IMG/VR virus record: IMGVR_UViG_3300030108_001317
Span: 1 to 55,746 of that record
From: a virus
Length of the DNA stretch: 55,746 bases
Strand: one strand, 5' to 3'
The translations under genes and the position numbers were made by a program. Positions 1-55,746 of the stretch are shown here, in pieces; within the stretch, counting starts at the first letter, position 1; each line of letters begins with the position of its first letter. The notes under the pieces were generated by a model. It worked only from the letters and a program-made list of their open reading frames with translations. It was not told the origin of the DNA and ran no database searches.

Positions 1-464
1 ACTGTTAAGTCGTCTTGTACTTTTAAATCTACAGCAGAAATACTAGCTAGAGCATCTACAATAGCAGCACCAGAACCAGCACCATCAGAATAAACAATCT
101 TAGTATCGCCAGCAGGTATGGTTACATTTGCACCTGAACCCTGACTTATAATTATGTTTTGCGAACCACTTGTTGCGTTTTCAATAAACCAAAGTTTAGA
201 TACTGTGTTAGGACCAATAGTTATAGTACAAGCTGAATCTAATGTTCCTGTATACTTTAAAAATATTGACCTACCGGGGTCTGTAGCACCATCTGCTATG
301 GTAGTTGTATGCGTATCAGCGTTTGTTGTAATTGCTTCTGTGCCGTAACTGAAGGCTTCAGCTATCAACTCCAAATTTGTATTCGTCACATCGCCCCAAG
401 TTCCTGACGCATCACCTGTTGCCATTTCATTGAGTCTTAAATCATTGACGTATGTACTTGCCAT
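1..464 (-). CDS. Tail/fibre-type structural protein, 3' end beyond the window
   Basis: The ATG at 464-462 opens a frame that stays open to the left edge (154 codons seen). The start MASTYVNDLRLNEMATGDAS followed by GTWGDVTN and a Thr/Ala/Gly-rich beta-type sequence is a pattern I associate with tail or fibre proteins of marine podoviruses. It has a good ribosome site (GGAG just upstream) and follows 477-1277 on the same strand. The visible part shows no catalytic motif; the receptor-binding part, if any, lies outside. The family call is from memory of similar phage proteins. Confidence 0.75.
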   Translation of the reverse strand, partial: MASTYVNDLRLNEMATGDASGTWGDVTNTNLELIAEAFSYGTEAITTNADTHTTTIADGATDPGRSIFLKYTGTLDSACTITIGPNTVSKLWFIENATSGSQNIIISQGSGANVTIPAGDTKIVYSDGAGSGAAIVDALASISAVDLKVQDDLT

Positions 465-476
465 TTATTTTCTCCA

Positions 477-1277
477 TTAAGCTACTTCTTCCCAATTTGG
501 TGTTTGTGATTCATCTACACTTAGCCAATTAGGAGTTTGTCCGGGAATAACTTCATCCCAAACTAATAATTTACCTGTATTACCTGTTGTTAATACACCA
601 GTTGGTTGAATTACAGCAGTTCCTGCTACTGTTAAACTTCCAACTGAACCTGTTACTAAAAAACCAGTTACAGAGATTATATTATCTGTAACTAAACTTA
701 AAGTTCCTATTGCTGTTGTTCCTACAACATTAGTAACAGACATATTAGCATCGCCTGTTACAGTCTCATCACCTACTGCTATTGTCGAAGCAGTACCTGA
801 AACTCCTGTTATAGCTACACCAGCAGCTAATAATGTCCCTACCGCACCAGTACCAGCTATTCCTGTTTCAGTTACATTAGCATCACCTGATACAGATTCA
901 TTTCCTAATGCTGTTGTTCCAGCTAATCCTGTTAAACTTAAGTTACAAATTCCTGTAACCGTTAAACTATTTATAGCTGTTGTAGCTGAAACTCCTGTTT
1001 CTGCTACGTTTGCATTACCTGTTGCAACTAAAGAACCTACCGCTCCTGTTGATGTTACTCCTGTTTCTGTAACGTTTGCTACACCGGTTACTGTTAAAGA
1101 ACTAACAGCACCAGTACAAGTAACACCTGTTTCTGTAATGTTTGCATTACAACTAACTGTTTCTGTGCCTAATGCAGAAGTTGCTGCAACACCTGTAAGG
1201 TTTACAGAAACATTGACTATTGCAGGTTGACCCCAAGGACCTGAACCCCAAGTGGACCGACCCCATCCAACAGACAT
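477..1277 (-). CDS. Repeat-rich structural protein (probable tail/appendage)
   Basis: A 266-residue protein that starts MSVGWGRSTWGSGPWGQ and then consists almost entirely of imperfect units of about 17 residues of the type VTGxANVTETGVTSTGAVGSL, ending in a Trp-containing segment (TPNWLSVDESQTPNWEEV). The regular Val/Thr/Gly alternation predicts a beta-rich, fibrous or beta-solenoid fold. It is two bases away from the next structural gene and in the same run, so a virion role is likely. No enzymatic motif is visible. DNA-level repeats here may allow copy-number change. Confidence 0.7.
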   Translation of the reverse strand: MSVGWGRSTWGSGPWGQPAIVNVSVNLTGVAATSALGTETVSCNANITETGVTCTGAVSSLTVTGVANVTETGVTSTGAVGSLVATGNANVAETGVSATTAINSLTVTGICNLSLTGLAGTTALGNESVSGDANVTETGIAGTGAVGTLLAAGVAITGVSGTASTIAVGDETVTGDANMSVTNVVGTTAIGTLSLVTDNIISVTGFLVTGSVGSLTVAGTAVIQPTGVLTTGNTGKLLVWDEVIPGQTPNWLSVDESQTPNWEEVA

Positions 1278-1278
1278 A

Positions 1279-1710
1279 TTACGCTATTCTAATAACTGCG
1301 TTACTTGCGTCTGCTGTTGGAAAAGTAATTGTAAATGAACCTGCTGTTGATGTTTTATCTGCTCCAAAATCAAAAACTGCTACTGCTGGGTCACCTGTTG
1401 CTGAGTCGTTGTAAATCATACAACCTCTTGCTGTAACAGTTGCTGTTCCAAAAGTTAAATCAGCAAAGTCTGTAAACGCTGTTGTACCTGAAGTAGAAGG
1501 GTCAACACGGGTTAACGTATTACCTTTAGCAGTATAGTTTGTACCACTAGCTTCGTTACTTGTTGTATATGCGGTAGTTGCAGCACTCATAGTTGCCGAA
1601 CTTGTATAAAGTGCAAGCCTAAATGTGCTCCCACCTGAGTTTTTAAAATTGTGCACGCCTTCCAAAAGTTCTTTCTTGAAAGAAGTACACATCGCTTGTG
1701 TAATAGCCAT
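1279..1710 (-). CDS. Conserved phage structural protein
   Basis: A 143-residue protein with an N-terminal helix (MAITQAMCTSFKKELLEG) followed by a Ser/Thr/Ala-rich beta segment ending in TITFPTADASNAVIRIA. Short proteins with this start recur beside tail genes in marine phage genomes, from memory. Its ATG overlaps the stop of the upstream gene by one base, which places it in the same transcription unit. No specific function is visible. Confidence 0.65.
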   Translation of the reverse strand: MAITQAMCTSFKKELLEGVHNFKNSGGSTFRLALYTSSATMSAATTAYTTSNEASGTNYTAKGNTLTRVDPSTSGTTAFTDFADLTFGTATVTARGCMIYNDSATGDPAVAVFDFGADKTSTAGSFTITFPTADASNAVIRIA

Positions 1711-2000
1711 TATAGCCTCCTTATTATATTTGCTAGGTCTTTATGACCTTGTTTTTCTAACTCATTACATATTGTGCAAACATGATTTTGAATACCCTGA
1801 TTTACATAATATTGAATGACCCATTTGCATCTATCTCTAAATGCGTGTGCTTGTGCTTTTACCATAGGGTCAACGTCATCACTTATAGAAATAAGTTTAT
1901 TAGTAGCCATTTCAGCCAACTCCTCAACAGTATGTCCTCTATTTTGAGTTGTTGTTACTCCTACGTTGCCTATTGATAATTCAAATTTGTCTGTCTGCAT
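1710..2000 (-). CDS. Hypothetical phage protein
   Basis: A 96-residue soluble, helix-rich protein with two Cys close together (HVCTICNELEKQ near residues 72-83). I do not recognise the family. One-base overlaps with both neighbours show it is co-translated with the structural genes. Confidence 0.6.
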   Translation of the reverse strand: MQTDKFELSIGNVGVTTTQNRGHTVEELAEMATNKLISISDDVDPMVKAQAHAFRDRCKWVIQYYVNQGIQNHVCTICNELEKQGHKDLANIIRRL

Positions 2001-2746
2001 TATGGTTTATTTGGTTCTACTATGTCGTTAAATTCTGTCTGTGGGTCTTCTCTTCCTGATATGCCGTAAGGCACCATTTGTTGTTTTATGACTTCAGAAT
2101 ACCTACAAACCTTCATTTTATTATCTTCTACATAACTTACTATGGGGTCTTGTAGTCTATGATAACCATAAAGTTTGTCTTTAATCTCTACGTTTGCATC
2201 TAGTAAGTTAGACCTAAGTGCTATAGAAACATCTATTTTTTGTTCCATACATTTAGCTAACCAAAACTCACAACAGGCTCTACCCATTTCTGCAAAGTAA
2301 ACTAGCTTTTTATAAGTAAAATCAGCACCATACATAGCTACAGAGCCAACTTTATTCCAATAAGCAAAAGCTATAGCATAAGCTACTGTATTGTTTAAAT
2401 ATCCGCACTCTGTATCTCTAACGATTGCTTCTATAGGATATAACTCAATATTAGGCACTCTTTCATCTAATTCTACTGAATATATAGGACAAGTTGCTTT
2501 AGGCAAAACTCTTCGCATTAATTCAGTTTGATTACCAGCGTCATCAGAATCAAAAAATCTTGTCATGGGGTCCATAGCAAAAATCCTATCAGGATTAGGT
2601 ATAACCCCTGCCATCGCATTTATAGCCCAAACTTCATCGTATTGTTTACTATGTGCTGTAGCTATATGAAAATCTAATTGACTTTCACCCATAGCAACTA
2701 TTGCTATATGTTTGCCCTTTAGGTCTTTTATTGGTTTCTTTAACAT
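2000..2746 (-). CDS. Rossmann-like protein, DUF115/norphogenetic type
   Basis: A 248-residue protein with a nucleotide-binding-like start (KGKHIAIVAMGESQLDF), then YDEVWAINAMAG and RIFAMDPMTRFF. This order of beta strands followed by Gly/Asp motifs resembles MptE/DUF115-like folds found in marine phages, where it is often labelled a norphogenetic protein. The substrate is unknown. It sits among adaptor and tail genes, so it may modify or assemble virion parts; that is inference. Confidence 0.55.
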   Translation of the reverse strand: MLKKPIKDLKGKHIAIVAMGESQLDFHIATAHSKQYDEVWAINAMAGVIPNPDRIFAMDPMTRFFDSDDAGNQTELMRRVLPKATCPIYSVELDERVPNIELYPIEAIVRDTECGYLNNTVAYAIAFAYWNKVGSVAMYGADFTYKKLVYFAEMGRACCEFWLAKCMEQKIDVSIALRSNLLDANVEIKDKLYGYHRLQDPIVSYVEDNKMKVCRYSEVIKQQMVPYGISGREDPQTEFNDIVEPNKP

Positions 2747-2764
2747 TATCTGCTCCTTAATGTT

Positions 2765-3406
2765 TTATGACACAGGTATTTGTAAAGTGCTATCTTTATA
2801 TGTGTCTGTTGTGTTTCTTCCCTCTGCTAAAACTTTTAATCTAGCTAGTGCCTTTTCGTATCTATCGTTATATAAATTCATCAAGTCAGGCTCACCTTTC
2901 ATATACGTATATGCTTCTACTAAAGACCCATATAGCAAAGCGTTTGATGCGTTAGTAGACAACCAAGTTGAATCACTATCAGAACCTGCTGTTATGGAAG
3001 TGGGTCTATAAAAATAATGCAGTTCAGATGTATAGTCAGCATCTGGTGTAGGACCTATAATGTATGTATTTTCGTCAAATAACGAATAATGTTTCGGAGT
3101 TCCTTTTACTGTTGGATTAGGATATGCCTCTCTTATAAAAGTAACATCTGTTCTAAGCAAATTACTATGAGAATTAGAACTAATAATAGTTATATCAAAA
3201 GTATCTAAAAAATCACTAGGCGTAGCCAAATACGGATTTCCATCTGTTAGTGTACCTCGTACGGCTTTCCTGAATACAGGTAGACGTACCATTTTTAAAA
3301 TTCTTTCTTCAGCTTGTTTTATTATCGTAGGTAAGTCATTAACAAAATTTGTTTCTGAGTTTTGTAGATAATTCTGTATTGCTGATTTTAATTGTGCGTA
3401 TGTCAT
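2765..3406 (-). CDS. Head-tail adaptor-like protein (SU10 adaptor type)
   Basis: A 213-residue protein with the start MTYAQLKSAIQNYLQNSE, a Pro/Asp core (YLATPSDFLDTFDI) and C-terminal helices (LMNLYNDRYEKALARLKVLA). This helix-sheet-helix arrangement matches the phage SU10-type adaptor family, which joins the portal to the tail nozzle. A second adaptor-like gene lies at 3753-4445, and a nozzle-like gene at 45928-47790. The assignment rests on pattern recognition only. Confidence 0.6.
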   Translation of the reverse strand: MTYAQLKSAIQNYLQNSETNFVNDLPTIIKQAEERILKMVRLPVFRKAVRGTLTDGNPYLATPSDFLDTFDITIISSNSHSNLLRTDVTFIREAYPNPTVKGTPKHYSLFDENTYIIGPTPDADYTSELHYFYRPTSITAGSDSDSTWLSTNASNALLYGSLVEAYTYMKGEPDLMNLYNDRYEKALARLKVLAEGRNTTDTYKDSTLQIPVS

Positions 3407-3408
3407 AG

Positions 3409-3753
3409 TTAACTCGTTGTTACTGTAAGCTTACCTACTTTACCAAACATATCTAAACCTAAAGTGGATGAACCTAATTCTGTAATACCACCACCTATAG
3501 GATTAAAAGCAGAAAACCTTCTACTAGCTGCTAGACCCCTATCTGGTCTTGGGTCTAACAAAGCTTGAGGGTCATCGCTAGAATATTTGCCTAGTTGTAG
3601 CTGTGGTTGGTCTACATCCAAACACTCACTACAAACTTTATAGCCAGTTCTTTTTTGATTATAAATTTCAAAAACTAAATCTGTATATGGATATTCAAAC
3701 CCACACCTGTCACAAAATGCTATAGATTTTTTACCGGAAGCAAAATTACCCAT
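3409..3753 (-). CDS. Small zinc-ribbon phage protein
   Basis: A 114-residue protein with two CxxC pairs (FCDRCGFEYPYTDL and KVCSECLDV) forming a likely zinc ribbon in the first 45 residues, then a Pro-rich stretch with LLDPRPDRGLAASRR. It lies between the two adaptor-like genes and overlaps the downstream start by one base. Similar proteins are frequent in marine podovirus structural clusters; the role is not known to me. Confidence 0.65.
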   Translation of the reverse strand: MGNFASGKKSIAFCDRCGFEYPYTDLVFEIYNQKRTGYKVCSECLDVDQPQLQLGKYSSDDPQALLDPRPDRGLAASRRFSAFNPIGGGITELGSSTLGLDMFGKVGKLTVTTS

Positions 3754-4445
3754 TAATTTCTACTTACAAAGGGTACGAATCTTACAGCAGCTTTTTCTCT
3801 ATCTTCTGAGGAAGCAAGTTGCCATTGTTCATCATACATAGCTTTCAAAGCTAAAACTCTTTCTGCTTGGTCTGAATGTTTTACAGATAAATAGTAAGCT
3901 AGTCCAGCAGTTGCACAAGGCAAAAACCTAGCAGGTAAATCTAAAGTATTAGATGCAGGACTGCCTACATCTTCTATTCTAGCTATTCTGTAATAAAACA
4001 ACGTATATGTTTCAACGTCATCCGGTACAGGATATAAATTAACTACAGGTGCTGCTTGTTGTCTATCTATATATATCTGTATAGGTAGTCCTTTTGAAAG
4101 TTTATTTGGTATAGCAGAGTAAGTAGAAACAGATATACGATTTAATCGTGTATCACTTTGCGTATCAACGTTGCCTGAATTAGTTCTAATAGAATGTTCT
4201 ATTAAGTCTATAGTATCAGACGGTAACGTATACGTTGCAGTACCTGCTGTTAAAGCTTGTGTACCGCTTTCCACTTTCCATAAATTTATACCACGATTAG
4301 CCCACTCAAGAAACATGGTATTTAAGGAGCGTCTAGCACTCCTTAAATGATAACCAGAACGCATCTCTACTCCTGCCAAATCAAAGGCTTCTTCTGCTAG
4401 TTCTGTAAAGTCTGGATTGAATGTAGCTGAACCGCTAGTTGCCAT
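3753..4445 (-). CDS. Head-tail connector/adaptor protein
   Basis: A 230-residue protein with an N-terminal helical region (FTELAEEAFDLAGVEMRSGY), a beta core with TYTLPSDTIDLIEHSI and a C-terminal helical segment rich in Ala and Glu. This is the arrangement of P22 gp4-like tail accessory factors, which plug onto the portal ring. It overlaps 3409-3753 by one base and follows a tiny basic protein gene at 4446. Confidence 0.6.
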   Translation of the reverse strand: MATSGSATFNPDFTELAEEAFDLAGVEMRSGYHLRSARRSLNTMFLEWANRGINLWKVESGTQALTAGTATYTLPSDTIDLIEHSIRTNSGNVDTQSDTRLNRISVSTYSAIPNKLSKGLPIQIYIDRQQAAPVVNLYPVPDDVETYTLFYYRIARIEDVGSPASNTLDLPARFLPCATAGLAYYLSVKHSDQAERVLALKAMYDEQWQLASSEDREKAAVRFVPFVSRN

Positions 4446-4628
4446 TTACACTCTGCCACCAAATTTTTTCTTAACCAAATCTTGATACATCATTGGTCCT
4501 TTCATTTTGGATTTACCTTTAGTGTTTCTACCACCAGCCATTTTTTTCATCATAGCTTTGCCTTTAACGGTCTTACCGTTTACGGTCTTACCGTTTTTAT
4601 ACATAGCTTTGCCTTTAGTACGTTTCAT
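4446..4628 (-). CDS. Small, very basic virion-type protein
   Basis: A 60-residue protein with about one third Lys/Arg and a repeat of NGKTVNGKTVKGKAMMKK. It has no acidic cluster and no hydrophobic segment, so nucleic-acid binding is the plausible chemistry. It is followed directly by the adaptor gene. Similar lysine-rich proteins cluster again at 54.2-55.2 kb. Function unknown. Confidence 0.6.
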   Translation of the reverse strand: MKRTKGKAMYKNGKTVNGKTVKGKAMMKKMAGGRNTKGKSKMKGPMMYQDLVKKKFGGRV

Positions 4629-4639
4629 ACTTTTCTCCG

Positions 4640-5056
4640 TTAATAGTGTTTATGTGCCCAAATAATAGCACTATAGGTATCGCCGTCTGTATGATTTACT
4701 GTAGTTAACAATAAGTCACCATTGACTCCGGTTCCTGCATTATTTGGTATTCCTGATTTACCTTCGTTACCCATAGAAAAATCCCACGTATCTGAAAAGT
4801 CAGCAGGTGCTTCAAATATAAATTGATTGGAACTTGCTTTCCAAAATAATTTAAATCCCATGCCTATATTACTAAACCAAATACGTTGAATTGAGACACG
4901 GCTACAAGCCGCACCTGTTGTTGGATTTGAATTTAAAGCAGATACATCAATTTTAGCAACGGCAGATTCACCTGTTCCGTCACTAATATTAGTTATCTTT
5001 ACAATTAAATTCTTGCCACCGTCTTCTATGGTCTGCGATGTTACTGCATCAGCCAT
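4640..5056 (-). CDS. Structural protein, beta-rich
   Basis: A 138-residue protein starting MADAVTSQTIEDGGKNLIVKI, with a pattern of alternating beta strands and a C-terminal AIIWAHKHY. It sits between the decoration-like gene at 5068 and the connector genes. It belongs to a group of short proteins common in marine phage head modules; no motif tells its exact place in the virion. Confidence 0.6.
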   Translation of the reverse strand: MADAVTSQTIEDGGKNLIVKITNISDGTGESAVAKIDVSALNSNPTTGAACSRVSIQRIWFSNIGMGFKLFWKASSNQFIFEAPADFSDTWDFSMGNEGKSGIPNNAGTGVNGDLLLTTVNHTDGDTYSAIIWAHKHY

Positions 5057-5067
5057 TATAGACCTCC

Positions 5068-5574
5068 TTAAGCGTCAGCAAATGGAGTTACTACAGTTCC
5101 TGAAGCAAGGTTAATACCCTCTACTGCATACTTAGCTGAAGCTATTGCTGTAACTCTAATGATTGTTCCAGCTATTCCGCCTTTAGTAGTACCATTTAAA
5201 GTTATAACATCATTACTAGCACCTGAGAAGAATGTTTTACCTGCTGCATCGCTTTTACCCATATATAATCCACCAACGAACTTATCTGTGCCGTCAGTTT
5301 TAATATCTAAGTCTGTAGCTGCTGTTTCTATTACAAAAGTAAAAGAAGCACCCAAGTTGTTAGTTTGATTAGGGTCATCATCCCTACCCGGAGCAGTTGC
5401 AACAATACTTGGTAAAGTAAATTTACCATCAGCATCATTACAAGTAAGAATCTTACCTGAGTGTGCTGCTACTGTAAGTGTAGTGTCTGCTGTTAAGCTA
5501 ACTACGGTTGCATTACCTGCTGAAATGAAACCAGCTAGTGACCTAACCGGTCCTGAAAAAGTTGATTTTGCCAT
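5068..5574 (-). CDS. Head-associated structural protein
   Basis: A 168-residue Gly/Thr/Ala-rich beta protein (start MAKSTFSGPVRSLAGFISAG). It is the first gene after the capsid terminator at 5658-5690 and so may belong to a separate transcript or depend on read-through. The first 40 residues resemble decoration-like proteins encoded next to capsid genes. Exact role not established. Confidence 0.6.
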   Translation of the reverse strand: MAKSTFSGPVRSLAGFISAGNATVVSLTADTTLTVAAHSGKILTCNDADGKFTLPSIVATAPGRDDDPNQTNNLGASFTFVIETAATDLDIKTDGTDKFVGGLYMGKSDAAGKTFFSGASNDVITLNGTTKGGIAGTIIRVTAIASAKYAVEGINLASGTVVTPFADA

Positions 5575-5657
5575 AATTAAGTCTCCTTAATACTCTATCG
5601 TCTTGGCGAGTCTGCTAGGTCAGTCGATAGATTAAATAAAACCCTAGATTTAAAACG

Positions 5658-5690
5658 AAAAAAAGGGCGATAGAATTAACTATCGCCCAT
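5658..5690 (-). terminator. Rho-independent terminator after the capsid gene
   Basis: Read on the minus strand it is GGGCGATAG, loop TTAATT, CTATCGCCC, then seven T. The 9-bp perfect stem lies 7 bases past the capsid stop codon. It would let capsid transcripts end here and so set capsid level apart from the downstream genes. An extra inverted pair CTATCG/CGATAG lies at 5595-5630 in the leader of the next gene. Confidence 0.9.
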
Positions 5691-5696
5691 TTATTC

Positions 5697-6635
5697 TTAG
5701 CTACTACCCGGTGAACCGTAGATTCCCATGTAGTCACTTACTCCAAATGAGTAACGCTCTCTCGCTTTATAACGAACATTTCCGGTGTCAAAGTCACCAT
5801 CCATAGAAGTTTCTAAAGCTGTTCTTTGGAAGTGTTTCATTCCATTAGGAACATCAGTAATAATGAAGAAAGCATTGGAATCTGTTAAATAGTGATTAAC
5901 AAAATATCCTTCTGGTATTGCTCCATTATTTCTAAGTGCGTTGATGTCATTGTCAGAAGTTCCAACTCTGCCTTCAGTCTCTAAGAGTCTTGTAGCAGTA
6001 AATTGTAACGCTGATGGAATAATCAAACGTCTTGGTTTAGCAGCAACCAAAAGTCCACGCTCATCTTTATATCCAGCAATATCTATTACTGCATTTTCTA
6101 ATGAGGTTTCGTTAAGGTCAGTTGCTGTGACAGGACGGTTATTATTTTTACCGCCGTCAACCAAGGGGTGTCCGTCACCACCAGTAACTCCGTCACCTGA
6201 TGCAGTAAATAAATTTACTCCGTCACCAGATTGGAAAGAGTTTGTAAAACCATTGTTCAATGGATTTACAGCTTTTACCTGTTTAGTGTAAGACATAGCC
6301 CTAGCTAGTGCTTTTGTATATCTAGCAGAAAGCGAATCATAAAGATTATCTTCCATCGCTTCTTCTGTAATACTAAAGCCCATCGCTATAGTTTCGTGAT
6401 TATAACGTGCTGTGTAAGTTTCTTGTGCTGAATCATAACTGATTGCAGAACCTTCATTCTTAACAGGAGCAGCATCAAATCCACTTAACTTCACCTCTTC
6501 CTCGAAAGAACGGTCAGAGTTTTCAGTTTCATAGATAGCTGCGTGCTCATCGTCATAAGACGTGTATTCATCGCCAAAGAGTGCATTCAATCCCGGAAGT
6601 AACTCTTTGAGCATTTGTGCTCTTGATATAGCCAT
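5697..6635 (-). CDS. Major capsid protein (HK97 fold)
   Basis: A 312-residue protein starting MAISRAQMLKELLPGLNALF. Features of HK97-type capsid proteins are the long helical N-arm with acidic residues, the E-loop-like region around YTARYNHETIAMGFSITEEAMED, and the C-terminal ARERYSFGVSDYMGIYGSPG. The length fits compact HK97 capsids without an internal protease domain. It lies downstream of portal, scaffold and decoration-like genes in the canonical order, and is followed at once by a strong terminator. Confidence 0.85.
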   Translation of the reverse strand: MAISRAQMLKELLPGLNALFGDEYTSYDDEHAAIYETENSDRSFEEEVKLSGFDAAPVKNEGSAISYDSAQETYTARYNHETIAMGFSITEEAMEDNLYDSLSARYTKALARAMSYTKQVKAVNPLNNGFTNSFQSGDGVNLFTASGDGVTGGDGHPLVDGGKNNNRPVTATDLNETSLENAVIDIAGYKDERGLLVAAKPRRLIIPSALQFTATRLLETEGRVGTSDNDINALRNNGAIPEGYFVNHYLTDSNAFFIITDVPNGMKHFQRTALETSMDGDFDTGNVRYKARERYSFGVSDYMGIYGSPGSS

Positions 6636-6648
6636 TTATATACTCCCT

Positions 6649-7230
6649 TTAAACACCTGTGGTGTTGTCATATTGATGCCCTGCGTTGAATTTAACGATA
6701 ACATCTGTGAAAGAATCACCAACTGAGCTATCAGGACCATCAACAAAGTCGATGATTCTAAGTGGAAGCGTAGCAGTAGTAGCGGCAATAGTTGAACTAT
6801 CGACAGCGTTTTTACTACGTCCAATGCTCGTTGAACCTGCGGTCTGAACAATCGCTACATTATTACCTATAGCTGTTTGAGCCAAAGAATCGTCCCCTTG
6901 CATTTTCATCAATACATTGGGGTCATCTAACACATAGGCTTTTATATCACTAGCAACCGTAGAAGCTGGATAAAACTGCGAATATGTAGGTTGATTTGTA
7001 GTCGGGTCAGTATAAGAACAACCCATAAAAACACCTGTAGGTGTCAAAGTAGTTGTTCCTGTATCTTTTTCTATAGTTCCAGCAGCGACTGTTTTTACGA
7101 AATCACCGTAGAATATAGCGGTGCCATAATTACTGGCTATCTTTAAGTGTCTAACTTTTCCTGTAAAGGAACCGCTTGCACTCAGAGTACCAATAGGTTC
7201 TGCACCCATAGGAGTTGCCGTTGAAGACAT
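6649..7230 (-). CDS. Head decoration-like protein
   Basis: A 193-residue protein located immediately upstream of the capsid gene. It has a mixed beta composition and the segments PIGTLSASGSFTGKVRHLKI and IYGDFVK-like FYGDFVKTVAAGTIEKDTG. Position and composition suggest a capsid decoration or cement protein. An alternative is a minor head protein. No enzymatic motif is seen. Confidence 0.6.
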   Translation of the reverse strand: MSSTATPMGAEPIGTLSASGSFTGKVRHLKIASNYGTAIFYGDFVKTVAAGTIEKDTGTTTLTPTGVFMGCSYTDPTTNQPTYSQFYPASTVASDIKAYVLDDPNVLMKMQGDDSLAQTAIGNNVAIVQTAGSTSIGRSKNAVDSSTIAATTATLPLRIIDFVDGPDSSVGDSFTDVIVKFNAGHQYDNTTGV

Positions 7231-7272
7231 AAATTTTTCTCCGATTAAATTAAATAAAGCACAATTAATTAC

Positions 7273-7782
7273 TTAATTGTTGCCACCAAATTTAACCTTC
7301 GTAGTTCTTTCTGGTCTTAGTAAAGGCATACGAGGGTCATTTTCTCGTAGATAATTTCTATCAACACCTTCCATTTGTTGCTGTGCCATATCCTCATAGT
7401 ATTTCGACCTCTGTTGCATTGTTTTTTCAGGGGCTTTACATAAAAGCAAACCGCCTATTTCAATGTTACCTTTAGCCGCAAACTGTGAACCATAGTCAGA
7501 TTGAATTTTTAATTCAGGATGTTCTTCAGCCATTACAGGTTCCCAACCTTCACGAAAACGTGTTGAAACGTTTATGTTGTCGGACTCCCCTAATATAGAA
7601 GTTCTAATCCATCTAAAAACCCAACCGTCTTGCGGTTCAGGTATTGGCAAAAGTGATTGAGGAATAAAAGCATCATTTGGACGAGTATCGTCTTTTCTTT
7701 CATCTACATCTCTAGGTGCACGCTTATCGACTACAGACTCTTCTGTAGATTCATCTGTGTCGTTTTCATATATATCAGACAT
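7273..7782 (-). CDS. Conserved phage head-module protein
   Basis: A 169-residue hydrophilic protein with an acidic disordered first 35 residues, then DGWVFRWIRTSILGESDNIN and a C-terminus rich in charged residues (NDPRMPLLRPERTTKVKFGG). It overlaps the scaffold gene by one base. Proteins of this kind are conserved in uncultured marine phage contigs, from memory; the role is unknown. Confidence 0.6.
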   Translation of the reverse strand: MSDIYENDTDESTEESVVDKRAPRDVDERKDDTRPNDAFIPQSLLPIPEPQDGWVFRWIRTSILGESDNINVSTRFREGWEPVMAEEHPELKIQSDYGSQFAAKGNIEIGGLLLCKAPEKTMQQRSKYYEDMAQQQMEGVDRNYLRENDPRMPLLRPERTTKVKFGGNN

Positions 7783-8837
7783 TAAATTTTCTCCTTAATG
7801 AGTTCTTTAGCATATCTTTCTGGACTAATCCCAAGACGCTTTGCGAGAGCGACTTGAGTTGAAGTTAACTGCACTTTGCGGGGTTTGCTACCATTATTGC
7901 GATTAGATGGTGCTACTACCGATTGTGTATTTCTGGGTGTCGCAGTTTCAGCAACTTCGTTGCTTTCTTCAGGTGTTTCCACCCCGAAATAATCAGGGAA
8001 ACGGAGTCGCATACGCTTATCCACTTCCTCATAATACTTATCTGACTGTGGCGATATACCTTCCTTTCTAACTAAGGTTTCATGTATACCATAAGCCAAA
8101 GCAGTCATTTCCTTTTGGTCATCTGACCCGAACCACGAATTGTTTCTCAACCAAGCCACCGCCTTTGGGTCTATTGTTGGCGGTTGTTGCGGTATAGGTT
8201 GTTGTTGTCCAACAGGCTGTTGTGGTGCCTGTTGTGCTCTTGCTTGTTCAACAGCTAAGTGGTCTTCTGCAACTTTTAACTCTGATTGAGCCTTTAACAT
8301 ATCGTTAGTTGCATTAGTTATTTGTTCCGTATCACCTGACTCATGTGCCGCCATGTGATTGCGTTTAGCCTGTTCTAGTTGTGCTTCTGCCTTTGCTTTT
8401 ACTTGTTGCATCAAGGCACTTTCACCACGTTGTACTAATGCAGACAATCTTCTGTTTTCTTCTGCTTGTTGTTTCGCAAAGCTAACAGATTCTTCTCTTA
8501 GTTTTTCTGCGGCTTCTTTTGCACGTCTTTCTTCGTGAAATTCGTATTTTAATTTATTAATACGTTTTTTAACTCGCTCATCAATGCCGTCAATTTCTTG
8601 TTCTATCTCAGCTTGGTCAGCTTGTTTTTGTTCGTCAGAACGAGGTGTTTTTCTGTCATCCTCCGGTCTGTCGTCTATAATTTCTACGTCAAAATCTTCA
8701 GCAGAATCATCAGATACTACAGTATTTTTAATCCCTAAAAACTTCTCTTCTTGCGAATGAGGGCTTTCTTCTACTATATCTTCTACTGGTTCAACTGCTT
8801 CAAATTGCTCTTCTGCAAACTCTTCGTTTGTACTCAT
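7782..8837 (-). CDS. Scaffolding-type protein
   Basis: A 351-residue, highly charged protein. Residues 1-90 are acidic and disordered, about 90-200 form a long predicted coiled coil (KRINKLKYEFHEERRAKEAA onward), a Gln/Pro-rich linker follows, and the C-terminus is short and basic (RKVQLTSTQVALAKRLG). This design, and the position between portal and capsid genes, fits an internal scaffold that exits before packaging. It overlaps the GroES-like gene by four bases. Confidence 0.75.
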   Translation of the reverse strand: MSTNEEFAEEQFEAVEPVEDIVEESPHSQEEKFLGIKNTVVSDDSAEDFDVEIIDDRPEDDRKTPRSDEQKQADQAEIEQEIDGIDERVKKRINKLKYEFHEERRAKEAAEKLREESVSFAKQQAEENRRLSALVQRGESALMQQVKAKAEAQLEQAKRNHMAAHESGDTEQITNATNDMLKAQSELKVAEDHLAVEQARAQQAPQQPVGQQQPIPQQPPTIDPKAVAWLRNNSWFGSDDQKEMTALAYGIHETLVRKEGISPQSDKYYEEVDKRMRLRFPDYFGVETPEESNEVAETATPRNTQSVVAPSNRNNGSKPRKVQLTSTQVALAKRLGISPERYAKELIKEKI

Positions 8838-9223
8838 GCTTTAACCACTCCTCTTGGGTCTTCAACAACGGCTTCAACGCTGTCATCGTTTATTAATCTA
8901 AATTCTTTGCCGTGTACTAAAAATCTAGTTCCGGAATAAGAACGCATTATTATCCAATCACCTTCCTTACAATATGCACCGTTTGGAAAACGTTGCTTAT
9001 CTTGGTAGGCATCAGGACCTAATTTCATTACAAATCCACATATTGAGCCTACAGATTCTCTTTCAACGTAAGATGAGGCTTTTATAATGCCCCCTTCTGT
9101 TTTCTCTTCTGCTTCAGGTAATGCTATTAATATTCGATAACCAGAGGGTTCTGGTAATTGTTTCGCTGTAGGTTCCTTTTTAACTTCAGTTTCAGAACCT
9201 TTTATTTCTTTTGCTGCTTCCAT
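8834..9223 (-). CDS. GroES-like co-chaperonin (Cpn10)
   Basis: A 129-residue protein. After a charged 25-residue extension, residues 27-125 show the Cpn10 layout: PSGYRILIALPEAEEKTEGG is the first strand pair and the start of the mobile loop, then IIKASSYVERESVGSICGFV, and a roof/second-strand part with CKEGDWIIMRSYSGTRF and GKEFRLINDDSVEAVV. Phage GroES homologues (T4 gp31 and relatives) cap host GroEL to fold capsid protein. Its place between portal, scaffold and capsid genes supports that job. The mobile loop differs from a housekeeping GroES, as expected for a phage version. Confidence 0.85.
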   Translation of the reverse strand: MEAAKEIKGSETEVKKEPTAKQLPEPSGYRILIALPEAEEKTEGGIIKASSYVERESVGSICGFVMKLGPDAYQDKQRFPNGAYCKEGDWIIMRSYSGTRFLVHGKEFRLINDDSVEAVVEDPRGVVKA

Positions 9224-9269
9224 ATTTTATTTTAATTGCACAGGTTTAGGACCTGCGACCTTTGCATCG

Positions 9270-9476
9270 TTATGATGTATCTTCTGCTCTCTCTATTAGG
9301 TCAAGCAAATCTCTTTCTGCTAAAGCTAGTCCGGCTACTATACCTGCCATATACCTATAGTCTGAAAAATCTTTACACGCACCACCAGCCATAACGTCTG
9401 TGTGGTCGTTCATTCGTTCCCTAATCATTTTGCGTAACGCATCAGGGAAGTTATCTATTATTATTTCGCTGCTCAT
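9270..9476 (-). CDS. Hypothetical small protein
   Basis: A 68-residue protein with mostly helical content (ALRKMIRERMNDHTDVMAGG and LALAERDLLDLIERAE). Its start overlaps the portal stop by four bases, so it is co-translated with the portal. I do not recognise it. A short inverted repeat (CAGGT/ACCTG, 9241-9255) lies in the 46-bp gap after it. Confidence 0.6.
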   Translation of the reverse strand: MSSEIIIDNFPDALRKMIRERMNDHTDVMAGGACKDFSDYRYMAGIVAGLALAERDLLDLIERAEDTS

Positions 9477-11911
9477 TTATCTTTGTTTAAAACATCAGAT
9501 GCAATCTTTTCACCAATTTTTGCACCTTCTATCTTCTCCTTGCTGCTTATCTCTGCTTCATCCGTAGCAAGCCTTGCAGCTATATTAGCACTTGTTATTC
9601 TTTCTTGTGAAGCTAATCGTTCTAGTTCAGTACCAGCAGTAATTGTAGATTTTTGCAAGTCTGCAATAATCTTCTGAGCATCTGTTTGCATTTTAGCTTT
9701 AACTTGTGCTTCTCTAATATCCAGTTCACGGTCACGTTGCTGAATAACAGGGTCTTTAAGTTTTTCTTGTATTGATTTCTGTCTTTCTTCAGCAATATCT
9801 TTGTGTAGGACTCGCTGTGCCGCTTCAGATACTAACTGAGACAATCGTAATTCGATGTCTTCTGGTAGTGGCTCATCGGGTGGTGGAAGTGGCACACCGA
9901 GTTGTTCTTCTATTTCTTTTCTGTATTGGAAAGCAATATGTTCTGTTACGTGCTCTGTAAATGCTCCTAATATAGCATTAGCATTTTTGCTTTGACCAAT
10001 CATCTTTCTTATTTTCGGGTCATCAGCCATAGCCATATGAGTAGCTATATGTGCTTCGTGGTCTTGATACATGAAAGCTTTTACAGGCTTTTCGTTCAGT
10101 ATATTCATGTTCTCAGATACAGGATTAGTAGGCTCTATATCTTCTTCTAGTGGTACTATGCTTTCCGGTTCACGTATACCTAAAGTCTCAAGCATCTGCC
10201 TATGCAATTCTGCCATGTTATACATCTGAGGTGACTGTTGAGCAAGCTGTAAAGCAGCTTGATACTGCATAATCCTTTGTGCTGTTGTAGAAGCATTAGG
10301 GTCAGATACCGGTATCACGTCAACTTCATCGTCAAAATCGCTAGGAAGCAATTCTTGACCCTCTGTTTCGTATGGATATTCAGTTGGACCAAAATCTCTT
10401 ATAATTCCTGAAAGAATATTCAATTCTTTCTTCATAGAAGCATGAATTCTAGCTTGAACTGACCCCATAACCTTCATAGAACGCTCTAAAATGGCTAAAG
10501 TTGTCCCGACAGGGGCTTGATTGTTCATATCAGCCACTTTCATATCAGCTACAGACGCAAATCTACGTCCTTCTTCTACTAAATTGTCTAATAATTGATA
10601 TAAAACGCCTGAAGGCTCTTTATATGGTAAAAAAGTTATATTATCTCGTATTGCACCGCCCGGAACGTCCACATCTCTGAACTCACCCGGCATAATTGGC
10701 GTGTCATCGCCTTTAATTCGCAGTCCTCTGGACTTTAAACCACCCGGAAGGTTAGAAAGTGTGCCCGCATCTACTAATTGTCTTAGTAAGCTTGTTGCAG
10801 ACTTTGCAATTCCACCGATTAAGTGTATTAAACCAAAACCATAGAACCCTAATCCCGGTAAATATTGGTAATGAACAAAATGTTGTCGAGACATTTTCTG
10901 TTCATCTTGTTCATACCAATTTCTCCTTATAGAAAGGATTTTTCGAGACGAGAAATCAATCGTAACTATGTAAGGTAGTGCTATTCCAGTAGGCATACCG
11001 TCTTTTAAATCAGGAAATTCCTCTAAATCGAGGTCAACCATCATTTCTAACAAAGTATGTCTATTGTCATAGTCATAACTGGTGCTGTCACCGGTTAATT
11101 TATTATATTTTTCCTGTATGTCACTTAAATCTTCTGAAGGTGTAGCTAATTCTATGTTCCTGTAGAAGCCATTTACCTGTAATTTCCTAACTTCGTTAGG
11201 AGTTTTCTTCATAATGTGCGTAGCACGTTCGCAAGTTGTTAGGTCAGCAGCACCATAACTCACTACAAAGTCTTCAGCAGGTACAAACATAGAGCATGGT
11301 CTATTCATGCTAGGGTCAAAGTACACTTTTCTGAAAGCAGAACCCGCTAAAGGCAGATTAAATAGTAATTTTTCTGTCTCTGTACGGTATTCAGTCATTT
11401 TATCCGTCAAAAGATAGTTCAAATAGTCTTTTACACGGGCTGCTTGTTGTTCTTTTTCTCTAGTTATAGTGCCAACGACCTGTGTTCTTACCGGTCCTTT
11501 GGGCGGGAACACCTCAGTTATGGCTTGAGCCTGAAATCTAACTACTGCTTCTGTCAATAATGGGTGGAAAACACCACACGCACCGTCCCAAGGTGTCGTT
11601 CTGTCTTCAATTTTAAGCCCTAATTGGTCTAAACCCTTAATATAAGTCTCTTCCCAATCTGCTCTGGACTCTTTATCACTTAAATAGTTAGAAACTAACT
11701 CAGATGCAAGTTCATCTAAGCTAGAATCATCCATAAATTCAGCAAGGTTGTCGTTAAAATCATCTGTAAAGTCCACAGCATCAGGGTCAAAGTCTATTAG
11801 CAGACCTCCATCCTCTGTTTCTATAGCTACCTCTTCAGGATTAGTGACCAAAATTTCTAATGGACTACTCTCCACTATAGCTTCAGGTGTCTTTAACGGT
11901 TTTTCTGCCAT
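9473..11911 (-). CDS. Portal protein (P22-like)
   Basis: An 812-residue protein. An acidic N-terminal 60 residues leads to RADWEETYIKGLDQLGLKIE and TTPWDGACGVFHPLLTEAVV, typical of P22-type portals of podoviruses. A stem/clip region and a long C-terminal helical part (about 690-812, KDPVIQQRDRELDIREAQVK onward) resembling the P22 barrel follow. Length is close to the 725-800 residues common for this family. It forms the 12-fold ring at the packaging vertex. It is downstream of terL and a small linking gene. Confidence 0.88.
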   Translation of the reverse strand: MAEKPLKTPEAIVESSPLEILVTNPEEVAIETEDGGLLIDFDPDAVDFTDDFNDNLAEFMDDSSLDELASELVSNYLSDKESRADWEETYIKGLDQLGLKIEDRTTPWDGACGVFHPLLTEAVVRFQAQAITEVFPPKGPVRTQVVGTITREKEQQAARVKDYLNYLLTDKMTEYRTETEKLLFNLPLAGSAFRKVYFDPSMNRPCSMFVPAEDFVVSYGAADLTTCERATHIMKKTPNEVRKLQVNGFYRNIELATPSEDLSDIQEKYNKLTGDSTSYDYDNRHTLLEMMVDLDLEEFPDLKDGMPTGIALPYIVTIDFSSRKILSIRRNWYEQDEQKMSRQHFVHYQYLPGLGFYGFGLIHLIGGIAKSATSLLRQLVDAGTLSNLPGGLKSRGLRIKGDDTPIMPGEFRDVDVPGGAIRDNITFLPYKEPSGVLYQLLDNLVEEGRRFASVADMKVADMNNQAPVGTTLAILERSMKVMGSVQARIHASMKKELNILSGIIRDFGPTEYPYETEGQELLPSDFDDEVDVIPVSDPNASTTAQRIMQYQAALQLAQQSPQMYNMAELHRQMLETLGIREPESIVPLEEDIEPTNPVSENMNILNEKPVKAFMYQDHEAHIATHMAMADDPKIRKMIGQSKNANAILGAFTEHVTEHIAFQYRKEIEEQLGVPLPPPDEPLPEDIELRLSQLVSEAAQRVLHKDIAEERQKSIQEKLKDPVIQQRDRELDIREAQVKAKMQTDAQKIIADLQKSTITAGTELERLASQERITSANIAARLATDEAEISSKEKIEGAKIGEKIASDVLNKDK

Positions 11912-11915
11912 TTAT

Positions 11916-12182
11916 TTACCTAGATTTTTTTTTAACAACTTTGGGTTTCTTTTTTTTCTTAGGTGCTACTCCGCCTACCCAAGCTTCATTGACATCTTCA
12001 GTTGATTTATCATCAGCTATAAATCTGCCCTGTTCAGTTCTTGCTCTTGCGGGTTCTACTATTTCTACAGATTCAACAGCTTCTTTGCTTTCTTTAATTG
12101 CTTTTTCAAATGCAGCTACTTGCTCTGTTTTTTCAACTGTCTTTCCTGTAAAGAAAGAAGATAATTTTGCCCAAAAACTCAT
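11916..12182 (-). CDS. Small charged protein between terL and portal
   Basis: An 88-residue protein with a hydrophobic start (MSFWAKLSSFF), a central charged helix and a lysine-rich tail (PKKKKKPKVVKKKS). It is separated by 4 bp from the portal and 11 bp from terL. No family recognised. The basic tail suggests DNA contact or interaction with acidic portal or scaffold; this is inference. Confidence 0.55.
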   Translation of the reverse strand: MSFWAKLSSFFTGKTVEKTEQVAAFEKAIKESKEAVESVEIVEPARARTEQGRFIADDKSTEDVNEAWVGGVAPKKKKKPKVVKKKSR

Positions 12183-12193
12183 ACTTGCTCCTT

Positions 12194-13690
12194 TTAATAA
12201 TATTCTGCTCTTGTACCAACAAACTCTTCCTCTTCTTCGTCAGAATATAATGGTACAAATCCACCTTGACGGAATCTCAACAACGCTTGTGTTGAGGAAT
12301 CCACCAAGTCATCGTGCTCTCCGCTAGGAAAAGCAGCGAATTCTTCTATGACTTCCTCAGAGAATCTCTTCTCTGGTGCCCATACTATACCTGATGCAAA
12401 CAAATCAGCTACAGCGTTAACTCTTGCAATCTTGTCATTACCTCTACTTGGTGTGTACTCAGACACCGGTATACCCATCTGTCTTAGTTCAAAGATTAAC
12501 GGCATACCAGCAGCTTTACCCTCTACTATAAATGCGTCAGGTTGCCACTCTTTCCAATGTTCAAATGCTTTCTTCTTTAGTTCAGGAAACTCCATCCTGT
12601 CTTTGAAAGCATCTAATAATATTATATGAGGTTCTACAACTCCGGTTCCTTCACTCTCGTTATAAAAGACTCCCCATGTAGTGCAAGCTGAATAGTCTGC
12701 ACGTTGAGTCTTAAGAAAAGCCGTGTCCCAAGATTGTATTATAAATTCGCATTGTGGAGGTTGGTTGTATTCCCAATTCTTCCACCACTCTCTTTTAACA
12801 ATAGCACCCTCTTCTGAAGTAGGGTCTTGTTGATATTGAGCAGACCATTTAGATACCGGTAGTTCTGCTCGTAGTTTTTCTAATTCTTTTATGTCCCAAA
12901 ACTCTTGCCATAGGCTTTTACCGGAAGGCAATATAGCTGGAAACTCTATAACTTCCCAATCATCTACACCGGCTCTACTTTCCTGTGCCTTTAGTATTTG
13001 ACCGGTCAAGTCTCTTTTGTGCCAACGTGTCATAACAATAACGATTGACCCGCCGGGTTGTAAACGCTGTCTTGGTCCTGATGTATAGTATTCGTATACT
13101 CTATCAAATACAGAGGGGTCTCCACTCTGTCCTTCTTGTTCAGAATGCGGGTCGTCTATAATTAAAACATCCGCACCTTTACCAGTAACAGCACCGCCAA
13201 CACCTATCGCAAAGTATTCACCGCCTTTGTTTGTATTCCAACGTCCCGCAGCCTTGGAGTCAGATTGTAAAGCTACGTTAGGAAATACATCTTTAAAATC
13301 TTCAGAGCCAACTAAGTTTCTTACCTTACGACCAAAGCCTACCGCTAATTCCGCCGTATGTGCAATCTGAATGATTTTCTTCTCAGGGTACTTACCTAGA
13401 TACCAAGCCGGTAGTAAATAGGACGCAAACTCCGATTTTGTATGTCTAGGCGGCATATTAATAATTAGCCGTTTTAGTTCACCCCTAGCTACACGGTCAA
13501 ACGCATCAGCCATCTTCGTATGATGATACCCTTCAATAAAGGCAGACCATATATGTTTGACAAAGGGTAAGAAGTTCTCACCGCACTCTTGTCTGTTCTT
13601 AGCTTGTTCGTATTCTTCTAACAGAGATAGAAATTTATTCTGCTCACTAACAGGTAGTTGTTTAATTTTATCTAAGTAAGGATTAGCCAA
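12194..13690 (-). CDS. terL: Terminase large subunit
   Basis: A 498-residue packaging motor. ATPase: Walker A variant MPPRHTKSE (residues 79-87), Walker B VLIIDD (175-180) and coupling motif MTRWHKRDL (220-228). Nuclease: catalytic acids D322 (SWDTAF), E390 (IVEGKAAG) and D460-D461 (GEHDDLVDS). The start is TTG at 13690, with a GGGGG Shine-Dalgarno-like run six bases before it; no in-frame ATG lies upstream. It pairs with the small subunit at 14660-15130, though an HTH gene lies between them. Confidence 0.95.
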   Translation of the reverse strand: MANPYLDKIKQLPVSEQNKFLSLLEEYEQAKNRQECGENFLPFVKHIWSAFIEGYHHTKMADAFDRVARGELKRLIINMPPRHTKSEFASYLLPAWYLGKYPEKKIIQIAHTAELAVGFGRKVRNLVGSEDFKDVFPNVALQSDSKAAGRWNTNKGGEYFAIGVGGAVTGKGADVLIIDDPHSEQEGQSGDPSVFDRVYEYYTSGPRQRLQPGGSIVIVMTRWHKRDLTGQILKAQESRAGVDDWEVIEFPAILPSGKSLWQEFWDIKELEKLRAELPVSKWSAQYQQDPTSEEGAIVKREWWKNWEYNQPPQCEFIIQSWDTAFLKTQRADYSACTTWGVFYNESEGTGVVEPHIILLDAFKDRMEFPELKKKAFEHWKEWQPDAFIVEGKAAGMPLIFELRQMGIPVSEYTPSRGNDKIARVNAVADLFASGIVWAPEKRFSEEVIEEFAAFPSGEHDDLVDSSTQALLRFRQGGFVPLYSDEEEEEFVGTRAEYY

Positions 13691-13829
13691 GTTAGCCCCC
13701 GCAACGTTTATAGATTTCTACGACTACTAGGAGAGCAATCATATTTTGAGGATGTTGTGAGGGCTATGGGGTAAACATTGAGCGAAGTCGCCCAAGATTT
13801 TACACATAATAACTGCCTTCTCATGTTCG

Positions 13830-14252
13830 TCAAGTGTTTTCTTGTAATTTATTTATACGGTCTTTGAAAGCATCCATGTCCCGCAGCCACTCTTTCTTCT
13901 TTTCTTCGGTGGTCATGTTCTCGCTCGAAATTTTTTTTTCTACCTCTATGTCCGTCTTTTGTTCGGGCGGGACAGTTTTATGTATGACTTTAGGTTTAGC
14001 CGGTTCTAGTTTTTCTTCCACCACCGCTTCTTTCTTTTCCAAAGGAGAGTTTCTAGTAGACATCATAGTTCGCCAGCGTTTAGGTTGCATAGTAATCCAT
14101 CCATCCTCATGCAAGCGTTTTACAATAGCATGAATGGTAGACCTAGAACTAACCCCTACTTGTTTCGCTATGGCTTCTAATGACGGTCCACAATGATTTT
14201 GCGTCCAGTAATCTTCTATCGCTTCTAGCACTAATAATTGTCTTGGTGTCAT
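13830..14252 (-). CDS. LexA-type winged-HTH protein without peptidase domain
   Basis: A 140-residue protein. Residues 1-60 (MTPRQLLVLEAIEDYWTQNH, then GPSLEAIAKQVGVSSRSTI and the wing WITMQPKRW) match the LexA DNA-binding domain. The rest is a charged, Pro/Lys/Glu-rich tail with no Ser-Lys autopeptidase motifs, so it cannot be a self-cleaving LexA. It is a candidate regulator. Its neighbourhood carries the first copy of the TTGAACGTTCAA palindrome (14625-14640), whose GAAC/GTTC half sites recall LexA boxes; the link is inference. Confidence 0.7.
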   Translation of the reverse strand: MTPRQLLVLEAIEDYWTQNHCGPSLEAIAKQVGVSSRSTIHAIVKRLHEDGWITMQPKRWRTMMSTRNSPLEKKEAVVEEKLEPAKPKVIHKTVPPEQKTDIEVEKKISSENMTTEEKKKEWLRDMDAFKDRINKLQENT

Positions 14253-14493
14253 ATCATCAAACTTACTGCCAAAATAAGTATAAAGGTTACTGCTATTATC
14301 TTTATCTCATCTTTGTTATACATATATACCCCTATTCTCCGGTACCTTGAACGTTTTCCATACATTATACGAAAATTAATAGTATATATGCAAGCTGGAC
14401 AAAAAACAAAGGGGGGGGTACCTCTATCAAAAATTATGAAATTGAATGTGCAAATTAGTGTATACGTGAGCCTGTCGCAAAAAAAATAAAACA

Positions 14494-14515
14494 GGGGGGT
14501 GCGGGAGGGTGGGGG
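14494..14515 (+). other. G-quadruplex motif
   Basis: Four G tracts of 6, 3, 3 and 5 with loops TGC, A and T on the plus strand. This is a canonical short-loop intramolecular G4. It is striking because the surrounding genome is AT-rich. It lies on the template strand of the minus-strand HTH gene leader. Confidence 0.75.
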
Positions 14516-14624
14516 TCGCTCTGAAACGCTTATATGATAGTATTTCAGAGGTGCTGTATAAATTTTGAACAGGTAGAGGTCTTGGATATACAGAAATAGT
14601 CGCTGTGGAAATGTGGCAATTAAC

Positions 14625-14640
14625 TATTGAACGTTCAATA
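14625..14640. repeat. Palindrome copy 1 (TATTGAACGTTCAATA)
   Basis: Perfect 16-bp dyad, in the gap between terS and the HTH gene. Member of the ten-copy family. Confidence 0.9.
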
Positions 14641-14659
14641 TTTGTTCGCTGTGCCGGTG

Positions 14660-15130
14660 CTATTCAGAATGTGGCAAGGGGAGGGTTAGTATTTCTTCCA
14701 GCTTGCTCTCAATCTCATTGGCTACTTCTTCCGGTGTCCTATCTTTCGTGGTTGTCTCTATCCTCTCAATGAATAGTCCTACGTCTGAAGTCTTGCCTAG
14801 CAATTCAAGTGCCCTGATTCTAGCTGATTCGTTATTCGTGGGATTCAATGCTTCCTTCTGTAGCTGTTCTAGTACGAGGTGCCTAAGAGAGAGTGCACTA
14901 GTCTGTGCGTACTCCTCCTTTCTCTTGAATCCTTGCTTTAACCTTTGGGCTATCTTAGGGTTCGATTTTAGTTTGCTGGCTTCAACGTGGATAGCTGAGT
15001 CCTTCATTCCTTTGGCATTGTACGCAGTCCTGTATGCGTCACTTGCTGAATTGCCTTTTAGCAATTCCGCAATGAATCTTTCCTGTTTGCCTGTGAGTGG
15101 ATGTATTTCTTTTACCTTGTCTTTGCTCAT
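14660..15130 (-). CDS. terS: Terminase small subunit
   Basis: A 156-residue protein from ATG at 15130 (MSKDKVKEIHPLTGKQERFI); a longer frame from TTG at 15190 lacks family sequence, so I use the ATG. The segment LLKGNSASDAYRTAYNAKGM and SKLKSNPKIAQRLKQG is the helix-turn-helix of the Terminase_2 family, followed by a helical oligomerisation part. It recognises the packaging site and hands DNA to TerL. It is the last gene on the left arm and faces the structured region at 15.25 kb. Confidence 0.85.
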   Translation of the reverse strand: MSKDKVKEIHPLTGKQERFIAELLKGNSASDAYRTAYNAKGMKDSAIHVEASKLKSNPKIAQRLKQGFKRKEEYAQTSALSLRHLVLEQLQKEALNPTNNESARIRALELLGKTSDVGLFIERIETTTKDRTPEEVANEIESKLEEILTLPLPHSE

Positions 15131-15221
15131 GTAAGAAATTGTAGCTGTCCTACGGACAGTTTGAAATACACCGGTGCGAACAGTCAGCAAACGTTCACAA
15201 AATATTTTTTGTAATTAGGGG

Positions 15222-15250
15222 TTGCACAATGTCACACGTTTTGCTAATAT
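15222..15250 (+). promoter_or_regulatory. Candidate sigma-70 promoter for the structured RNA
   Basis: TTGCAC, a 17-base spacer, then TAATAT preceded by TGC (extended -10). It points into the hairpin-rich region. The expected start (about 15257) would fall inside the proposed closing helix that begins at 15252, so either the start is unusual or an upstream promoter is used. The -35 match is partial. Confidence 0.45.
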
Positions 15251-15606
15251 TCTCTTTGTCAGCGAGAACTGATTGCCCCTTCGGGGCATAACGACCCTTC
15301 GGGGTGCCGGTTCACTACCTAACTGACAGGCTTCTAAGCCTTCTGTCGTGAGACACAAAGAGCAAGGAATCCTAGAGTCCGGAAGACGAGGTAGCAAGGT
15401 ACAAATCGGAAGCCTTGTAAAAGTTGGTGATGCGAAGTTCCTGATACTACCGAGACTAGGTAGTGAAGATGAAAGAAGAACAGTTAACGGTTCAGAGATT
15501 CGGAGAAGGTAAAACAAGGGTCGGACATTTTGGGTCAGCAGACGAAACGCTGATTCGGTTGTATGAAAATCTTAGTATGTGAAGAGAGACACAATAGCTA
15601 ACACGG

Positions 15607-15660
15607 TTGGCAGTCACGGTTTGGTGTGACGTGTTGGCAGTCACGGTTCGGTGTGACGTG
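15607..15660 (+). repeat. Two tandem 27-bp hairpin repeats
   Basis: Copies 15607-15633 and 15634-15660 differ at one base (TTTG versus TTCG, both in the loop). Each holds GTCAC...GTGAC. The loop-only difference fits selection on structure. The sequence GTGTGAC in each is also complementary to GTCACAC at 15231-15237. Confidence 0.85.
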
Positions 15661-15767
15661 ATACGGTTTGGAGCGAACAGACGGAAGTATGACTGATAGG
15701 TTGAGTAGTCGAGGGGCAAGTTACTGCGAAGGTAGCGAGAGAGAAGACGGGCTTGTAATGAGTCCGT

Positions 15768-15803
15768 TTCTTTGTAGGTGTTTTAACCGGCACCTACAAA
15801 GAA
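15768..15803 (+). other. 13-bp hairpin before the early operon
   Basis: TTCTTTGTAGGTG, loop TTTTAACCGG, CACCTACAAAGAA. A perfect stem ending 45 bases before the ATG at 15849. No U-run follows on either strand, so it is not a standard terminator; it may be the 3' end of the structured RNA, a processing site or an RNA-stability element. Confidence 0.8.
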
Positions 15804-15848
15804 GCGAATGTGCTTCAATTAAAATTAATTATTTAGGAGATAATCAAT

Positions 15849-16187
15849 ATGGCGATAACTAAAAAAAATATCGAGTTTGCATTAGAAAGATTAAACGGGT
15901 TGCTAGGTGTACCTGAAGCTTACGAGAAAGACGGGCAAGGTAACATCTTAAGATGTCCGGACGGTTACATGATTCAATGTGAGGGTCATTGTTACTTGCA
16001 AGGTGCTTATGGCAAATTCAAAATTGAGAGAATGTGCAAATATGGTTCGGCAGATGCTACGCATCTTGGTACTAAGTCTGAAGTTTATTATCAAGTGTTG
16101 GCTATGATTGAAGGAATCGAAGCCTATCAACACGCTGTATCTACAAGGGTTGGTGGTGTGAAAATAATTGACAGGAACAGGGGGTAA
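15849..16187 (+). CDS. Hypothetical early protein
   Basis: A 112-residue protein with a good ribosome site (TTAGGAGATAATCAAT before ATG). It has a CPDGYMIQCEGHCYLQGAYG core with three Cys and a Tyr/Gly-rich middle, then a helical end. No family recognised. It is the first gene of the rightward cluster, 45 bases after the 13-bp hairpin. Confidence 0.65.
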   Translation: MAITKKNIEFALERLNGLLGVPEAYEKDGQGNILRCPDGYMIQCEGHCYLQGAYGKFKIERMCKYGSADATHLGTKSEVYYQVLAMIEGIEAYQHAVSTRVGGVKIIDRNRG

Positions 16188-16190
16188 CCA

Positions 16191-16295
16191 ATGGCAAAAT
16201 GCGTATGGTGTAAGGCACCGGTAAAAACTGAAGGAACATACTGTGAATCTTGCAGAGATGTTATTTTTGAAATGAGCGAAGAAGAGGAGGTGTAA
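16191..16295 (+). CDS. Tiny zinc-ribbon protein
   Basis: A 34-residue protein from ATG 16191. It contains CVWC and CESC pairs 14 residues apart, a four-Cys zinc ribbon, then an acidic tail (FEMSEEEEV). Its stop overlaps the next ATG (TAATG). Coupling to its neighbours and the complete zinc site support it being real. Confidence 0.6.
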   Translation: MAKCVWCKAPVKTEGTYCESCRDVIFEMSEEEEV

Positions 16296-16477
16296 TGGAA
16301 GCAGAGTTTGAGCACCTATACGGTGACATGGATTCCTATTTCAGTTATCTAAATTTCTTGAGAACAACCGGTGTAACAAATATGTATGGGGCACCGGTTT
16401 ACTTGAGAGATGAATTTGATTTGAACAAACAGGAATCGCAATTTGTGGTTACTGCTTGGATGCAGTCATTCCAATAA
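16295..16477 (+). CDS. Hypothetical small protein
   Basis: A 60-residue acidic protein rich in aromatic residues (MEAEFEHLYGDMDSYFSYLN). Preceded by GAGGAGG, a strong ribosome site, and overlapping the zinc-ribbon stop. Unknown family. After it comes a 135-bp gap with hairpin GCTAG/CTAGC, a CCC-TTTC-GGG hairpin and palindrome copy 2. Confidence 0.55.
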   Translation: MEAEFEHLYGDMDSYFSYLNFLRTTGVTNMYGAPVYLRDEFDLNKQESQFVVTAWMQSFQ

Positions 16478-16571
16478 AACTACTGATGTGCTAGTGAGAC
16501 TCTAGCGAAAAGGATTAAATAGATTCATAGTCTAGCCCTTTCGGGTTCCTTCTAGTTGTTGGACGTTTGTG

Positions 16572-16587
16572 TATTGAACGTTCAATA
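16572..16587. repeat. Palindrome copy 2
   Basis: Perfect TATTGAACGTTCAATA, 26 bases before the MoxR ATG and just upstream of its AGGAG ribosome site. A position compatible with an operator or with a promoter element. Confidence 0.9.
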
Positions 16588-16612
16588 TTTGTTTTAATAT
16601 AGGAGAGCAATT

Positions 16613-17611
16613 ATGCAAACATATATCAAGCCTTCAGAACTGAAAGGCAAGTTAGAAACGTTGATTGGTTTAAATAAACCGACGTTTATTTGGGGGGCTT
16701 CCGGTATCGGTAAGTCAGAGATTATAGCGAAGGTAGCAGAGAAGCTAGACTACAATCTGATTGATGTCAGAGTTTCTTTGTTAGACCCTGTAGACCTGAG
16801 AGGTGTACCTAGTGTTGAGAATGGTATCACTAAATGGAATCCTCCGGTGTTCTTACCACGGGAAGGTGACAAGACTTCTATCTTGTTTTTGGACGAGTTA
16901 CCGCATGGTAGCCCTAGTGTTCAAAATGCTTTGTTTCAGTTGATAAGAGACAGGCAGATAGGCGAGTACAGGTTACCTGATTCGACAATCATTCTTGCCG
17001 CCGGTAACAGAGTATCGGACAGAGTAGGTGCTAACAAGATTAACGGTGCACTTGCTAACAGGTTCGTACACTTACACCTAGAAGCTGATGTTGATGATTT
17101 TTGTCACTACGCATTATCGGAGGGAGACTTTGAGCCAAACATTGTAGCCTTCATCAGATACAGACCGGAGTTACTATTTGACTTCAACAAGGATTCAGTC
17201 GCATGGGCTAGTCCTAGAGCGTGGGAGTCTGTTTCGGATATTGGTAAAGCTAACAAGCAAAACCTTCAAGACCTTGCCCTTGTCGGCGGTTGTGTTGGTG
17301 ATTCTGTTGCGGTTGAGTTTTGTGCATTTATGGGAATGGTTAACAGTCTTCCGGATGTTTCAGAGATTATCAAAAATCCTGAGACTTACGAAGTTTCAGA
17401 AGACCCTTCTGTTTTGTACGCACTTACCGGAGCACTAGCTGTTAGAGCGAATGCTAGTAACTTTGATGCAATCATTACCTACATGACTAGAGAGGAAATG
17501 AGTAATGAGTTTGCGGTTCTTTGTGTCAAAGATGCGGTGACTAGGAATCCACAGTTGACGAAGACTAAAACCTACGTTGACTTTGTTACTAAGTTTGAAG
17601 ATTTAATTTAG
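16613..17611 (+). CDS. MoxR-type AAA+ ATPase
   Basis: A 332-residue AAA+ protein. Walker A GASGIGKS (28-35), Walker B LFLDEL (91-96), sensor 1 asparagine in AAGNRVSD (near 132) and a probable arginine finger in ANRF (150). The pore-side sequence and the LDPVDLRGVPS insert are typical of the MoxR/CbbQ group. MoxR ATPases work with VWA proteins to remodel or activate target complexes. Here the VWA partner is encoded two genes downstream in the same operon, next to a helper-like gene. Confidence 0.88.
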   Translation: MQTYIKPSELKGKLETLIGLNKPTFIWGASGIGKSEIIAKVAEKLDYNLIDVRVSLLDPVDLRGVPSVENGITKWNPPVFLPREGDKTSILFLDELPHGSPSVQNALFQLIRDRQIGEYRLPDSTIILAAGNRVSDRVGANKINGALANRFVHLHLEADVDDFCHYALSEGDFEPNIVAFIRYRPELLFDFNKDSVAWASPRAWESVSDIGKANKQNLQDLALVGGCVGDSVAVEFCAFMGMVNSLPDVSEIIKNPETYEVSEDPSVLYALTGALAVRANASNFDAIITYMTREEMSNEFAVLCVKDAVTRNPQLTKTKTYVDFVTKFEDLI

Positions 17612-17619
17612 GAGTAGTT

Positions 17620-18507
17620 ATGCTATTAAATGAAAAGGCTATCTTGGTTAGCCCAATAATCAAGAAATGGAATCCACGTAAAGTTGACAAGGCTTTACGT
17701 GATGCTGTCGCTAGTGAGTACGGTGTTGATTCTAAGATGTTGAGTACATCTAAGAAATTAGTTGCTCTCAATGAGGGTGTTTTCAAAAGGATAGAGACAG
17801 TAGACAAGAAGATTAGGAATCATTGTTTCTACTCTATCGGTCAAGGGTGCACCGGTTTTTGTGTGCCTTATGACTACAAGGGAAAACATCTTTTGCCTAC
17901 AGAGTTGGAGGGTGCATTCAAGGCAAGATTCAACGAGTACAAAGACGAGAGAGAAAGGCTTGTTAAACAAGTTGTCGATTCTTGGGATGATATTGTTGAA
18001 GGTGCAAAGGCAGAGTTGAAAGACTTATTTGATGCTGAAGACTATCCCACAAAAGAAGAGATAGCTAGTAAGTACGAATGCAGATATGTTCCGGAGTCAC
18101 TACCGGAGCAAGCTTACGTATCTGAAGTTGTAGACCCTAGACACGGTGTTTCAGAGTCGGATGTAGTCGAGGTTCAAAGTAGAACTAAGTCTGATGTTGA
18201 ACTTGCTACTGAGACAGCTACGAGAAACATTAGTGTTCTGTTGACACACTTAACTGACTGTCTCAAGAATGATAAAACTTTCAGAGATAATTCATTCGAC
18301 AAAGTTAAGAATGCTATCGTGACTTTTAGTGCTTGGAACTTCAACAACAATCCGGAACTTGCAGAGGTGAGTGAGATTCTTACTGATGCAGTTTCCTCTA
18401 TTGATAACGCAGATGTGCTTAGAAAAGATTCTACAAAGGTTGATGAATTTGTAGAAGCTTCAGACAAGGCTTCTGATATTTTAAATAACTTGGACGGTGT
18501 AATATGA
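17620..18507 (+). CDS. DUF3150-like protein of the MoxR-VWA cassette
   Basis: A 295-residue mostly helical protein with a coiled-coil middle (EYKDERERLVKQVVDSWDDI) and CTGFCVPYDYKGKHLLP. It is flanked by the AAA+ and VWA genes, 8 bases after the first and overlapping the second by four. Proteins labelled DUF3150 occupy this slot in other phages and bacteria; I base the label on context and general resemblance. It probably acts as an adaptor between ATPase and VWA protein. Confidence 0.6.
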   Translation: MLLNEKAILVSPIIKKWNPRKVDKALRDAVASEYGVDSKMLSTSKKLVALNEGVFKRIETVDKKIRNHCFYSIGQGCTGFCVPYDYKGKHLLPTELEGAFKARFNEYKDERERLVKQVVDSWDDIVEGAKAELKDLFDAEDYPTKEEIASKYECRYVPESLPEQAYVSEVVDPRHGVSESDVVEVQSRTKSDVELATETATRNISVLLTHLTDCLKNDKTFRDNSFDKVKNAIVTFSAWNFNNNPELAEVSEILTDAVSSIDNADVLRKDSTKVDEFVEASDKASDILNNLDGVI

Positions 18508-19829
18508 AAACAGCTAAACAGTTAATGACACAGGCTAGGATAAGGTTGATTGATAAACATCCTTTCTTTGGCAATACAGCTATGAAGCTTAAGTTGATTG
18601 AAGACTCTAGCATTTCGACAATGTGCACAGACGGGAAGGTTATCAAATACAATCCTGAGTTTGTAGAGGATAACATCATGGCTCACAATGTCGGTGTTCT
18701 TGCTCACGAAGTTATGCACGTAACCAACGGGCATCCTCTAAGAAAAGGTAACAGGAATCACAAGCTATTTAACGTGGCTTGTGATTATGCTATCAATCCT
18801 ATTCTTGTAGACGGTGGGTTCATTCTTCCGGACGGTGCATTACTTGATGATGCTTATCACGGCTTGAGTGCTGAAGAGATATACTCTCTTATTCTTGAGC
18901 AGTATGAGCAAGAAGAAGGCGAGTCCGGCGGTGACGGTAGCGGTGAGTCTGACGAGTCCGGTGAGTCCGGTGAGTCCGGTGAGTCCGGTGATTCGGGTGA
19001 TTCGGGTGATTCGGGTGATGATGATTCCGGTGAGTCGGGTGAGTCGGGTGAGTCGGGTGAGTCCGGTGATTCTTTGGATGATTGGATTAATGATAACTAT
19101 GGTAATCAAGCCGGAGAGTTTGAGGAGCAAAAGAACGAGGACGGTTCAAGTCTTAGTGAGTCTGAGGTTAGAGAGCAGTTAGAAGACTTAAAAGTTTCTA
19201 ACGCTCAATCAGAAATGAGGTCAAAGTCGCAAGGCAAAGGCGGTGGCGGTTTTGGTTCTGAGTTGAAGGGTGCGACAGCTAGTGCTGTAGCGTGGGATGA
19301 TGTTCTCTTACCTCTATGTCAAGATGCTTTATCGGACGAGCAGACTTACAACAGACCTAACAGAAGATTTATTGCAGAGGATATGTATATGCCTAGCTAT
19401 GATAAATCAGATATTAAGTGTGCTGTTGTTGGGCTTGATACTTCCGGTTCGGTTGATGACAAGTATCTGAGACTATTCAAAGGTGGGCTTACTAGAATCT
19501 TTGAGGAAGTCGGGTTCGATACAATCTACGTTGTAGATTTTACTGATACGGTTGAGCGAGTCACAGAGTACAAAAGAGGTGACGAGTTTGATATGTCTCA
19601 TAGGTTTTGGGGCGGTACGCATTTCGCTTCTGTTACTGATTGGATAGAGGAGGAGGGTATCAATCCTTCTATGCTTATCTACATGACAGACGGGTTAGGT
19701 CGTGCTCCTATTGAGCCTGACTATCCGGTTGTATGGTGTCTTCCTGAAGCGTACGCAGAGGACGAGCACACGCTTAGATATAGCGGTATAGACCAATATG
19801 GTACTTTGATTCCAATGATAACCGCATAG
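18504..19829 (+). CDS. Metallopeptidase-like/VWA protein (DUF2201 type)
   Basis: A 441-residue protein. Residues 1-135 carry a zincin-like segment with AHEVMHVTNGH (H68-E-x-x-H72). Residues 139-190 are a low-complexity Gly-Glu/Asp-Ser repeat. Residues 305-441 form a VWA domain with a complete MIDAS: DTSGS (312-316), a Thr in GGTHF (372) and the Asp of YMTDG (396). The layout matches the COG3864 group that partners MoxR ATPases, also recalling CobS/CobT and RavA/ViaA pairs. Whether the HExxH is catalytic is unclear. Probably the effector subunit of the cassette. Confidence 0.85.
   Translation: MKTAKQLMTQARIRLIDKHPFFGNTAMKLKLIEDSSISTMCTDGKVIKYNPEFVEDNIMAHNVGVLAHEVMHVTNGHPLRKGNRNHKLFNVACDYAINPILVDGGFILPDGALLDDAYHGLSAEEIYSLILEQYEQEEGESGGDGSGESDESGESGESGESGDSGDSGDSGDDDSGESGESGESGESGDSLDDWINDNYGNQAGEFEEQKNEDGSSLSESEVREQLEDLKVSNAQSEMRSKSQGKGGGGFGSELKGATASAVAWDDVLLPLCQDALSDEQTYNRPNRRFIAEDMYMPSYDKSDIKCAVVGLDTSGSVDDKYLRLFKGGLTRIFEEVGFDTIYVVDFTDTVERVTEYKRGDEFDMSHRFWGGTHFASVTDWIEEEGINPSMLIYMTDGLGRAPIEPDYPVVWCLPEAYAEDEHTLRYSGIDQYGTLIPMITA
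18930..19075 (+). repeat. 9-bp tandem repeats inside the VWA gene
   Basis: Runs of GGTGAGTCC, GGTGAGTCG and GGTGATTCG encode Gly-Glu/Asp-Ser. In-frame slippage here would lengthen or shorten the linker between the peptidase-like and VWA parts without breaking the frame. Confidence 0.85.
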
Positions 19830-19870
19830 GGAATCTAAGTTGGGTTTAGTGCACGTCCTGTGGCATCCAT

Positions 19871-19919
19871 ATTTATTTACCTAGTCGTTGCGGATATGTG
19901 ACGAACTAGGTAGATAAAT
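19871..19919 (+). other. Hairpin A, abutting palindrome copy 3
   Basis: Arms 19871-19885 and 19905-19919 pair over 15 bp with one T-G, and CGT/ACG adds an inner 3 bp. The loop side has CGTTGCGGATAT. Related to the hairpin at 21182-21223 (see there) and followed at once by the 22-bp palindrome. Confidence 0.8.
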
Positions 19920-19937
19920 ATTGAACGTTCAATATTT
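19916..19937. repeat. Palindrome copy 3 (22 bp perfect)
   Basis: AAATATTGAACGTTCAATATTT with no mismatch, 41 bases before the ATG at 19978 and overlapping the 3' foot of hairpin A. Confidence 0.92.
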
Positions 19938-19977
19938 AATTAATGATAGTAGTTGATGAGACTACACAAAAAAAACT

Positions 19978-20595
19978 ATGAATAAAATTGATAAATTAAA
20001 AAACTATATACAAAAGGGTTGTTTGTCCGGTTGGAATTATGACTTTGCAACAAGTGTTGTTTCACAATTCAAAAGCAAGGGTGACTTATCAGAAAAACAA
20101 TGGGCTTGTGTTGATAAGATTATTGCTAGACAAGAGAATCCGGAAGCTAGTAAACCTGACTTTTTAAAGAACTCAAAACAGGTAGGAACTATGGGTAGGG
20201 TTGTATCTTTCCTGAACAGGAAAAAGGGTTTCCCTAAACTATGGTTTAAGCTTCCAAATAACAGCGATATTTGCATTTATAAAGCTACTGAAAGGTCGAA
20301 GTATGCCGGACAGTTTCAGCTAACAGGGGGCGGTTATGGCAGTCCCTATTACGGTAGGATAACTGAGAAGGGTGAATTGTTTGTTTATCCTGACGGTAAA
20401 AAAGTAGAAGATGATTTAACTGATTTACTAATTAGATTAGGTCAAGACCCTTCGGGTGTCGCTTCAGAGTATGGCAAGCTTACCGGTAGATGCAGTTTTT
20501 GTGCAAGAAGGCTAACTGATGCTAGGAGTATATCAGTTGGTTATGGTGCTACTTGTGCTAAGAATTACGACCTTGAGTGGGGCAAGGTTGCATAA
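19978..20595 (+). CDS. Zinc-binding early protein (DUF6011-like C-terminus)
   Basis: A 205-residue protein. The C-terminal 35 residues (GRCSFCARRLTDARSISVGY, then GATCAKNY) form a compact zinc-binding module like DUF6011, found in many phage and plasmid proteins. The middle has a basic, Gly-rich patch (GGGYGSPYYGRI). No catalytic motif. It is alone between two structured intergenic regions, so it is probably its own transcript under the palindrome/hairpin element. Confidence 0.65.
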   Translation: MNKIDKLKNYIQKGCLSGWNYDFATSVVSQFKSKGDLSEKQWACVDKIIARQENPEASKPDFLKNSKQVGTMGRVVSFLNRKKGFPKLWFKLPNNSDICIYKATERSKYAGQFQLTGGGYGSPYYGRITEKGELFVYPDGKKVEDDLTDLLIRLGQDPSGVASEYGKLTGRCSFCARRLTDARSISVGYGATCAKNYDLEWGKVA

Positions 20596-20605
20596 ATATA
20601 GATGC

Positions 20606-20820
20606 CCCTAACTCCTAGTGCTTGATGAACAGACAGGCATTTACAAAGCTAAACAATATGGGGGCTAGTATATTGGTATTGTTTAGCATCTGTTTATTTT
20701 TAGGCTATGGGTTACTTTTTTCAGACCCAATTCACAAAGGCTAGTCTTCTTTGAGCCGAAATAGATAGTGTCGGGCGGTGAACTCACAAAACTATAAACC
20801 GTCCGACATGACACTCTATT
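20606..20820 (+). other. Hairpin-rich intergenic region
   Basis: A 246-bp gap. Hairpins: GCTAAACAATA/TATTGTTTAGC (20648-20687, 11 bp perfect, then a T-rich tail that could end upstream transcription), TGGGT/ACCCA (about 20708-20730), GGCT/AGCC (about 20738-20755) and GTCGGGCGGT/ACCGTCCGAC (20770-20807, 10 bp with one G-U that favours the plus strand). Likely a structured leader or small RNA for the next gene. Confidence 0.55.
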
Positions 20821-20841
20821 AACTAATAACAAAGGAAAATT

Positions 20842-21150
20842 ATGAAAAACTTAACTAAAGTTGGTGAAACTTTTAAAGGTGCAAAGGGTACTTATTTAAT
20901 AAACAAAGGTCATATAGACAAGTATGAATTGTATCTTAATGAAGATTACCTACAAAAGAATGATAACGGTGAACTACACTTTACCTTCAAATTCATACAG
21001 GCATTTCAATTTAAAAAAGACCTTCTCAAAAAAATAGAAGAAATAGAAATAGAATATCTTGATTCGGGGGAAAACCTAGCATACTTGCTTAATACCGGTT
21101 TAATTTCTCAAGAAGAATATAAAAGAAGACTAATACAAATTCCAAAATAA
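20842..21150 (+). CDS. Hypothetical early protein
   Basis: A 102-residue Lys/Glu-rich protein with beta strands in the first half (YLINKGHIDKYELYLNEDYL) and a helical second half. Ribosome site AAAGGAAAA precedes the ATG. Unknown family; isolated between two structured gaps. Confidence 0.55.
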   Translation: MKNLTKVGETFKGAKGTYLINKGHIDKYELYLNEDYLQKNDNGELHFTFKFIQAFQFKKDLLKKIEEIEIEYLDSGENLAYLLNTGLISQEEYKRRLIQIPK

Positions 21151-21181
21151 CCTGAAAAAAATCTGGTTAGCAGGACGTTAT

Positions 21182-21223
21182 TACTTAGTCGTTGCAGATA
21201 TATCGTCTGTAACGCACTAAGTA
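21182..21223 (+). other. Hairpin B, paralogue of hairpin A
   Basis: TACTTAGT (21182-21189) pairs with ACTAAGTA (21216-21223), and inside CGTTGCAGA pairs with TCTGTAACG (one G-U): about 17 bp in all. Compared with hairpin A, one pair changes from C-G (19881/19909) to T-A (21185/21220), a compensatory change that argues for selection on the stem. Its 3' arm runs into palindrome copy 4. Confidence 0.8.
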
Positions 21224-21237
21224 TTGAACGTTCAATA
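21222..21237. repeat. Palindrome copy 4
   Basis: Perfect TATTGAACGTTCAATA, 45 bases before the ATG at 21282. Confidence 0.9.
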
Positions 21238-21281
21238 TTTAAAATTAGGGGAAGTATCTTCCCCTATCTTCGAGGAAAACT

Positions 21282-22292
21282 ATGACAGACCAATTAGATA
21301 ATAAATTATTACAAAAGATTATTCATGCTCCGTCCTTATGGGATAACGATTTTCCTAAGTTTCACGATACGTTTTGTATACCAAAAGGCATGATTGATAA
21401 TCAAAAATACCATAATGAAATATCTGATATTAGACACAGTAAGTCTCTACACAATAGATATAGAAAAGAATTGATAAATATATCTGTAGGAGTGCAACAA
21501 TCGGCTAAGTTTAAATTTAATAACAATGTTTGTAAAAGCATAGAAGAAGATGATTTTAAGACTGTTTCTACTTCTATAAATACGTATTTGCCTTTTAAAA
21601 ATGTTTATTTAGAAGTAAGGGATGATGAAGCAAGTTTAACTACATCTTATTTGATAACAGAAGTTACTGAACATATATCAGAAGTAAAAGTACCTAAAAA
21701 GAATTTTTTCGGCAGAACAAAATGGGTTCCTTTAAAAAATACGGACGACACTATATTTGTAGCGGTTAGTTGTTTTTTCGTTGCTGATATAAAACCCGAA
21801 GAAGTTGCGGTTGTTCCGGCTCCTATGATTTTACCTGTGAGTAATACTACAGAACTTCCCACGTACAGTTTTAGTGATGATAGCTTTTTTACTCCGTATT
21901 TTGTAAATGATTCTGACGGATTAAGTGGCATAGCATGGGTAATTGTAAACAACATAAGGTGGCTACAAGTTTTACTAAGCTATCCTAGTCTTGCAAACAC
22001 TAATTCAGTTTCGGGACGGAAGCCTATCCCTTACAACAAGCTAGGTAAATTCAAAGCTTCCTCTATGTATTCATTACCTAAATGGGAACACAAAGTATTA
22101 GAGGTAGATATGTACTCTAATGGCTCAAGTGGTGGCGGTAATGGTTCGGCTAGGGGTAAACGTTTTCATGCTGTTAGAAAGCATTTACGTAGGCTTCCTA
22201 GTGGTAAATCAGTCTTTGTTAAACCTCACTTTAGAGGGGACAAAAAATTAGGTGTTATAGATAAAGATTATTTAATAAAAGGAGATAAATAA
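21282..22292 (+). CDS. Conserved phage protein with basic C-terminal motif
   Basis: A 336-residue protein. Residues 1-280 are mixed alpha/beta without known motifs. The last 50 residues contain a basic block (GKRFHAVRKHLRRLPSGKSV, then KPHFRGD) that I have seen at the end of many phage proteins of unknown role and that probably binds nucleic acid. It starts a tight run of small genes (next ATG directly after its stop). Confidence 0.6.
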   Translation: MTDQLDNKLLQKIIHAPSLWDNDFPKFHDTFCIPKGMIDNQKYHNEISDIRHSKSLHNRYRKELINISVGVQQSAKFKFNNNVCKSIEEDDFKTVSTSINTYLPFKNVYLEVRDDEASLTTSYLITEVTEHISEVKVPKKNFFGRTKWVPLKNTDDTIFVAVSCFFVADIKPEEVAVVPAPMILPVSNTTELPTYSFSDDSFFTPYFVNDSDGLSGIAWVIVNNIRWLQVLLSYPSLANTNSVSGRKPIPYNKLGKFKASSMYSLPKWEHKVLEVDMYSNGSSGGGNGSARGKRFHAVRKHLRRLPSGKSVFVKPHFRGDKKLGVIDKDYLIKGDK

Positions 22293-22493
22293 ATGCTAAA
22301 TTTATTTGTATTAGTGGCAACAGCTATGGGAATTGTTGCATTCGGTGGTTTAGGTTATACCTATACTGTGTACTTACATTTTGAAAATTCACTATTGGAT
22401 TTGTATATCTTGTTTGCTTCCGGTGTCGGTGTCGGTGTTTGTGCTATCGGTTTATGGAACGCTATCATAGACGAATTGATTTATAGGAGATAA
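22293..22493 (+). CDS. Small two-span membrane protein
   Basis: A 66-residue protein with two hydrophobic spans (about 3-27 and 34-57), a short polar loop and a charged end IIDELIYRR. No family recognised. It starts immediately after the upstream stop. It may alter the host inner membrane early in infection; this is inference. Confidence 0.6.
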   Translation: MLNLFVLVATAMGIVAFGGLGYTYTVYLHFENSLLDLYILFASGVGVGVCAIGLWNAIIDELIYRR

Positions 22494-22495
22494 AT

Positions 22496-22627
22496 ATGGA
22501 TTTGAAAAAAGCTTATAAAGAATGGCAAGAGAATCCGCCTGAAGAGTATGTAAAACCAAAACCTAAAGGGTGGAAGAGAATAATAGAATCAGCGAAAGCT
22601 AGAAAAAAACTTAAGGAGCAGAAGTGA
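22496..22627 (+). CDS. Tiny basic protein
   Basis: A 43-residue protein (MDLKKAYKEWQENPPEEYVK, then a Lys/Arg-rich end) read from ATG 22496. Ribosome site TAGGAGATAAAT precedes it. It overlaps the next GTG start by four bases. The dense packing and the ribosome site support it. Confidence 0.55.
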   Translation: MDLKKAYKEWQENPPEEYVKPKPKGWKRIIESAKARKKLKEQK

Positions 22628-22815
22628 ATATAGAAGTTTGTTTTAAAAATTCGTATGGTAGAGATTTATGTTATCCGGTATGCGACAATGCAAGAAACTT
22701 TTGCAAGTTAACCGGCACAAAAACTTTATCTAACTATAACTTAAAAGTGATTAAAGATATGGGTTATGAAATTAAACCCGTTGCTTTTATTCCCTCCAAC
22801 ATGGAGATTGCATAA
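22624..22815 (+). CDS. Hypothetical small protein
   Basis: A 63-residue protein from a GTG start (the GTGA overlap with the upstream stop). It has four Cys, including CYPVCDNARNFC, which may bind a metal. No family recognised. It overlaps the next ATG by one base. Confidence 0.55.
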   Translation: MNIEVCFKNSYGRDLCYPVCDNARNFCKLTGTKTLSNYNLKVIKDMGYEIKPVAFIPSNMEIA

Positions 22816-23039
22816 TGCAAGTAGAATACAAAATAACTTTTGAACTCTTAAATTGTGAATACAACTCTCTAACTGAATATCATTTATGTGATGCTCTTTG
22901 TTCACTTATAGACCAAGGTAAAACTCGGAATGAAAGTGATGAAAAGTTTGATGAAGAGGAAAGAGATAGATGCCTTGCTATTGTTAAAAAACATATCGGA
23001 AGGTTTTCAGTAGAAGTAGATAGGGAGGTGAACAATTAG
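22815..23039 (+). CDS. Hypothetical small protein
   Basis: A 74-residue acidic protein (ITFELLNCEYNSLTEYHLCD) with a two-helix look. Its last codons contain the GGGAGGTG that serves as ribosome site for the unusual gene at 23035. Confidence 0.55.
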   Translation: MQVEYKITFELLNCEYNSLTEYHLCDALCSLIDQGKTRNESDEKFDEEERDRCLAIVKKHIGRFSVEVDREVNN

Positions 23040-23238
23040 TGACTTTACTTTAGAGGGTGGTGATACTTTATATGTGCTCCGTCCTCATACAGAAGATGCT
23101 TACTTATGGCTCAACGCTAACCTAGACATAAATGTATGGGATATAGGTTATGGTGTAAACATAAGTGGAGAATGTATCGTGGAGATACTTTCAGAAATAT
23201 TAAACGACCAATTAAATTTTACAGGAGAAATACATTGA
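23035..23238 (+). CDS. Small protein with probable AUU start
   Basis: A 67-codon frame beginning right after an in-frame TGA, with no ATG or TTG; the only GTG is at 23074. GGGAGGTG (23023-23030) sits at ideal distance from ATT at 23035. The product (ISDFTLEGGDTLYVLRPHTE onward, with EDAYLWLNANLDI) looks like a normal folded protein and its stop overlaps the TTG start of the next gene. If AUU is not used, a GTG start at 23074 would give 54 residues. Confidence 0.55.
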   Translation: MSDFTLEGGDTLYVLRPHTEDAYLWLNANLDINVWDIGYGVNISGECIVEILSEILNDQLNFTGEIH

Positions 23239-23438
23239 AAGAAGAATATATATCAATCAGATGTTCAAAACCGGTCAAAGACTATTTAACAAATAAAGCA
23301 GACCAACAGGACAGAAGCCTTTCTAGTCAAATAATGAATATGCTTAAGCAGACTGATTCACAGCTTGCAGAATTATTGAAGCCGGTTGTCGTTGCGAAAG
23401 ACCGAAGTAAGTCTGTATCAAGTCAAGACCACGCTTAA
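23235..23438 (+). CDS. Arc-like ribbon-helix-helix protein
   Basis: A 67-residue protein from TTG at 23235, with ACAGGAGAAATAC upstream. A longer frame from ATG 23136 runs through the previous gene in another frame and lacks a ribosome site, so I reject that start. Residues 3-37 (EEYISIRCSKPVKDYLTNKA, then RSLSSQIMNMLKQ) follow the strand-helix-helix plan of Arc/CopG DNA-binding proteins. It is a candidate repressor and a candidate reader of the palindromes. Its 3' end overlaps a convergent minus gene by 95 bp. Confidence 0.65.
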   Translation: MKEEYISIRCSKPVKDYLTNKADQQDRSLSSQIMNMLKQTDSQLAELLKPVVVAKDRSKSVSSQDHA

Positions 23439-23847
23439 CAGCTTGTAGCTGTTCTTCAGTCTTGACTGTTCTGTTATAGACTACAACATCAAAAACAAAA
23501 TTAGATTGCTCCCCTAACTCTTCATCTAAGAGTTTTGTGATTCTTGATATTTTTAAAGAACGCAAAGCAAAATTAGAAGTCGAGGAAGGGGAGCGATTTT
23601 TTTGTATCACATCCTCATAACTTGTCGGATTTAAAAAGAATCCGCTTTTCACAGCTAAGTCTAGCAAATGTTCGCCGGCGGTATGTTGGTGGTCATTAAT
23701 CAAATCCAAAATGTGTAGCAAGTCAAAAGTAGTTTGATTTCTAACCCTAGACCTTAATAATTTTTCCCCTTCCCCTAATCTTTCTAATCGCATAAGAAAA
23801 TGCTTATGCAAGTAAGGGCTTCCTAAATCTACTAAATCAGATTTCAT
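23344..23847 (-). CDS. Hypothetical protein downstream of primase-helicase
   Basis: A 167-residue protein from ATG at 23847 (MKSDLVDLGSPYLHKHFLMR); a start 10 codons upstream is possible but deeper in the helicase gene. It overlaps the helicase stop by 11 bases, so it is co-translated with it. Largely helical, with a Leu-rich middle. No family recognised. Its last 95 bp overlap tail-to-tail with the ribbon-helix-helix gene. Confidence 0.6.
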   Translation of the reverse strand: MKSDLVDLGSPYLHKHFLMRLERLGEGEKLLRSRVRNQTTFDLLHILDLINDHQHTAGEHLLDLAVKSGFFLNPTSYEDVIQKNRSPSSTSNFALRSLKISRITKLLDEELGEQSNFVFDVVVYNRTVKTEEQLQAVKRGLDLIQTYFGLSQRQPASIILQAVNQSA

Positions 23848-25639
23848 TGAGCCAACTGTCGTCTTCCTCTTCTTCATCTATTGAATGTTCAATATTTGTT
23901 TGCATAACATCATACATCCCAAAAGTAGAATTTTCTAGGTATCTTCCCGTTTTTTCGTCAAAGCCCAACTTAATCATTCCTTGTTCACCTAGCCATCTAA
24001 ATCTACATTTCCAACTAACTATTGTAACTCCGTCCCCGTCCGCTCTGTCAACGGTCAGTCCGTGGTCAGTCTTTGCGAACCATGAAGCACTACCTGATAT
24101 TTGGTGTCCTGTAGGAATCGGAGTTTGTCCTGAAGAATCGGGGTACATCTTATGCGGGTGAGCACAAAACAGAACGTGAATGTCAGAACTCTTAGCGAAC
24201 AACTGTAACTCTGTAAGCATCTTGCTTATCTGATTAGTTTCGCTTGTTTCACCTTTCGGTAACGAAACAAAATTAAATGGGTCTATCAGTAATCCCCTGA
24301 TGCCTTTGCGTAAACAACTAGACTGTGCCAACTCTATGATTGATGTCATATCTGTTGAAGCACCTCCCATGTGGTCTACAAATACAAAATGTTCGTCTAT
24401 AAATTCTAAAGCTTGTCGTCTTTCATCTTCGCTCATTCTATCTTCGCCTTCAAAAAAACTTTTGCCTACGTACATTTCCGCCATTGTAGCTATCAATATT
24501 TCTACGGGGTTTTCAAAACTACATACGCACCATTTCCAACCTTCGTTGATTGCTGTATTTAACATTAGCTGAGAACAGAACTGTGACTTACCGCTTGAAG
24601 GTATTCCCGTTACTGTCGTTAACATCCCCGTAGACATGGTATAAAGCCTGTCTAACGACTCAAATCCTGTTGATACACCTCTGAACTGTCCTCCTTTGTA
24701 TAAGTCCGTTAATCTTTCATTATAGAAGTTTGCATCATTCAAGCCTGTAATCGGGCAAGCCTTCGCATTCTCTACCAACTCTTTTAATTTTTCACCACCA
24801 TGCTGTTGCAAAACATCATTTGCGTCCTTGCATCCGTCCGGATATTCAACGTTAAATATCTTTGCTTTACCTATTCTTCGTGATAATTCTTCACGCAAAA
24901 CATCACCGGCAGAGTCGTTGTCAACGGCGAGAATAACCTTTTTACAGTTATGCAGAATCTCTTGGGCGTTCCAAAGATAGGCAAACTTTTTATCTTCAGA
25001 CGGGTCTACACGATTGTTAGATACCTTCATGGGTGCTCCGTTTGGCACACTCACAGCGTTGTCCACTCCGGCTTCGGTCATAGCAACCACATCAAATTCA
25101 CCTTCGCAAATAACTATTGAACCTTCAATATTTGCTTTGTCTAAGTTAAAAAAAGTATTAGCAGAACCGTCCTGAGTAAAACTTTTGCCCTCTACACTTC
25201 GCCACTTTACCGCATACACTTCTCCGTCTTTCCTATATGGAAAGCCTATCGCTTGTCCTATGCCTGAACCATTGAAACCTTTAGTCGCACTTGTCACTCC
25301 CAAATCATTACAGACCTCCCAACTCAAACCACGCTTACTAACAAAATCCTTTACAACCTTCGGTGTTTTATTATCAAGCTTTTCTTCCCAATTATCCGGA
25401 ATGACAGGAGGCAATTTATTTTTTGCTGGGAAAATCGTGGGTTCGTTCATGCCAACACTACCTGATATTCCACAATGCCAACAGTTGTATAAATATTTAT
25501 TGTCTTTCAAAGTTACTGACATTGTTCTTTCGGTTTTCTTTTTTCTTGTATGCGAACACTCCGGACATTTAATTCTTGTAGCTTCATCCACAGATACGTT
25601 TGTTTGTCTTACGACATTTTCTAAATTAGTTGAAATCAT
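23837..25639 (-). CDS. T7-type primase-helicase
   Basis: A 600-residue replication protein. Zinc ribbon with CPEC (25-28) and CWHC (53-56); TOPRIM primase with E179 in ICEGEFD and the VDNDSAG acids (240-242); RecA-type helicase with Walker A GIPSSGKS (345-352) and Walker B LLIDP (450-453), then a HPHK motif. It unwinds DNA and lays primers at the fork, as T7 gp4 does. It is the only clear replisome enzyme in the window. It lies on the minus strand inside an otherwise rightward region and so has its own promoter, near the palindrome at 25686-25703. Confidence 0.92.
   Translation of the reverse strand: MISTNLENVVRQTNVSVDEATRIKCPECSHTRKKKTERTMSVTLKDNKYLYNCWHCGISGSVGMNEPTIFPAKNKLPPVIPDNWEEKLDNKTPKVVKDFVSKRGLSWEVCNDLGVTSATKGFNGSGIGQAIGFPYRKDGEVYAVKWRSVEGKSFTQDGSANTFFNLDKANIEGSIVICEGEFDVVAMTEAGVDNAVSVPNGAPMKVSNNRVDPSEDKKFAYLWNAQEILHNCKKVILAVDNDSAGDVLREELSRRIGKAKIFNVEYPDGCKDANDVLQQHGGEKLKELVENAKACPITGLNDANFYNERLTDLYKGGQFRGVSTGFESLDRLYTMSTGMLTTVTGIPSSGKSQFCSQLMLNTAINEGWKWCVCSFENPVEILIATMAEMYVGKSFFEGEDRMSEDERRQALEFIDEHFVFVDHMGGASTDMTSIIELAQSSCLRKGIRGLLIDPFNFVSLPKGETSETNQISKMLTELQLFAKSSDIHVLFCAHPHKMYPDSSGQTPIPTGHQISGSASWFAKTDHGLTVDRADGDGVTIVSWKCRFRWLGEQGMIKLGFDEKTGRYLENSTFGMYDVMQTNIEHSIDEEEEDDSWLNEI
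23879..23894. repeat. Palindrome copy 5 (in coding sequence)
   Basis: TATTGAATGTTCAATA with one central mismatch, inside the last 50 bases of the primase-helicase gene, where it codes for NIEHSI just before the acidic tail. Confidence 0.8.
25115..25130. repeat. Palindrome copy 6 (in coding sequence)
   Basis: TATTGAACCTTCAATA with one central mismatch, in the primase part of the same gene, coding for NIEGSI just before the catalytic ICEGE. Here the protein sequence constrains it, so it may be partly chance. Confidence 0.6.
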
Positions 25640-25685
25640 TTCTTGCTCTCTTACTATATTAATACTATATTTATACTATCTAGTT

Positions 25686-25703
25686 TATAACTAGCTAGTT
25701 ATA
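25686..25703 (-). promoter_or_regulatory. 18-bp palindrome upstream of primase-helicase
   Basis: TATAACTAGCTAGTTATA is a perfect dyad 47 bases before the ATG at 25639, nested in a wider CTAGTT...AACTAG / CTAGT...ACTAG pattern. Between it and the gene the minus strand is very AT-rich (AGTATAAATATAG), suitable for a -10 region. It looks like an operator distinct from the TTGAACGTTCAA family. Confidence 0.6.
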
Positions 25704-25721
25704 TACTAGAACCCACCAACA

Positions 25722-25750
25722 AAAACCCGTTTCCTCAACGGGTTTTCTTT
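25722..25750 (-). terminator. Terminator over the stop of 25735-26022
   Basis: Minus strand: AACCCGTT, loop, AACGGGTT followed by TTTG. The stem includes the stop codon. The opposite strand also has a T-rich tail, so it may work both ways and insulate the primase-helicase promoter. Confidence 0.7.
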
Positions 25751-26022
25751 TGCCAAAAAGAAGCCCTTAGACTTGATATAGTGTCTTCAGCATTCTTTTT
25801 TAATGTAGCACTAGGAGTCGTCACCAATGAAAGCATAGACTCTCTTAGAGTATACACATCCAAACCAATCTCTTCACAAAAATCAGTAAAATCATCTGAA
25901 ACAAACCAATCAATCGCTCTTCTCTGAGTTTTATAATCCACAGAAACAGAATCCCTAATAGCTTGTGTCAACACCGCTAGTTGCAATTCGTGTTCGGCAT
26001 TTGAAATAGTTTCGTTTTTAAT
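25735..26022 (-). CDS. Conserved phage protein, probable AUU start
   Basis: A TTG at 25986 would give 83 residues but has no ribosome site. The frame extends upstream to ATT at 26022, eight bases after AGGAG, giving 95 residues that begin IKNETISNAEHELQLAVLTQ. The segment RRAIDWFVSDDFTDFCEEIG followed by LDVYTLRE belongs to a small family common in phages (aliphatic helix, then W-x-x-SDDF and C-x-x-xGLD), function unknown. It is followed directly by a terminator. Confidence 0.65.
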   Translation of the reverse strand: MKNETISNAEHELQLAVLTQAIRDSVSVDYKTQRRAIDWFVSDDFTDFCEEIGLDVYTLRESMLSLVTTPSATLKKNAEDTISSLRASFWQKKTR

Positions 26023-26071
26023 TTTTTGCTCTCCTGAAATAATTATGTCGCTTTATGCGAAAATTATTATG

Positions 26072-26101
26072 TTGACAATATAATCCTATCTGAAATAAAA
26101 T
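26072..26101 (+). promoter_or_regulatory. Candidate rightward promoter
   Basis: Perfect -35 TTGACA (26072-26077) with TAAAAT after 18 bases (or ATAAAA after 17), 32 bases upstream of the ATG at 26133. A short dyad TCGC-TTTAT-GCGA (about 26048-26060) lies in the same divergent region and could be an operator for both directions. Confidence 0.6.
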
Positions 26102-26132
26102 TCAAGAATAGATTTTTACGATAACAAAATTA

Positions 26133-26285
26133 ATGGCTAATTTAGTACAAGATGAAGTACCTTACTTGGTATGTTGGGTATGTGGAGAAGACTTTAAAGA
26201 TATAAAAGATATTCACTACTCCTGTAAATCTAGTGCTCAATGGCAAAAAGAAACCTTAGAGGACGAATGGATATATTTAAAATAG
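26133..26285 (+). CDS. Small Cys-containing protein
   Basis: A 50-residue protein from ATG 26133 (MANLVQDEVPYLVCWVCGED, later HYSCKSSAQW). The CxxC and a third Cys suggest a metal site. First gene after the candidate promoter; overlaps the next gene by 19 bases. Confidence 0.5.
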   Translation: MANLVQDEVPYLVCWVCGEDFKDIKDIHYSCKSSAQWQKETLEDEWIYLK

Positions 26286-26530
26286 AAGATGTACCTATGC
26301 CTGAAGAAACTAGGGGAAGACCTAAAGGAAAAATTAGGGCTACTTTAGAAGCTACAGACGTAGGCAAAAGCTTTCTTATACCTAGTAAATTTTTAGACCC
26401 TGATTCATCAAGACAGCAAGTGTATCGCTGTATACAAGCACTTAATAAATCAACGAATGAAGAGAACTTTGCTGTTAAAACTTTTGTTGAAGACAAGGGC
26501 TTGAGAGTTTTCAGAGTGGAGGCTTGTTAG
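26267..26530 (+). CDS. Small AT-hook-containing protein
   Basis: An 87-residue protein from ATG 26267, which has GAGG at the right distance; an ATG at 26240 lacks one. Residues 15-21 (RGRPKGK) are an AT-hook-like DNA-binding motif. The rest (ATDVGKSFLIPSKFLDPDSS, then KTFVEDKGLRVFRVE) resembles a small conserved phage domain of unknown role. Probably binds AT-rich DNA. Confidence 0.6.
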   Translation: MDIFKIEDVPMPEETRGRPKGKIRATLEATDVGKSFLIPSKFLDPDSSRQQVYRCIQALNKSTNEENFAVKTFVEDKGLRVFRVEAC

Positions 26531-26532
26531 AA

Positions 26533-26694
26533 ATGGCACAAGACATAAATAAGCTTATCGAAGAAGCTGATGCTAATTGTCAAGAAATGATAAGACTACT
26601 CAAGGAATGCGTAGAGATTTTAGACCGCATGGAAAAAATGGTAGATGAAGCAGTAGACGAGGTATTAGGTAAACAGAAAAAGGAGAACAAGTGA
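26533..26694 (+). CDS. Small helical protein
   Basis: A 53-residue protein from ATG 26533, entirely heptad-like helix (MAQDINKLIEEADANCQEMI onward), likely a coiled coil. It overlaps the nuclease GTG start by four bases. Unknown role. Confidence 0.55.
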   Translation: MAQDINKLIEEADANCQEMIRLLKECVEILDRMEKMVDEAVDEVLGKQKKENK

Positions 26695-27497
26695 CAGATA
26701 AACACACTTCAGAATCGGGGCATTGGTATACAAAAGAAGGTGAACCCATGTATACAATCACAGGTGCTAACGGAAAAGAAAGGAACACTACACTAGCTGA
26801 TGCTAGAAAGCTTGGACTTGTTCCTTCAGTCACAGGGATTATAGGTGTATCGGCTAAACCGGCATTAGAGCGTTGGAAGATAACTGAAGCAATTAAATCA
26901 ACAATGGTTTTAAAAATAGAATCGGATGAAACCATAGACGAATATGTTAGTAGGTGCAGAGAGCATTCTAAATTAGTAGGCACTAAGTCAGCAGAGAGAG
27001 GGAGTGAGATTCATTATGAGATAGAGCAAGGCTTTGTGTCGGGTGTAAAAACAGAGCCTTATCTAGCTATTATGGATTGGCTAGACGATAACTTCCCCTT
27101 AGAGACATGGATAGCAGAAGAAGCTTTTTGTGCAAAAGAGGGGTACGGGGGGAAGATTGATTTGTATTCTAAAAGGGGCATATTTATAGACTTCAAGACC
27201 AAAGACGACCTGAAAGGCAAAGACCCTAAGAGATTAGTCTATGACGAACATGGTATGCAGTTATCGGCTTACGCTCAAGGGTGCGGATATGATAAGGCAG
27301 AGAGAGTATCTATATTCATAGATAGGGAGGACACAAGTTTGATTGCTTGTCATATTTGGGATGATACCCATGAGAAGCATAAAGATATGTTTAATAGTCT
27401 TCTGAGATTTTGGAAGCTAAATAAAAACTATGACCCTGTAGAAGCATGGTCAAATATTGAACCTTCAATAGATAAGGAGAAAAAAAATGTATCTTGA
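26691..27497 (+). CDS. PD-(D/E)XK nuclease, RecB/Cas4-like
   Basis: A 268-residue nuclease from GTG at 26691 with AAAGGAG before it. Core motifs in order: GSEIHYEIEQG (first acid), EEAFCAKEGYGGKIDLY (Asp), IFIDFKTKD (D-x-K) and DEHGMQLSAYAQG (QxxxY). This is the exonuclease type that phages pair with a single-strand annealing protein; the Sak3-like gene is three genes downstream. A probable resection and recombination role. Confidence 0.85.
   Translation: MTDKHTSESGHWYTKEGEPMYTITGANGKERNTTLADARKLGLVPSVTGIIGVSAKPALERWKITEAIKSTMVLKIESDETIDEYVSRCREHSKLVGTKSAERGSEIHYEIEQGFVSGVKTEPYLAIMDWLDDNFPLETWIAEEAFCAKEGYGGKIDLYSKRGIFIDFKTKDDLKGKDPKRLVYDEHGMQLSAYAQGCGYDKAERVSIFIDREDTSLIACHIWDDTHEKHKDMFNSLLRFWKLNKNYDPVEAWSNIEPSIDKEKKNVS
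27455..27470. repeat. Palindrome copy 7 (in coding sequence)
   Basis: TATTGAACCTTCAATA with one central mismatch, in the last codons of the nuclease gene (NIEPSI). It shares its central CC with copy 6. Confidence 0.75.
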
Positions 27498-27723
27498 TTA
27501 TGAGGAACAGGACACATACGAGAGAGCGATTATAGGCTTTATACAAGTGTCTTCAAGAAGAGGACTGAATCCAAAGCTTACAGAAGAAAACGACAAGCTT
27601 ATCATTAAGTTTGAATACAACGGATTAGATATAGAACACACAACGAACAAGAAAGATTTTGTCAAAGCAGACAAGATTGAACTACTAGATTTATTAACCA
27701 ATAAAGGAGCAGATAATGGATGA
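27487..27723 (+). CDS. Hypothetical protein
   Basis: A 78-residue acidic protein overlapping the nuclease end by 11 bases (MYLDYEEQDTYERAIIGFIQ). Small alpha/beta look, no motif recognised. Co-translated with recombination genes. Confidence 0.55.
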   Translation: MYLDYEEQDTYERAIIGFIQVSSRRGLNPKLTEENDKLIIKFEYNGLDIEHTTNKKDFVKADKIELLDLLTNKGADNG

Positions 27724-27889
27724 ATACGGTATAGCAATATGGGATTTACAATTCTATAAATTGGATGATGAAGGCAACGAACTCAAAAATCCTGACGGTA
27801 CAGTAAAGCTATTTCAATTAAAGAGAGATATAGATTGTTCTCAAGTTGCAGAGTGGTTTTCAAATGATGAATTAGAGGAGATAGCATAA
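27716..27889 (+). CDS. Hypothetical small protein
   Basis: A 57-residue protein from ATG 27716 (MDEYGIAIWDLQFYKLDDEG), overlapping its upstream neighbour by 8 bases and the next ATG by one. AAAGGAG precedes it. Acidic, no motif. Confidence 0.55.
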   Translation: MDEYGIAIWDLQFYKLDDEGNELKNPDGTVKLFQLKRDIDCSQVAEWFSNDELEEIA

Positions 27890-28608
27890 TGGCTAAAGAT
27901 TATACTTTCAAAGAAGTATGGGACACTCTATCGAAGGTAGATGTCAATGAACATACAGACGAAAAACAGGGTTTGACTTATCTTTCATGGGCTTGGGCTT
28001 GGGGAATAATGATGAAGCATTATCCGGAGTTTGAGTTTAGTTTTTACGAGTCTGAGGATAACCTTCCTTATGTCTCTTTGCCTGACGGAAGTGCAGAAGT
28101 TAGATGCACGGTTACCATAGGAAACTTATCTAGGACTCAATCCTTACCATTGTCTGTTGGTTTTAAACCTATAATCAATCCTAATGCTTTTCAGATTAAT
28201 ACTGCAAAGCAAAGATGTTTGACTAAGTGTTTAGGAATCTATGGATTAGGGCATTACATTTATGCGGGAGAGGATTTGCCACAGGAGGATGATAATCCCG
28301 TAAAAAAGAAAGCTAAACCGGCACCTAAGAAACAAGAAGCAGTTGCGGTTGAGGATATACCACAAGAAGAACCTGTATTGTACGAAGGCGAACTTTTTGA
28401 GCCACAATACTTTGTTACAAAGTTTTTAGATACTCTCAAGGAGTTTCCTGTAGAAACTAAGAGTCAGTTAGACGATATGTATAGTAAACACAGAGAGCAA
28501 TTTAAATTGGTGCAAACACACGCTCCAAAGTTGTATGAAGATACTGTGGAGTTTTTTAAGAAACTTAAAGAAGAATTACCCGAAACTAAACAAGGAGAAG
28601 AAAAATGA
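27889..28608 (+). CDS. Single-strand annealing protein, Sak3/DUF1071-like
   Basis: A 239-residue protein. Residues 1-130 show the DUF1071 pattern: FKEVWDTLSKVDVNEHTDEK, LTYLSWAWAWGIM, a beta core and INTAKQRCLTKCLGIYGLGHY. This family (Sak3 type) anneals single strands in phage recombination. The rest is a charged linker with helices. It sits between the nuclease and the SSB-like gene, a typical recombination trio, overlapping the latter by four bases. Confidence 0.8.
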   Translation: MAKDYTFKEVWDTLSKVDVNEHTDEKQGLTYLSWAWAWGIMMKHYPEFEFSFYESEDNLPYVSLPDGSAEVRCTVTIGNLSRTQSLPLSVGFKPIINPNAFQINTAKQRCLTKCLGIYGLGHYIYAGEDLPQEDDNPVKKKAKPAPKKQEAVAVEDIPQEEPVLYEGELFEPQYFVTKFLDTLKEFPVETKSQLDDMYSKHREQFKLVQTHAPKLYEDTVEFFKKLKEELPETKQGEEK

Positions 28609-28940
28609 CGGAGAAGAAATACATATCCGGAGAAGGAGCAATCTTTAAAAACAAATATAAAAAGCTTGACGGACATCCCGACAACAAAGGAAGTTTGCTA
28701 GTGCCTAAATCTTTGCTTAAGAAAATGGCAGAAGCCTTTCAGAACGGTGAAACGGAAATGAATAATAAGAAACCGCCGGAGGAATGTATCAAAATGGATT
28801 TAGCGACATGGGACAGGGTGGCTAAAACAGGCACAAATTATTCATACGCAAAACTAGAAATGCCTTATAAAAAGGCGGAACCTGAACCGGTAACGCAAGA
28901 AGCAGTTGCAGAGGTTACGGACGAGGATATACCTTTCTGA
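28605..28940 (+). CDS. Putative single-stranded DNA-binding protein
   Basis: A 111-residue protein whose last residues are TDEDIPF, the acidic-aromatic tail by which SSB proteins recruit partners. The body is not a recognisable OB-fold by eye, so the call rests on the tail and on the position after the annealing protein. It overlaps the HNH gene by one base. Confidence 0.55.
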   Translation: MTEKKYISGEGAIFKNKYKKLDGHPDNKGSLLVPKSLLKKMAEAFQNGETEMNNKKPPEECIKMDLATWDRVAKTGTNYSYAKLEMPYKKAEPEPVTQEAVAEVTDEDIPF

Positions 28941-29215
28941 TGAAATTTAGGAGTAAAGCCTACTTAGAGCACATTAGAACTCATGCTTGTTTAGTGTGTG
29001 GCAGAGAAGGTGAGCACGCTCACCACCTTAGACACGCTGAACAGAAGGGGTGGGGAACTAAAAATTCAGATGAATATGCTGTTCCACTTTGTGCTGATTG
29101 CCACATGAATTGTCATACTAAAGGGGATGAAAGCTTGTGGTGGGCTTTGAATGGTATAGATGCTTTAGCATGGGCGGAAAAAACCTTTGCTGAGTATAAC
29201 GGTAATAAACATTGA
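28940..29215 (+). CDS. HNH-type nuclease (DUF968-like)
   Basis: A 91-residue protein with CLVCGREGEHAHHLRHAEQK, a conserved KNSDEYAVPLCADCHMNCHT and GIDALAWAEK. The two Cys pairs and His-His/His-x-x-x-His layout matches the DUF968/Rap-like HNH group, some members of which resolve recombination intermediates. It closes the recombination run; its stop codon lies inside palindrome copy 8. Confidence 0.75.
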   Translation: MKFRSKAYLEHIRTHACLVCGREGEHAHHLRHAEQKGWGTKNSDEYAVPLCADCHMNCHTKGDESLWWALNGIDALAWAEKTFAEYNGNKH

Positions 29216-29228
29216 ATGTTCAATGTTT
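29207..29228. repeat. Palindrome copy 8
   Basis: AAACATTGAATGTTCAATGTTT. Relative to the consensus the outer T/A pair has become C/G on both sides, which keeps the dyad; only the centre is mismatched. The HNH stop lies inside it and a structured RNA starts two bases later. Confidence 0.85.
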
Positions 29229-29229
29229 A

Positions 29230-29358
29230 GTGTAGCTAGGAGTGAGCCTTTATAAAATCCTGAAGTCTGAACTACTAAGATTATATCTGTTTGTAGGGTG
29301 ACGAAGTAGGTTGAGGATGAAAGTAAATAAGTGCTAAACCACCATGCACTAGCTACAC
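29230..29358 (+). ncRNA. Candidate small structured RNA
   Basis: A 129-base element closed by the perfect 10-bp helix GTGTAGCTAG (29230-29239) / CTAGCTACAC (29349-29358). Inside, ATCCT/AGGAT (about 29257/29314) encloses CTAC/GTAG and then AGAT-TAT-ATCT. No frame fits. It starts right after palindrome copy 8 and ends 28 bases before the next gene, so it may be a leader or an independent RNA. Confidence 0.55.
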
Positions 29359-29386
29359 ACTTACTGATGATAGTAGTAGGAGAAAA

Positions 29387-29599
29387 ATGAAAACATACAT
29401 GATTAGAGCAGAAAGAAAAATGATTGGTTACTACCATATCAAAACTAAATCTTTTGAAGAAGCTAAAAGACAAGCAAGTTATCAAATGGATGTGAATCCA
29501 CAAAACTGTTTGGAAGAAGAGAAATATGAGGAGATAGTTTTGCCCGAAGAGCCAATGTTAATTGAACCATACAACGAATTTATAAAGGAGAAAAAATAA
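29387..29599 (+). CDS. Hypothetical small protein
   Basis: A 70-residue protein (MKTYMIRAERKMIGYYHIKT) with a beta-alpha start and an acidic C-terminus. TAGGAGAAAA precedes the ATG. It resembles small phage proteins of the beta-alpha-beta type in which FEEAKRQA forms the helix. Function unknown. Confidence 0.6.
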   Translation: MKTYMIRAERKMIGYYHIKTKSFEEAKRQASYQMDVNPQNCLEEEKYEEIVLPEEPMLIEPYNEFIKEKK

Positions 29600-29799
29600 T
29601 GGGTAGACCAAAAAAACAAATTAGAAAAAGAGACAAAGTATTTAACTTCATGGACAAAGCCATAGACCTAGTTAAAAATAAATGGAGAACGTATATCAAG
29701 GCTACTATAGGTTTAGCAATAGCATCTTTGTTTATATATGTGGTGTTCTTTTGGATTGATACGGTGCAAGAGATACGTTTTGAAATAATATACATCTAG
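29599..29799 (+). CDS. Small membrane protein with AT-hook-like start
   Basis: A 66-residue protein. It starts MGRPKKQIRKRDK (GRPKK, AT-hook-like, strongly basic), then a helix and one membrane span (TIGLAIASLFIYVVFFWI). The combination of a DNA-binding-like head and a membrane anchor is unusual and may tether DNA to the membrane; the basic head could equally be a plain positive-inside signal. Confidence 0.55.
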   Translation: MGRPKKQIRKRDKVFNFMDKAIDLVKNKWRTYIKATIGLAIASLFIYVVFFWIDTVQEIRFEIIYI

Positions 29800-29809
29800 G
29801 AGTGCAACA

Positions 29810-30217
29810 ATGAGTGTAAGAGATATGGCTATGACGTTTGAAGCTATACAGAGTTATATGCGAAAAGACGTAAAAGGAATCAATCTGACTTTAGTTATAC
29901 ATCCTGACGATTTACCTGAAGATTTATTTAGGCAACCTACAGGGTCACGGTATCAAGTGGCTATGGTTTTGATGAACGACCAAGAGCAACCGGTTATGCC
30001 TACAATGAAAGCTGAAGGCAAAAAGGCAGTTGCACAAGCCGGACTGCTGTGCAGAGAGAAAAGGTTTTGGGCTTTCTTAGGAGTGTTTACAGAGGAGGAT
30101 GCGGTTAAAGAACTTAAAGAAAGAATCAACATACAGAGCAGAGCAGAACTAGCAGATAACAAAATAGCAAGAGAAGACTTTAGGGAGTTAATAAATGAAT
30201 TTAACAAAAGTTACTGA
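29810..30217 (+). CDS. Conserved hypothetical phage protein
   Basis: A 135-residue protein with LTLVIHPDDLPEDLFRQPTG and GSRYQVAMVLMNDQEQPV, then a basic KAEGKKAVAQAGLLC segment and a helical end. I recall similar proteins in marine and Rhizobiales phages, without function. It overlaps the next gene by 23 bases. Confidence 0.6.
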   Translation: MSVRDMAMTFEAIQSYMRKDVKGINLTLVIHPDDLPEDLFRQPTGSRYQVAMVLMNDQEQPVMPTMKAEGKKAVAQAGLLCREKRFWAFLGVFTEEDAVKELKERINIQSRAELADNKIAREDFRELINEFNKSY

Positions 30218-30566
30218 CCCAAAGAAGCAAAAATGGTGGAAATGGCACAAAAAAAACCCTAAAGTATGGGAGTTATTTCAAAGATTTACCTTTGAAGCTA
30301 TAAGAGCCGGAAAGAAAAATTATAGCCATTGGGCGATAATGCAACGGATTAGGTGGGAGACAGATATAGTAACTAAAGGTAATTCGTTTAAAATATCGAA
30401 TGATTGGATAGCTTATTATGCTAGATTCTTTCATCACACATATCCTGAGTACAAGGGATTCTTCACCACAAAACCATTGAAACACGAAAGGGGAGGTCAA
30501 TATGGCATTATTCAAGAAAAAGAAGAAGAAAACCGTCTTAGAGCAGAACAAAGATACAACAGTTAG
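30195..30566 (+). CDS. Conserved hypothetical phage protein
   Basis: A 123-residue, aromatic-rich basic protein (KVWELFQRFTFEAIRAGKKN, HWAIMQRIRWET, NDWIAYYARFF). Such a motif chain is found in phage proteins near recombination genes; the activity is unknown. AGGGAG precedes its ATG. Confidence 0.6.
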   Translation: MNLTKVTDPKKQKWWKWHKKNPKVWELFQRFTFEAIRAGKKNYSHWAIMQRIRWETDIVTKGNSFKISNDWIAYYARFFHHTYPEYKGFFTTKPLKHERGGQYGIIQEKEEENRLRAEQRYNS

Positions 30567-30627
30567 TTTACCTGTTGGACTAGAAAAAAAGAGTGTTGAG
30601 CAGAAACACAAAAAAGAACGAGATTAG
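30502..30627 (+). CDS. Tiny lysine-rich protein
   Basis: A 41-residue protein from ATG 30502 (MALFKKKKKKTVLEQNKDTT). A strong ribosome site GGGGAGGTC stands before it inside the previous gene, and it overlaps both neighbours in other frames. Supported by the ribosome site; unknown role. Confidence 0.5.
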   Translation: MALFKKKKKKTVLEQNKDTTVSLPVGLEKKSVEQKHKKERD

Positions 30628-31279
30628 AATTGTAAAGTCAGGTGTCTATGTTTTGATACTTGACGGAATTGTTGTCTACGTGGGCGAGAGTAAAAGTGTT
30701 TACTCTAGGATAGGTGCTCACGTAAAAGATTCTAAGAAAAGATTCGATTCTGTAAGAATATTGCCTTGTCAGGAGCATAGACGTAAGTATTGGGAAGCGG
30801 TACTAATAGATAGGTATCAACCATTATTTAACAAAACAGGCAAAGATAAAGAAACTAATCGCAGACATATTTTTGAATTAGGAAAGATAAACAAGAGACA
30901 ATACAAACAAGTTAAAAAGTGCGAAAACTGCAAAAATCAAGACAAAATCTTTTTAGGTCTTTCTAATTCAAGTGCTTTTGCACCTTTACAGGTAGGCACA
31001 GGCACTACAGCTTTTCCTTACTCTGTAACTAATGCTTGTACGAGTGCCGGTTCTATTTTTTTAGAAACAACGTCTGCATCAAATGATGAATACATCCGCC
31101 TTGCACATATGGAAGAAGCACAAAAAAAGAAAAGGGTTTGGGATGAAAGTTTAGGATATTCAGAGAAGTTACATAACTCCTTGGACAAAGGATTTAAAAC
31201 ATCTAATCCTTTTTCCCACAAAGTATCAACATCAATTACTGACCCTGAAGGCTACGAAAAATTAATCAAAGCAACTTAA
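30593..31279 (+). CDS. GIY-YIG nuclease-type protein
   Basis: A 228-residue protein with GVYVLILDGIVVYVGESKSV, the GIY-YIG core (GVY...YVG), followed by an Arg/His region and the Glu in YWEAVLIDRYQPLFNK, which fits the catalytic set. The C-terminal 120 residues contain CENCKNQ and a low-complexity part. It could be a free-standing homing-type nuclease or a repair enzyme. The start (GTG 30593) is weak; an internal start near the domain is possible. Last gene of the rightward run. Confidence 0.75.
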   Translation: MLSRNTKKNEIRIVKSGVYVLILDGIVVYVGESKSVYSRIGAHVKDSKKRFDSVRILPCQEHRRKYWEAVLIDRYQPLFNKTGKDKETNRRHIFELGKINKRQYKQVKKCENCKNQDKIFLGLSNSSAFAPLQVGTGTTAFPYSVTNACTSAGSIFLETTSASNDEYIRLAHMEEAQKKKRVWDESLGYSEKLHNSLDKGFKTSNPFSHKVSTSITDPEGYEKLIKAT

Positions 31280-31533
31280 CCTATTGCTACATTTACCACA
31301 GCAGTTGTAATTGCCCATCGAGCTAGTCGTTTTGGATATATAGCCTCTAACCCGCATAAATTGACCCAAAAAGCCACCAGATTCTCGCTGCCATCTGGCT
31401 GCCTCGCTGCGTGGTTTCAGATATATTGCTTGAAAGCCTTGTTTTATAGGGATTTATTGATTACCTACTGCTGTATTCTTGTATCAGTAGTATTTGCAAC
31501 ACCGCAGTTGGTCAAATATTGAACGTTCAATAT
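31280..31533. other. Convergent intergenic region with hairpins
   Basis: 254 bp where the early (plus) and virion (minus) modules meet tail to tail. Seen: GAG-CTA/TAG-C-CTC around TAGTCGTTTTGGATAT (31319-31347, sharing its loop text with hairpins A and B), AAGCCAC/GTGGTTT with one G-U (31371-31417) around CAGAT/ATCTG, and CTACTG/CAGTAG (31465-31490). No T-run typical of a terminator. Confidence 0.55.
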
Positions 31534-31535
31534 TT
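31514..31535. repeat. Palindrome copy 9 (22 bp perfect)
   Basis: AAATATTGAACGTTCAATATTT, overlapping the stop codon of the giant virion gene at the convergent junction. Confidence 0.92.
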
Positions 31536-34500
31536 ACTGTCTCGCTTGTCTTATGTCTTCAAACAAGCCTTTCTCTAGTTTCATTCTTCGGTCATTTATA
31601 CCTTCGAGTATGAAGTTTCTTAAATCTTGTAATTCTGTGATTCGCTCAGTCTTTCTTTCTCCTGACAAATCACTATTCATAATTCTTCGTTCTTCTAAGT
31701 AAGTTTCTCTTAAAGTTTCATTAATATTATTCAAGTCTTGAGTTAAACTTTTAAGTTCTTGCATGTACTCGGTTCTATACTGTTCAGTTAAATTTAATGC
31801 AAATTGGTCGCCTTCTTTTAACATTCTGTCTTGATTAGTCTTCATACTGCTAAGAAGATTATCGGCAGTTTCTTTTAATAAATAAAAGTCATTTTCTTGT
31901 CCTCTACCCTCTTTAGGTAACAAAAGAGCACCGACTGCGGGTTTCTCGTCAAGCCTACTGACAGGTCTATCAGGCATATCTAAAAACTCTCTGCTGTAAG
32001 CGTCAGTAGCGTTTGCTATCCACGCTCCTATTGTTCCTGTATATCCTCTCCATAAATTATCTATTTCTAGTGGAGAAATAATCCCGCCTGTTTCTTCGCT
32101 TAACTCTTTCCACAGATTGTTTGTGTTTGCTCTGTACTGTAATTCTTTATCTAAGTTTTGCATATTAGGCGGTACAATCGGACGACCTGTATAAAAATCG
32201 TACCCTGTCATTACTTCTAGCGGGGCGTTGAGTATGGTAGCCTGTCTTGGGTCTATAGCTAGAGATTGACCTATCCTTCTTAAAACACCTTTCGTTACTT
32301 GTGAGCCTGTCTCTTTTTCATCAAAATATCTTAATATCCTCATAGGGATAGTGTATGTAAGTAAACCCACCTCAAAAGGTATAGGTATAGCTATAACCTC
32401 ACCACCAACTTTGAAGGGCAATATATAGTAATTGTCTCTTTGTTCTTCGCTTGCTTCTTCAAAAGGCTCACTATCCTTCATAAATATATACATGAGTGGT
32501 GTCAATGAAGCTAACATACCCATTCTCAAAGCGAAAGCCCTTCTTCTAGCCTGTTTAGATGTTTGTGGTTGTCCGTATGCACCTGTCGCACCACGATAGA
32601 AAACATCAACACCTTGAAGTCTAGGATTTTGAAACGGTATTACCGTTGCTAAGTATTGCATCACAGGATTTTTACCTCTCCTAGTAAAGTTCAAAACTTC
32701 CATAGCCATAAATACAGCTTCAGCTTCGTTTCCTGTTTTTTCCAAAACATCTTCATATACTGCCAATCTTGTCGCCGCATCTGAGGATATAGTGCCTTCG
32801 CCTATTAGTTCCCAAAGTCCTAAGACTATATCTATCGGTGCACCGGCTATTGTCTGTAAAGTATTTCTGTTATTGATACCAGCTTTTTTATAAGCTGCTT
32901 TTATAAGTTTTTGTGAATCATCAATCTCTCTAACAACTGCGTCATAACCTGACACTATGCCCGCCCTTCTCATTTGTGTAACGCCTTCAGGGATGTAATC
33001 TTTATCTGTGAAAGGCAATCTGTTAGCAATCATGCCACTCCAAACTCTAGTCCAATTTTTCAAGCTTGTCGCAAGTGGTATAAAGTTACCCCCTAATATA
33101 GTTTGTGCTGATATGGAATCTCTTAGTATTTGTCTTATCCAGAAATCAGGGGTTCTTGTGATAAGAGCACTTAAAAGTTCTTTAGGAGCAGCAGTAAATC
33201 GTGAAAAAGCACCACCAAAAGTAATCGGTCCACCTTCAAAGTTTTGAAAAGCTTCGTACAAATCAACATCATCAACAGCAAAAGATTTATTTTTACCACC
33301 TACTCTTATGTTAACTATATTATTACCCGAAGCATTTAATGGTACTTGCTGTGCAAATCCTGCATCTACCATATCTCTTACCACACGATTAGCCGCTATG
33401 TTCTTCATACCTAAAGTTATAGCTGCTCGTAAATTATCAGCTATACCTGATATTGGGTCTACTATGTCTTTATCTTCACTTCCTTTTGCTCTTACAAAGA
33501 TATTTCTACGCATAGTCATACCTTTGAATATTTGTGGACCCTTGGTTAATATATTACCGTCTTGGTCTCTTCCCATCATTCTATAAAATGGAAAGTAGTC
33601 AGCGTGTGCAGTCCATTTTTGAGCTGTTTTTTCGTCTAATACGCCAGTATCTACTAAAAATTTAACTACGTGCTGGTCCCACCTGTCATAAGCTTCAGAC
33701 ATTTCTTTTAATTCTGGATAATCATTTAAAGCTTGAGCAGCATCTTTTCTGTCTTGTGCTGTTGTTTTTACCGGTTTTCCTTCTTTATCAAAACGAGTTT
33801 CACGTTTAGCTATACGTACAGCTTGAAAAGCCCACATAAGTTGAGGATTTAAAAAAGCTGGGGTTAAAAACTCCATAGGAGGTGCAACTGCCTTACCGTC
33901 TATAGGAGAAACGGTCTCAACACGAACATAACCTTTTTCGTCATAAACAGGTATACCTTCTGCAAAAGCTGCTCTAAATACTTCACCTGACCTATCTGAA
34001 AACAACAAAGCACTTATACCCGATACGTCAGCAGTTAGCATTTCTTCTTTTATGCCTCTTGCTCTAGCTGCTTGTATACCTACTGTGTTAAATCTTGCAT
34101 ATCTATCTACAAGCTGTTCCCTTATAGCATCTTCAGTCATGTAACCTTTTGCTGTTCTTAAAATAATGCTACCCATAGAAGGAGCATCATCAAAATCATC
34201 TCTTATGGTTAATTTCTGAACTAAACGTTCTGTTTTGTCGTCTAATTTTTTACCTGAATTTTTAAAAGAATATTTTGGATTTAATACATCTTTTAAAATT
34301 ATTGATTCGGGGTCTTTTAATTCTTGAATGTAAGCGGCTCTTATAGCGTCAGGAGAAGCATTTAAATTAAATTTAGGGGTAAGACCATTATTGATAAGTC
34401 TTTCGTTGATGCCTTTAGCACCTTCGATTGCTTCTTGTAAGTCTACTACTTCAGAGAGGACAGCTTCTTGTTCAGCAATTTGGCTGCTTTCTCTGAGAAT

Positions 34501-37500
34501 TCTTCTGACTTGAGATTCTCTTCCTCCGAAAAGAGAGGAAGGGAGGATTCCCGTATCTTGTCTGATGACTTGTTGATTTTTTCCGCCATTGTTATCTATC
34601 CATGCAAAACCGTCTGTTACATATTTTACCCTATGAAATGTGTCTATAGGAGTATTTTTTACATCTTCTAAATATGTAGGGGGTACTAACCTACCTGTTT
34701 TAGCAAAACGTTCATACATTCTGCCTAACGCAATACGATAATCTACATCAACTAAAACAGTTTTTACGTTATAGCCGTTCTCTTTTAATTCATCTATTGT
34801 TTCCTGTATTTTTTTTCGTTTTCCATATCCTCCGACTCTTGGTAATAAAATGTTTTTACCTTCGTTTATTAGGTCACGCCTAACATTATTTGCCAACATA
34901 GAAGCTTCATCATGTGTAGCATTTGCACCTACTCCACCTGCATATTCAGGTATTATTTTTTTAGCATCATCGCTATCTACTATTGCTAATTTGTAATTTT
35001 TAGCTATTTCTTCTGCAAAGAATGATTTTCCGGAGGCTGGTGGTCCTAATAATATGTAAGCTTGTCGGTTGTTTGGTACGGGAGTAGGACTATAACTTTC
35101 TGCCACATCCATTAAAAATTTTGTGGCTTTAGGAAGACCTTTTACACGTTTATTATTAATGATAAAGTCTCTTGTTCTTATATATGTATCATTTAAAAAC
35201 CATTGTTCTCCATATAAATTTATATATTTATTTTTTGTAGTCTCTAATTCAGACATTCTATTCATGCCTTCTAAAGAAGCTGGGTGGTCTGCTAAATCAA
35301 GTATATCTACACCCTTGTTCATTAGTTCTAACAAATCCTTTTTAGCATTTGTAAAAGCTATATCATCTAAAGGCGTAGAAAGTTTTAATTTTTTACTTAA
35401 TTTTCTTTCTTCTAATGTAGCTTGACCCTCCATTATTGATGGTCTGCCGTAAACACGTAGATTGTCTGTTATCTGTTTGCCCCGTGTTCCTTTACGTGTC
35501 ATAAACTCATTAGGTGACATTTTGTATTTAGGTTTTAAAGGACCTAAATCTAACTTTCTTCTTGGTACAGGTTGAGGCGGAGTTTCAGCTTGATATGTAA
35601 TTTCACGTTTCGGTGCTGCAATTAGTGCATTTGAACCTACTAATAAGTAATCTGTTGCTGGTAAAGAAGGTTGAGCAAAAGCAGGTGGACGTAATCCAAA
35701 CATAATATCTTTATCCAACATTACTTTTTCTTTATCTATTGTATATTCTGTTATTTGTTTGCTATCTCCGAATATTTCAAAGGGTGTGCTTACAAATTCA
35801 TTAGCTATTCTTGTTGCTTCTTCAAGATTATTTGTAGCTACTGTAGATGTTCCTTTTGCTATATCTCCTACTACATATACCGGAAACGTATCAGGATAAC
35901 CTTTTTTCTTAAGAGTATTTTGAGTTGAGTGAAACAGTTGAGACTGCGTTACTCCTACTTCTAAGTTTTCTACTGACCTACCTAATCTTCTAACAACATT
36001 TGGATTATTTATTATGTTTCTTCCAAATATGTTTTGTGCTATTTGATTAATATCGTTTCCATACTCTTCATTTATAGCACCTTTTATAAACTCCATTGTT
36101 AAAGTAGTAGGTCTTTGTTGAACATTAGCAAGTTTAAACTTAAGATTTGGTGCATCTTGCAAAGGTCTTTTATAATCAGGTGATGCTCTATCGGCAGCAT
36201 CAGGAAAGTATTCGTTGCCTATGCTTGTTTCTGTGACTCTTAATAAGTCAGCAAATTCACTAACTAATATTCTATTAGTTCTAACTACAGGTGTTTGTAC
36301 CTCGTAATTTCTAGTAGGTGCTCCAAATTCATCTACACCAGTTATTTCAACTGATTGTTTTACGTCACCATATCTCTCTCTAGTTCCTATTTCTCCACCT
36401 AAAAGCTTATCGAAAACATCTTCGTAAGTTTGATAACCTAATTCATTTAAACCATTATTTATACTGGTAAAAAACTTTTTAGTTCTTTCCATTAAACTTC
36501 TAGGTTTACCTGATAATTTTTTATTTTCTATATAATCTTCAAACAATAAAGCGTTAGCTTCTTCTAATAAATCTACAGAGTTTAAATTTTGATTATCAAG
36601 AGCGTTGTATCTAAACTCAACCGCTTCAAGATATGTAGGCATTCTGCCCAACTCAGTTTTTAAAATATTTAACTGTTCTTTACCTAAAACTTCTATAGCT
36701 GTTTTATTATTTAATTGATTGTTTCTTACATAGTTATCTAAATTTGCTCTCTCTTGAGGGGAAAATAAATCTAAAAATACAGCAGCATGAAATAACTCAT
36801 GTCCCATAGTTTTAGATAAATTATTTAAAACTTCTTGTTCTGTTGTAGTTCCTTCTTTAGCTTTAGCTACACTTAAAAATACTTCTGACCATATTGGGTC
36901 AAATTGACCTTCTGCATCAGGATTAGCTTGACCTACTCTAGTTTGTATAGCTTTATCTAGTCTTACTGAAATTTCAGGCAAATTCATTTTTTCAAACGCT
37001 GTGCCTAATAAATTTCTAAATTTTTGTATATCTTTTAGTTCTTGTTTTGCTGTGGGGTCGTTTTGTATTTTAGACTGTTCTATACTGTTGAGTGTCCATT
37101 CACCATTAGCATTAAATTTATATTTACTACCCTTTTGGTCAACTATTCCAGCAGAAACAAGGTCTTGGCGTAACCTAGTAGCTACACGTTTATCTGCTAA
37201 ATTATTGGGATTTAAACCTAATGCTTTGACTATGTTAGGTATGGTAGGTGTAGAACCCGTATTTAAAACTTCAACTACTTGATTGTATTCGTTTAATGTA
37301 TACGGACGTGGTGAAAAATCAGGCAAAGAAATAATATTACCTTCGTGTGCGGGTAAGGTATTTAAAAAAGAATAAACTAATCTTTTTTGTTGACCGTTGA
37401 GTTTATTAAAATTTGCCTCACCTGTTAAACGTAAAGATAAAGATTTGAAACCATTTGATTTGGTGTCTATATTAACGTTTAATTTTTTGCCAAGATTTTC

Positions 37501-39534
37501 TAGCATCTTGACTGTTACATTAGTAGGTATGTTTTGTGTAAATCCGGCTTCTTCGTAAAGTCTTTTAGCTTTTACATCTAGTAATCTATTTATATCTGCT
37601 TGAGGCAATACACCTTGTAAAGACAATATATCTATACCTGTGGCTTCTCTGCCTACTGCATTTATTAGTCTTTCATAAGCAGCAGAGTTTACATTAGGAG
37701 ATTCTTCTACATCTCTTATGTCTATTTGTCCAAAGTAAGGGTTTAGTACAGCATTTCCAAGTTTACTAACAAAAGGATTAGTTTCAGAATCTGCACTTAA
37801 ACCTTGCATAGTAGCAAAATTACTTTTTAGTTCATTTGAGTAATTAGCCCCACTTATTAAATTTAAAACTCCTGATATACCTGCGGCTTCCTCTTGTGTA
37901 TTAAAAGTATTTCCTATAACTTCTTGGTAAGTATCTATTATTGCAAAGTTGCCTTGTCCGTCAGGTTGAACAAAAAACTGATTAGGTGCTACAACATCAT
38001 TATCTGTATCAGCAAATGTATTTATCTTTCCTTGATTTTCTTGATAGGTTTTAAAAGCTTCATTAAAAAAAGGTATGCCTGTATCATAAATTCTATTACC
38101 GTCTGCTGTTTGTACTTCGCCAGCTATTTCCCCTAATCCTATTTGTTTAGCTTGTTCTTTTACAATTTGTACTTGTTCTACAGCACGATTAAAGTTTTCT
38201 TCTTTAGCAGCAGTTAGACTTTTGATTTCTTGATTGGCACTTATACCTCCTAATACAATATCAGCAGGAACAAAAGCAGCTTCACCTGCTATTTCAAAAA
38301 AAACGTCAGCCATATTTACTCTTTCGCCTTCTTCTAAAGTAGCCAACTGAGCAAAATATTCGGCTCCACCCGGTAGCCCCATTTGTAATGGTGTTTGTGC
38401 AACTAAATTATAACTCTGTCTTACAACAGGATTAACAGCAGTACCAATAGGACCTTTAACAAAAGGCATAATAGAACGATTTGCACTTGTTATAACAGAA
38501 GGGGCAATAATTCTAGTTGCTATACCACCAGTAACTCCGTCAATAAAACCTATTGTTGCTCCTCTTGTCAAAGCATATTGATTAGCTTCAGCCAACAATT
38601 CATCATTTGACATAATCCGTTTAATAGATTCAGGGTCAGTCATATCTAATCCATTAGCACGTAAATATTCGTGCATAGAATGACTGTATTCTATTTCACC
38701 TGAAACTCCACCTGTACCTAATACTTGTCCGCCAAATTTAGTTAAAGCACCTGTACTTCTTAGGGCAGCACCTACACCAAAACTTGTTGCGAGTATTTGT
38801 GATGATGCAGAACCTGAACGTCCAAGCAAGTCACCCATAAAATCTAATTTTTGCGAAAAGGTTAAATCGCTCATAAAAGCACCAAAACCATCTCGTAAAC
38901 TATCTTGACCTTGTTCAGCTATCCACTTAAAAGCATCACTAACTTCTACTTCATCTATAGATTTTTGTAATGTATCAAATGTATTAAGAGTATCTTTGTT
39001 AAACTGTATAAGCCCTTTTTCTGCTTTTTCATCAGTTTCGTACATTTGTGGAGAAATAGGCTGTCCCGGAAACATCTCTTGAATCTGTCCGGATTTTCCG
39101 GTGCCATACAGCATAATATGTAGGTCTTGTTTTCTTTTGACCTCATCAGAATCAAGAGTTTGATTTTTTTCTTTGTCTAAAAGTGCGTTGTATTCATTAG
39201 TAAGTTGTTCTTCTTCTAATAAATTTTCGTAAATGTTTACTTTATCTATGTCAGCTAAAGCTTCTTGTTCAAAACCAGCTTCAAATTGTTGACCTATTGA
39301 GTCACCCTCGTCATAAAACTCAGGCGGACGTAGTTTAGGTGCAACATTTTCATAAGGATTATAAGGTGGTAATGTAGTTTCTTCTTCTACAGGTGTGGTC
39401 GCTACAGTTTCTTCTTCAACTGTAGGAGTTTTGAATTTAGTTTCAACGTCTTGTATTCTTCTGAAAATTTCGTCATCATCTAAACCATCAGGTAAGAATA
39501 AAAAACTTCCGTCAGAAAGTGGATAATTAGGCAT
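31534..39534 (-). CDS. Giant polyvalent ejection protein
   Basis: A 2,666-residue protein, the largest in the window. The N-terminus (SDGSFLFLPDGLDDDEIFRR) resembles internal virion proteins. Residues 910-916 are MGHELFH, a zincin-type HExxH. Residues 1497-1504 GPPASGKS with DSDDAKKIIPE and RMYERFAKTGRLVPP make a zeta-toxin-like kinase (about 1490-1640). From about 2,080 on, TRTPDFWIRQILRDSISAQT and later segments resemble the LPD38-type domain of polyvalent proteins, with one hydrophobic span. Such proteins are packaged and injected with the DNA. It is two bases from the next virion gene. Confidence 0.8.
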   Translation of the reverse strand: MPNYPLSDGSFLFLPDGLDDDEIFRRIQDVETKFKTPTVEEETVATTPVEEETTLPPYNPYENVAPKLRPPEFYDEGDSIGQQFEAGFEQEALADIDKVNIYENLLEEEQLTNEYNALLDKEKNQTLDSDEVKRKQDLHIMLYGTGKSGQIQEMFPGQPISPQMYETDEKAEKGLIQFNKDTLNTFDTLQKSIDEVEVSDAFKWIAEQGQDSLRDGFGAFMSDLTFSQKLDFMGDLLGRSGSASSQILATSFGVGAALRSTGALTKFGGQVLGTGGVSGEIEYSHSMHEYLRANGLDMTDPESIKRIMSNDELLAEANQYALTRGATIGFIDGVTGGIATRIIAPSVITSANRSIMPFVKGPIGTAVNPVVRQSYNLVAQTPLQMGLPGGAEYFAQLATLEEGERVNMADVFFEIAGEAAFVPADIVLGGISANQEIKSLTAAKEENFNRAVEQVQIVKEQAKQIGLGEIAGEVQTADGNRIYDTGIPFFNEAFKTYQENQGKINTFADTDNDVVAPNQFFVQPDGQGNFAIIDTYQEVIGNTFNTQEEAAGISGVLNLISGANYSNELKSNFATMQGLSADSETNPFVSKLGNAVLNPYFGQIDIRDVEESPNVNSAAYERLINAVGREATGIDILSLQGVLPQADINRLLDVKAKRLYEEAGFTQNIPTNVTVKMLENLGKKLNVNIDTKSNGFKSLSLRLTGEANFNKLNGQQKRLVYSFLNTLPAHEGNIISLPDFSPRPYTLNEYNQVVEVLNTGSTPTIPNIVKALGLNPNNLADKRVATRLRQDLVSAGIVDQKGSKYKFNANGEWTLNSIEQSKIQNDPTAKQELKDIQKFRNLLGTAFEKMNLPEISVRLDKAIQTRVGQANPDAEGQFDPIWSEVFLSVAKAKEGTTTEQEVLNNLSKTMGHELFHAAVFLDLFSPQERANLDNYVRNNQLNNKTAIEVLGKEQLNILKTELGRMPTYLEAVEFRYNALDNQNLNSVDLLEEANALLFEDYIENKKLSGKPRSLMERTKKFFTSINNGLNELGYQTYEDVFDKLLGGEIGTRERYGDVKQSVEITGVDEFGAPTRNYEVQTPVVRTNRILVSEFADLLRVTETSIGNEYFPDAADRASPDYKRPLQDAPNLKFKLANVQQRPTTLTMEFIKGAINEEYGNDINQIAQNIFGRNIINNPNVVRRLGRSVENLEVGVTQSQLFHSTQNTLKKKGYPDTFPVYVVGDIAKGTSTVATNNLEEATRIANEFVSTPFEIFGDSKQITEYTIDKEKVMLDKDIMFGLRPPAFAQPSLPATDYLLVGSNALIAAPKREITYQAETPPQPVPRRKLDLGPLKPKYKMSPNEFMTRKGTRGKQITDNLRVYGRPSIMEGQATLEERKLSKKLKLSTPLDDIAFTNAKKDLLELMNKGVDILDLADHPASLEGMNRMSELETTKNKYINLYGEQWFLNDTYIRTRDFIINNKRVKGLPKATKFLMDVAESYSPTPVPNNRQAYILLGPPASGKSFFAEEIAKNYKLAIVDSDDAKKIIPEYAGGVGANATHDEASMLANNVRRDLINEGKNILLPRVGGYGKRKKIQETIDELKENGYNVKTVLVDVDYRIALGRMYERFAKTGRLVPPTYLEDVKNTPIDTFHRVKYVTDGFAWIDNNGGKNQQVIRQDTGILPSSLFGGRESQVRRILRESSQIAEQEAVLSEVVDLQEAIEGAKGINERLINNGLTPKFNLNASPDAIRAAYIQELKDPESIILKDVLNPKYSFKNSGKKLDDKTERLVQKLTIRDDFDDAPSMGSIILRTAKGYMTEDAIREQLVDRYARFNTVGIQAARARGIKEEMLTADVSGISALLFSDRSGEVFRAAFAEGIPVYDEKGYVRVETVSPIDGKAVAPPMEFLTPAFLNPQLMWAFQAVRIAKRETRFDKEGKPVKTTAQDRKDAAQALNDYPELKEMSEAYDRWDQHVVKFLVDTGVLDEKTAQKWTAHADYFPFYRMMGRDQDGNILTKGPQIFKGMTMRRNIFVRAKGSEDKDIVDPISGIADNLRAAITLGMKNIAANRVVRDMVDAGFAQQVPLNASGNNIVNIRVGGKNKSFAVDDVDLYEAFQNFEGGPITFGGAFSRFTAAPKELLSALITRTPDFWIRQILRDSISAQTILGGNFIPLATSLKNWTRVWSGMIANRLPFTDKDYIPEGVTQMRRAGIVSGYDAVVREIDDSQKLIKAAYKKAGINNRNTLQTIAGAPIDIVLGLWELIGEGTISSDAATRLAVYEDVLEKTGNEAEAVFMAMEVLNFTRRGKNPVMQYLATVIPFQNPRLQGVDVFYRGATGAYGQPQTSKQARRRAFALRMGMLASLTPLMYIFMKDSEPFEEASEEQRDNYYILPFKVGGEVIAIPIPFEVGLLTYTIPMRILRYFDEKETGSQVTKGVLRRIGQSLAIDPRQATILNAPLEVMTGYDFYTGRPIVPPNMQNLDKELQYRANTNNLWKELSEETGGIISPLEIDNLWRGYTGTIGAWIANATDAYSREFLDMPDRPVSRLDEKPAVGALLLPKEGRGQENDFYLLKETADNLLSSMKTNQDRMLKEGDQFALNLTEQYRTEYMQELKSLTQDLNNINETLRETYLEERRIMNSDLSGERKTERITELQDLRNFILEGINDRRMKLEKGLFEDIRQARQ

Positions 39535-39535
39535 C

Positions 39536-40834
39536 TTAGAATCTACTGCTCATATCAATCATTGGAGGGTCTTCAGGTAAAGCAGGTACTTTTCCTCCAC
39601 CATACATATCTTCAAGATAAATACCCATATAAGCATTTTCTAAATAGTATCGTTTAGCTGCTACAGCAGCTTCTTCTTTAGTCATGCCTTCTTGCTCTAC
39701 TAACTTTTTAACATAGTCAAAACCTTTTGAACCCGCAACCCAACTATCGGCAGCATCATTTAAGTCTGACCTAGTTCTATATTTTTGTGCAGTTATAGAA
39801 GGAGTACCTATAATCTGTCCTGATTCTTTCATAGCTTCATAATTAGGTTCATCCGAATAAGTTATTCTACCTGTTTTTTCGTCTGTTATTGGTATAGCAA
39901 ATCGTTTAGGGTCTGATTTAGCTAATTGTTTTGCTATAGCTATATTAGCTTGGTCTTTAGTTCCCATCCTATCGTAATAATCACCTAATTTTTTAGCTTG
40001 TTCTCCTTTATATGCAAGTTCTGCTATTCTAGTATCTCTTTCTCTATTAGTTTTAGCAATATCAGCTTCAAATTTAGCTTGTTGCATAGTTTCTGCATCA
40101 GCAGCAGCTAATGTTTTAGCAGCACCTTCAATTACAGGATTTAAGTTTTTTTGCAGTTGTTGTGGTGTAGCTGATGTTCCAACAGCAAGTCCTGCTCTAA
40201 GTAAATCTAATCCCTGTCTTGAGCGTCTTCTTTTTTCTTGCTCCATAGGGTCATAATAACTTCTAACTAAATTTTGATAATCTAACTCAGCTTGTGTAGG
40301 TTGCATTCTTTCTGCATAGAAGTCGTAAAACTCTCCTACACCTACAGGATTATATTCATTAAAAGGCACTTGTTGTCCGGGAAACATTTCTACAATTCCT
40401 CCACCGCTATAACCCATCTTTTCTACTACTTCAGGTGCAACTTTAGCTAATGCCTCTAAACCTTTATTGGGTAGTTCTTTGCCCTCTTTCATTCCCACCA
40501 TATTACTAGGCATCATTTGTCCTATACCTTGATTACTAACGGGCATCATAGGCGTATTTTGTGGCATACCTTGCATATTCATCATAGGGGTAGGTGTCAT
40601 ACTACCAAGACCTTGATTCATCATACCCATATTAGCTTCGTTTACTATTCTATCTGCTACAGTATTATCTTTCTTATAAGAAGCCATACGTCCTGCATGG
40701 TCTTCTCTCATATCCTTACGGCGTTTCATTTCAGATATAACTAAATACTGTGGAAAAGCCCCTGTTTGCATAGCTTGCATCAAAGCTGAATCTGGTAATG
40801 ATTTAATATCGTCTTCTATTTGTAGTATATTCAT
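39536..40834 (-). CDS. Internal virion protein
   Basis: A 432-residue protein with a Met/Gln/Pro-rich part (residues 65-110), then GGGIVEMFPGQQVPFNEYNP and a long helical region (170-330) with many Ala, Lys and Gln. It lies directly upstream of the giant gene. The motif I-x-EMFPGQ recurs in the giant protein (IQEMFPGQPIS), a sign of shared handling. A probable ejection or core protein. Confidence 0.65.
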   Translation of the reverse strand: MNILQIEDDIKSLPDSALMQAMQTGAFPQYLVISEMKRRKDMREDHAGRMASYKKDNTVADRIVNEANMGMMNQGLGSMTPTPMMNMQGMPQNTPMMPVSNQGIGQMMPSNMVGMKEGKELPNKGLEALAKVAPEVVEKMGYSGGGIVEMFPGQQVPFNEYNPVGVGEFYDFYAERMQPTQAELDYQNLVRSYYDPMEQEKRRRSRQGLDLLRAGLAVGTSATPQQLQKNLNPVIEGAAKTLAAADAETMQQAKFEADIAKTNRERDTRIAELAYKGEQAKKLGDYYDRMGTKDQANIAIAKQLAKSDPKRFAIPITDEKTGRITYSDEPNYEAMKESGQIIGTPSITAQKYRTRSDLNDAADSWVAGSKGFDYVKKLVEQEGMTKEEAAVAAKRYYLENAYMGIYLEDMYGGGKVPALPEDPPMIDMSSRF

Positions 40835-40846
40835 TTGTTACCTTTT

Positions 40847-40868
40847 AAATATTGAACGTTCAATGTTT
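40847..40868. repeat. Palindrome copy 10
   Basis: AAATATTGAACGTTCAATGTTT, one outer mismatch. It sits in the 32-bp gap between two internal virion genes and covers the stop of the upstream one; the only copy within the late virion run. Confidence 0.88.
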
Positions 40869-41889
40869 AACGTACTCCTCCTAAAGCCTGATAAATACCT
40901 AGTCCACCTAATCCTAAACCAAGCATAGTAGATGCGGCAGATGGAGTAGGTTGATAACTCGAAACTTGTTGTCCCGGAGTTATAGGCATACCTCGTAAAG
41001 CTTGTTGGAAGAATGATATGTTCTGTCTAGGATAAGCAAGTTGGTCTTGAAACTCTTGATAGCCCATATCGTATATCTGTTGCTGCATAGCTTGTCTAGC
41101 TGTTCCTGCCTGTCCTAATTGGTCTAGTCTGTCTATTTCTGCTCTTTGTCTAGCAAAACCTAAATCAGCAAGTGAACCTGCTGCACCTAGTTGTTGTGCT
41201 CTAGTAGCTTGGTCTATACCTAAACCACTAAATCTAGCTGCTCTGTCTCTATCAAAAGCAGCTTGTGCTTGTGCATAGTTTTCAGCAGAACCAGCAAGTT
41301 GTATATCGCTTATTTGTTTTCCTAATGCTGCCTCCCGTTCTGACTGCATTATTGCTTCTCTATATCCTCCTAAACCGCCTGAAGCAGCAGCATCCTGTGC
41401 TATTAAATTACTAGCTTTCAATGACTGTTCTCTAGCCGCATCTTTAGCCATATCTATAACTGCTTGTTGATAAGGGTTCATATAAGACATTACGTTGCCA
41501 TATATAGGATTTCCAGCCGAATCTACGCCAGTCATACGGTTAAATGTATTTGTAGCAACAGCTTGTCCTGACCCTATAGCTGGAACTACAGTACCATCTG
41601 GTAGTTGCATTTGATTTCTTGCTATATCCTCTATTACATTACTAGCTGGCATTATCTGTGTAGGGTCACCAGCTACAGCTAGTCCTGCTTTACCTGTCAT
41701 AGCTAACTCTTGTTCAGGAGTAAACGTAGCTAATCTTTGACCCTCATAAGTAGTATATGGAGCAAGAGATTCTGTCTCTGCTCTTTGCATAAGCCTCGTT
41801 ATATATGGCTCTGCATATTCAGGTAGATTAGTCTGTGTTACTGTTGATGTGGTTTCTTGAACACCACCTCCGCCGCCGCCTTTACTCAT
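40867..41889 (-). CDS. Internal virion protein, Gln/Ala-rich
   Basis: A 340-residue protein from ATG 41889 (MSKGGGGGGVQETTSTVTQT), with AGAGG seven bases before it; a TTG start six codons upstream is less likely. A long helical region with repeats of DQATRAQQLGAAG type and a Gly-rich C-terminus. This start is common in marine podovirus core proteins. It overlaps the GNAT-like gene by 8 bases. Confidence 0.65.
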   Translation of the reverse strand: MSKGGGGGGVQETTSTVTQTNLPEYAEPYITRLMQRAETESLAPYTTYEGQRLATFTPEQELAMTGKAGLAVAGDPTQIMPASNVIEDIARNQMQLPDGTVVPAIGSGQAVATNTFNRMTGVDSAGNPIYGNVMSYMNPYQQAVIDMAKDAAREQSLKASNLIAQDAAASGGLGGYREAIMQSEREAALGKQISDIQLAGSAENYAQAQAAFDRDRAARFSGLGIDQATRAQQLGAAGSLADLGFARQRAEIDRLDQLGQAGTARQAMQQQIYDMGYQEFQDQLAYPRQNISFFQQALRGMPITPGQQVSSYQPTPSAASTMLGLGLGGLGIYQALGGVR

Positions 41890-42379
41890 TGTCAAACCTC
41901 TTTTCAAATACCGTATAAGCTTTCTTCCAATTAGACCTGCTTAACCATTTCCAAAATCCGAACCTAGCTGTACCCTCTATTCCATCGCAACCTGAGTCTT
42001 TTGCCCAAGCTTCAAGTTTCATACAAAGCAACCAAGCCCACTCTTTAAAATCATCTCCACCAATGTATTGTATTGCACACATTAAACTAGCAGGGTATCT
42101 AACAAATTGTGTAGTAGCTACTCCTAATACTTTGTTGTCTTTATCTAATGTTACCCATAACTGTTGCTCATCATTTACTAAAGCTTGATATACATAATCT
42201 ATAGTCCATCTGCCACCTGAACGACTAACAGCTTTTTCTAAATGAGGTTTTGCATCATCCCATACTGTATATAATAAATTTATTGGAATTAAACTTATTA
42301 CGTAATCTGGATATTCTTCTTTTATCGTTACGTAATTAGTATCTGATTCGTCATAATTATTAACTTCTAAAGTATTCAT
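41882..42379 (-). CDS. GNAT-fold virion-module protein (T7 gp13-like)
   Basis: A 165-residue protein. The beta strand QLWVTLDKDNKVLGVATTQF, the helix WAWLLCMKLEAWAKDSGCDG and the end RSNWKKAYTVFEKRFDNE follow the acetyltransferase fold. Phage proteins of this type (T7 gp13 group) are encoded beside internal proteins and help virion assembly; acetyl transfer is not shown for them as far as I know. Flanked by internal virion genes here. Confidence 0.65.
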   Translation of the reverse strand: MNTLEVNNYDESDTNYVTIKEEYPDYVISLIPINLLYTVWDDAKPHLEKAVSRSGGRWTIDYVYQALVNDEQQLWVTLDKDNKVLGVATTQFVRYPASLMCAIQYIGGDDFKEWAWLLCMKLEAWAKDSGCDGIEGTARFGFWKWLSRSNWKKAYTVFEKRFDNE

Positions 42380-42380
42380 A

Positions 42381-45300
42381 TTAACCTGCCATTACCTTTT
42401 TATCATTTAGTGGAGCAGCTTGTTTGGTTGTGCCTGTTTTTTCTGTCCTAACTCTATCTAGCATATCATCAAGCTTGTCGGAACCTTCATTAGAATTACC
42501 ATCTCCTAACATAGAAACTACATCTGCTGGGATAATATACTCACCGGGCGATACTGCTACTCCTTGTTGATTTCCAATCATACCCATAATGTTGTCTTCC
42601 ATACCTCCGCCCATACCCATAACTAAACCTTGAGTCTGTGCATTAGGTACTTGTTGTCTAAGAATAGTATCTCTAGCTTGTAAAAAAGCATCTACTCCAA
42701 ATAGTTCTATATATGCTTGTATAACTTTATCAGGATTAGGGTGATTACCTAATACAGCTTCTCTAATTTCTTGTTGTAAAGAGAGTTCTCTACTCATGTC
42801 AGCATTTCGTATATTAGGAACTTGCATACCAGCTTGCATATTTTGGTCATCACCTTGCACATAATCACGGTCTTCTTCGTCATCATCTTTTACATAATCA
42901 CGGTCTTCTTCTTTTTTATCCTCTGTTTCTTCTTTGTCCTCTTGTTTTGCTTCTTCTTCTGCTTGTTTTTCTTGAGCCTCTAAGTAAGCTAAGTAATCTT
43001 CGTAAGTTTGAGTTTTTAATTTTTCATAATCTGCTGAAGGTATATCACCTCTTGCTAAAGCATCAGCTAAAGCTTGTTGATATGCAGTTCTTTTAGCATC
43101 TTGTTCTGCTCTATTTAAAGTTTTATATATATAACCAGCAGAACGTACAGCAGGGTCTCTTTCATAGTTACCACCTTGAGATGGGTCTTCTGCATATATT
43201 CCTACTCCGGCATAACTTATATTACCTACCTCTGGTACATTTAATACTGAATATCCATTATTTAACTCAATTACACTACCGTCCATTGGATTTCTAAATG
43301 TACTTAAATCATCTATTTGTGTACGTGAACCATCAACACCTATTAATATTCCAGAAGTAGCCATACGCCTTTCGCCCGGTGCTTTATTTTCTGTGCTATC
43401 TGCTACATATCCTAATAATGGGTCTGTATTAGTGTAAACAAAAGTTCCGTCTGCTGCGGAGCCTTTTGTTCCGTACCCTGTTGCTGAAACAATAACAGTA
43501 TCATCATCAGCAGCAGCTATTTGTGCAGCGTTATCAGCAGTTGCAATTATTATATTATTAGCAGGAATTCCTGCTTGTATTGCTGCATCATAAGCTTCAT
43601 ACACACCAGCTTCTCTTGCTGCGTTTAATAAAGTTTCTCTGTTTAGTTCTACTTGTGAATATGCAGAAGCAGGGTCACCTAGATATGGGTTCATTCCCAT
43701 TTTTCCACCACCTGAACCATAACCATAAACTGCTTCCGTGTAGTCATCGCTACTAGGGTCAACATATCCGGGGTCACCCGGTTGTAATTCTTGACCAGTA
43801 ACAGGGTCTGTATTACTTGTAACAACTACATCTTCAGTATATGGACTATTTGCTACTGTAGTTTGTGTTCCGTCTTCATAAATAACTGTTGAAGTTCCAT
43901 CATTATTGTCTATGACTGTACTACCCGGATTATTAGTTAAATCACTATCTGTAACATTAGTTTTGCCACCACCTGTGTCGTATTCTTGCTGTGTATTAAC
44001 ATAGGTGTCCGCATTTGTTTGTCTTTTATTAGGATTATTTTGAGTTTGTTGTTGTGTTTGAGTTTGTCCTGTTTGAGTTTGTCCTGTTTGAGTTTGTCCT
44101 TCTTGTGTAATATCAGAACCGTATTGAGTAAAAGTACGTCCTGCACCTTGTTGTGCTAGTTCTAAACCTACATTACGAAAAGGACTAAGTAATTGTGTAG
44201 TTAAAGGTAAACCTGCATTGTAGGCATCTTGCACTCTTGATATAACACTTCCTGTAGGTACAGCATCATAGTCATATCGAGGTAATGTCATGGGTTGATA
44301 AGTGCTAGGCAAAACAGGAGGAGGTGTAAATTCTTGACTTGTTCCAGCAGCAGCTTCAGCAGCACTAATAGCACTTGCTGGAATTACTCTATCAGGAAAA
44401 AAATTAAACTCAGAGTCTATACCCGGCATATAAGTATTTGCAGGTCTATATTGACCTTCATTACCAACACCAACAATACCGCCCTCTTGATATGCAGGTA
44501 CTTGTCCACCTTCAGCAGAAAAATACGTTAAGTAAGGATTTCTTGAATGTATAACTTCAGGATATTTTTTATACATCTCTTCTTTTTTCTTTTCTCTTTC
44601 TGCCCTCATTCTATCCATATCTTGAAGGTATCTATCTTGTGCATTCTGTGCAGCTAATGAACCACCACCTAAAGCTATAGGAAGATAGTTATCAGCAACT
44701 GCTTGTATAGTATCTTTTGAAGCAAAATTAGATGCTAGATTGCCTAATCTTTCAGTACCTGACATATTCATAAATTGTTGTTCAGCACCTAAAGCAGCTT
44801 GTTCTGTTATGTCTTTTATTTGTAATGGTGTTAAACCTTTATTTATAGCTTCTTGTCTACTTAAATCACCTAAGATATCTATTTGGGTTTGCATTTCTGG
44901 AGTTAGTTGGTCTAGTGGTATACCTTGTTGTGCAGCTAATCTTAATTGTTCTCCTGTTACAGTTTGTTGTGCAGCTATATCACCTGCTTGGGTTAAAGCC
45001 GTATCAGTTAACCCTTCTGCAAGCGTTTCTTCTACTGGTCCACTAATAATATCACCCATAATTTGACCAGAACCGTAACCTAATACAGCAGATGCAATAC
45101 CTTTTTCTAAATCACCTGTTTCTAGGTAAGTGCCTAGTCCTGAACCTAATGCTGCACCTCCGGCAGCAGTACTTATAAATCCTGCACCTAATAAGTTAGG
45201 AAAAAATGCTCCTCCTAATAAACTACCTAATATAGCCCCTACAAAGGCTTCAGGTTGTCCAGTTTTAGGATTAATGGTTATAGGCATAATAGATGCTAAT

Positions 45301-45392
45301 CCAGCTACTTCTTGTGGATTTACGTGCATAAGCATAGTGTCGCCATAGCGACCCATTTTTGCTAATTCTGCTGCTTGTTTTCTAGCATCCAT
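42381..45392 (-). CDS. Large internal virion protein
   Basis: A 1,003-residue protein from ATG 45392 (MDARKQAAELAKMGRYGDTM), with AGAGGAAAG upstream; a TTG ten codons earlier is less likely. Residues 50-120 are a Gly/Ala-rich hydrophobic region (LGSLLGGAFFPNLLGAGFIS) that could insert into a membrane, followed by helices, then low-complexity GQTQT repeats and acidic DRDYV repeats, and a Gly/Met-rich end with VSPGEYIIPADVVSML. The design suits an ejection protein that forms a channel in the envelope. Domain families not recognised. Confidence 0.65.
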   Translation of the reverse strand: MDARKQAAELAKMGRYGDTMLMHVNPQEVAGLASIMPITINPKTGQPEAFVGAILGSLLGGAFFPNLLGAGFISTAAGGAALGSGLGTYLETGDLEKGIASAVLGYGSGQIMGDIISGPVEETLAEGLTDTALTQAGDIAAQQTVTGEQLRLAAQQGIPLDQLTPEMQTQIDILGDLSRQEAINKGLTPLQIKDITEQAALGAEQQFMNMSGTERLGNLASNFASKDTIQAVADNYLPIALGGGSLAAQNAQDRYLQDMDRMRAEREKKKEEMYKKYPEVIHSRNPYLTYFSAEGGQVPAYQEGGIVGVGNEGQYRPANTYMPGIDSEFNFFPDRVIPASAISAAEAAAGTSQEFTPPPVLPSTYQPMTLPRYDYDAVPTGSVISRVQDAYNAGLPLTTQLLSPFRNVGLELAQQGAGRTFTQYGSDITQEGQTQTGQTQTGQTQTQQQTQNNPNKRQTNADTYVNTQQEYDTGGGKTNVTDSDLTNNPGSTVIDNNDGTSTVIYEDGTQTTVANSPYTEDVVVTSNTDPVTGQELQPGDPGYVDPSSDDYTEAVYGYGSGGGKMGMNPYLGDPASAYSQVELNRETLLNAAREAGVYEAYDAAIQAGIPANNIIIATADNAAQIAAADDDTVIVSATGYGTKGSAADGTFVYTNTDPLLGYVADSTENKAPGERRMATSGILIGVDGSRTQIDDLSTFRNPMDGSVIELNNGYSVLNVPEVGNISYAGVGIYAEDPSQGGNYERDPAVRSAGYIYKTLNRAEQDAKRTAYQQALADALARGDIPSADYEKLKTQTYEDYLAYLEAQEKQAEEEAKQEDKEETEDKKEEDRDYVKDDDEEDRDYVQGDDQNMQAGMQVPNIRNADMSRELSLQQEIREAVLGNHPNPDKVIQAYIELFGVDAFLQARDTILRQQVPNAQTQGLVMGMGGGMEDNIMGMIGNQQGVAVSPGEYIIPADVVSMLGDGNSNEGSDKLDDMLDRVRTEKTGTTKQAAPLNDKKVMAG
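44048..44102 (-). repeat. 15-bp tandem repeats in a virion gene
   Basis: Three near-identical copies of GTTTGAGTTTGTCCT (plus-strand text) encoding GQTQT on the minus strand. In-frame, low complexity. Confidence 0.8.
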
Positions 45393-45393
45393 A

Positions 45394-45732
45394 TTATCTT
45401 TCCTCTTTTGTTTCACAGCCAAATATATTAAAACTCATATCTACTGCACTCGTATACACTTTTACAACATCTGTTTGATTTAATGTTATGCCTAAAACTA
45501 TGGCAAACGAATCATTTGCTCCTACAGATTTGTCGTAATACAAAAATTGTTTATCATCAGCCGTAGCACCGCCTACGTGTACGCTCAATCTAAAAGTAAT
45601 TGCTGAACCGGTTCTATTTGCTGCCACTATTGAACTTACAGTTGTTTGTGTCATATCAGGCACAGTATATAAAGTAGTTGTAGTTGTAGCTGCTGGGTCA
45701 ACCTGACCTAAAACTTTTAACGTATCAGTCAT
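45394..45732 (-). CDS. Small structural protein
   Basis: A 112-residue Thr-rich beta protein (MTDTLKVLGQVDPAATTTTT) with VHVGGATADDKQFLYYDKSV. This type of short protein accompanies phage neck or tail genes; possibly a collar or fibre-attachment protein. Its stop is two bases before the start of the 1,003-residue gene. Confidence 0.6.
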   Translation of the reverse strand: MTDTLKVLGQVDPAATTTTTLYTVPDMTQTTVSSIVAANRTGSAITFRLSVHVGGATADDKQFLYYDKSVGANDSFAIVLGITLNQTDVVKVYTSAVDMSFNIFGCETKEER

Positions 45733-45928
45733 GTTTCATACCCATTAATAAAAATTGATGTCTTTTAATTGATTTACTTGGAATGCTTTCTTGCATTCTT
45801 TTAAGTAAAAAAACTTCTCTTTCTAATAGCTGTATTGCTTTTACTAATACATCTCTAGTCAATTCTTCATTATTAAAATCATATACAGGCGATGCCATTG
45901 GTAAAGTTGTAGGTGCTTTTTGACTCAT
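45725..45928 (-). CDS. Hypothetical small protein
   Basis: A 67-residue protein with a helical centre (RDVLVKAIQLLEREVFLLKR), likely a short coiled coil. It overlaps both neighbours by a few bases or less. Role unknown; a small assembly factor is possible. Confidence 0.55.
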   Translation of the reverse strand: MSQKAPTTLPMASPVYDFNNEELTRDVLVKAIQLLEREVFLLKRMQESIPSKSIKRHQFLLMGMKHD

Positions 45929-47790
45929 TATTTTTTACCGTCCTGTCTCATTTCTAATCTAAAAGACCCTAATCGCCAACCATATCCTAAACCTGTGCTT
46001 TCAAATCTCAATATAGCTTGTCTAGTTCTTGCCCTTATAAAAGCTTGTTGTGTTGTAGAATCTATTGCACTTGTAGATAAGGTTGTCGGCGTATCTAAAG
46101 GAAAATCAACGCCTTTTACAGAAACATTAAGCGTATTAGTAGTACCTGTTTGACCTCTAAATTTTAAATCCGGAATAATTTTAGATACAAACATAAAATG
46201 TTCACCATCAGGTTCTAAATCAAAATCAGATGTTTCAATAAAAGCTGTCATAGCAGTACCATCTGCATCATTACCAACTTCGTGATTGTATAAATAATTT
46301 GTATTGCTATTAGTTGTTTTACCTGCTGCCACAGGAAAATCTAAAGAATTTGCTTCTATCCAAGCTGTTCTGACAAAATCATTGTCTGTGGTGCCTATAC
46401 TCCATGTATTTTCTAAGTAATTAAATATTACATATCTATCTAACTCATCAGAATCGGCAGAAGGATAAAACCACATAATTTCATTATGGTCTACATTGGA
46501 AAGTCCAAAAACTTTAAAACTTTGTCCTAAATTTATATCTGCAAATATATAGTCTTGTACTGCACAAGGTAAAGTTTGTACGCTACCAGAATAAACATAA
46601 AAACTACCTCTATCCATAAAGAAAACTTTATTGTCAGCATTTATAGCAGCATTAGGAGAAATCATAGAAGGACCCTGCATAATTTCTGCAAAACTAAAAA
46701 TAAAAGGTGCACCGCTAAACTGCATAGAATGCAAACCATTATCTGTCCATATAAGTATCTCTTGCCTAGTTCGTAATGCTCCTATTATTGTTGAACCACT
46801 AGATAGTCTGGTTCCACCTGCTGTATTAGTAGAAGTAGGAGTCCAATCTACTGAACTTTCTTGGTCTGACCATCTAACAAACAAAGGGTCAATATCTGTT
46901 GAACCTATTGGATTTGCACCAAAACAAATAATATGTCTATCAATATCTGACACCATTATTTGTAAAGCTTTTACAGGAGGTGCACTTGCTCCTGATAAAT
47001 CAGAAAAAGCTACAGCACGTTGAGAAGTTCCTGCACTTTCATCCCATAAAAATATTCCTCCTCCTCTAACACAAGTAATTAGGTCATCACCAAAATTATC
47101 TTGCGACCACAATCTTAATTGATTGTTAGCAGATAAAGAACTTATAGAACCCCAAGCACCAGCACCCCAAGTATCTACACCCCAACCTGTTCCTTTAACA
47201 AAAGTATCTAATCCTATATTAATTTCATAACTGCCATCTACACCAGAACCTCCATTACCAGTATCACTAGAATTTGCTGTAACTGTAGAACCTGAAGTAT
47301 CTTTAGCTGTTATCTCATACGTATTAGCTGTTAAAGATTTATCTATTGTATATTCTTGATTTAAAACGGCAGCAGTTATATTTCCCCCTAGAGACACAGC
47401 TTGAGCAAAAGTTACAGTATCTCCTGTGACTGCTCCATGTGATGAATCTGTCACAACTACTGTTGATGAACCATTTGTAGCTGCAAAAGTTATAGAATCA
47501 GTTGAAGTTTTTCTTATAGGGGTAATATTATTAAAATTATCGCCTTGTTTTACATATAATTTTAAATGTGTACCTACACCAATATAATCAGTTTGTCCTT
47601 GGTCTCTATAAGAATGAAGACTTCTGCAAGTTCCCTCAAAACTACTTAAAGTATTTTTTTCCCATCCTCCTATTTTTTCAGGTCTTCCGCTTCTAAATCT
47701 TACTTTGTCTGCATTAAAAAAACCGCCTTCTTCTGAATAAGAAGTTCCTTCTCTAACTATGCCGGGTCTAAAATCATATTTTTTTAACAT
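45928..47790 (-). CDS. Tail nozzle/stabilisation protein
   Basis: A 620-residue protein starting MLKKYDFRPGIVREGTSYSE, with FFNADKVRFRSGRPEKIGGW, a beta-propeller-like series (LRLWSQDNFGDDLITCVRGG, QEILIWTDNGLHSM, FMDRGSFYVYSG) and a beta-rich end. This matches the P22 gp10/SU10 nozzle group, which closes the podovirus tail tube. It starts one base from the lysozyme stop. Confidence 0.8.
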   Translation of the reverse strand: MLKKYDFRPGIVREGTSYSEEGGFFNADKVRFRSGRPEKIGGWEKNTLSSFEGTCRSLHSYRDQGQTDYIGVGTHLKLYVKQGDNFNNITPIRKTSTDSITFAATNGSSTVVVTDSSHGAVTGDTVTFAQAVSLGGNITAAVLNQEYTIDKSLTANTYEITAKDTSGSTVTANSSDTGNGGSGVDGSYEINIGLDTFVKGTGWGVDTWGAGAWGSISSLSANNQLRLWSQDNFGDDLITCVRGGGIFLWDESAGTSQRAVAFSDLSGASAPPVKALQIMVSDIDRHIICFGANPIGSTDIDPLFVRWSDQESSVDWTPTSTNTAGGTRLSSGSTIIGALRTRQEILIWTDNGLHSMQFSGAPFIFSFAEIMQGPSMISPNAAINADNKVFFMDRGSFYVYSGSVQTLPCAVQDYIFADINLGQSFKVFGLSNVDHNEIMWFYPSADSDELDRYVIFNYLENTWSIGTTDNDFVRTAWIEANSLDFPVAAGKTTNSNTNYLYNHEVGNDADGTAMTAFIETSDFDLEPDGEHFMFVSKIIPDLKFRGQTGTTNTLNVSVKGVDFPLDTPTTLSTSAIDSTTQQAFIRARTRQAILRFESTGLGYGWRLGSFRLEMRQDGKK

Positions 47791-48230
47791 TATTCTTCTA
47801 AAACTCTGTCTCTTAATCTAATAGCCCTATCACCTACCTGTGTAGCCCATTTACTGTCTAACATTTCTACAGCAGCAGTTTTAAAATCACCAATTTGCAT
47901 AGCTGATAAAAACTTTTTAAATTTACTTAGTCTAGGATAACCTAAATTAAAACCCATATTTACCATTACACGTTGTTTATTATCATCTAAATCTCTCCAC
48001 CACCAAAGATTTCTATCTAATTCCTCGCATACTGTATTTATATCAGATTCCAAACACTCTAATATTCTTTCTTCTGAAACAGGAGTGCCAACAGGTTTAC
48101 CGTATTCTTCATCTGTTTCTAATATTAAATGTCCTACTCCAAGTGTAGGATAACCAAGATGGTCTAAATATATTTCGTATTTATAACCTTCATCTAATAT
48201 TAATTCTTTTACTAACTTTTCTTTGTTCAT
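47790..48230 (-). CDS. T4-type lysozyme (endolysin, GH24)
   Basis: A 146-residue enzyme. The catalytic triad E14, D23 and T29 (LDEGYKYEIYLDHLGYPTLG) has exactly the T4 lysozyme spacing of 9 and 6 residues. It cleaves peptidoglycan between MurNAc and GlcNAc. No signal peptide or membrane anchor, so it depends on the holin encoded just upstream (48295-48765). A double hairpin lies between the two genes. Confidence 0.92.
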   Translation of the reverse strand: MNKEKLVKELILDEGYKYEIYLDHLGYPTLGVGHLILETDEEYGKPVGTPVSEERILECLESDINTVCEELDRNLWWWRDLDDNKQRVMVNMGFNLGYPRLSKFKKFLSAMQIGDFKTAAVEMLDSKWATQVGDRAIRLRDRVLEE

Positions 48231-48242
48231 ATTAAAAACCTT

Positions 48243-48290
48243 CCCCTATCAAAACAGAACAGGAGCAGACTTGCTCTAAATTAATAGGGG
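48243..48290 (-). other. Nested hairpin between holin and lysozyme
   Basis: CCCCTAT (48243-48249) pairs with ATAGGGG (48284-48290); inside, GAGCA/TGCTC with a four-base loop. On the minus strand it is followed by AAGGTTTTTAAT and then the lysozyme ATG. It may act as an attenuator or processing site that sets lysozyme level relative to holin. Confidence 0.65.
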
Positions 48291-48294
48291 TCGG

Positions 48295-48765
48295 CTAATC
48301 TTGTTTCTGTGAGGCACCGAAATAAAAACTTATTACAGCACTAGCTAATCCACCTAAATATCCTAAAACTAAATTTATTAACGCTTCGCTATTTTGTTCT
48401 GGTGGTTGTAAGGTAACTAAAAATATATATGCCAAAAATCCACCTACAGTTGCTATACCCATAATTCTAGCTGTCCAATCTTTACCAAATTGTCCTCTAG
48501 CATTTTGTTTATCGGCAGTTTCTAATTTAAAAACATCAACATCTAACTCTTTCATTTGCAATTCAAAAGCTTGTTCTGCTTTTTTTAACTCAAGCATTTG
48601 CTCCGGTGATGCTGTTTCTAATGCCTTCTCAATAGATTTAGAATCATTTTTACATCCTAAAACATCAGAAATCATATTAGCAGCCATACCGCCCATAGGT
48701 CCTCCTATGGCTGTACCTAATGTTGGTGCTACTGCACCTACCACACTTTTTAATAAATCTTTCAT
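48295..48765 (-). CDS. Holin, GTA-type three-span
   Basis: A 156-residue protein from ATG 48765, with GGGAG six bases upstream; the ATG at 48777 overlaps the cyclase stop and lacks a site. An amphipathic, Gly-rich N-terminus (GAVAPTLGTAIGGPMGGMAA), a charged middle, KDWTARIMGIATVGGFLAYI as a span and LVLGYLGGLASAVISFYFGA as another follow the GTA_holin_3TM family. It would permeabilise the inner membrane for the lysozyme. Confidence 0.8.
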   Translation of the reverse strand: MKDLLKSVVGAVAPTLGTAIGGPMGGMAANMISDVLGCKNDSKSIEKALETASPEQMLELKKAEQAFELQMKELDVDVFKLETADKQNARGQFGKDWTARIMGIATVGGFLAYIFLVTLQPPEQNSEALINLVLGYLGGLASAVISFYFGASQKQD

Positions 48766-48767
48766 TT

Positions 48768-50531
48768 CTACTCCCATGTATAAACTTGTAAGGGTTTTGA
48801 TTTGCCTTTGACCTCTATAGGGTCTAATAATTTTAAATCAAAATCGCTATATTTAGCTGTCTCCTCACCTATTAAAACACCAACACCTGCAACTTTTGTA
48901 CTAGATTCTAATCTAGCTGCAACGTTACAAGGGTCACCAATTAAACTAAATGCAAACCTATCTGTAGCACCAAAATTACCTGCTATACATACACCACTAT
49001 TTACTCCGATACCTATAGCAACTTCTGGTATGTTTTCTTCTACAAATTTTAAATTAAGTTCATCTATATTTTTTTCTATTTCTTTGGCAGCTTTCAAAGC
49101 TAAATTATGATGGTCTTCTTGAGGTATTATGGTATTCCAATGAAACATACCTGCGTCACCAATAAATTTATCTGTGCATCCATAGTATTTATTAGCTGCT
49201 TTAACCTGTGCATCCAATACTGCATTCATTATGTATGTAACCATTTCTGGTTCTACAGATTCAGATAAACTGGTAAAGCCTCTAAGGTCTGTAAATATAA
49301 TAGAACAATCCACTCTTTTACCGTTTACCTGACAAAGTTCAGGATTAGCCTGTAATTTTTTTACCATTCTAGGGTCTAAATATTTACCAAACTGCTGTTT
49401 AATTTGTTGTCTTAGTTTGTATTGTTCCCTAAATCTTAAATAAAATGCTGTGGTCGCTGTTACAAATTGTGATATTAAAGACCAAACGACATCTATTAAT
49501 AATCCTTGTTGTATCAAATAATAACCACTAAAACTTGTGACTATAAAAACTATACTTGTAGATGTTACTCCTAAAGTTATTCCAAATATATTAATTAGAC
49601 TTATAACTAAACAAATAGATATAAATGTAATTAATAATTCTACAAACAAAGAATAGTCAGGTATATATGGACTATCTTGTATTAATATAGATTCTGCTAA
49701 AGCTGCCTGTATTTTATGAGGTTCTAATAAACCTTTTGGTGTAGCTAACTGTGGCATTATTCCTTTTGCTGTAAATCCAACAAAAACAAATCTGTTTTCT
49801 ACATTCATTTCTTTTAATGTAGTTTCACGTGGAACCGTCCATGAAATCCATTTTCTGCCTAAACTATCTGTTTTTACAGGTGGTAAACCTTTTACCTTTA
49901 TTTCTTGGATGCCATTATCATTAGTTTTTATAATGTAAGTATCTGCACCTGCTAAAACTTTTAATACTTCAGTACCATAAGAAGCAACCCAACCATCAGG
50001 TGTTCTCATTAATAAAGGTAATCTACGAACTAAATTATCTACGTCTGTTCTAGCTACAGCTAAACCCTGACTTGCATTTTGTTTCAACAATTCAATGTTT
50101 TCTATAACACCTGTTGCTTCTAAACCACCTATATCCTCACCTAATACAACTGTGCCTGTTGTGGGCGGATAATCTCCTGTGCCTTCAAACATAGCCAGTA
50201 CACTTGGAGAAAAAGACAAAGCATTTGCAAAATCAAAATCACCACCAAATCTATCTGGTTGTGGAAACGCTATAACCCATCCAACTCCTATAGCACCTTT
50301 ACGTAATAAATTTATATGTATTTGTGCTAATGTTTGCCTAGATAATGGATAGCCACCTTCATTTGCTATATCTTCTTCTGTTATATTCAAAACAGCAAAA
50401 TTACCTGAAGGTTCTTTATCTGCTACCAATCCGTCAAAAGTTTTTAATTTTATTGTTTCATAAAACTTAGGCTGTATAACCTGCACAAAACAGAGAGATA
50501 TTAACAAACCTATGTATATATACTTATTCAC
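48768..50531 (-). CDS. CHASE2-domain class III adenylate cyclase
   Basis: A 587-residue membrane enzyme from GTG 50531. Residues 1-20 are a membrane segment; about 25-290 a periplasmic CHASE2 sensor (KTFDGLVADKEPSGNFAVLN at its start, FVFVGFTAKGIMPQLATPKG near its end). Three spans lie at about 295-370. The cyclase domain (405-585) has metal-binding D415 (IFTDLRGF) and D459 (KFIGDAGMF), 44 residues apart as in active enzymes, adenine-contact Lys in KFIGD, and N536/R540 (NVAARL). It should make cAMP from ATP in response to an envelope signal. The residue before LIGD is Ser, not the usual Thr/Asp. Four-base overlap with the FecR gene; holin follows. Confidence 0.92.
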   Translation of the reverse strand: MNKYIYIGLLISLCFVQVIQPKFYETIKLKTFDGLVADKEPSGNFAVLNITEEDIANEGGYPLSRQTLAQIHINLLRKGAIGVGWVIAFPQPDRFGGDFDFANALSFSPSVLAMFEGTGDYPPTTGTVVLGEDIGGLEATGVIENIELLKQNASQGLAVARTDVDNLVRRLPLLMRTPDGWVASYGTEVLKVLAGADTYIIKTNDNGIQEIKVKGLPPVKTDSLGRKWISWTVPRETTLKEMNVENRFVFVGFTAKGIMPQLATPKGLLEPHKIQAALAESILIQDSPYIPDYSLFVELLITFISICLVISLINIFGITLGVTSTSIVFIVTSFSGYYLIQQGLLIDVVWSLISQFVTATTAFYLRFREQYKLRQQIKQQFGKYLDPRMVKKLQANPELCQVNGKRVDCSIIFTDLRGFTSLSESVEPEMVTYIMNAVLDAQVKAANKYYGCTDKFIGDAGMFHWNTIIPQEDHHNLALKAAKEIEKNIDELNLKFVEENIPEVAIGIGVNSGVCIAGNFGATDRFAFSLIGDPCNVAARLESSTKVAGVGVLIGEETAKYSDFDLKLLDPIEVKGKSKPLQVYTWE

Positions 50532-51664
50532 GAACCTTGAGTTATTTTAATTATAGAATCACCACCACCATTTATTTTTACCGTATTAGAAACACCATCT
50601 TGTATAAATATAACTGTGTAGCCCTGACCCGTAGACAAATCAACTTGTGCTGATTGATTTACTTTTCGTCTTAGTGATATTGATTGACCTGTTACTAAAG
50701 TTATTATTTGTGTATTTGTATCTTGTCCTATCTGTGTTCCTGTAATCCTAGTAACTGTCTGCTCTTGTTTCAGGTCATCTTCTTTAAGTTTATCTAGTTC
50801 TTCTACTATTTTTAGTAAGTCTTCAAAAAAATTTACATCTAAATAATTTATATCCAGTTCAGTAAATTCTAATTCATCTTTAGCAAAGTAGTCAGCATCT
50901 AAGTCTTCAAACTCTAAAAAGTCTACATCTAAAATATTATTACCTGTACTTGTTTCTTGTTCAGCAAACTGTTCATTTCTCTCCGGTGGTTGAACAATTA
51001 ACATATTGTCTATTACATCTAAAGTTAAATCTAAAATGACAGGTTTGCTTGGTATAGATTCATAAACGTTTGTTGTTGTTGCTTCGTAAGGTTTATTTAA
51101 CGTTACTGAACCAAAAGCTGTCGTTACTAATATTTCACCACTAGATACGCCATTAGCATCAGGTAATAAAATTATTAAACTTCGACCTAATTCATCTACC
51201 GTACAAGTAAAATCTGTACCTCTTATAGCTATATCAGCAGTAGGAGTCGTAATAGATATGTTTTCTTTATTTATACGATTTAAATTACCTGTAATGAAAC
51301 GTGCTGTACCGCTTGCAAAATTTAAAGCTAATTTAGATTTTGAAGGATTCGGGTCAAATATATATTCATCTATAACTAACTGACTGTGTTCTGTTAATTT
51401 TACTGTTGATTTATCAAGAAACTGTATTGCTATTCTGCCCTGCTTTGTTTGCACGTTGTCATTCTGCTCTATACCAAACTCTAGTTCAGCTACATAGGGT
51501 TTATCTCTGACTACTTGTGCATTACCTTTTAACTCAGATATTTCTCCTATATCAAGGGCATGAAGTTGATGTGCCCCCATCATTTTGTATAACACACACA
51601 GAACCATTATTACCGCTTGATAATATCTTGAGCCAATCTGAAGCCAATGTACTTTGTTGCTCAA
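50528..51664 (-). CDS. Exported FecR-domain protein
   Basis: A 378-residue protein from TTG 51664, with AAGGAG eight bases upstream, inside the curlin gene. A hydrophobic segment at about 16-32 ends in HQLHA, a likely signal-peptide cut. The FecR domain follows (ELKGNAQVVRDK, FGIEQNDNVQTKQGRIAIQF, HSQLVIDEY, ASGTARFITG, TPTADIAIRGTDF), then an acidic region and a beta end. In bacteria FecR domains often neighbour CHASE2 cyclases; here they overlap by four bases. It may be the periplasmic partner of the CHASE2 sensor; this is inference. Confidence 0.82.
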   Translation of the reverse strand: MSNKVHWLQIGSRYYQAVIMVLCVLYKMMGAHQLHALDIGEISELKGNAQVVRDKPYVAELEFGIEQNDNVQTKQGRIAIQFLDKSTVKLTEHSQLVIDEYIFDPNPSKSKLALNFASGTARFITGNLNRINKENISITTPTADIAIRGTDFTCTVDELGRSLIILLPDANGVSSGEILVTTAFGSVTLNKPYEATTTNVYESIPSKPVILDLTLDVIDNMLIVQPPERNEQFAEQETSTGNNILDVDFLEFEDLDADYFAKDELEFTELDINYLDVNFFEDLLKIVEELDKLKEDDLKQEQTVTRITGTQIGQDTNTQIITLVTGQSISLRRKVNQSAQVDLSTGQGYTVIFIQDGVSNTVKINGGGDSIIKITQGS

Positions 51665-52253
51665 TATTAAAACTCCTTGAATTACCAGTTTGGTCTAAAT
51701 AAAAATATGCACCTGTATATCCATCACCATCATAAGTTACAGAATTAGAGTCGCCATCAACATCTACATAAGAAGTAGCTTGGTCTACATCTATGTCAAA
51801 ATCAAAAGTATTACTACTACCTTGTATAATCCAGTCTAAATCCAGAGTAGAAGCTAAGTCATTAGTAGCAAGGTCAAGTGTAAATGTGTTAGATGAACCA
51901 TCTACATCTACGTTTAAATTACCACTATCTGCCCCGTAAGTGTTAGTTGGGTCAACCTGTATGTTAAAAGTGTTGCTATCTCCATCAAAATCAAACAAAC
52001 CAGTAAATGTATCAGACGTTATATCGCCTAAAAATTTATTGCTGTCACCTATTTGATTTATATCTAGTGTCATAGTTACACCATCAAGGTCTAATGCAGT
52101 CATTGTTCCTGCTACAGCATTCGCTCCACCTATAATATTAGATGAACCTAATTGCTCTATATCAAGATTAAATGTTGCTCCCACTTGGTCTACATAAATT
52201 TCGTTATCTGCCCATAAGAAACTTACCAATAAAAAAGGTAATAATTTTCTCAT
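51552..52253 (-). CDS. Curlin-like secreted repeat protein
   Basis: A 233-residue protein from ATG 52253, overlapping the CsgG stop (ATGA). A signal peptide (MRKLLPFLLVSFLWA) is followed by about seven imperfect repeats centred on G-x-SN or a variant: IEQLGSSNIIGG, INQIGDSNKFLG, FDGDSNTFNIQV, VDGSSNTFTLDL, IQGSSNTFDFDI, VDGDSNSVTYDG and LDQTGNSRSFNIEQ. This is the curlin plan (paired Asn/Gln ladders in an amyloid beta-solenoid) but unusually rich in Asp. It ends with a two-Cys segment. Encoded next to CsgG and CsgF, it is the likely export substrate. Confidence 0.75.
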   Translation of the reverse strand: MRKLLPFLLVSFLWADNEIYVDQVGATFNLDIEQLGSSNIIGGANAVAGTMTALDLDGVTMTLDINQIGDSNKFLGDITSDTFTGLFDFDGDSNTFNIQVDPTNTYGADSGNLNVDVDGSSNTFTLDLATNDLASTLDLDWIIQGSSNTFDFDIDVDQATSYVDVDGDSNSVTYDGDGYTGAYFYLDQTGNSRSFNIEQQSTLASDWLKILSSGNNGSVCVIQNDGGTSTSCP

Positions 52254-53038
52254 TTTTTTAAATTCCAAAATCTCTGCTCTATCCCTTGCTTTATGGTTTC
52301 TAAAACAGCAGTTTCTATTGCATTCTGCAAAGCTATATTGACTGATTCATTTTCTACCATGCCATTTTCTATTTCTATAAGTTCTGTATTATCAGAAACA
52401 AATCTAAATACATCCTGACTCAAAGCAACACTAATAATTGATTTTGTTGTAAGTACCTCCGTTAATACTTTTCCTGTTGAAACTGATACAGTTCTTAGTG
52501 ATACCGTAACTGTATCTTCTCTATATTGTTTGGTATTTCCTATACCAAGATACCTAGCACCCAAGCCGCCTGACTTTACGTTGCTTTCGTACCCTATTAC
52601 ACCTCCTTCCATTATTAAACCTGCAAAGGTTAGAGGTAATAATTCTTTATTTTCTTGAAATGAATTTCTTGTTTGTCTTATAAGTTGTCTTTCTTTTGTA
52701 AGGTTATCCAAACCTATACGTTCAACTACATCAAAAAATTTGCCATTACCTGCGTGCTTTAATGCTCTAATTAAATACGCATCAGGTGCTTGTGTTATTG
52801 CTGTACTAAAACTAGCATATTGGCTATTGCTTCTACGTTGTCCTGTTTGGTCAACAAAACTTTCTGGATATACTGCCACACTAGGTCTTGCTCTTGGTAA
52901 ACCTATATTAGCTAGTTCTTCATTTATTAAATTACTAACCTTAGATATTTCTGTTTTAGTAACTGGCGGTATAAAATTATTTAATACAGAACAACTAGAA
53001 ACTAAAGTCACCGATAGGCAAAGTAATAATAGTTTCAT
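52250..53038 (-). CDS. csgG: CsgG-type outer-membrane secretion channel
   Basis: A 262-residue lipoprotein from ATG 53038, with GAGG upstream (an ATG four codons earlier lacks a site). Lipobox LVSSC, modified Cys at residue 16. Then RPSVAVYPESFVDQTGQ, SFSTAITQAPDAYLIRALKH, the family signature VIGYESNVKSGGLGARYLGI and RTVSVSTGKVL, and a final helix. Aligned by eye with E. coli CsgG, the similarity is strong over the whole length. CsgG forms a nonameric outer-membrane pore for curli subunits. In the constriction loop the Phe is kept (F77) but the Asn before it is Ser and the Tyr position is changed. Overlaps csgF by 44 bases. Confidence 0.93.
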   Translation of the reverse strand: MKLLLLCLSVTLVSSCSVLNNFIPPVTKTEISKVSNLINEELANIGLPRARPSVAVYPESFVDQTGQRRSNSQYASFSTAITQAPDAYLIRALKHAGNGKFFDVVERIGLDNLTKERQLIRQTRNSFQENKELLPLTFAGLIMEGGVIGYESNVKSGGLGARYLGIGNTKQYREDTVTVSLRTVSVSTGKVLTEVLTTKSIISVALSQDVFRFVSDNTELIEIENGMVENESVNIALQNAIETAVLETIKQGIEQRFWNLKK

Positions 53039-53468
53039 TTCCTTCCTCATCAGTTATTTTTAAAGTTATATAATCACCATCAACAGAATATTCAATAGTA
53101 TTGCCTTCTAACTCTAATATGCCTTGTTCCTGTTGTATTTCGCCAAATAAGTTATCTACAAGCTGCCTACTTAATTGTGCATAAATACGACTCTCTAAAT
53201 TTCTTATAAATCTAGCTAACGTAGTATTATTTGCTTCTCTTTCTAGTTCTTCCTGATAAGCTTTTATTTCTGCTTTTAAGTCTTCTTTGCGATTAAACTC
53301 TTGATTTTCTATCGTTAAATAATGTGCCGAAGTTCCTTGACCTGAAAAACTTGGATTTTTAAACTTAAATGACATTTCATCTGCATTTAATGTTAAAGAA
53401 ATTAAAACAATATTTGCTAAAGCTAATACACAAATTAACAAAATTATCTTTTTTTTTCTTCTATCCAT
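52995..53468 (-). CDS. csgF: CsgF-type curli assembly protein
   Basis: A 157-residue protein. A basic N-terminus and hydrophobic segment (KKKIILLICVLALANIVLIS) end in LNA, a signal-peptide cut. The mature start EMSFKFKNPSFSGQGTSAHY parallels E. coli CsgF (MTFQFRNPNFGG), the part that plugs into the CsgG pore. A central helix (LARFIRNLESRIYAQLSRQL) and a C-terminal beta region (YITLKITDEEGNETIITLPI) also fit. It links the nucleator or substrate to the channel at the cell surface. First of the coupled csgF-csgG-curlin run. Confidence 0.88.
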   Translation of the reverse strand: MDRRKKKIILLICVLALANIVLISLTLNADEMSFKFKNPSFSGQGTSAHYLTIENQEFNRKEDLKAEIKAYQEELEREANNTTLARFIRNLESRIYAQLSRQLVDNLFGEIQQEQGILELEGNTIEYSVDGDYITLKITDEEGNETIITLPIGDFSF

Positions 53469-53818
53469 TAATCTTTCCGTTGGTCATCTCTATCTGCTTT
53501 TGCTATCTTATTGCTATCTATTAGTTGCGGTACACCAAGTATGGTTTTTATAAGCGTATCTTGTCTAATAATTTCATTATCTAAACTTCGTACTCTATCT
53601 ATAAGAGCAACTAATATGCCATGTTGAGAGTCAAGTTTTGTGCCAAGACGTTCTTCCATTTGAGATATTTGGTCTGCTACCTTATCGTCTAGCACATCCA
53701 CTTTAGTTTCCATGCCATCTATAATTCTATTAATTAATTTCCAAATGAAAAAACCTAATCCTAAAGCAGCAGCTATAGGAAAACCAACTTCATTAATTAA
53801 TCTAACTGCATCTTCCAT
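53468..53818 (-). CDS. Membrane-anchored coiled-coil protein, holin-like
   Basis: A 116-residue protein with one N-terminal span (GFPIAAALGLGFFIWKLINR) and a long coiled coil (METKVDVLDDKVADQISQME onward). Proteins of this layout (BhlA/XhlA-like) are common in phage lysis regions. It overlaps csgF and the nuclease gene by one base each, so the curli genes are translated with lysis-type genes. A second holin or a holin regulator is likely. Confidence 0.6.
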   Translation of the reverse strand: MEDAVRLINEVGFPIAAALGLGFFIWKLINRIIDGMETKVDVLDDKVADQISQMEERLGTKLDSQHGILVALIDRVRSLDNEIIRQDTLIKTILGVPQLIDSNKIAKADRDDQRKD

Positions 53819-54240
53819 TAATCTACAGGAGTAAATATACCTTCATCAATTAAAATTTTACGATTACGTTGATGTTCTATTTCTATATCTTCTTTTGACT
53901 GACCATAATAAGCTACAGCTAAATGAGACTTAACCATAGTTTGATTTATGTTTTTTCCATCAACTACTACTTCGCCTAAAACTCTACCGTATTTGCCTTT
54001 AGAATCTTTAAGTTTTGTTTGTATAACTACTTGTTTACCTTTTTCTATTGATTCTGTTAAAAACGCTGTAGCCATTTTTCCTCTAGCTTTCTCATCTTTG
54101 TTGCGAGTACGTGATTCGGGAGTATCAATACCATATAAACGAACCCGACAACTATAAGAAACATCAAACCCAAGGTCCAAAACAACATCCACCGTATCGC
54201 CGTCAACCACTCTTTTAACTTTGCAACTATACTCATACAT
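53818..54240 (-). CDS. Thermonuclease (staphylococcal nuclease fold)
   Basis: A 140-residue nuclease without a signal peptide. VVDGDTVDV gives D13/D15, CRVRLYGIDTPESR gives R34, D39, T40 and E42, and KGKYGRVLG gives R86: the full catalytic set of the family. It degrades DNA and RNA with calcium. In marine phages such genes are thought to help break down host DNA. One-base overlap with the membrane protein gene. Confidence 0.9.
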   Translation of the reverse strand: MYEYSCKVKRVVDGDTVDVVLDLGFDVSYSCRVRLYGIDTPESRTRNKDEKARGKMATAFLTESIEKGKQVVIQTKLKDSKGKYGRVLGEVVVDGKNINQTMVKSHLAVAYYGQSKEDIEIEHQRNRKILIDEGIFTPVD

Positions 54241-54328
54241 TCTTCTTCCTTTTTTTCTTTACCCTTTTCCGTTTTTTAGAGGGTGGTTTAGTAATTTGAT
54301 TTTTTATGTTTGCTCTACTTATTACCAT
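54233..54328 (-). CDS. Micro-ORF, 31-residue basic peptide
   Basis: ATG at 54328 overlaps the stop of the upstream gene (ATGGTAA) and its TGA overlaps the nuclease start. The product ends SKKRKRVKKKRKKNV, extremely basic. It fills the only gap in the coupled run, so it may be a translational bridge, a functional DNA-binding peptide, or both. Confidence 0.5.
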   Translation of the reverse strand: MVISRANIKNQITKPPSKKRKRVKKKRKKNV

Positions 54329-54630
54329 TTTACTTTATCTGCCCAATAAGCTGCTGACATCTTGCCTTTTTTAATATTTTTACCATGTCTTGCTTTAAAA
54401 GATTTACGTTTTGCTTTCATACGTGCAGATTCACCTTTTTTTGGTTTACCAGCAGTACCGCTAACAGTTCCCACTTTTTTACCTTGTTGTCCAAAACGTA
54501 TGGTTTTTATTTTGTCACCTTCTTTGGCAACAACAATATGAGATTTTTTAGGATGATTAGGAGTACGTTTAGGTTTATTAAAACCACTAACTCCTGCTCT
54601 AGCCAATCTAGGGTCTTTCTTTTTAGCCAT
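54322..54630 (-). CDS. Lysine-rich protein (DUF6321-like)
   Basis: A 102-residue basic protein: DPRLARAGVSGFNKPKRTPN, KSHIVVAKEGDKIKTIRFGQ, a Lys-rich part and a C-terminus with SAAYWADKVKW. I recall this pattern as DUF6321, found in marine phages and some giant viruses. Probably a nucleic-acid-binding virion or host-takeover protein. One-base overlap with its upstream neighbour. Confidence 0.65.
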   Translation of the reverse strand: MAKKKDPRLARAGVSGFNKPKRTPNHPKKSHIVVAKEGDKIKTIRFGQQGKKVGTVSGTAGKPKKGESARMKAKRKSFKARHGKNIKKGKMSAAYWADKVKW

Positions 54631-54872
54631 TATCTTTTTTTACCTTTATGTAGTCCATGTCTAGCGTGTTGTTTGCCTTTTTTAGTAGCTGCTCTTTTCT
54701 TTTTATTAGCTGCTGCTAATTTTTTTCTGCCTTTTGGAGTTGACTTGAGTTTTTTTATTGTTGAAGCCGGTGCATATACTTCTCCTGTTTCTGAAGACTT
54801 TTTGCCACTAGGAGTTCTCCATTTTTGTTTAGTCCATCTTTTAAGACTTTTTTGTGTTTTTTTTAGTGCCAT
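54630..54872 (-). CDS. Lysine-rich protein (DUF5872-like)
   Basis: An 80-residue basic protein: MALKKTQKSLKRWTKQKWRT, SGKKSSETGEVYAPASTIKK and a tail of Lys, Arg and His. The first 45 residues are a widely shared motif in marine phages and large viruses (DUF5872-like, from memory). Role unknown; charge suggests DNA or RNA binding. Confidence 0.65.
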   Translation of the reverse strand: MALKKTQKSLKRWTKQKWRTPSGKKSSETGEVYAPASTIKKLKSTPKGRKKLAAANKKKRAATKKGKQHARHGLHKGKKR

Positions 54873-55152
54873 GTGCTTTCCTTATTGCTTCTTTACCTTT
54901 TTTAGCTATTTGTGCTTGTGTTGGTTTTCCTGCTACTTTGGCTCTTTGTTCAAGCACAGTAAGAATTTGTATCTTTCTTGCAAAAGGTTTTTTAATTTTT
55001 TTAACTTTAGCTACAGTTGCTCTTGCATCAGCAGGAGTAGCAAATTTTATTGATACTGTATCTTTAGGATTTTCATCCGTATACAATCTTCTTCCGCTAC
55101 CTTTAGGTTTTTTGCCTGTTCCCTTTTTAGGGTCTTTATTCTTCTTCTTCAT
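54841..55152 (-). CDS. Lysine-rich protein
   Basis: A 103-residue basic protein with a disordered Lys/Gly N-terminus, a folded-looking middle (DTVSIKFATPADARATVAKV, KKPFARKIQILTVLEQRAKV) and a Lys-rich end. It overlaps the next gene by 32 bases. The third member of the basic cluster. No firm family. Confidence 0.6.
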   Translation of the reverse strand: MKKKNKDPKKGTGKKPKGSGRRLYTDENPKDTVSIKFATPADARATVAKVKKIKKPFARKIQILTVLEQRAKVAGKPTQAQIAKKGKEAIRKAHGTKKNTKKS

Positions 55153-55746
55153 CTAAACCCTCACTATATAAATTGTTAAAAGTTATTGCGGGGTCTGTAT
55201 AACTCTGATGACCCTCTGCCGAATGAAGATATTGAGATGGTGTAAAATCTGGTGCACCTTCTCCTGTTCTCCACAAAGCCGGACTTGTTGCTCTTACTCT
55301 ATTATTAGGCAAAGCCACTATGTTTCCTTGCCATTCACAATCCTCTGTAATATATAAAACATGAGACTGTTTATGTTGGTCAGGACTGTCTGCAATATCA
55401 TTATCTGTATAGTCAACAGTAAATAAATAACGACTTTGATAAAATTCATTATTAATTTTTGCTATCCAAGGACTAGAACTGACTCTGTCCATAACAATAA
55501 CTGAGTGATTTCTTGATTCACAATCCCAAGGTTGCACTAAATGGTCTTCCATACGGTCAGGAAATTTTTCCATAGCCATATCAAAAACTAATGCTTGTAT
55601 GGGCATTCTTGCCCACATAGCACCACCATGTACGTTTTCTAATCCATCATCTAAGTCTATTTCGCATCCAGTAAAAACTACTTGAAAACTTAATGACCTA
55701 TCAGTAATTGTATTAACTGCTATTGCTAATGCGTGTATATATTCAC
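55136..55746 (-). CDS. Conserved phage protein, 5' end beyond the window
   Basis: The frame is open to the right edge: 42 codons precede the internal Met at 55618, reading EYIHALAIAVNTITDRSLSF and TGCEIDLDDGLENVHGGAMW. The visible 202 codons include FDMAMEKFPDRMEDHLVQPW, RYLFTVDYTDNDIADSPDQH and an acidic end (EGLDEEEE). No motif recognised. It is followed by the basic-protein cluster with a 17-base overlap. Confidence 0.65.
   Translation of the reverse strand, partial: EYIHALAIAVNTITDRSLSFQVVFTGCEIDLDDGLENVHGGAMWARMPIQALVFDMAMEKFPDRMEDHLVQPWDCESRNHSVIVMDRVSSSPWIAKINNEFYQSRYLFTVDYTDNDIADSPDQHKQSHVLYITEDCEWQGNIVALPNNRVRATSPALWRTGEGAPDFTPSQYLHSAEGHQSYTDPAITFNNLYSEGLDEEEE

Follow-up and report, generated by a model that had tools for sequence, protein, structure and literature searches.

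What fills a gap of several hundred bases that separates two diverging gene blocks of a phage and holds no gene? The question is raised by the window, our term for the whole 55,746-base virus record analysed here (IMGVR_UViG_3300030108_001317, positions 1-55,746). Genes for the portal and for the large and small terminase subunits run leftward in a block that ends at about 15.2 kb, a rightward gene block spans 15.85-31.3 kb, and the divergent junction between them (15134-15848) is gene-free. Relatives of the large terminase subunit include the Pelagibacter phages HTVC027P and HTVC023P and also phage DSL-LC04, at 54-58% identity. The window thus belongs to an uncultured phage whose relatives are aquatic and for the most part marine. 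A preliminary description had proposed a large, ornate non-coding RNA at the junction, to be checked by a search for covariation among marine contigs and by an Rfam scan (GOLLD, ROOL, HEARO and others). Covariation was found, above shuffled and slid controls; no Rfam family reached its gathering score anywhere in the window.

The junction and its surroundings

The elements that frame the junction are the following.

14660-15130, minus strand: gene of the terminase small subunit (TerS; PHROG 51, E 9.5e-14), the divergent neighbour of the RNA
15145-15159, no strand assigned: short inverted repeat CTGTCC-TAC-GGACAG between the TerS start and the predicted RNA promoter (from the sequence and alignment A1)
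15835-15839, plus strand: ribosome-binding site AGGAG, conserved among relatives despite a different next gene
15849-16187, plus strand: gene that opens the rightward block, coding for 112 aa and assigned to no family; its place is taken by other genes in L002, L006, L007, L009, L010 and L035

TerS relatives that are 56-96% identical border the same slot in other contigs. Just upstream of TerS, the inverted repeat might possibly serve as a TerS operator or as a hairpin in its 5' UTR; in L008-L010 it is replaced by CTGTAC-GTACAG. A second palindrome, TTGAACGTTCAA, has six perfect intergenic copies in the window (at 14627, 16574, 19921, 21224, 31519 and 40852) and 15 copies when up to two mismatches are allowed, against 3.6 expected. 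It is also found in relatives, and its copies are probably operators of a phage regulator. The early operon nearby encodes an AAA ATPase and a DUF2201 metallopeptidase/VWA-like protein (16613-17611 and 18504-19829), a MoxR-VWA-like pair.

A structured, non-coding RNA on the plus strand

Folded as a single sequence, the region was only moderately unusual in comparison with shuffled sequences (minimum free energy z = -2.96 on the plus strand and -2.64 on the minus strand), and relatives were therefore fetched for an alignment test. They were drawn from viral contigs with the TerS protein and, further, with the pattern of the RNA, for which a segment that is invariant among the homologues (GAGAGACACAAUA) served as a probe. 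The same RNA occupies the same place in the close relatives L002-L004 and L006-L010, and also in L116, L117 and L035 (L112 is the same contig as L035). In all, roughly twelve related contigs of marine phages carry it, always between the leftward TerS gene and the first rightward gene. Its 3' part, the half with the invariant segments, is better conserved, and its 5' part is more variable. Further pattern matches in L119 (genome contigs) and in L114 and L118 (viral) were discarded as chance, the surrounding sequence being without the RNA. The features of the RNA body are listed here, all on the plus strand.

15258-15774, plus: proposed non-coding RNA of about 510 nt, from the expected +1 to the U-rich tract behind hairpin P13, with covariation in a 15-helix model
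15258-15262 with 15323-15327, plus: P1, GUCAG/CUGAC (helix 1), 100% paired, one pair changed on both sides; GUCAUUGA/UCAAUGAC in L004
15266-15313, plus: P2, GAACUG/CGGUUC (helices 2 and 3), enclosing hairpins P2a (15275-15287) and P2b (15294-15305); GAAUUG/CAAUUC and GAGCUA/UAGUUC in relatives
15315-15319 with 15390-15394, plus: P3, CUACC/GGUAG (helix 4), 100% paired; CCGCC/GGUGG in L004, L006 and L007
15395-15417, plus: P5 hairpin, CAAGGU/GCCUUG (helix 6), both sides changed in 3 of 6 pairs; CGUGGG/CCCACG and CUUGGA/UCCAAG in relatives
15446-15464, plus: P6 hairpin, ACUACC/GGUAGU (helix 8), both sides changed in 5 of 6 pairs, no mispair; AUAUCC/GGAUAU and UGCUCC/GGAGCA in relatives
15534-15554, plus: P8 hairpin, GUCAGC/GCUGAU (helix 9), 94% paired, weak in L010 and L035
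15584-15596, plus: the invariant segment, identical across all homologues
15590-15660, plus: P9-P11, including a 27-bp tandem duplication (15606-15632, 15633-15659)
15720-15736, plus: P12 hairpin, GUUACU/GGUAGC (helix 13), kept also in L035; GUUUGU/GCAAGC in L009 and L010

With ten homologues, RNAalifold gave a consensus of -191.6, while alignments with shuffled columns reached -119.8 ± 6.6 (z -10.9, 0/100); compensatory pairs numbered 33 compared with 12.4 ± 3.2 (0/100). We scored alignment A1 (nine sequences) with a hand-defined model whose 15 helices comprise 85 pairs: 97.1% of the model's cells are paired, and in 27 pairs both sides have changed, compared with 13.0 ± 2.0 after shuffling (0/500) and 2-7 with slid partners, counts that are biased in the model's favour in so far as it was partly derived from the same sequences, several of them closely related. 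Chance is nevertheless implausible, because the excess is large and because the RNAalifold null was refolded on the shuffled alignments. P1 and P3 cross each other and form a pseudoknot; each is fully paired in 9/9 sequences and each carries a compensatory change. A long 5'-3' helix offered by RNAalifold (15273-15292/15700-15719) was rejected in favour of P1 and P2, as it is broken in L002, L008-L010 and L035.

The strand can be read from the same model, whose cells hold 75 G-U against 7 A-C on the plus strand. On the opposite strand the G-U pairs would turn into mismatches, hence the plus strand is the RNA. The reverse complement likewise shows covariation, as expected for any covarying alignment. 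In none of the six frames does an open reading frame persist through the homologues, and almost all indels have lengths that are not divisible by three. We are thus close to certain that 15252-15803 encodes a structured, non-coding RNA on the plus strand, and the preliminary description was right about its strand bias and about the lack of a fitting reading frame. The same observations bear on its other proposal, an origin or packaging region as the main explanation, with repeats that are RNA-like only by appearance. A replication origin or packaging start would suit the main divergent junction beside TerS, where GC skew changes sign. However, the skew change follows gene orientation, our repeat search saw no iterons, and paired changes with such a G-U excess show selection on one RNA strand, so that we consider a DNA site very unlikely as the explanation of the region. 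A DNA site close by, for example the inverted repeat at 15145-15159, is possible and compatible with the RNA.

Several details of the first reading had to be redrawn. Its 8-bp long-range closing helix CUCUUUGU/ACAAAGAG is present (15252-15259/15355-15362), but it is shortened or altered in relatives and does not define the RNA; most of its 5' arm falls in the interval from the -10 box (15245-15250) to the expected +1 (about 15258) and is therefore probably not transcribed. The second of two supposed C(UUCG)G hairpins (15294-15305) is genuine, while for the first (15275-15287) a three-base loop, GCCCC-UUC-GGGGC, gives the better pairing; the loop of L002 is AAA at this site. The tandem hairpin repeat is a real 27-bp duplication with a single change, in the loop, but is restricted to the window, L003 and L004. 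The final 13-bp hairpin (15768-15780/15791-15803) is real and shows compensatory changes; it belongs, however, to a separate module and not to the body of the RNA. The pseudoknot of P1 and P3, the terminator-like hairpin P13 and the promoter-like site were absent from that description.

Proposed transcript ends and possible modes of action

The predicted ends of the RNA are marked by the following elements.

15222-15250, plus strand: sigma-70-type promoter-like site TTGCAC-17-TAATAT, read from the sequence and conserved in homologues; -10 box 15245-15250
15747-15774, plus strand: P13, terminator-like hairpin ACGGGCUU/GAGUCCGU (15747-15767, helix 14), followed by the invariant U-rich tract UUUCUUUG
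15768-15816, plus strand: P14, the 13-bp hairpin (helix 15) and a short alternative hairpin GAAGC..GCUUC
about 8140-8230, 9183-9256, 9421-9488, 13282-13363 and 13659-13729 of contig L112: copies of the terminator-like plus long hairpin module

Since an automatic consensus scan did not list the promoter-like site, we treat it as inferred; the +1 predicted from it falls near 15256-15258, where P1 starts. P13 with UUUCUUUG looks like an intrinsic terminator, and P14 shares its U-rich tract. Taken together, the two sites point to an RNA of about 510 nt that runs from 15258 to 15774. L112 has one P13-P14 module after the RNA and four more copies in later gene spacers of the same operon, which marks P13-P14 as a punctuation module (terminator or processing site) outside the RNA body; the window and the other relatives have a single copy.

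The reading we put first is that the RNA is freestanding and acts in trans, to which, judging from sequence comparison, we give a probability of about one half (0.48). Host RNA polymerase would start it early in infection from the promoter-like site, and it would fold from its first nucleotide, P1 beginning at the expected +1. Most transcripts would stop at, or be cut near, P13/P14, and read-through beyond P13 would supply the early operon. The released RNA might then form a compact particle that acts in trans, either by itself, as a multimer or together with protein, as GOLLD and ROOL supposedly do. Covariation above both kinds of control, the G-U strand bias and the absence of coding argue for a freestanding RNA, as do the conservation among members of the promoter-like site (with its 17-nt spacer) and of P13 with its U tract. 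The position of the RNA is fixed while the downstream gene varies between relatives, hence it is not tied to one gene. Its size and pseudoknotted architecture resemble those of GOLLD and ROOL (PMC12286853), and two further, apparently unrelated large RNAs with covariation lie in the same slot of related phages.

Two observations stand against a freestanding RNA and suit a leader as well: the ribosome-binding site directly behind it, with the RNA always the first transcribed element ahead of the rightward operon, and the repetition of the P13-P14 module inside the operon of L112. A cis-acting leader of the early operon is for these reasons a serious rival. The nascent RNA would modify the polymerase (processive antitermination, as with put or EAR) or control attenuation at P13, and in this way let transcription continue through the downstream terminator-like modules; the four further modules in the operon spacers of L112 would call for such antitermination. 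However, this repetition is confined to L035/L112, we recognised no polymerase-binding motif in the RNA, and put and EAR RNAs are far smaller; we rate the leader below the freestanding RNA, as its main rival.

The fixed place beside TerS could also be explained if the RNA belonged to the DNA packaging machinery or regulated it, as a functional counterpart of the phi29 pRNA, and the terminase neighbourhood is indeed kept in at least three sequence groups of RNA. But the RNA shares its direction of transcription with the early genes and points away from TerS, pRNA is far shorter, and the neighbourhood may just reflect the divergent junction, which leaves a packaging role quite improbable. The large size, the pseudoknot and the invariant segments would also suit a self-splicing or otherwise catalytic RNA (intron or ribozyme); yet the location is intergenic, not inside a gene, and no intron or ribozyme family of Rfam matched at E<=10. 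We regard catalysis as highly unlikely.

Other apparent large RNAs in the slot and comparison with known RNAs

Gaps several hundred bases long, divergent from TerS, recur in many of the more distant terminase relatives and sort into sequence groups. In one group (L011-L016 and L037) we counted 38 compensatory pairs against 9.4 ± 2.8 after shuffling (0/60), in another (L048-L059 and L074) 25 against 7.8 ± 2.7 (0/60; four sequences only). From this excess both appear to be structured RNAs too.

L012 5351-5854, minus strand, as an example: second slot RNA (L011-L016, L037), about 450 nt, with a TTGACA-type promoter-like site
L055 652-1188, minus strand, as an example: third slot RNA (L048, L051, L052, L054, L055, L056, L059, L074)

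An nhmmer profile search found no homology between the window RNA and the other slot groups, and the latter had no Rfam match. Searched with blastn against 50,697 phage records, neither the window RNA nor the two other groups had relatives. A covariance model of the 3' core of the window RNA had no match in HTVC027P, HTVC023P, 023Pt_psg01 or DSL-LC04; in the other fetched phage groups it had one 15-bit match only, in L048 (E 0.006-0.05), whose siblings had none. With apparently unrelated structured groups in one place, the large RNA that occupies the slot seems to vary from phage to phage. Tentatively, it might be that this marine phage lineage keeps a dedicated slot divergent from TerS for interchangeable large RNAs, of at least three unrelated classes, with one common job early in infection for which different RNA folds would serve.

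Other small elements were noted in these gaps. The second and third slot RNAs share a small element at their 3' ends (for example L012 about 5270-5330, minus, and L055 about 680-760, minus), GUC-(CUUG AAUUAA CAAG)-CUGANGAG-(stem)-AAGAAAC, that resembles a hammerhead ribozyme of type III apart from two additional A; the hammerhead reading was dropped, as no Rfam match was found even at E<=10. Right before the first gene, leaders of L048-L079 carry a hairpin loop, CUCCAA or CCUCCA, that is complementary to the next ribosome-binding site UUGGAGG, which suggests translational control. The divergent gap of the isolated pelagiphage HTVC027P contains a Flavobacterium-1 RNA of Rfam (L028 4271-4391, minus, 90 bits).

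To our knowledge, very large RNAs of bacteria and phages have so far been sorted into just a few classes. The present new one, with a pseudoknotted model that covariation supports, with proposed ends and with a constant place by terminase and early operon, is an object that can be tested. As related phages fill this slot with other large RNAs that appear unrelated, such RNAs may be usual, not exceptional, in the infections of marine phages.

How does the RNA compare with known ones? Membership in GOLLD or ROOL, which the preliminary description had considered, found no support: with Rfam 15 at E<=10, neither the window RNA nor its divergent homologue L010 matched GOLLD, ROOL, HEARO, OLE, or any intron or ribozyme, and the matches obtained were eukaryotic miRNA, snoRNA and lncRNA families only, by chance and far under gathering scores. 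The put and EAR antiterminator RNAs (about 75-120 nt) likewise open an operon as structured elements, and terminator-like modules follow downstream in L112; the window RNA is far larger, its leader role putative, and it has no Rfam match. The pRNA of phi29, a part of the packaging motor of about 120-174 nt, is also a phage RNA, and the window RNA adjoins packaging genes. In contrast to the much smaller pRNA, however, it is transcribed with early genes, and Rfam gave no match.

GOLLD is an RNA of phages and prophages, often longer than 800 nt, whose homo-oligomeric cage is a 14-mer. The window RNA is also large, intricate, phage-encoded and non-coding, and in both the 3' part is the better conserved and the 5' part varies more. 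It differs in being shorter, in having no Rfam match, in its link to TerS and the early operon, and in having no tRNA nearby, ARAGORN having found no tRNA genes in the whole 55.7-kb window. For GOLLD and ROOL, a location near tRNA islands is frequent; both form homo-oligomeric cages of unknown function, and one ROOL example measures 659 nt (PMC12286853). Like ROOL, the window RNA is pseudoknotted, phage-encoded and of similar length; unlike ROOL, it has neither an Rfam match nor a tRNA island. With several hundred nucleotides, a conserved, multi-helix, pseudoknotted fold and no coding capacity, this phage-encoded RNA falls into the broad kind of large ornate phage non-coding RNAs. Within it the RNA is a previously undescribed class in no Rfam family, and in our preferred reading it may be an analogue of GOLLD and ROOL.
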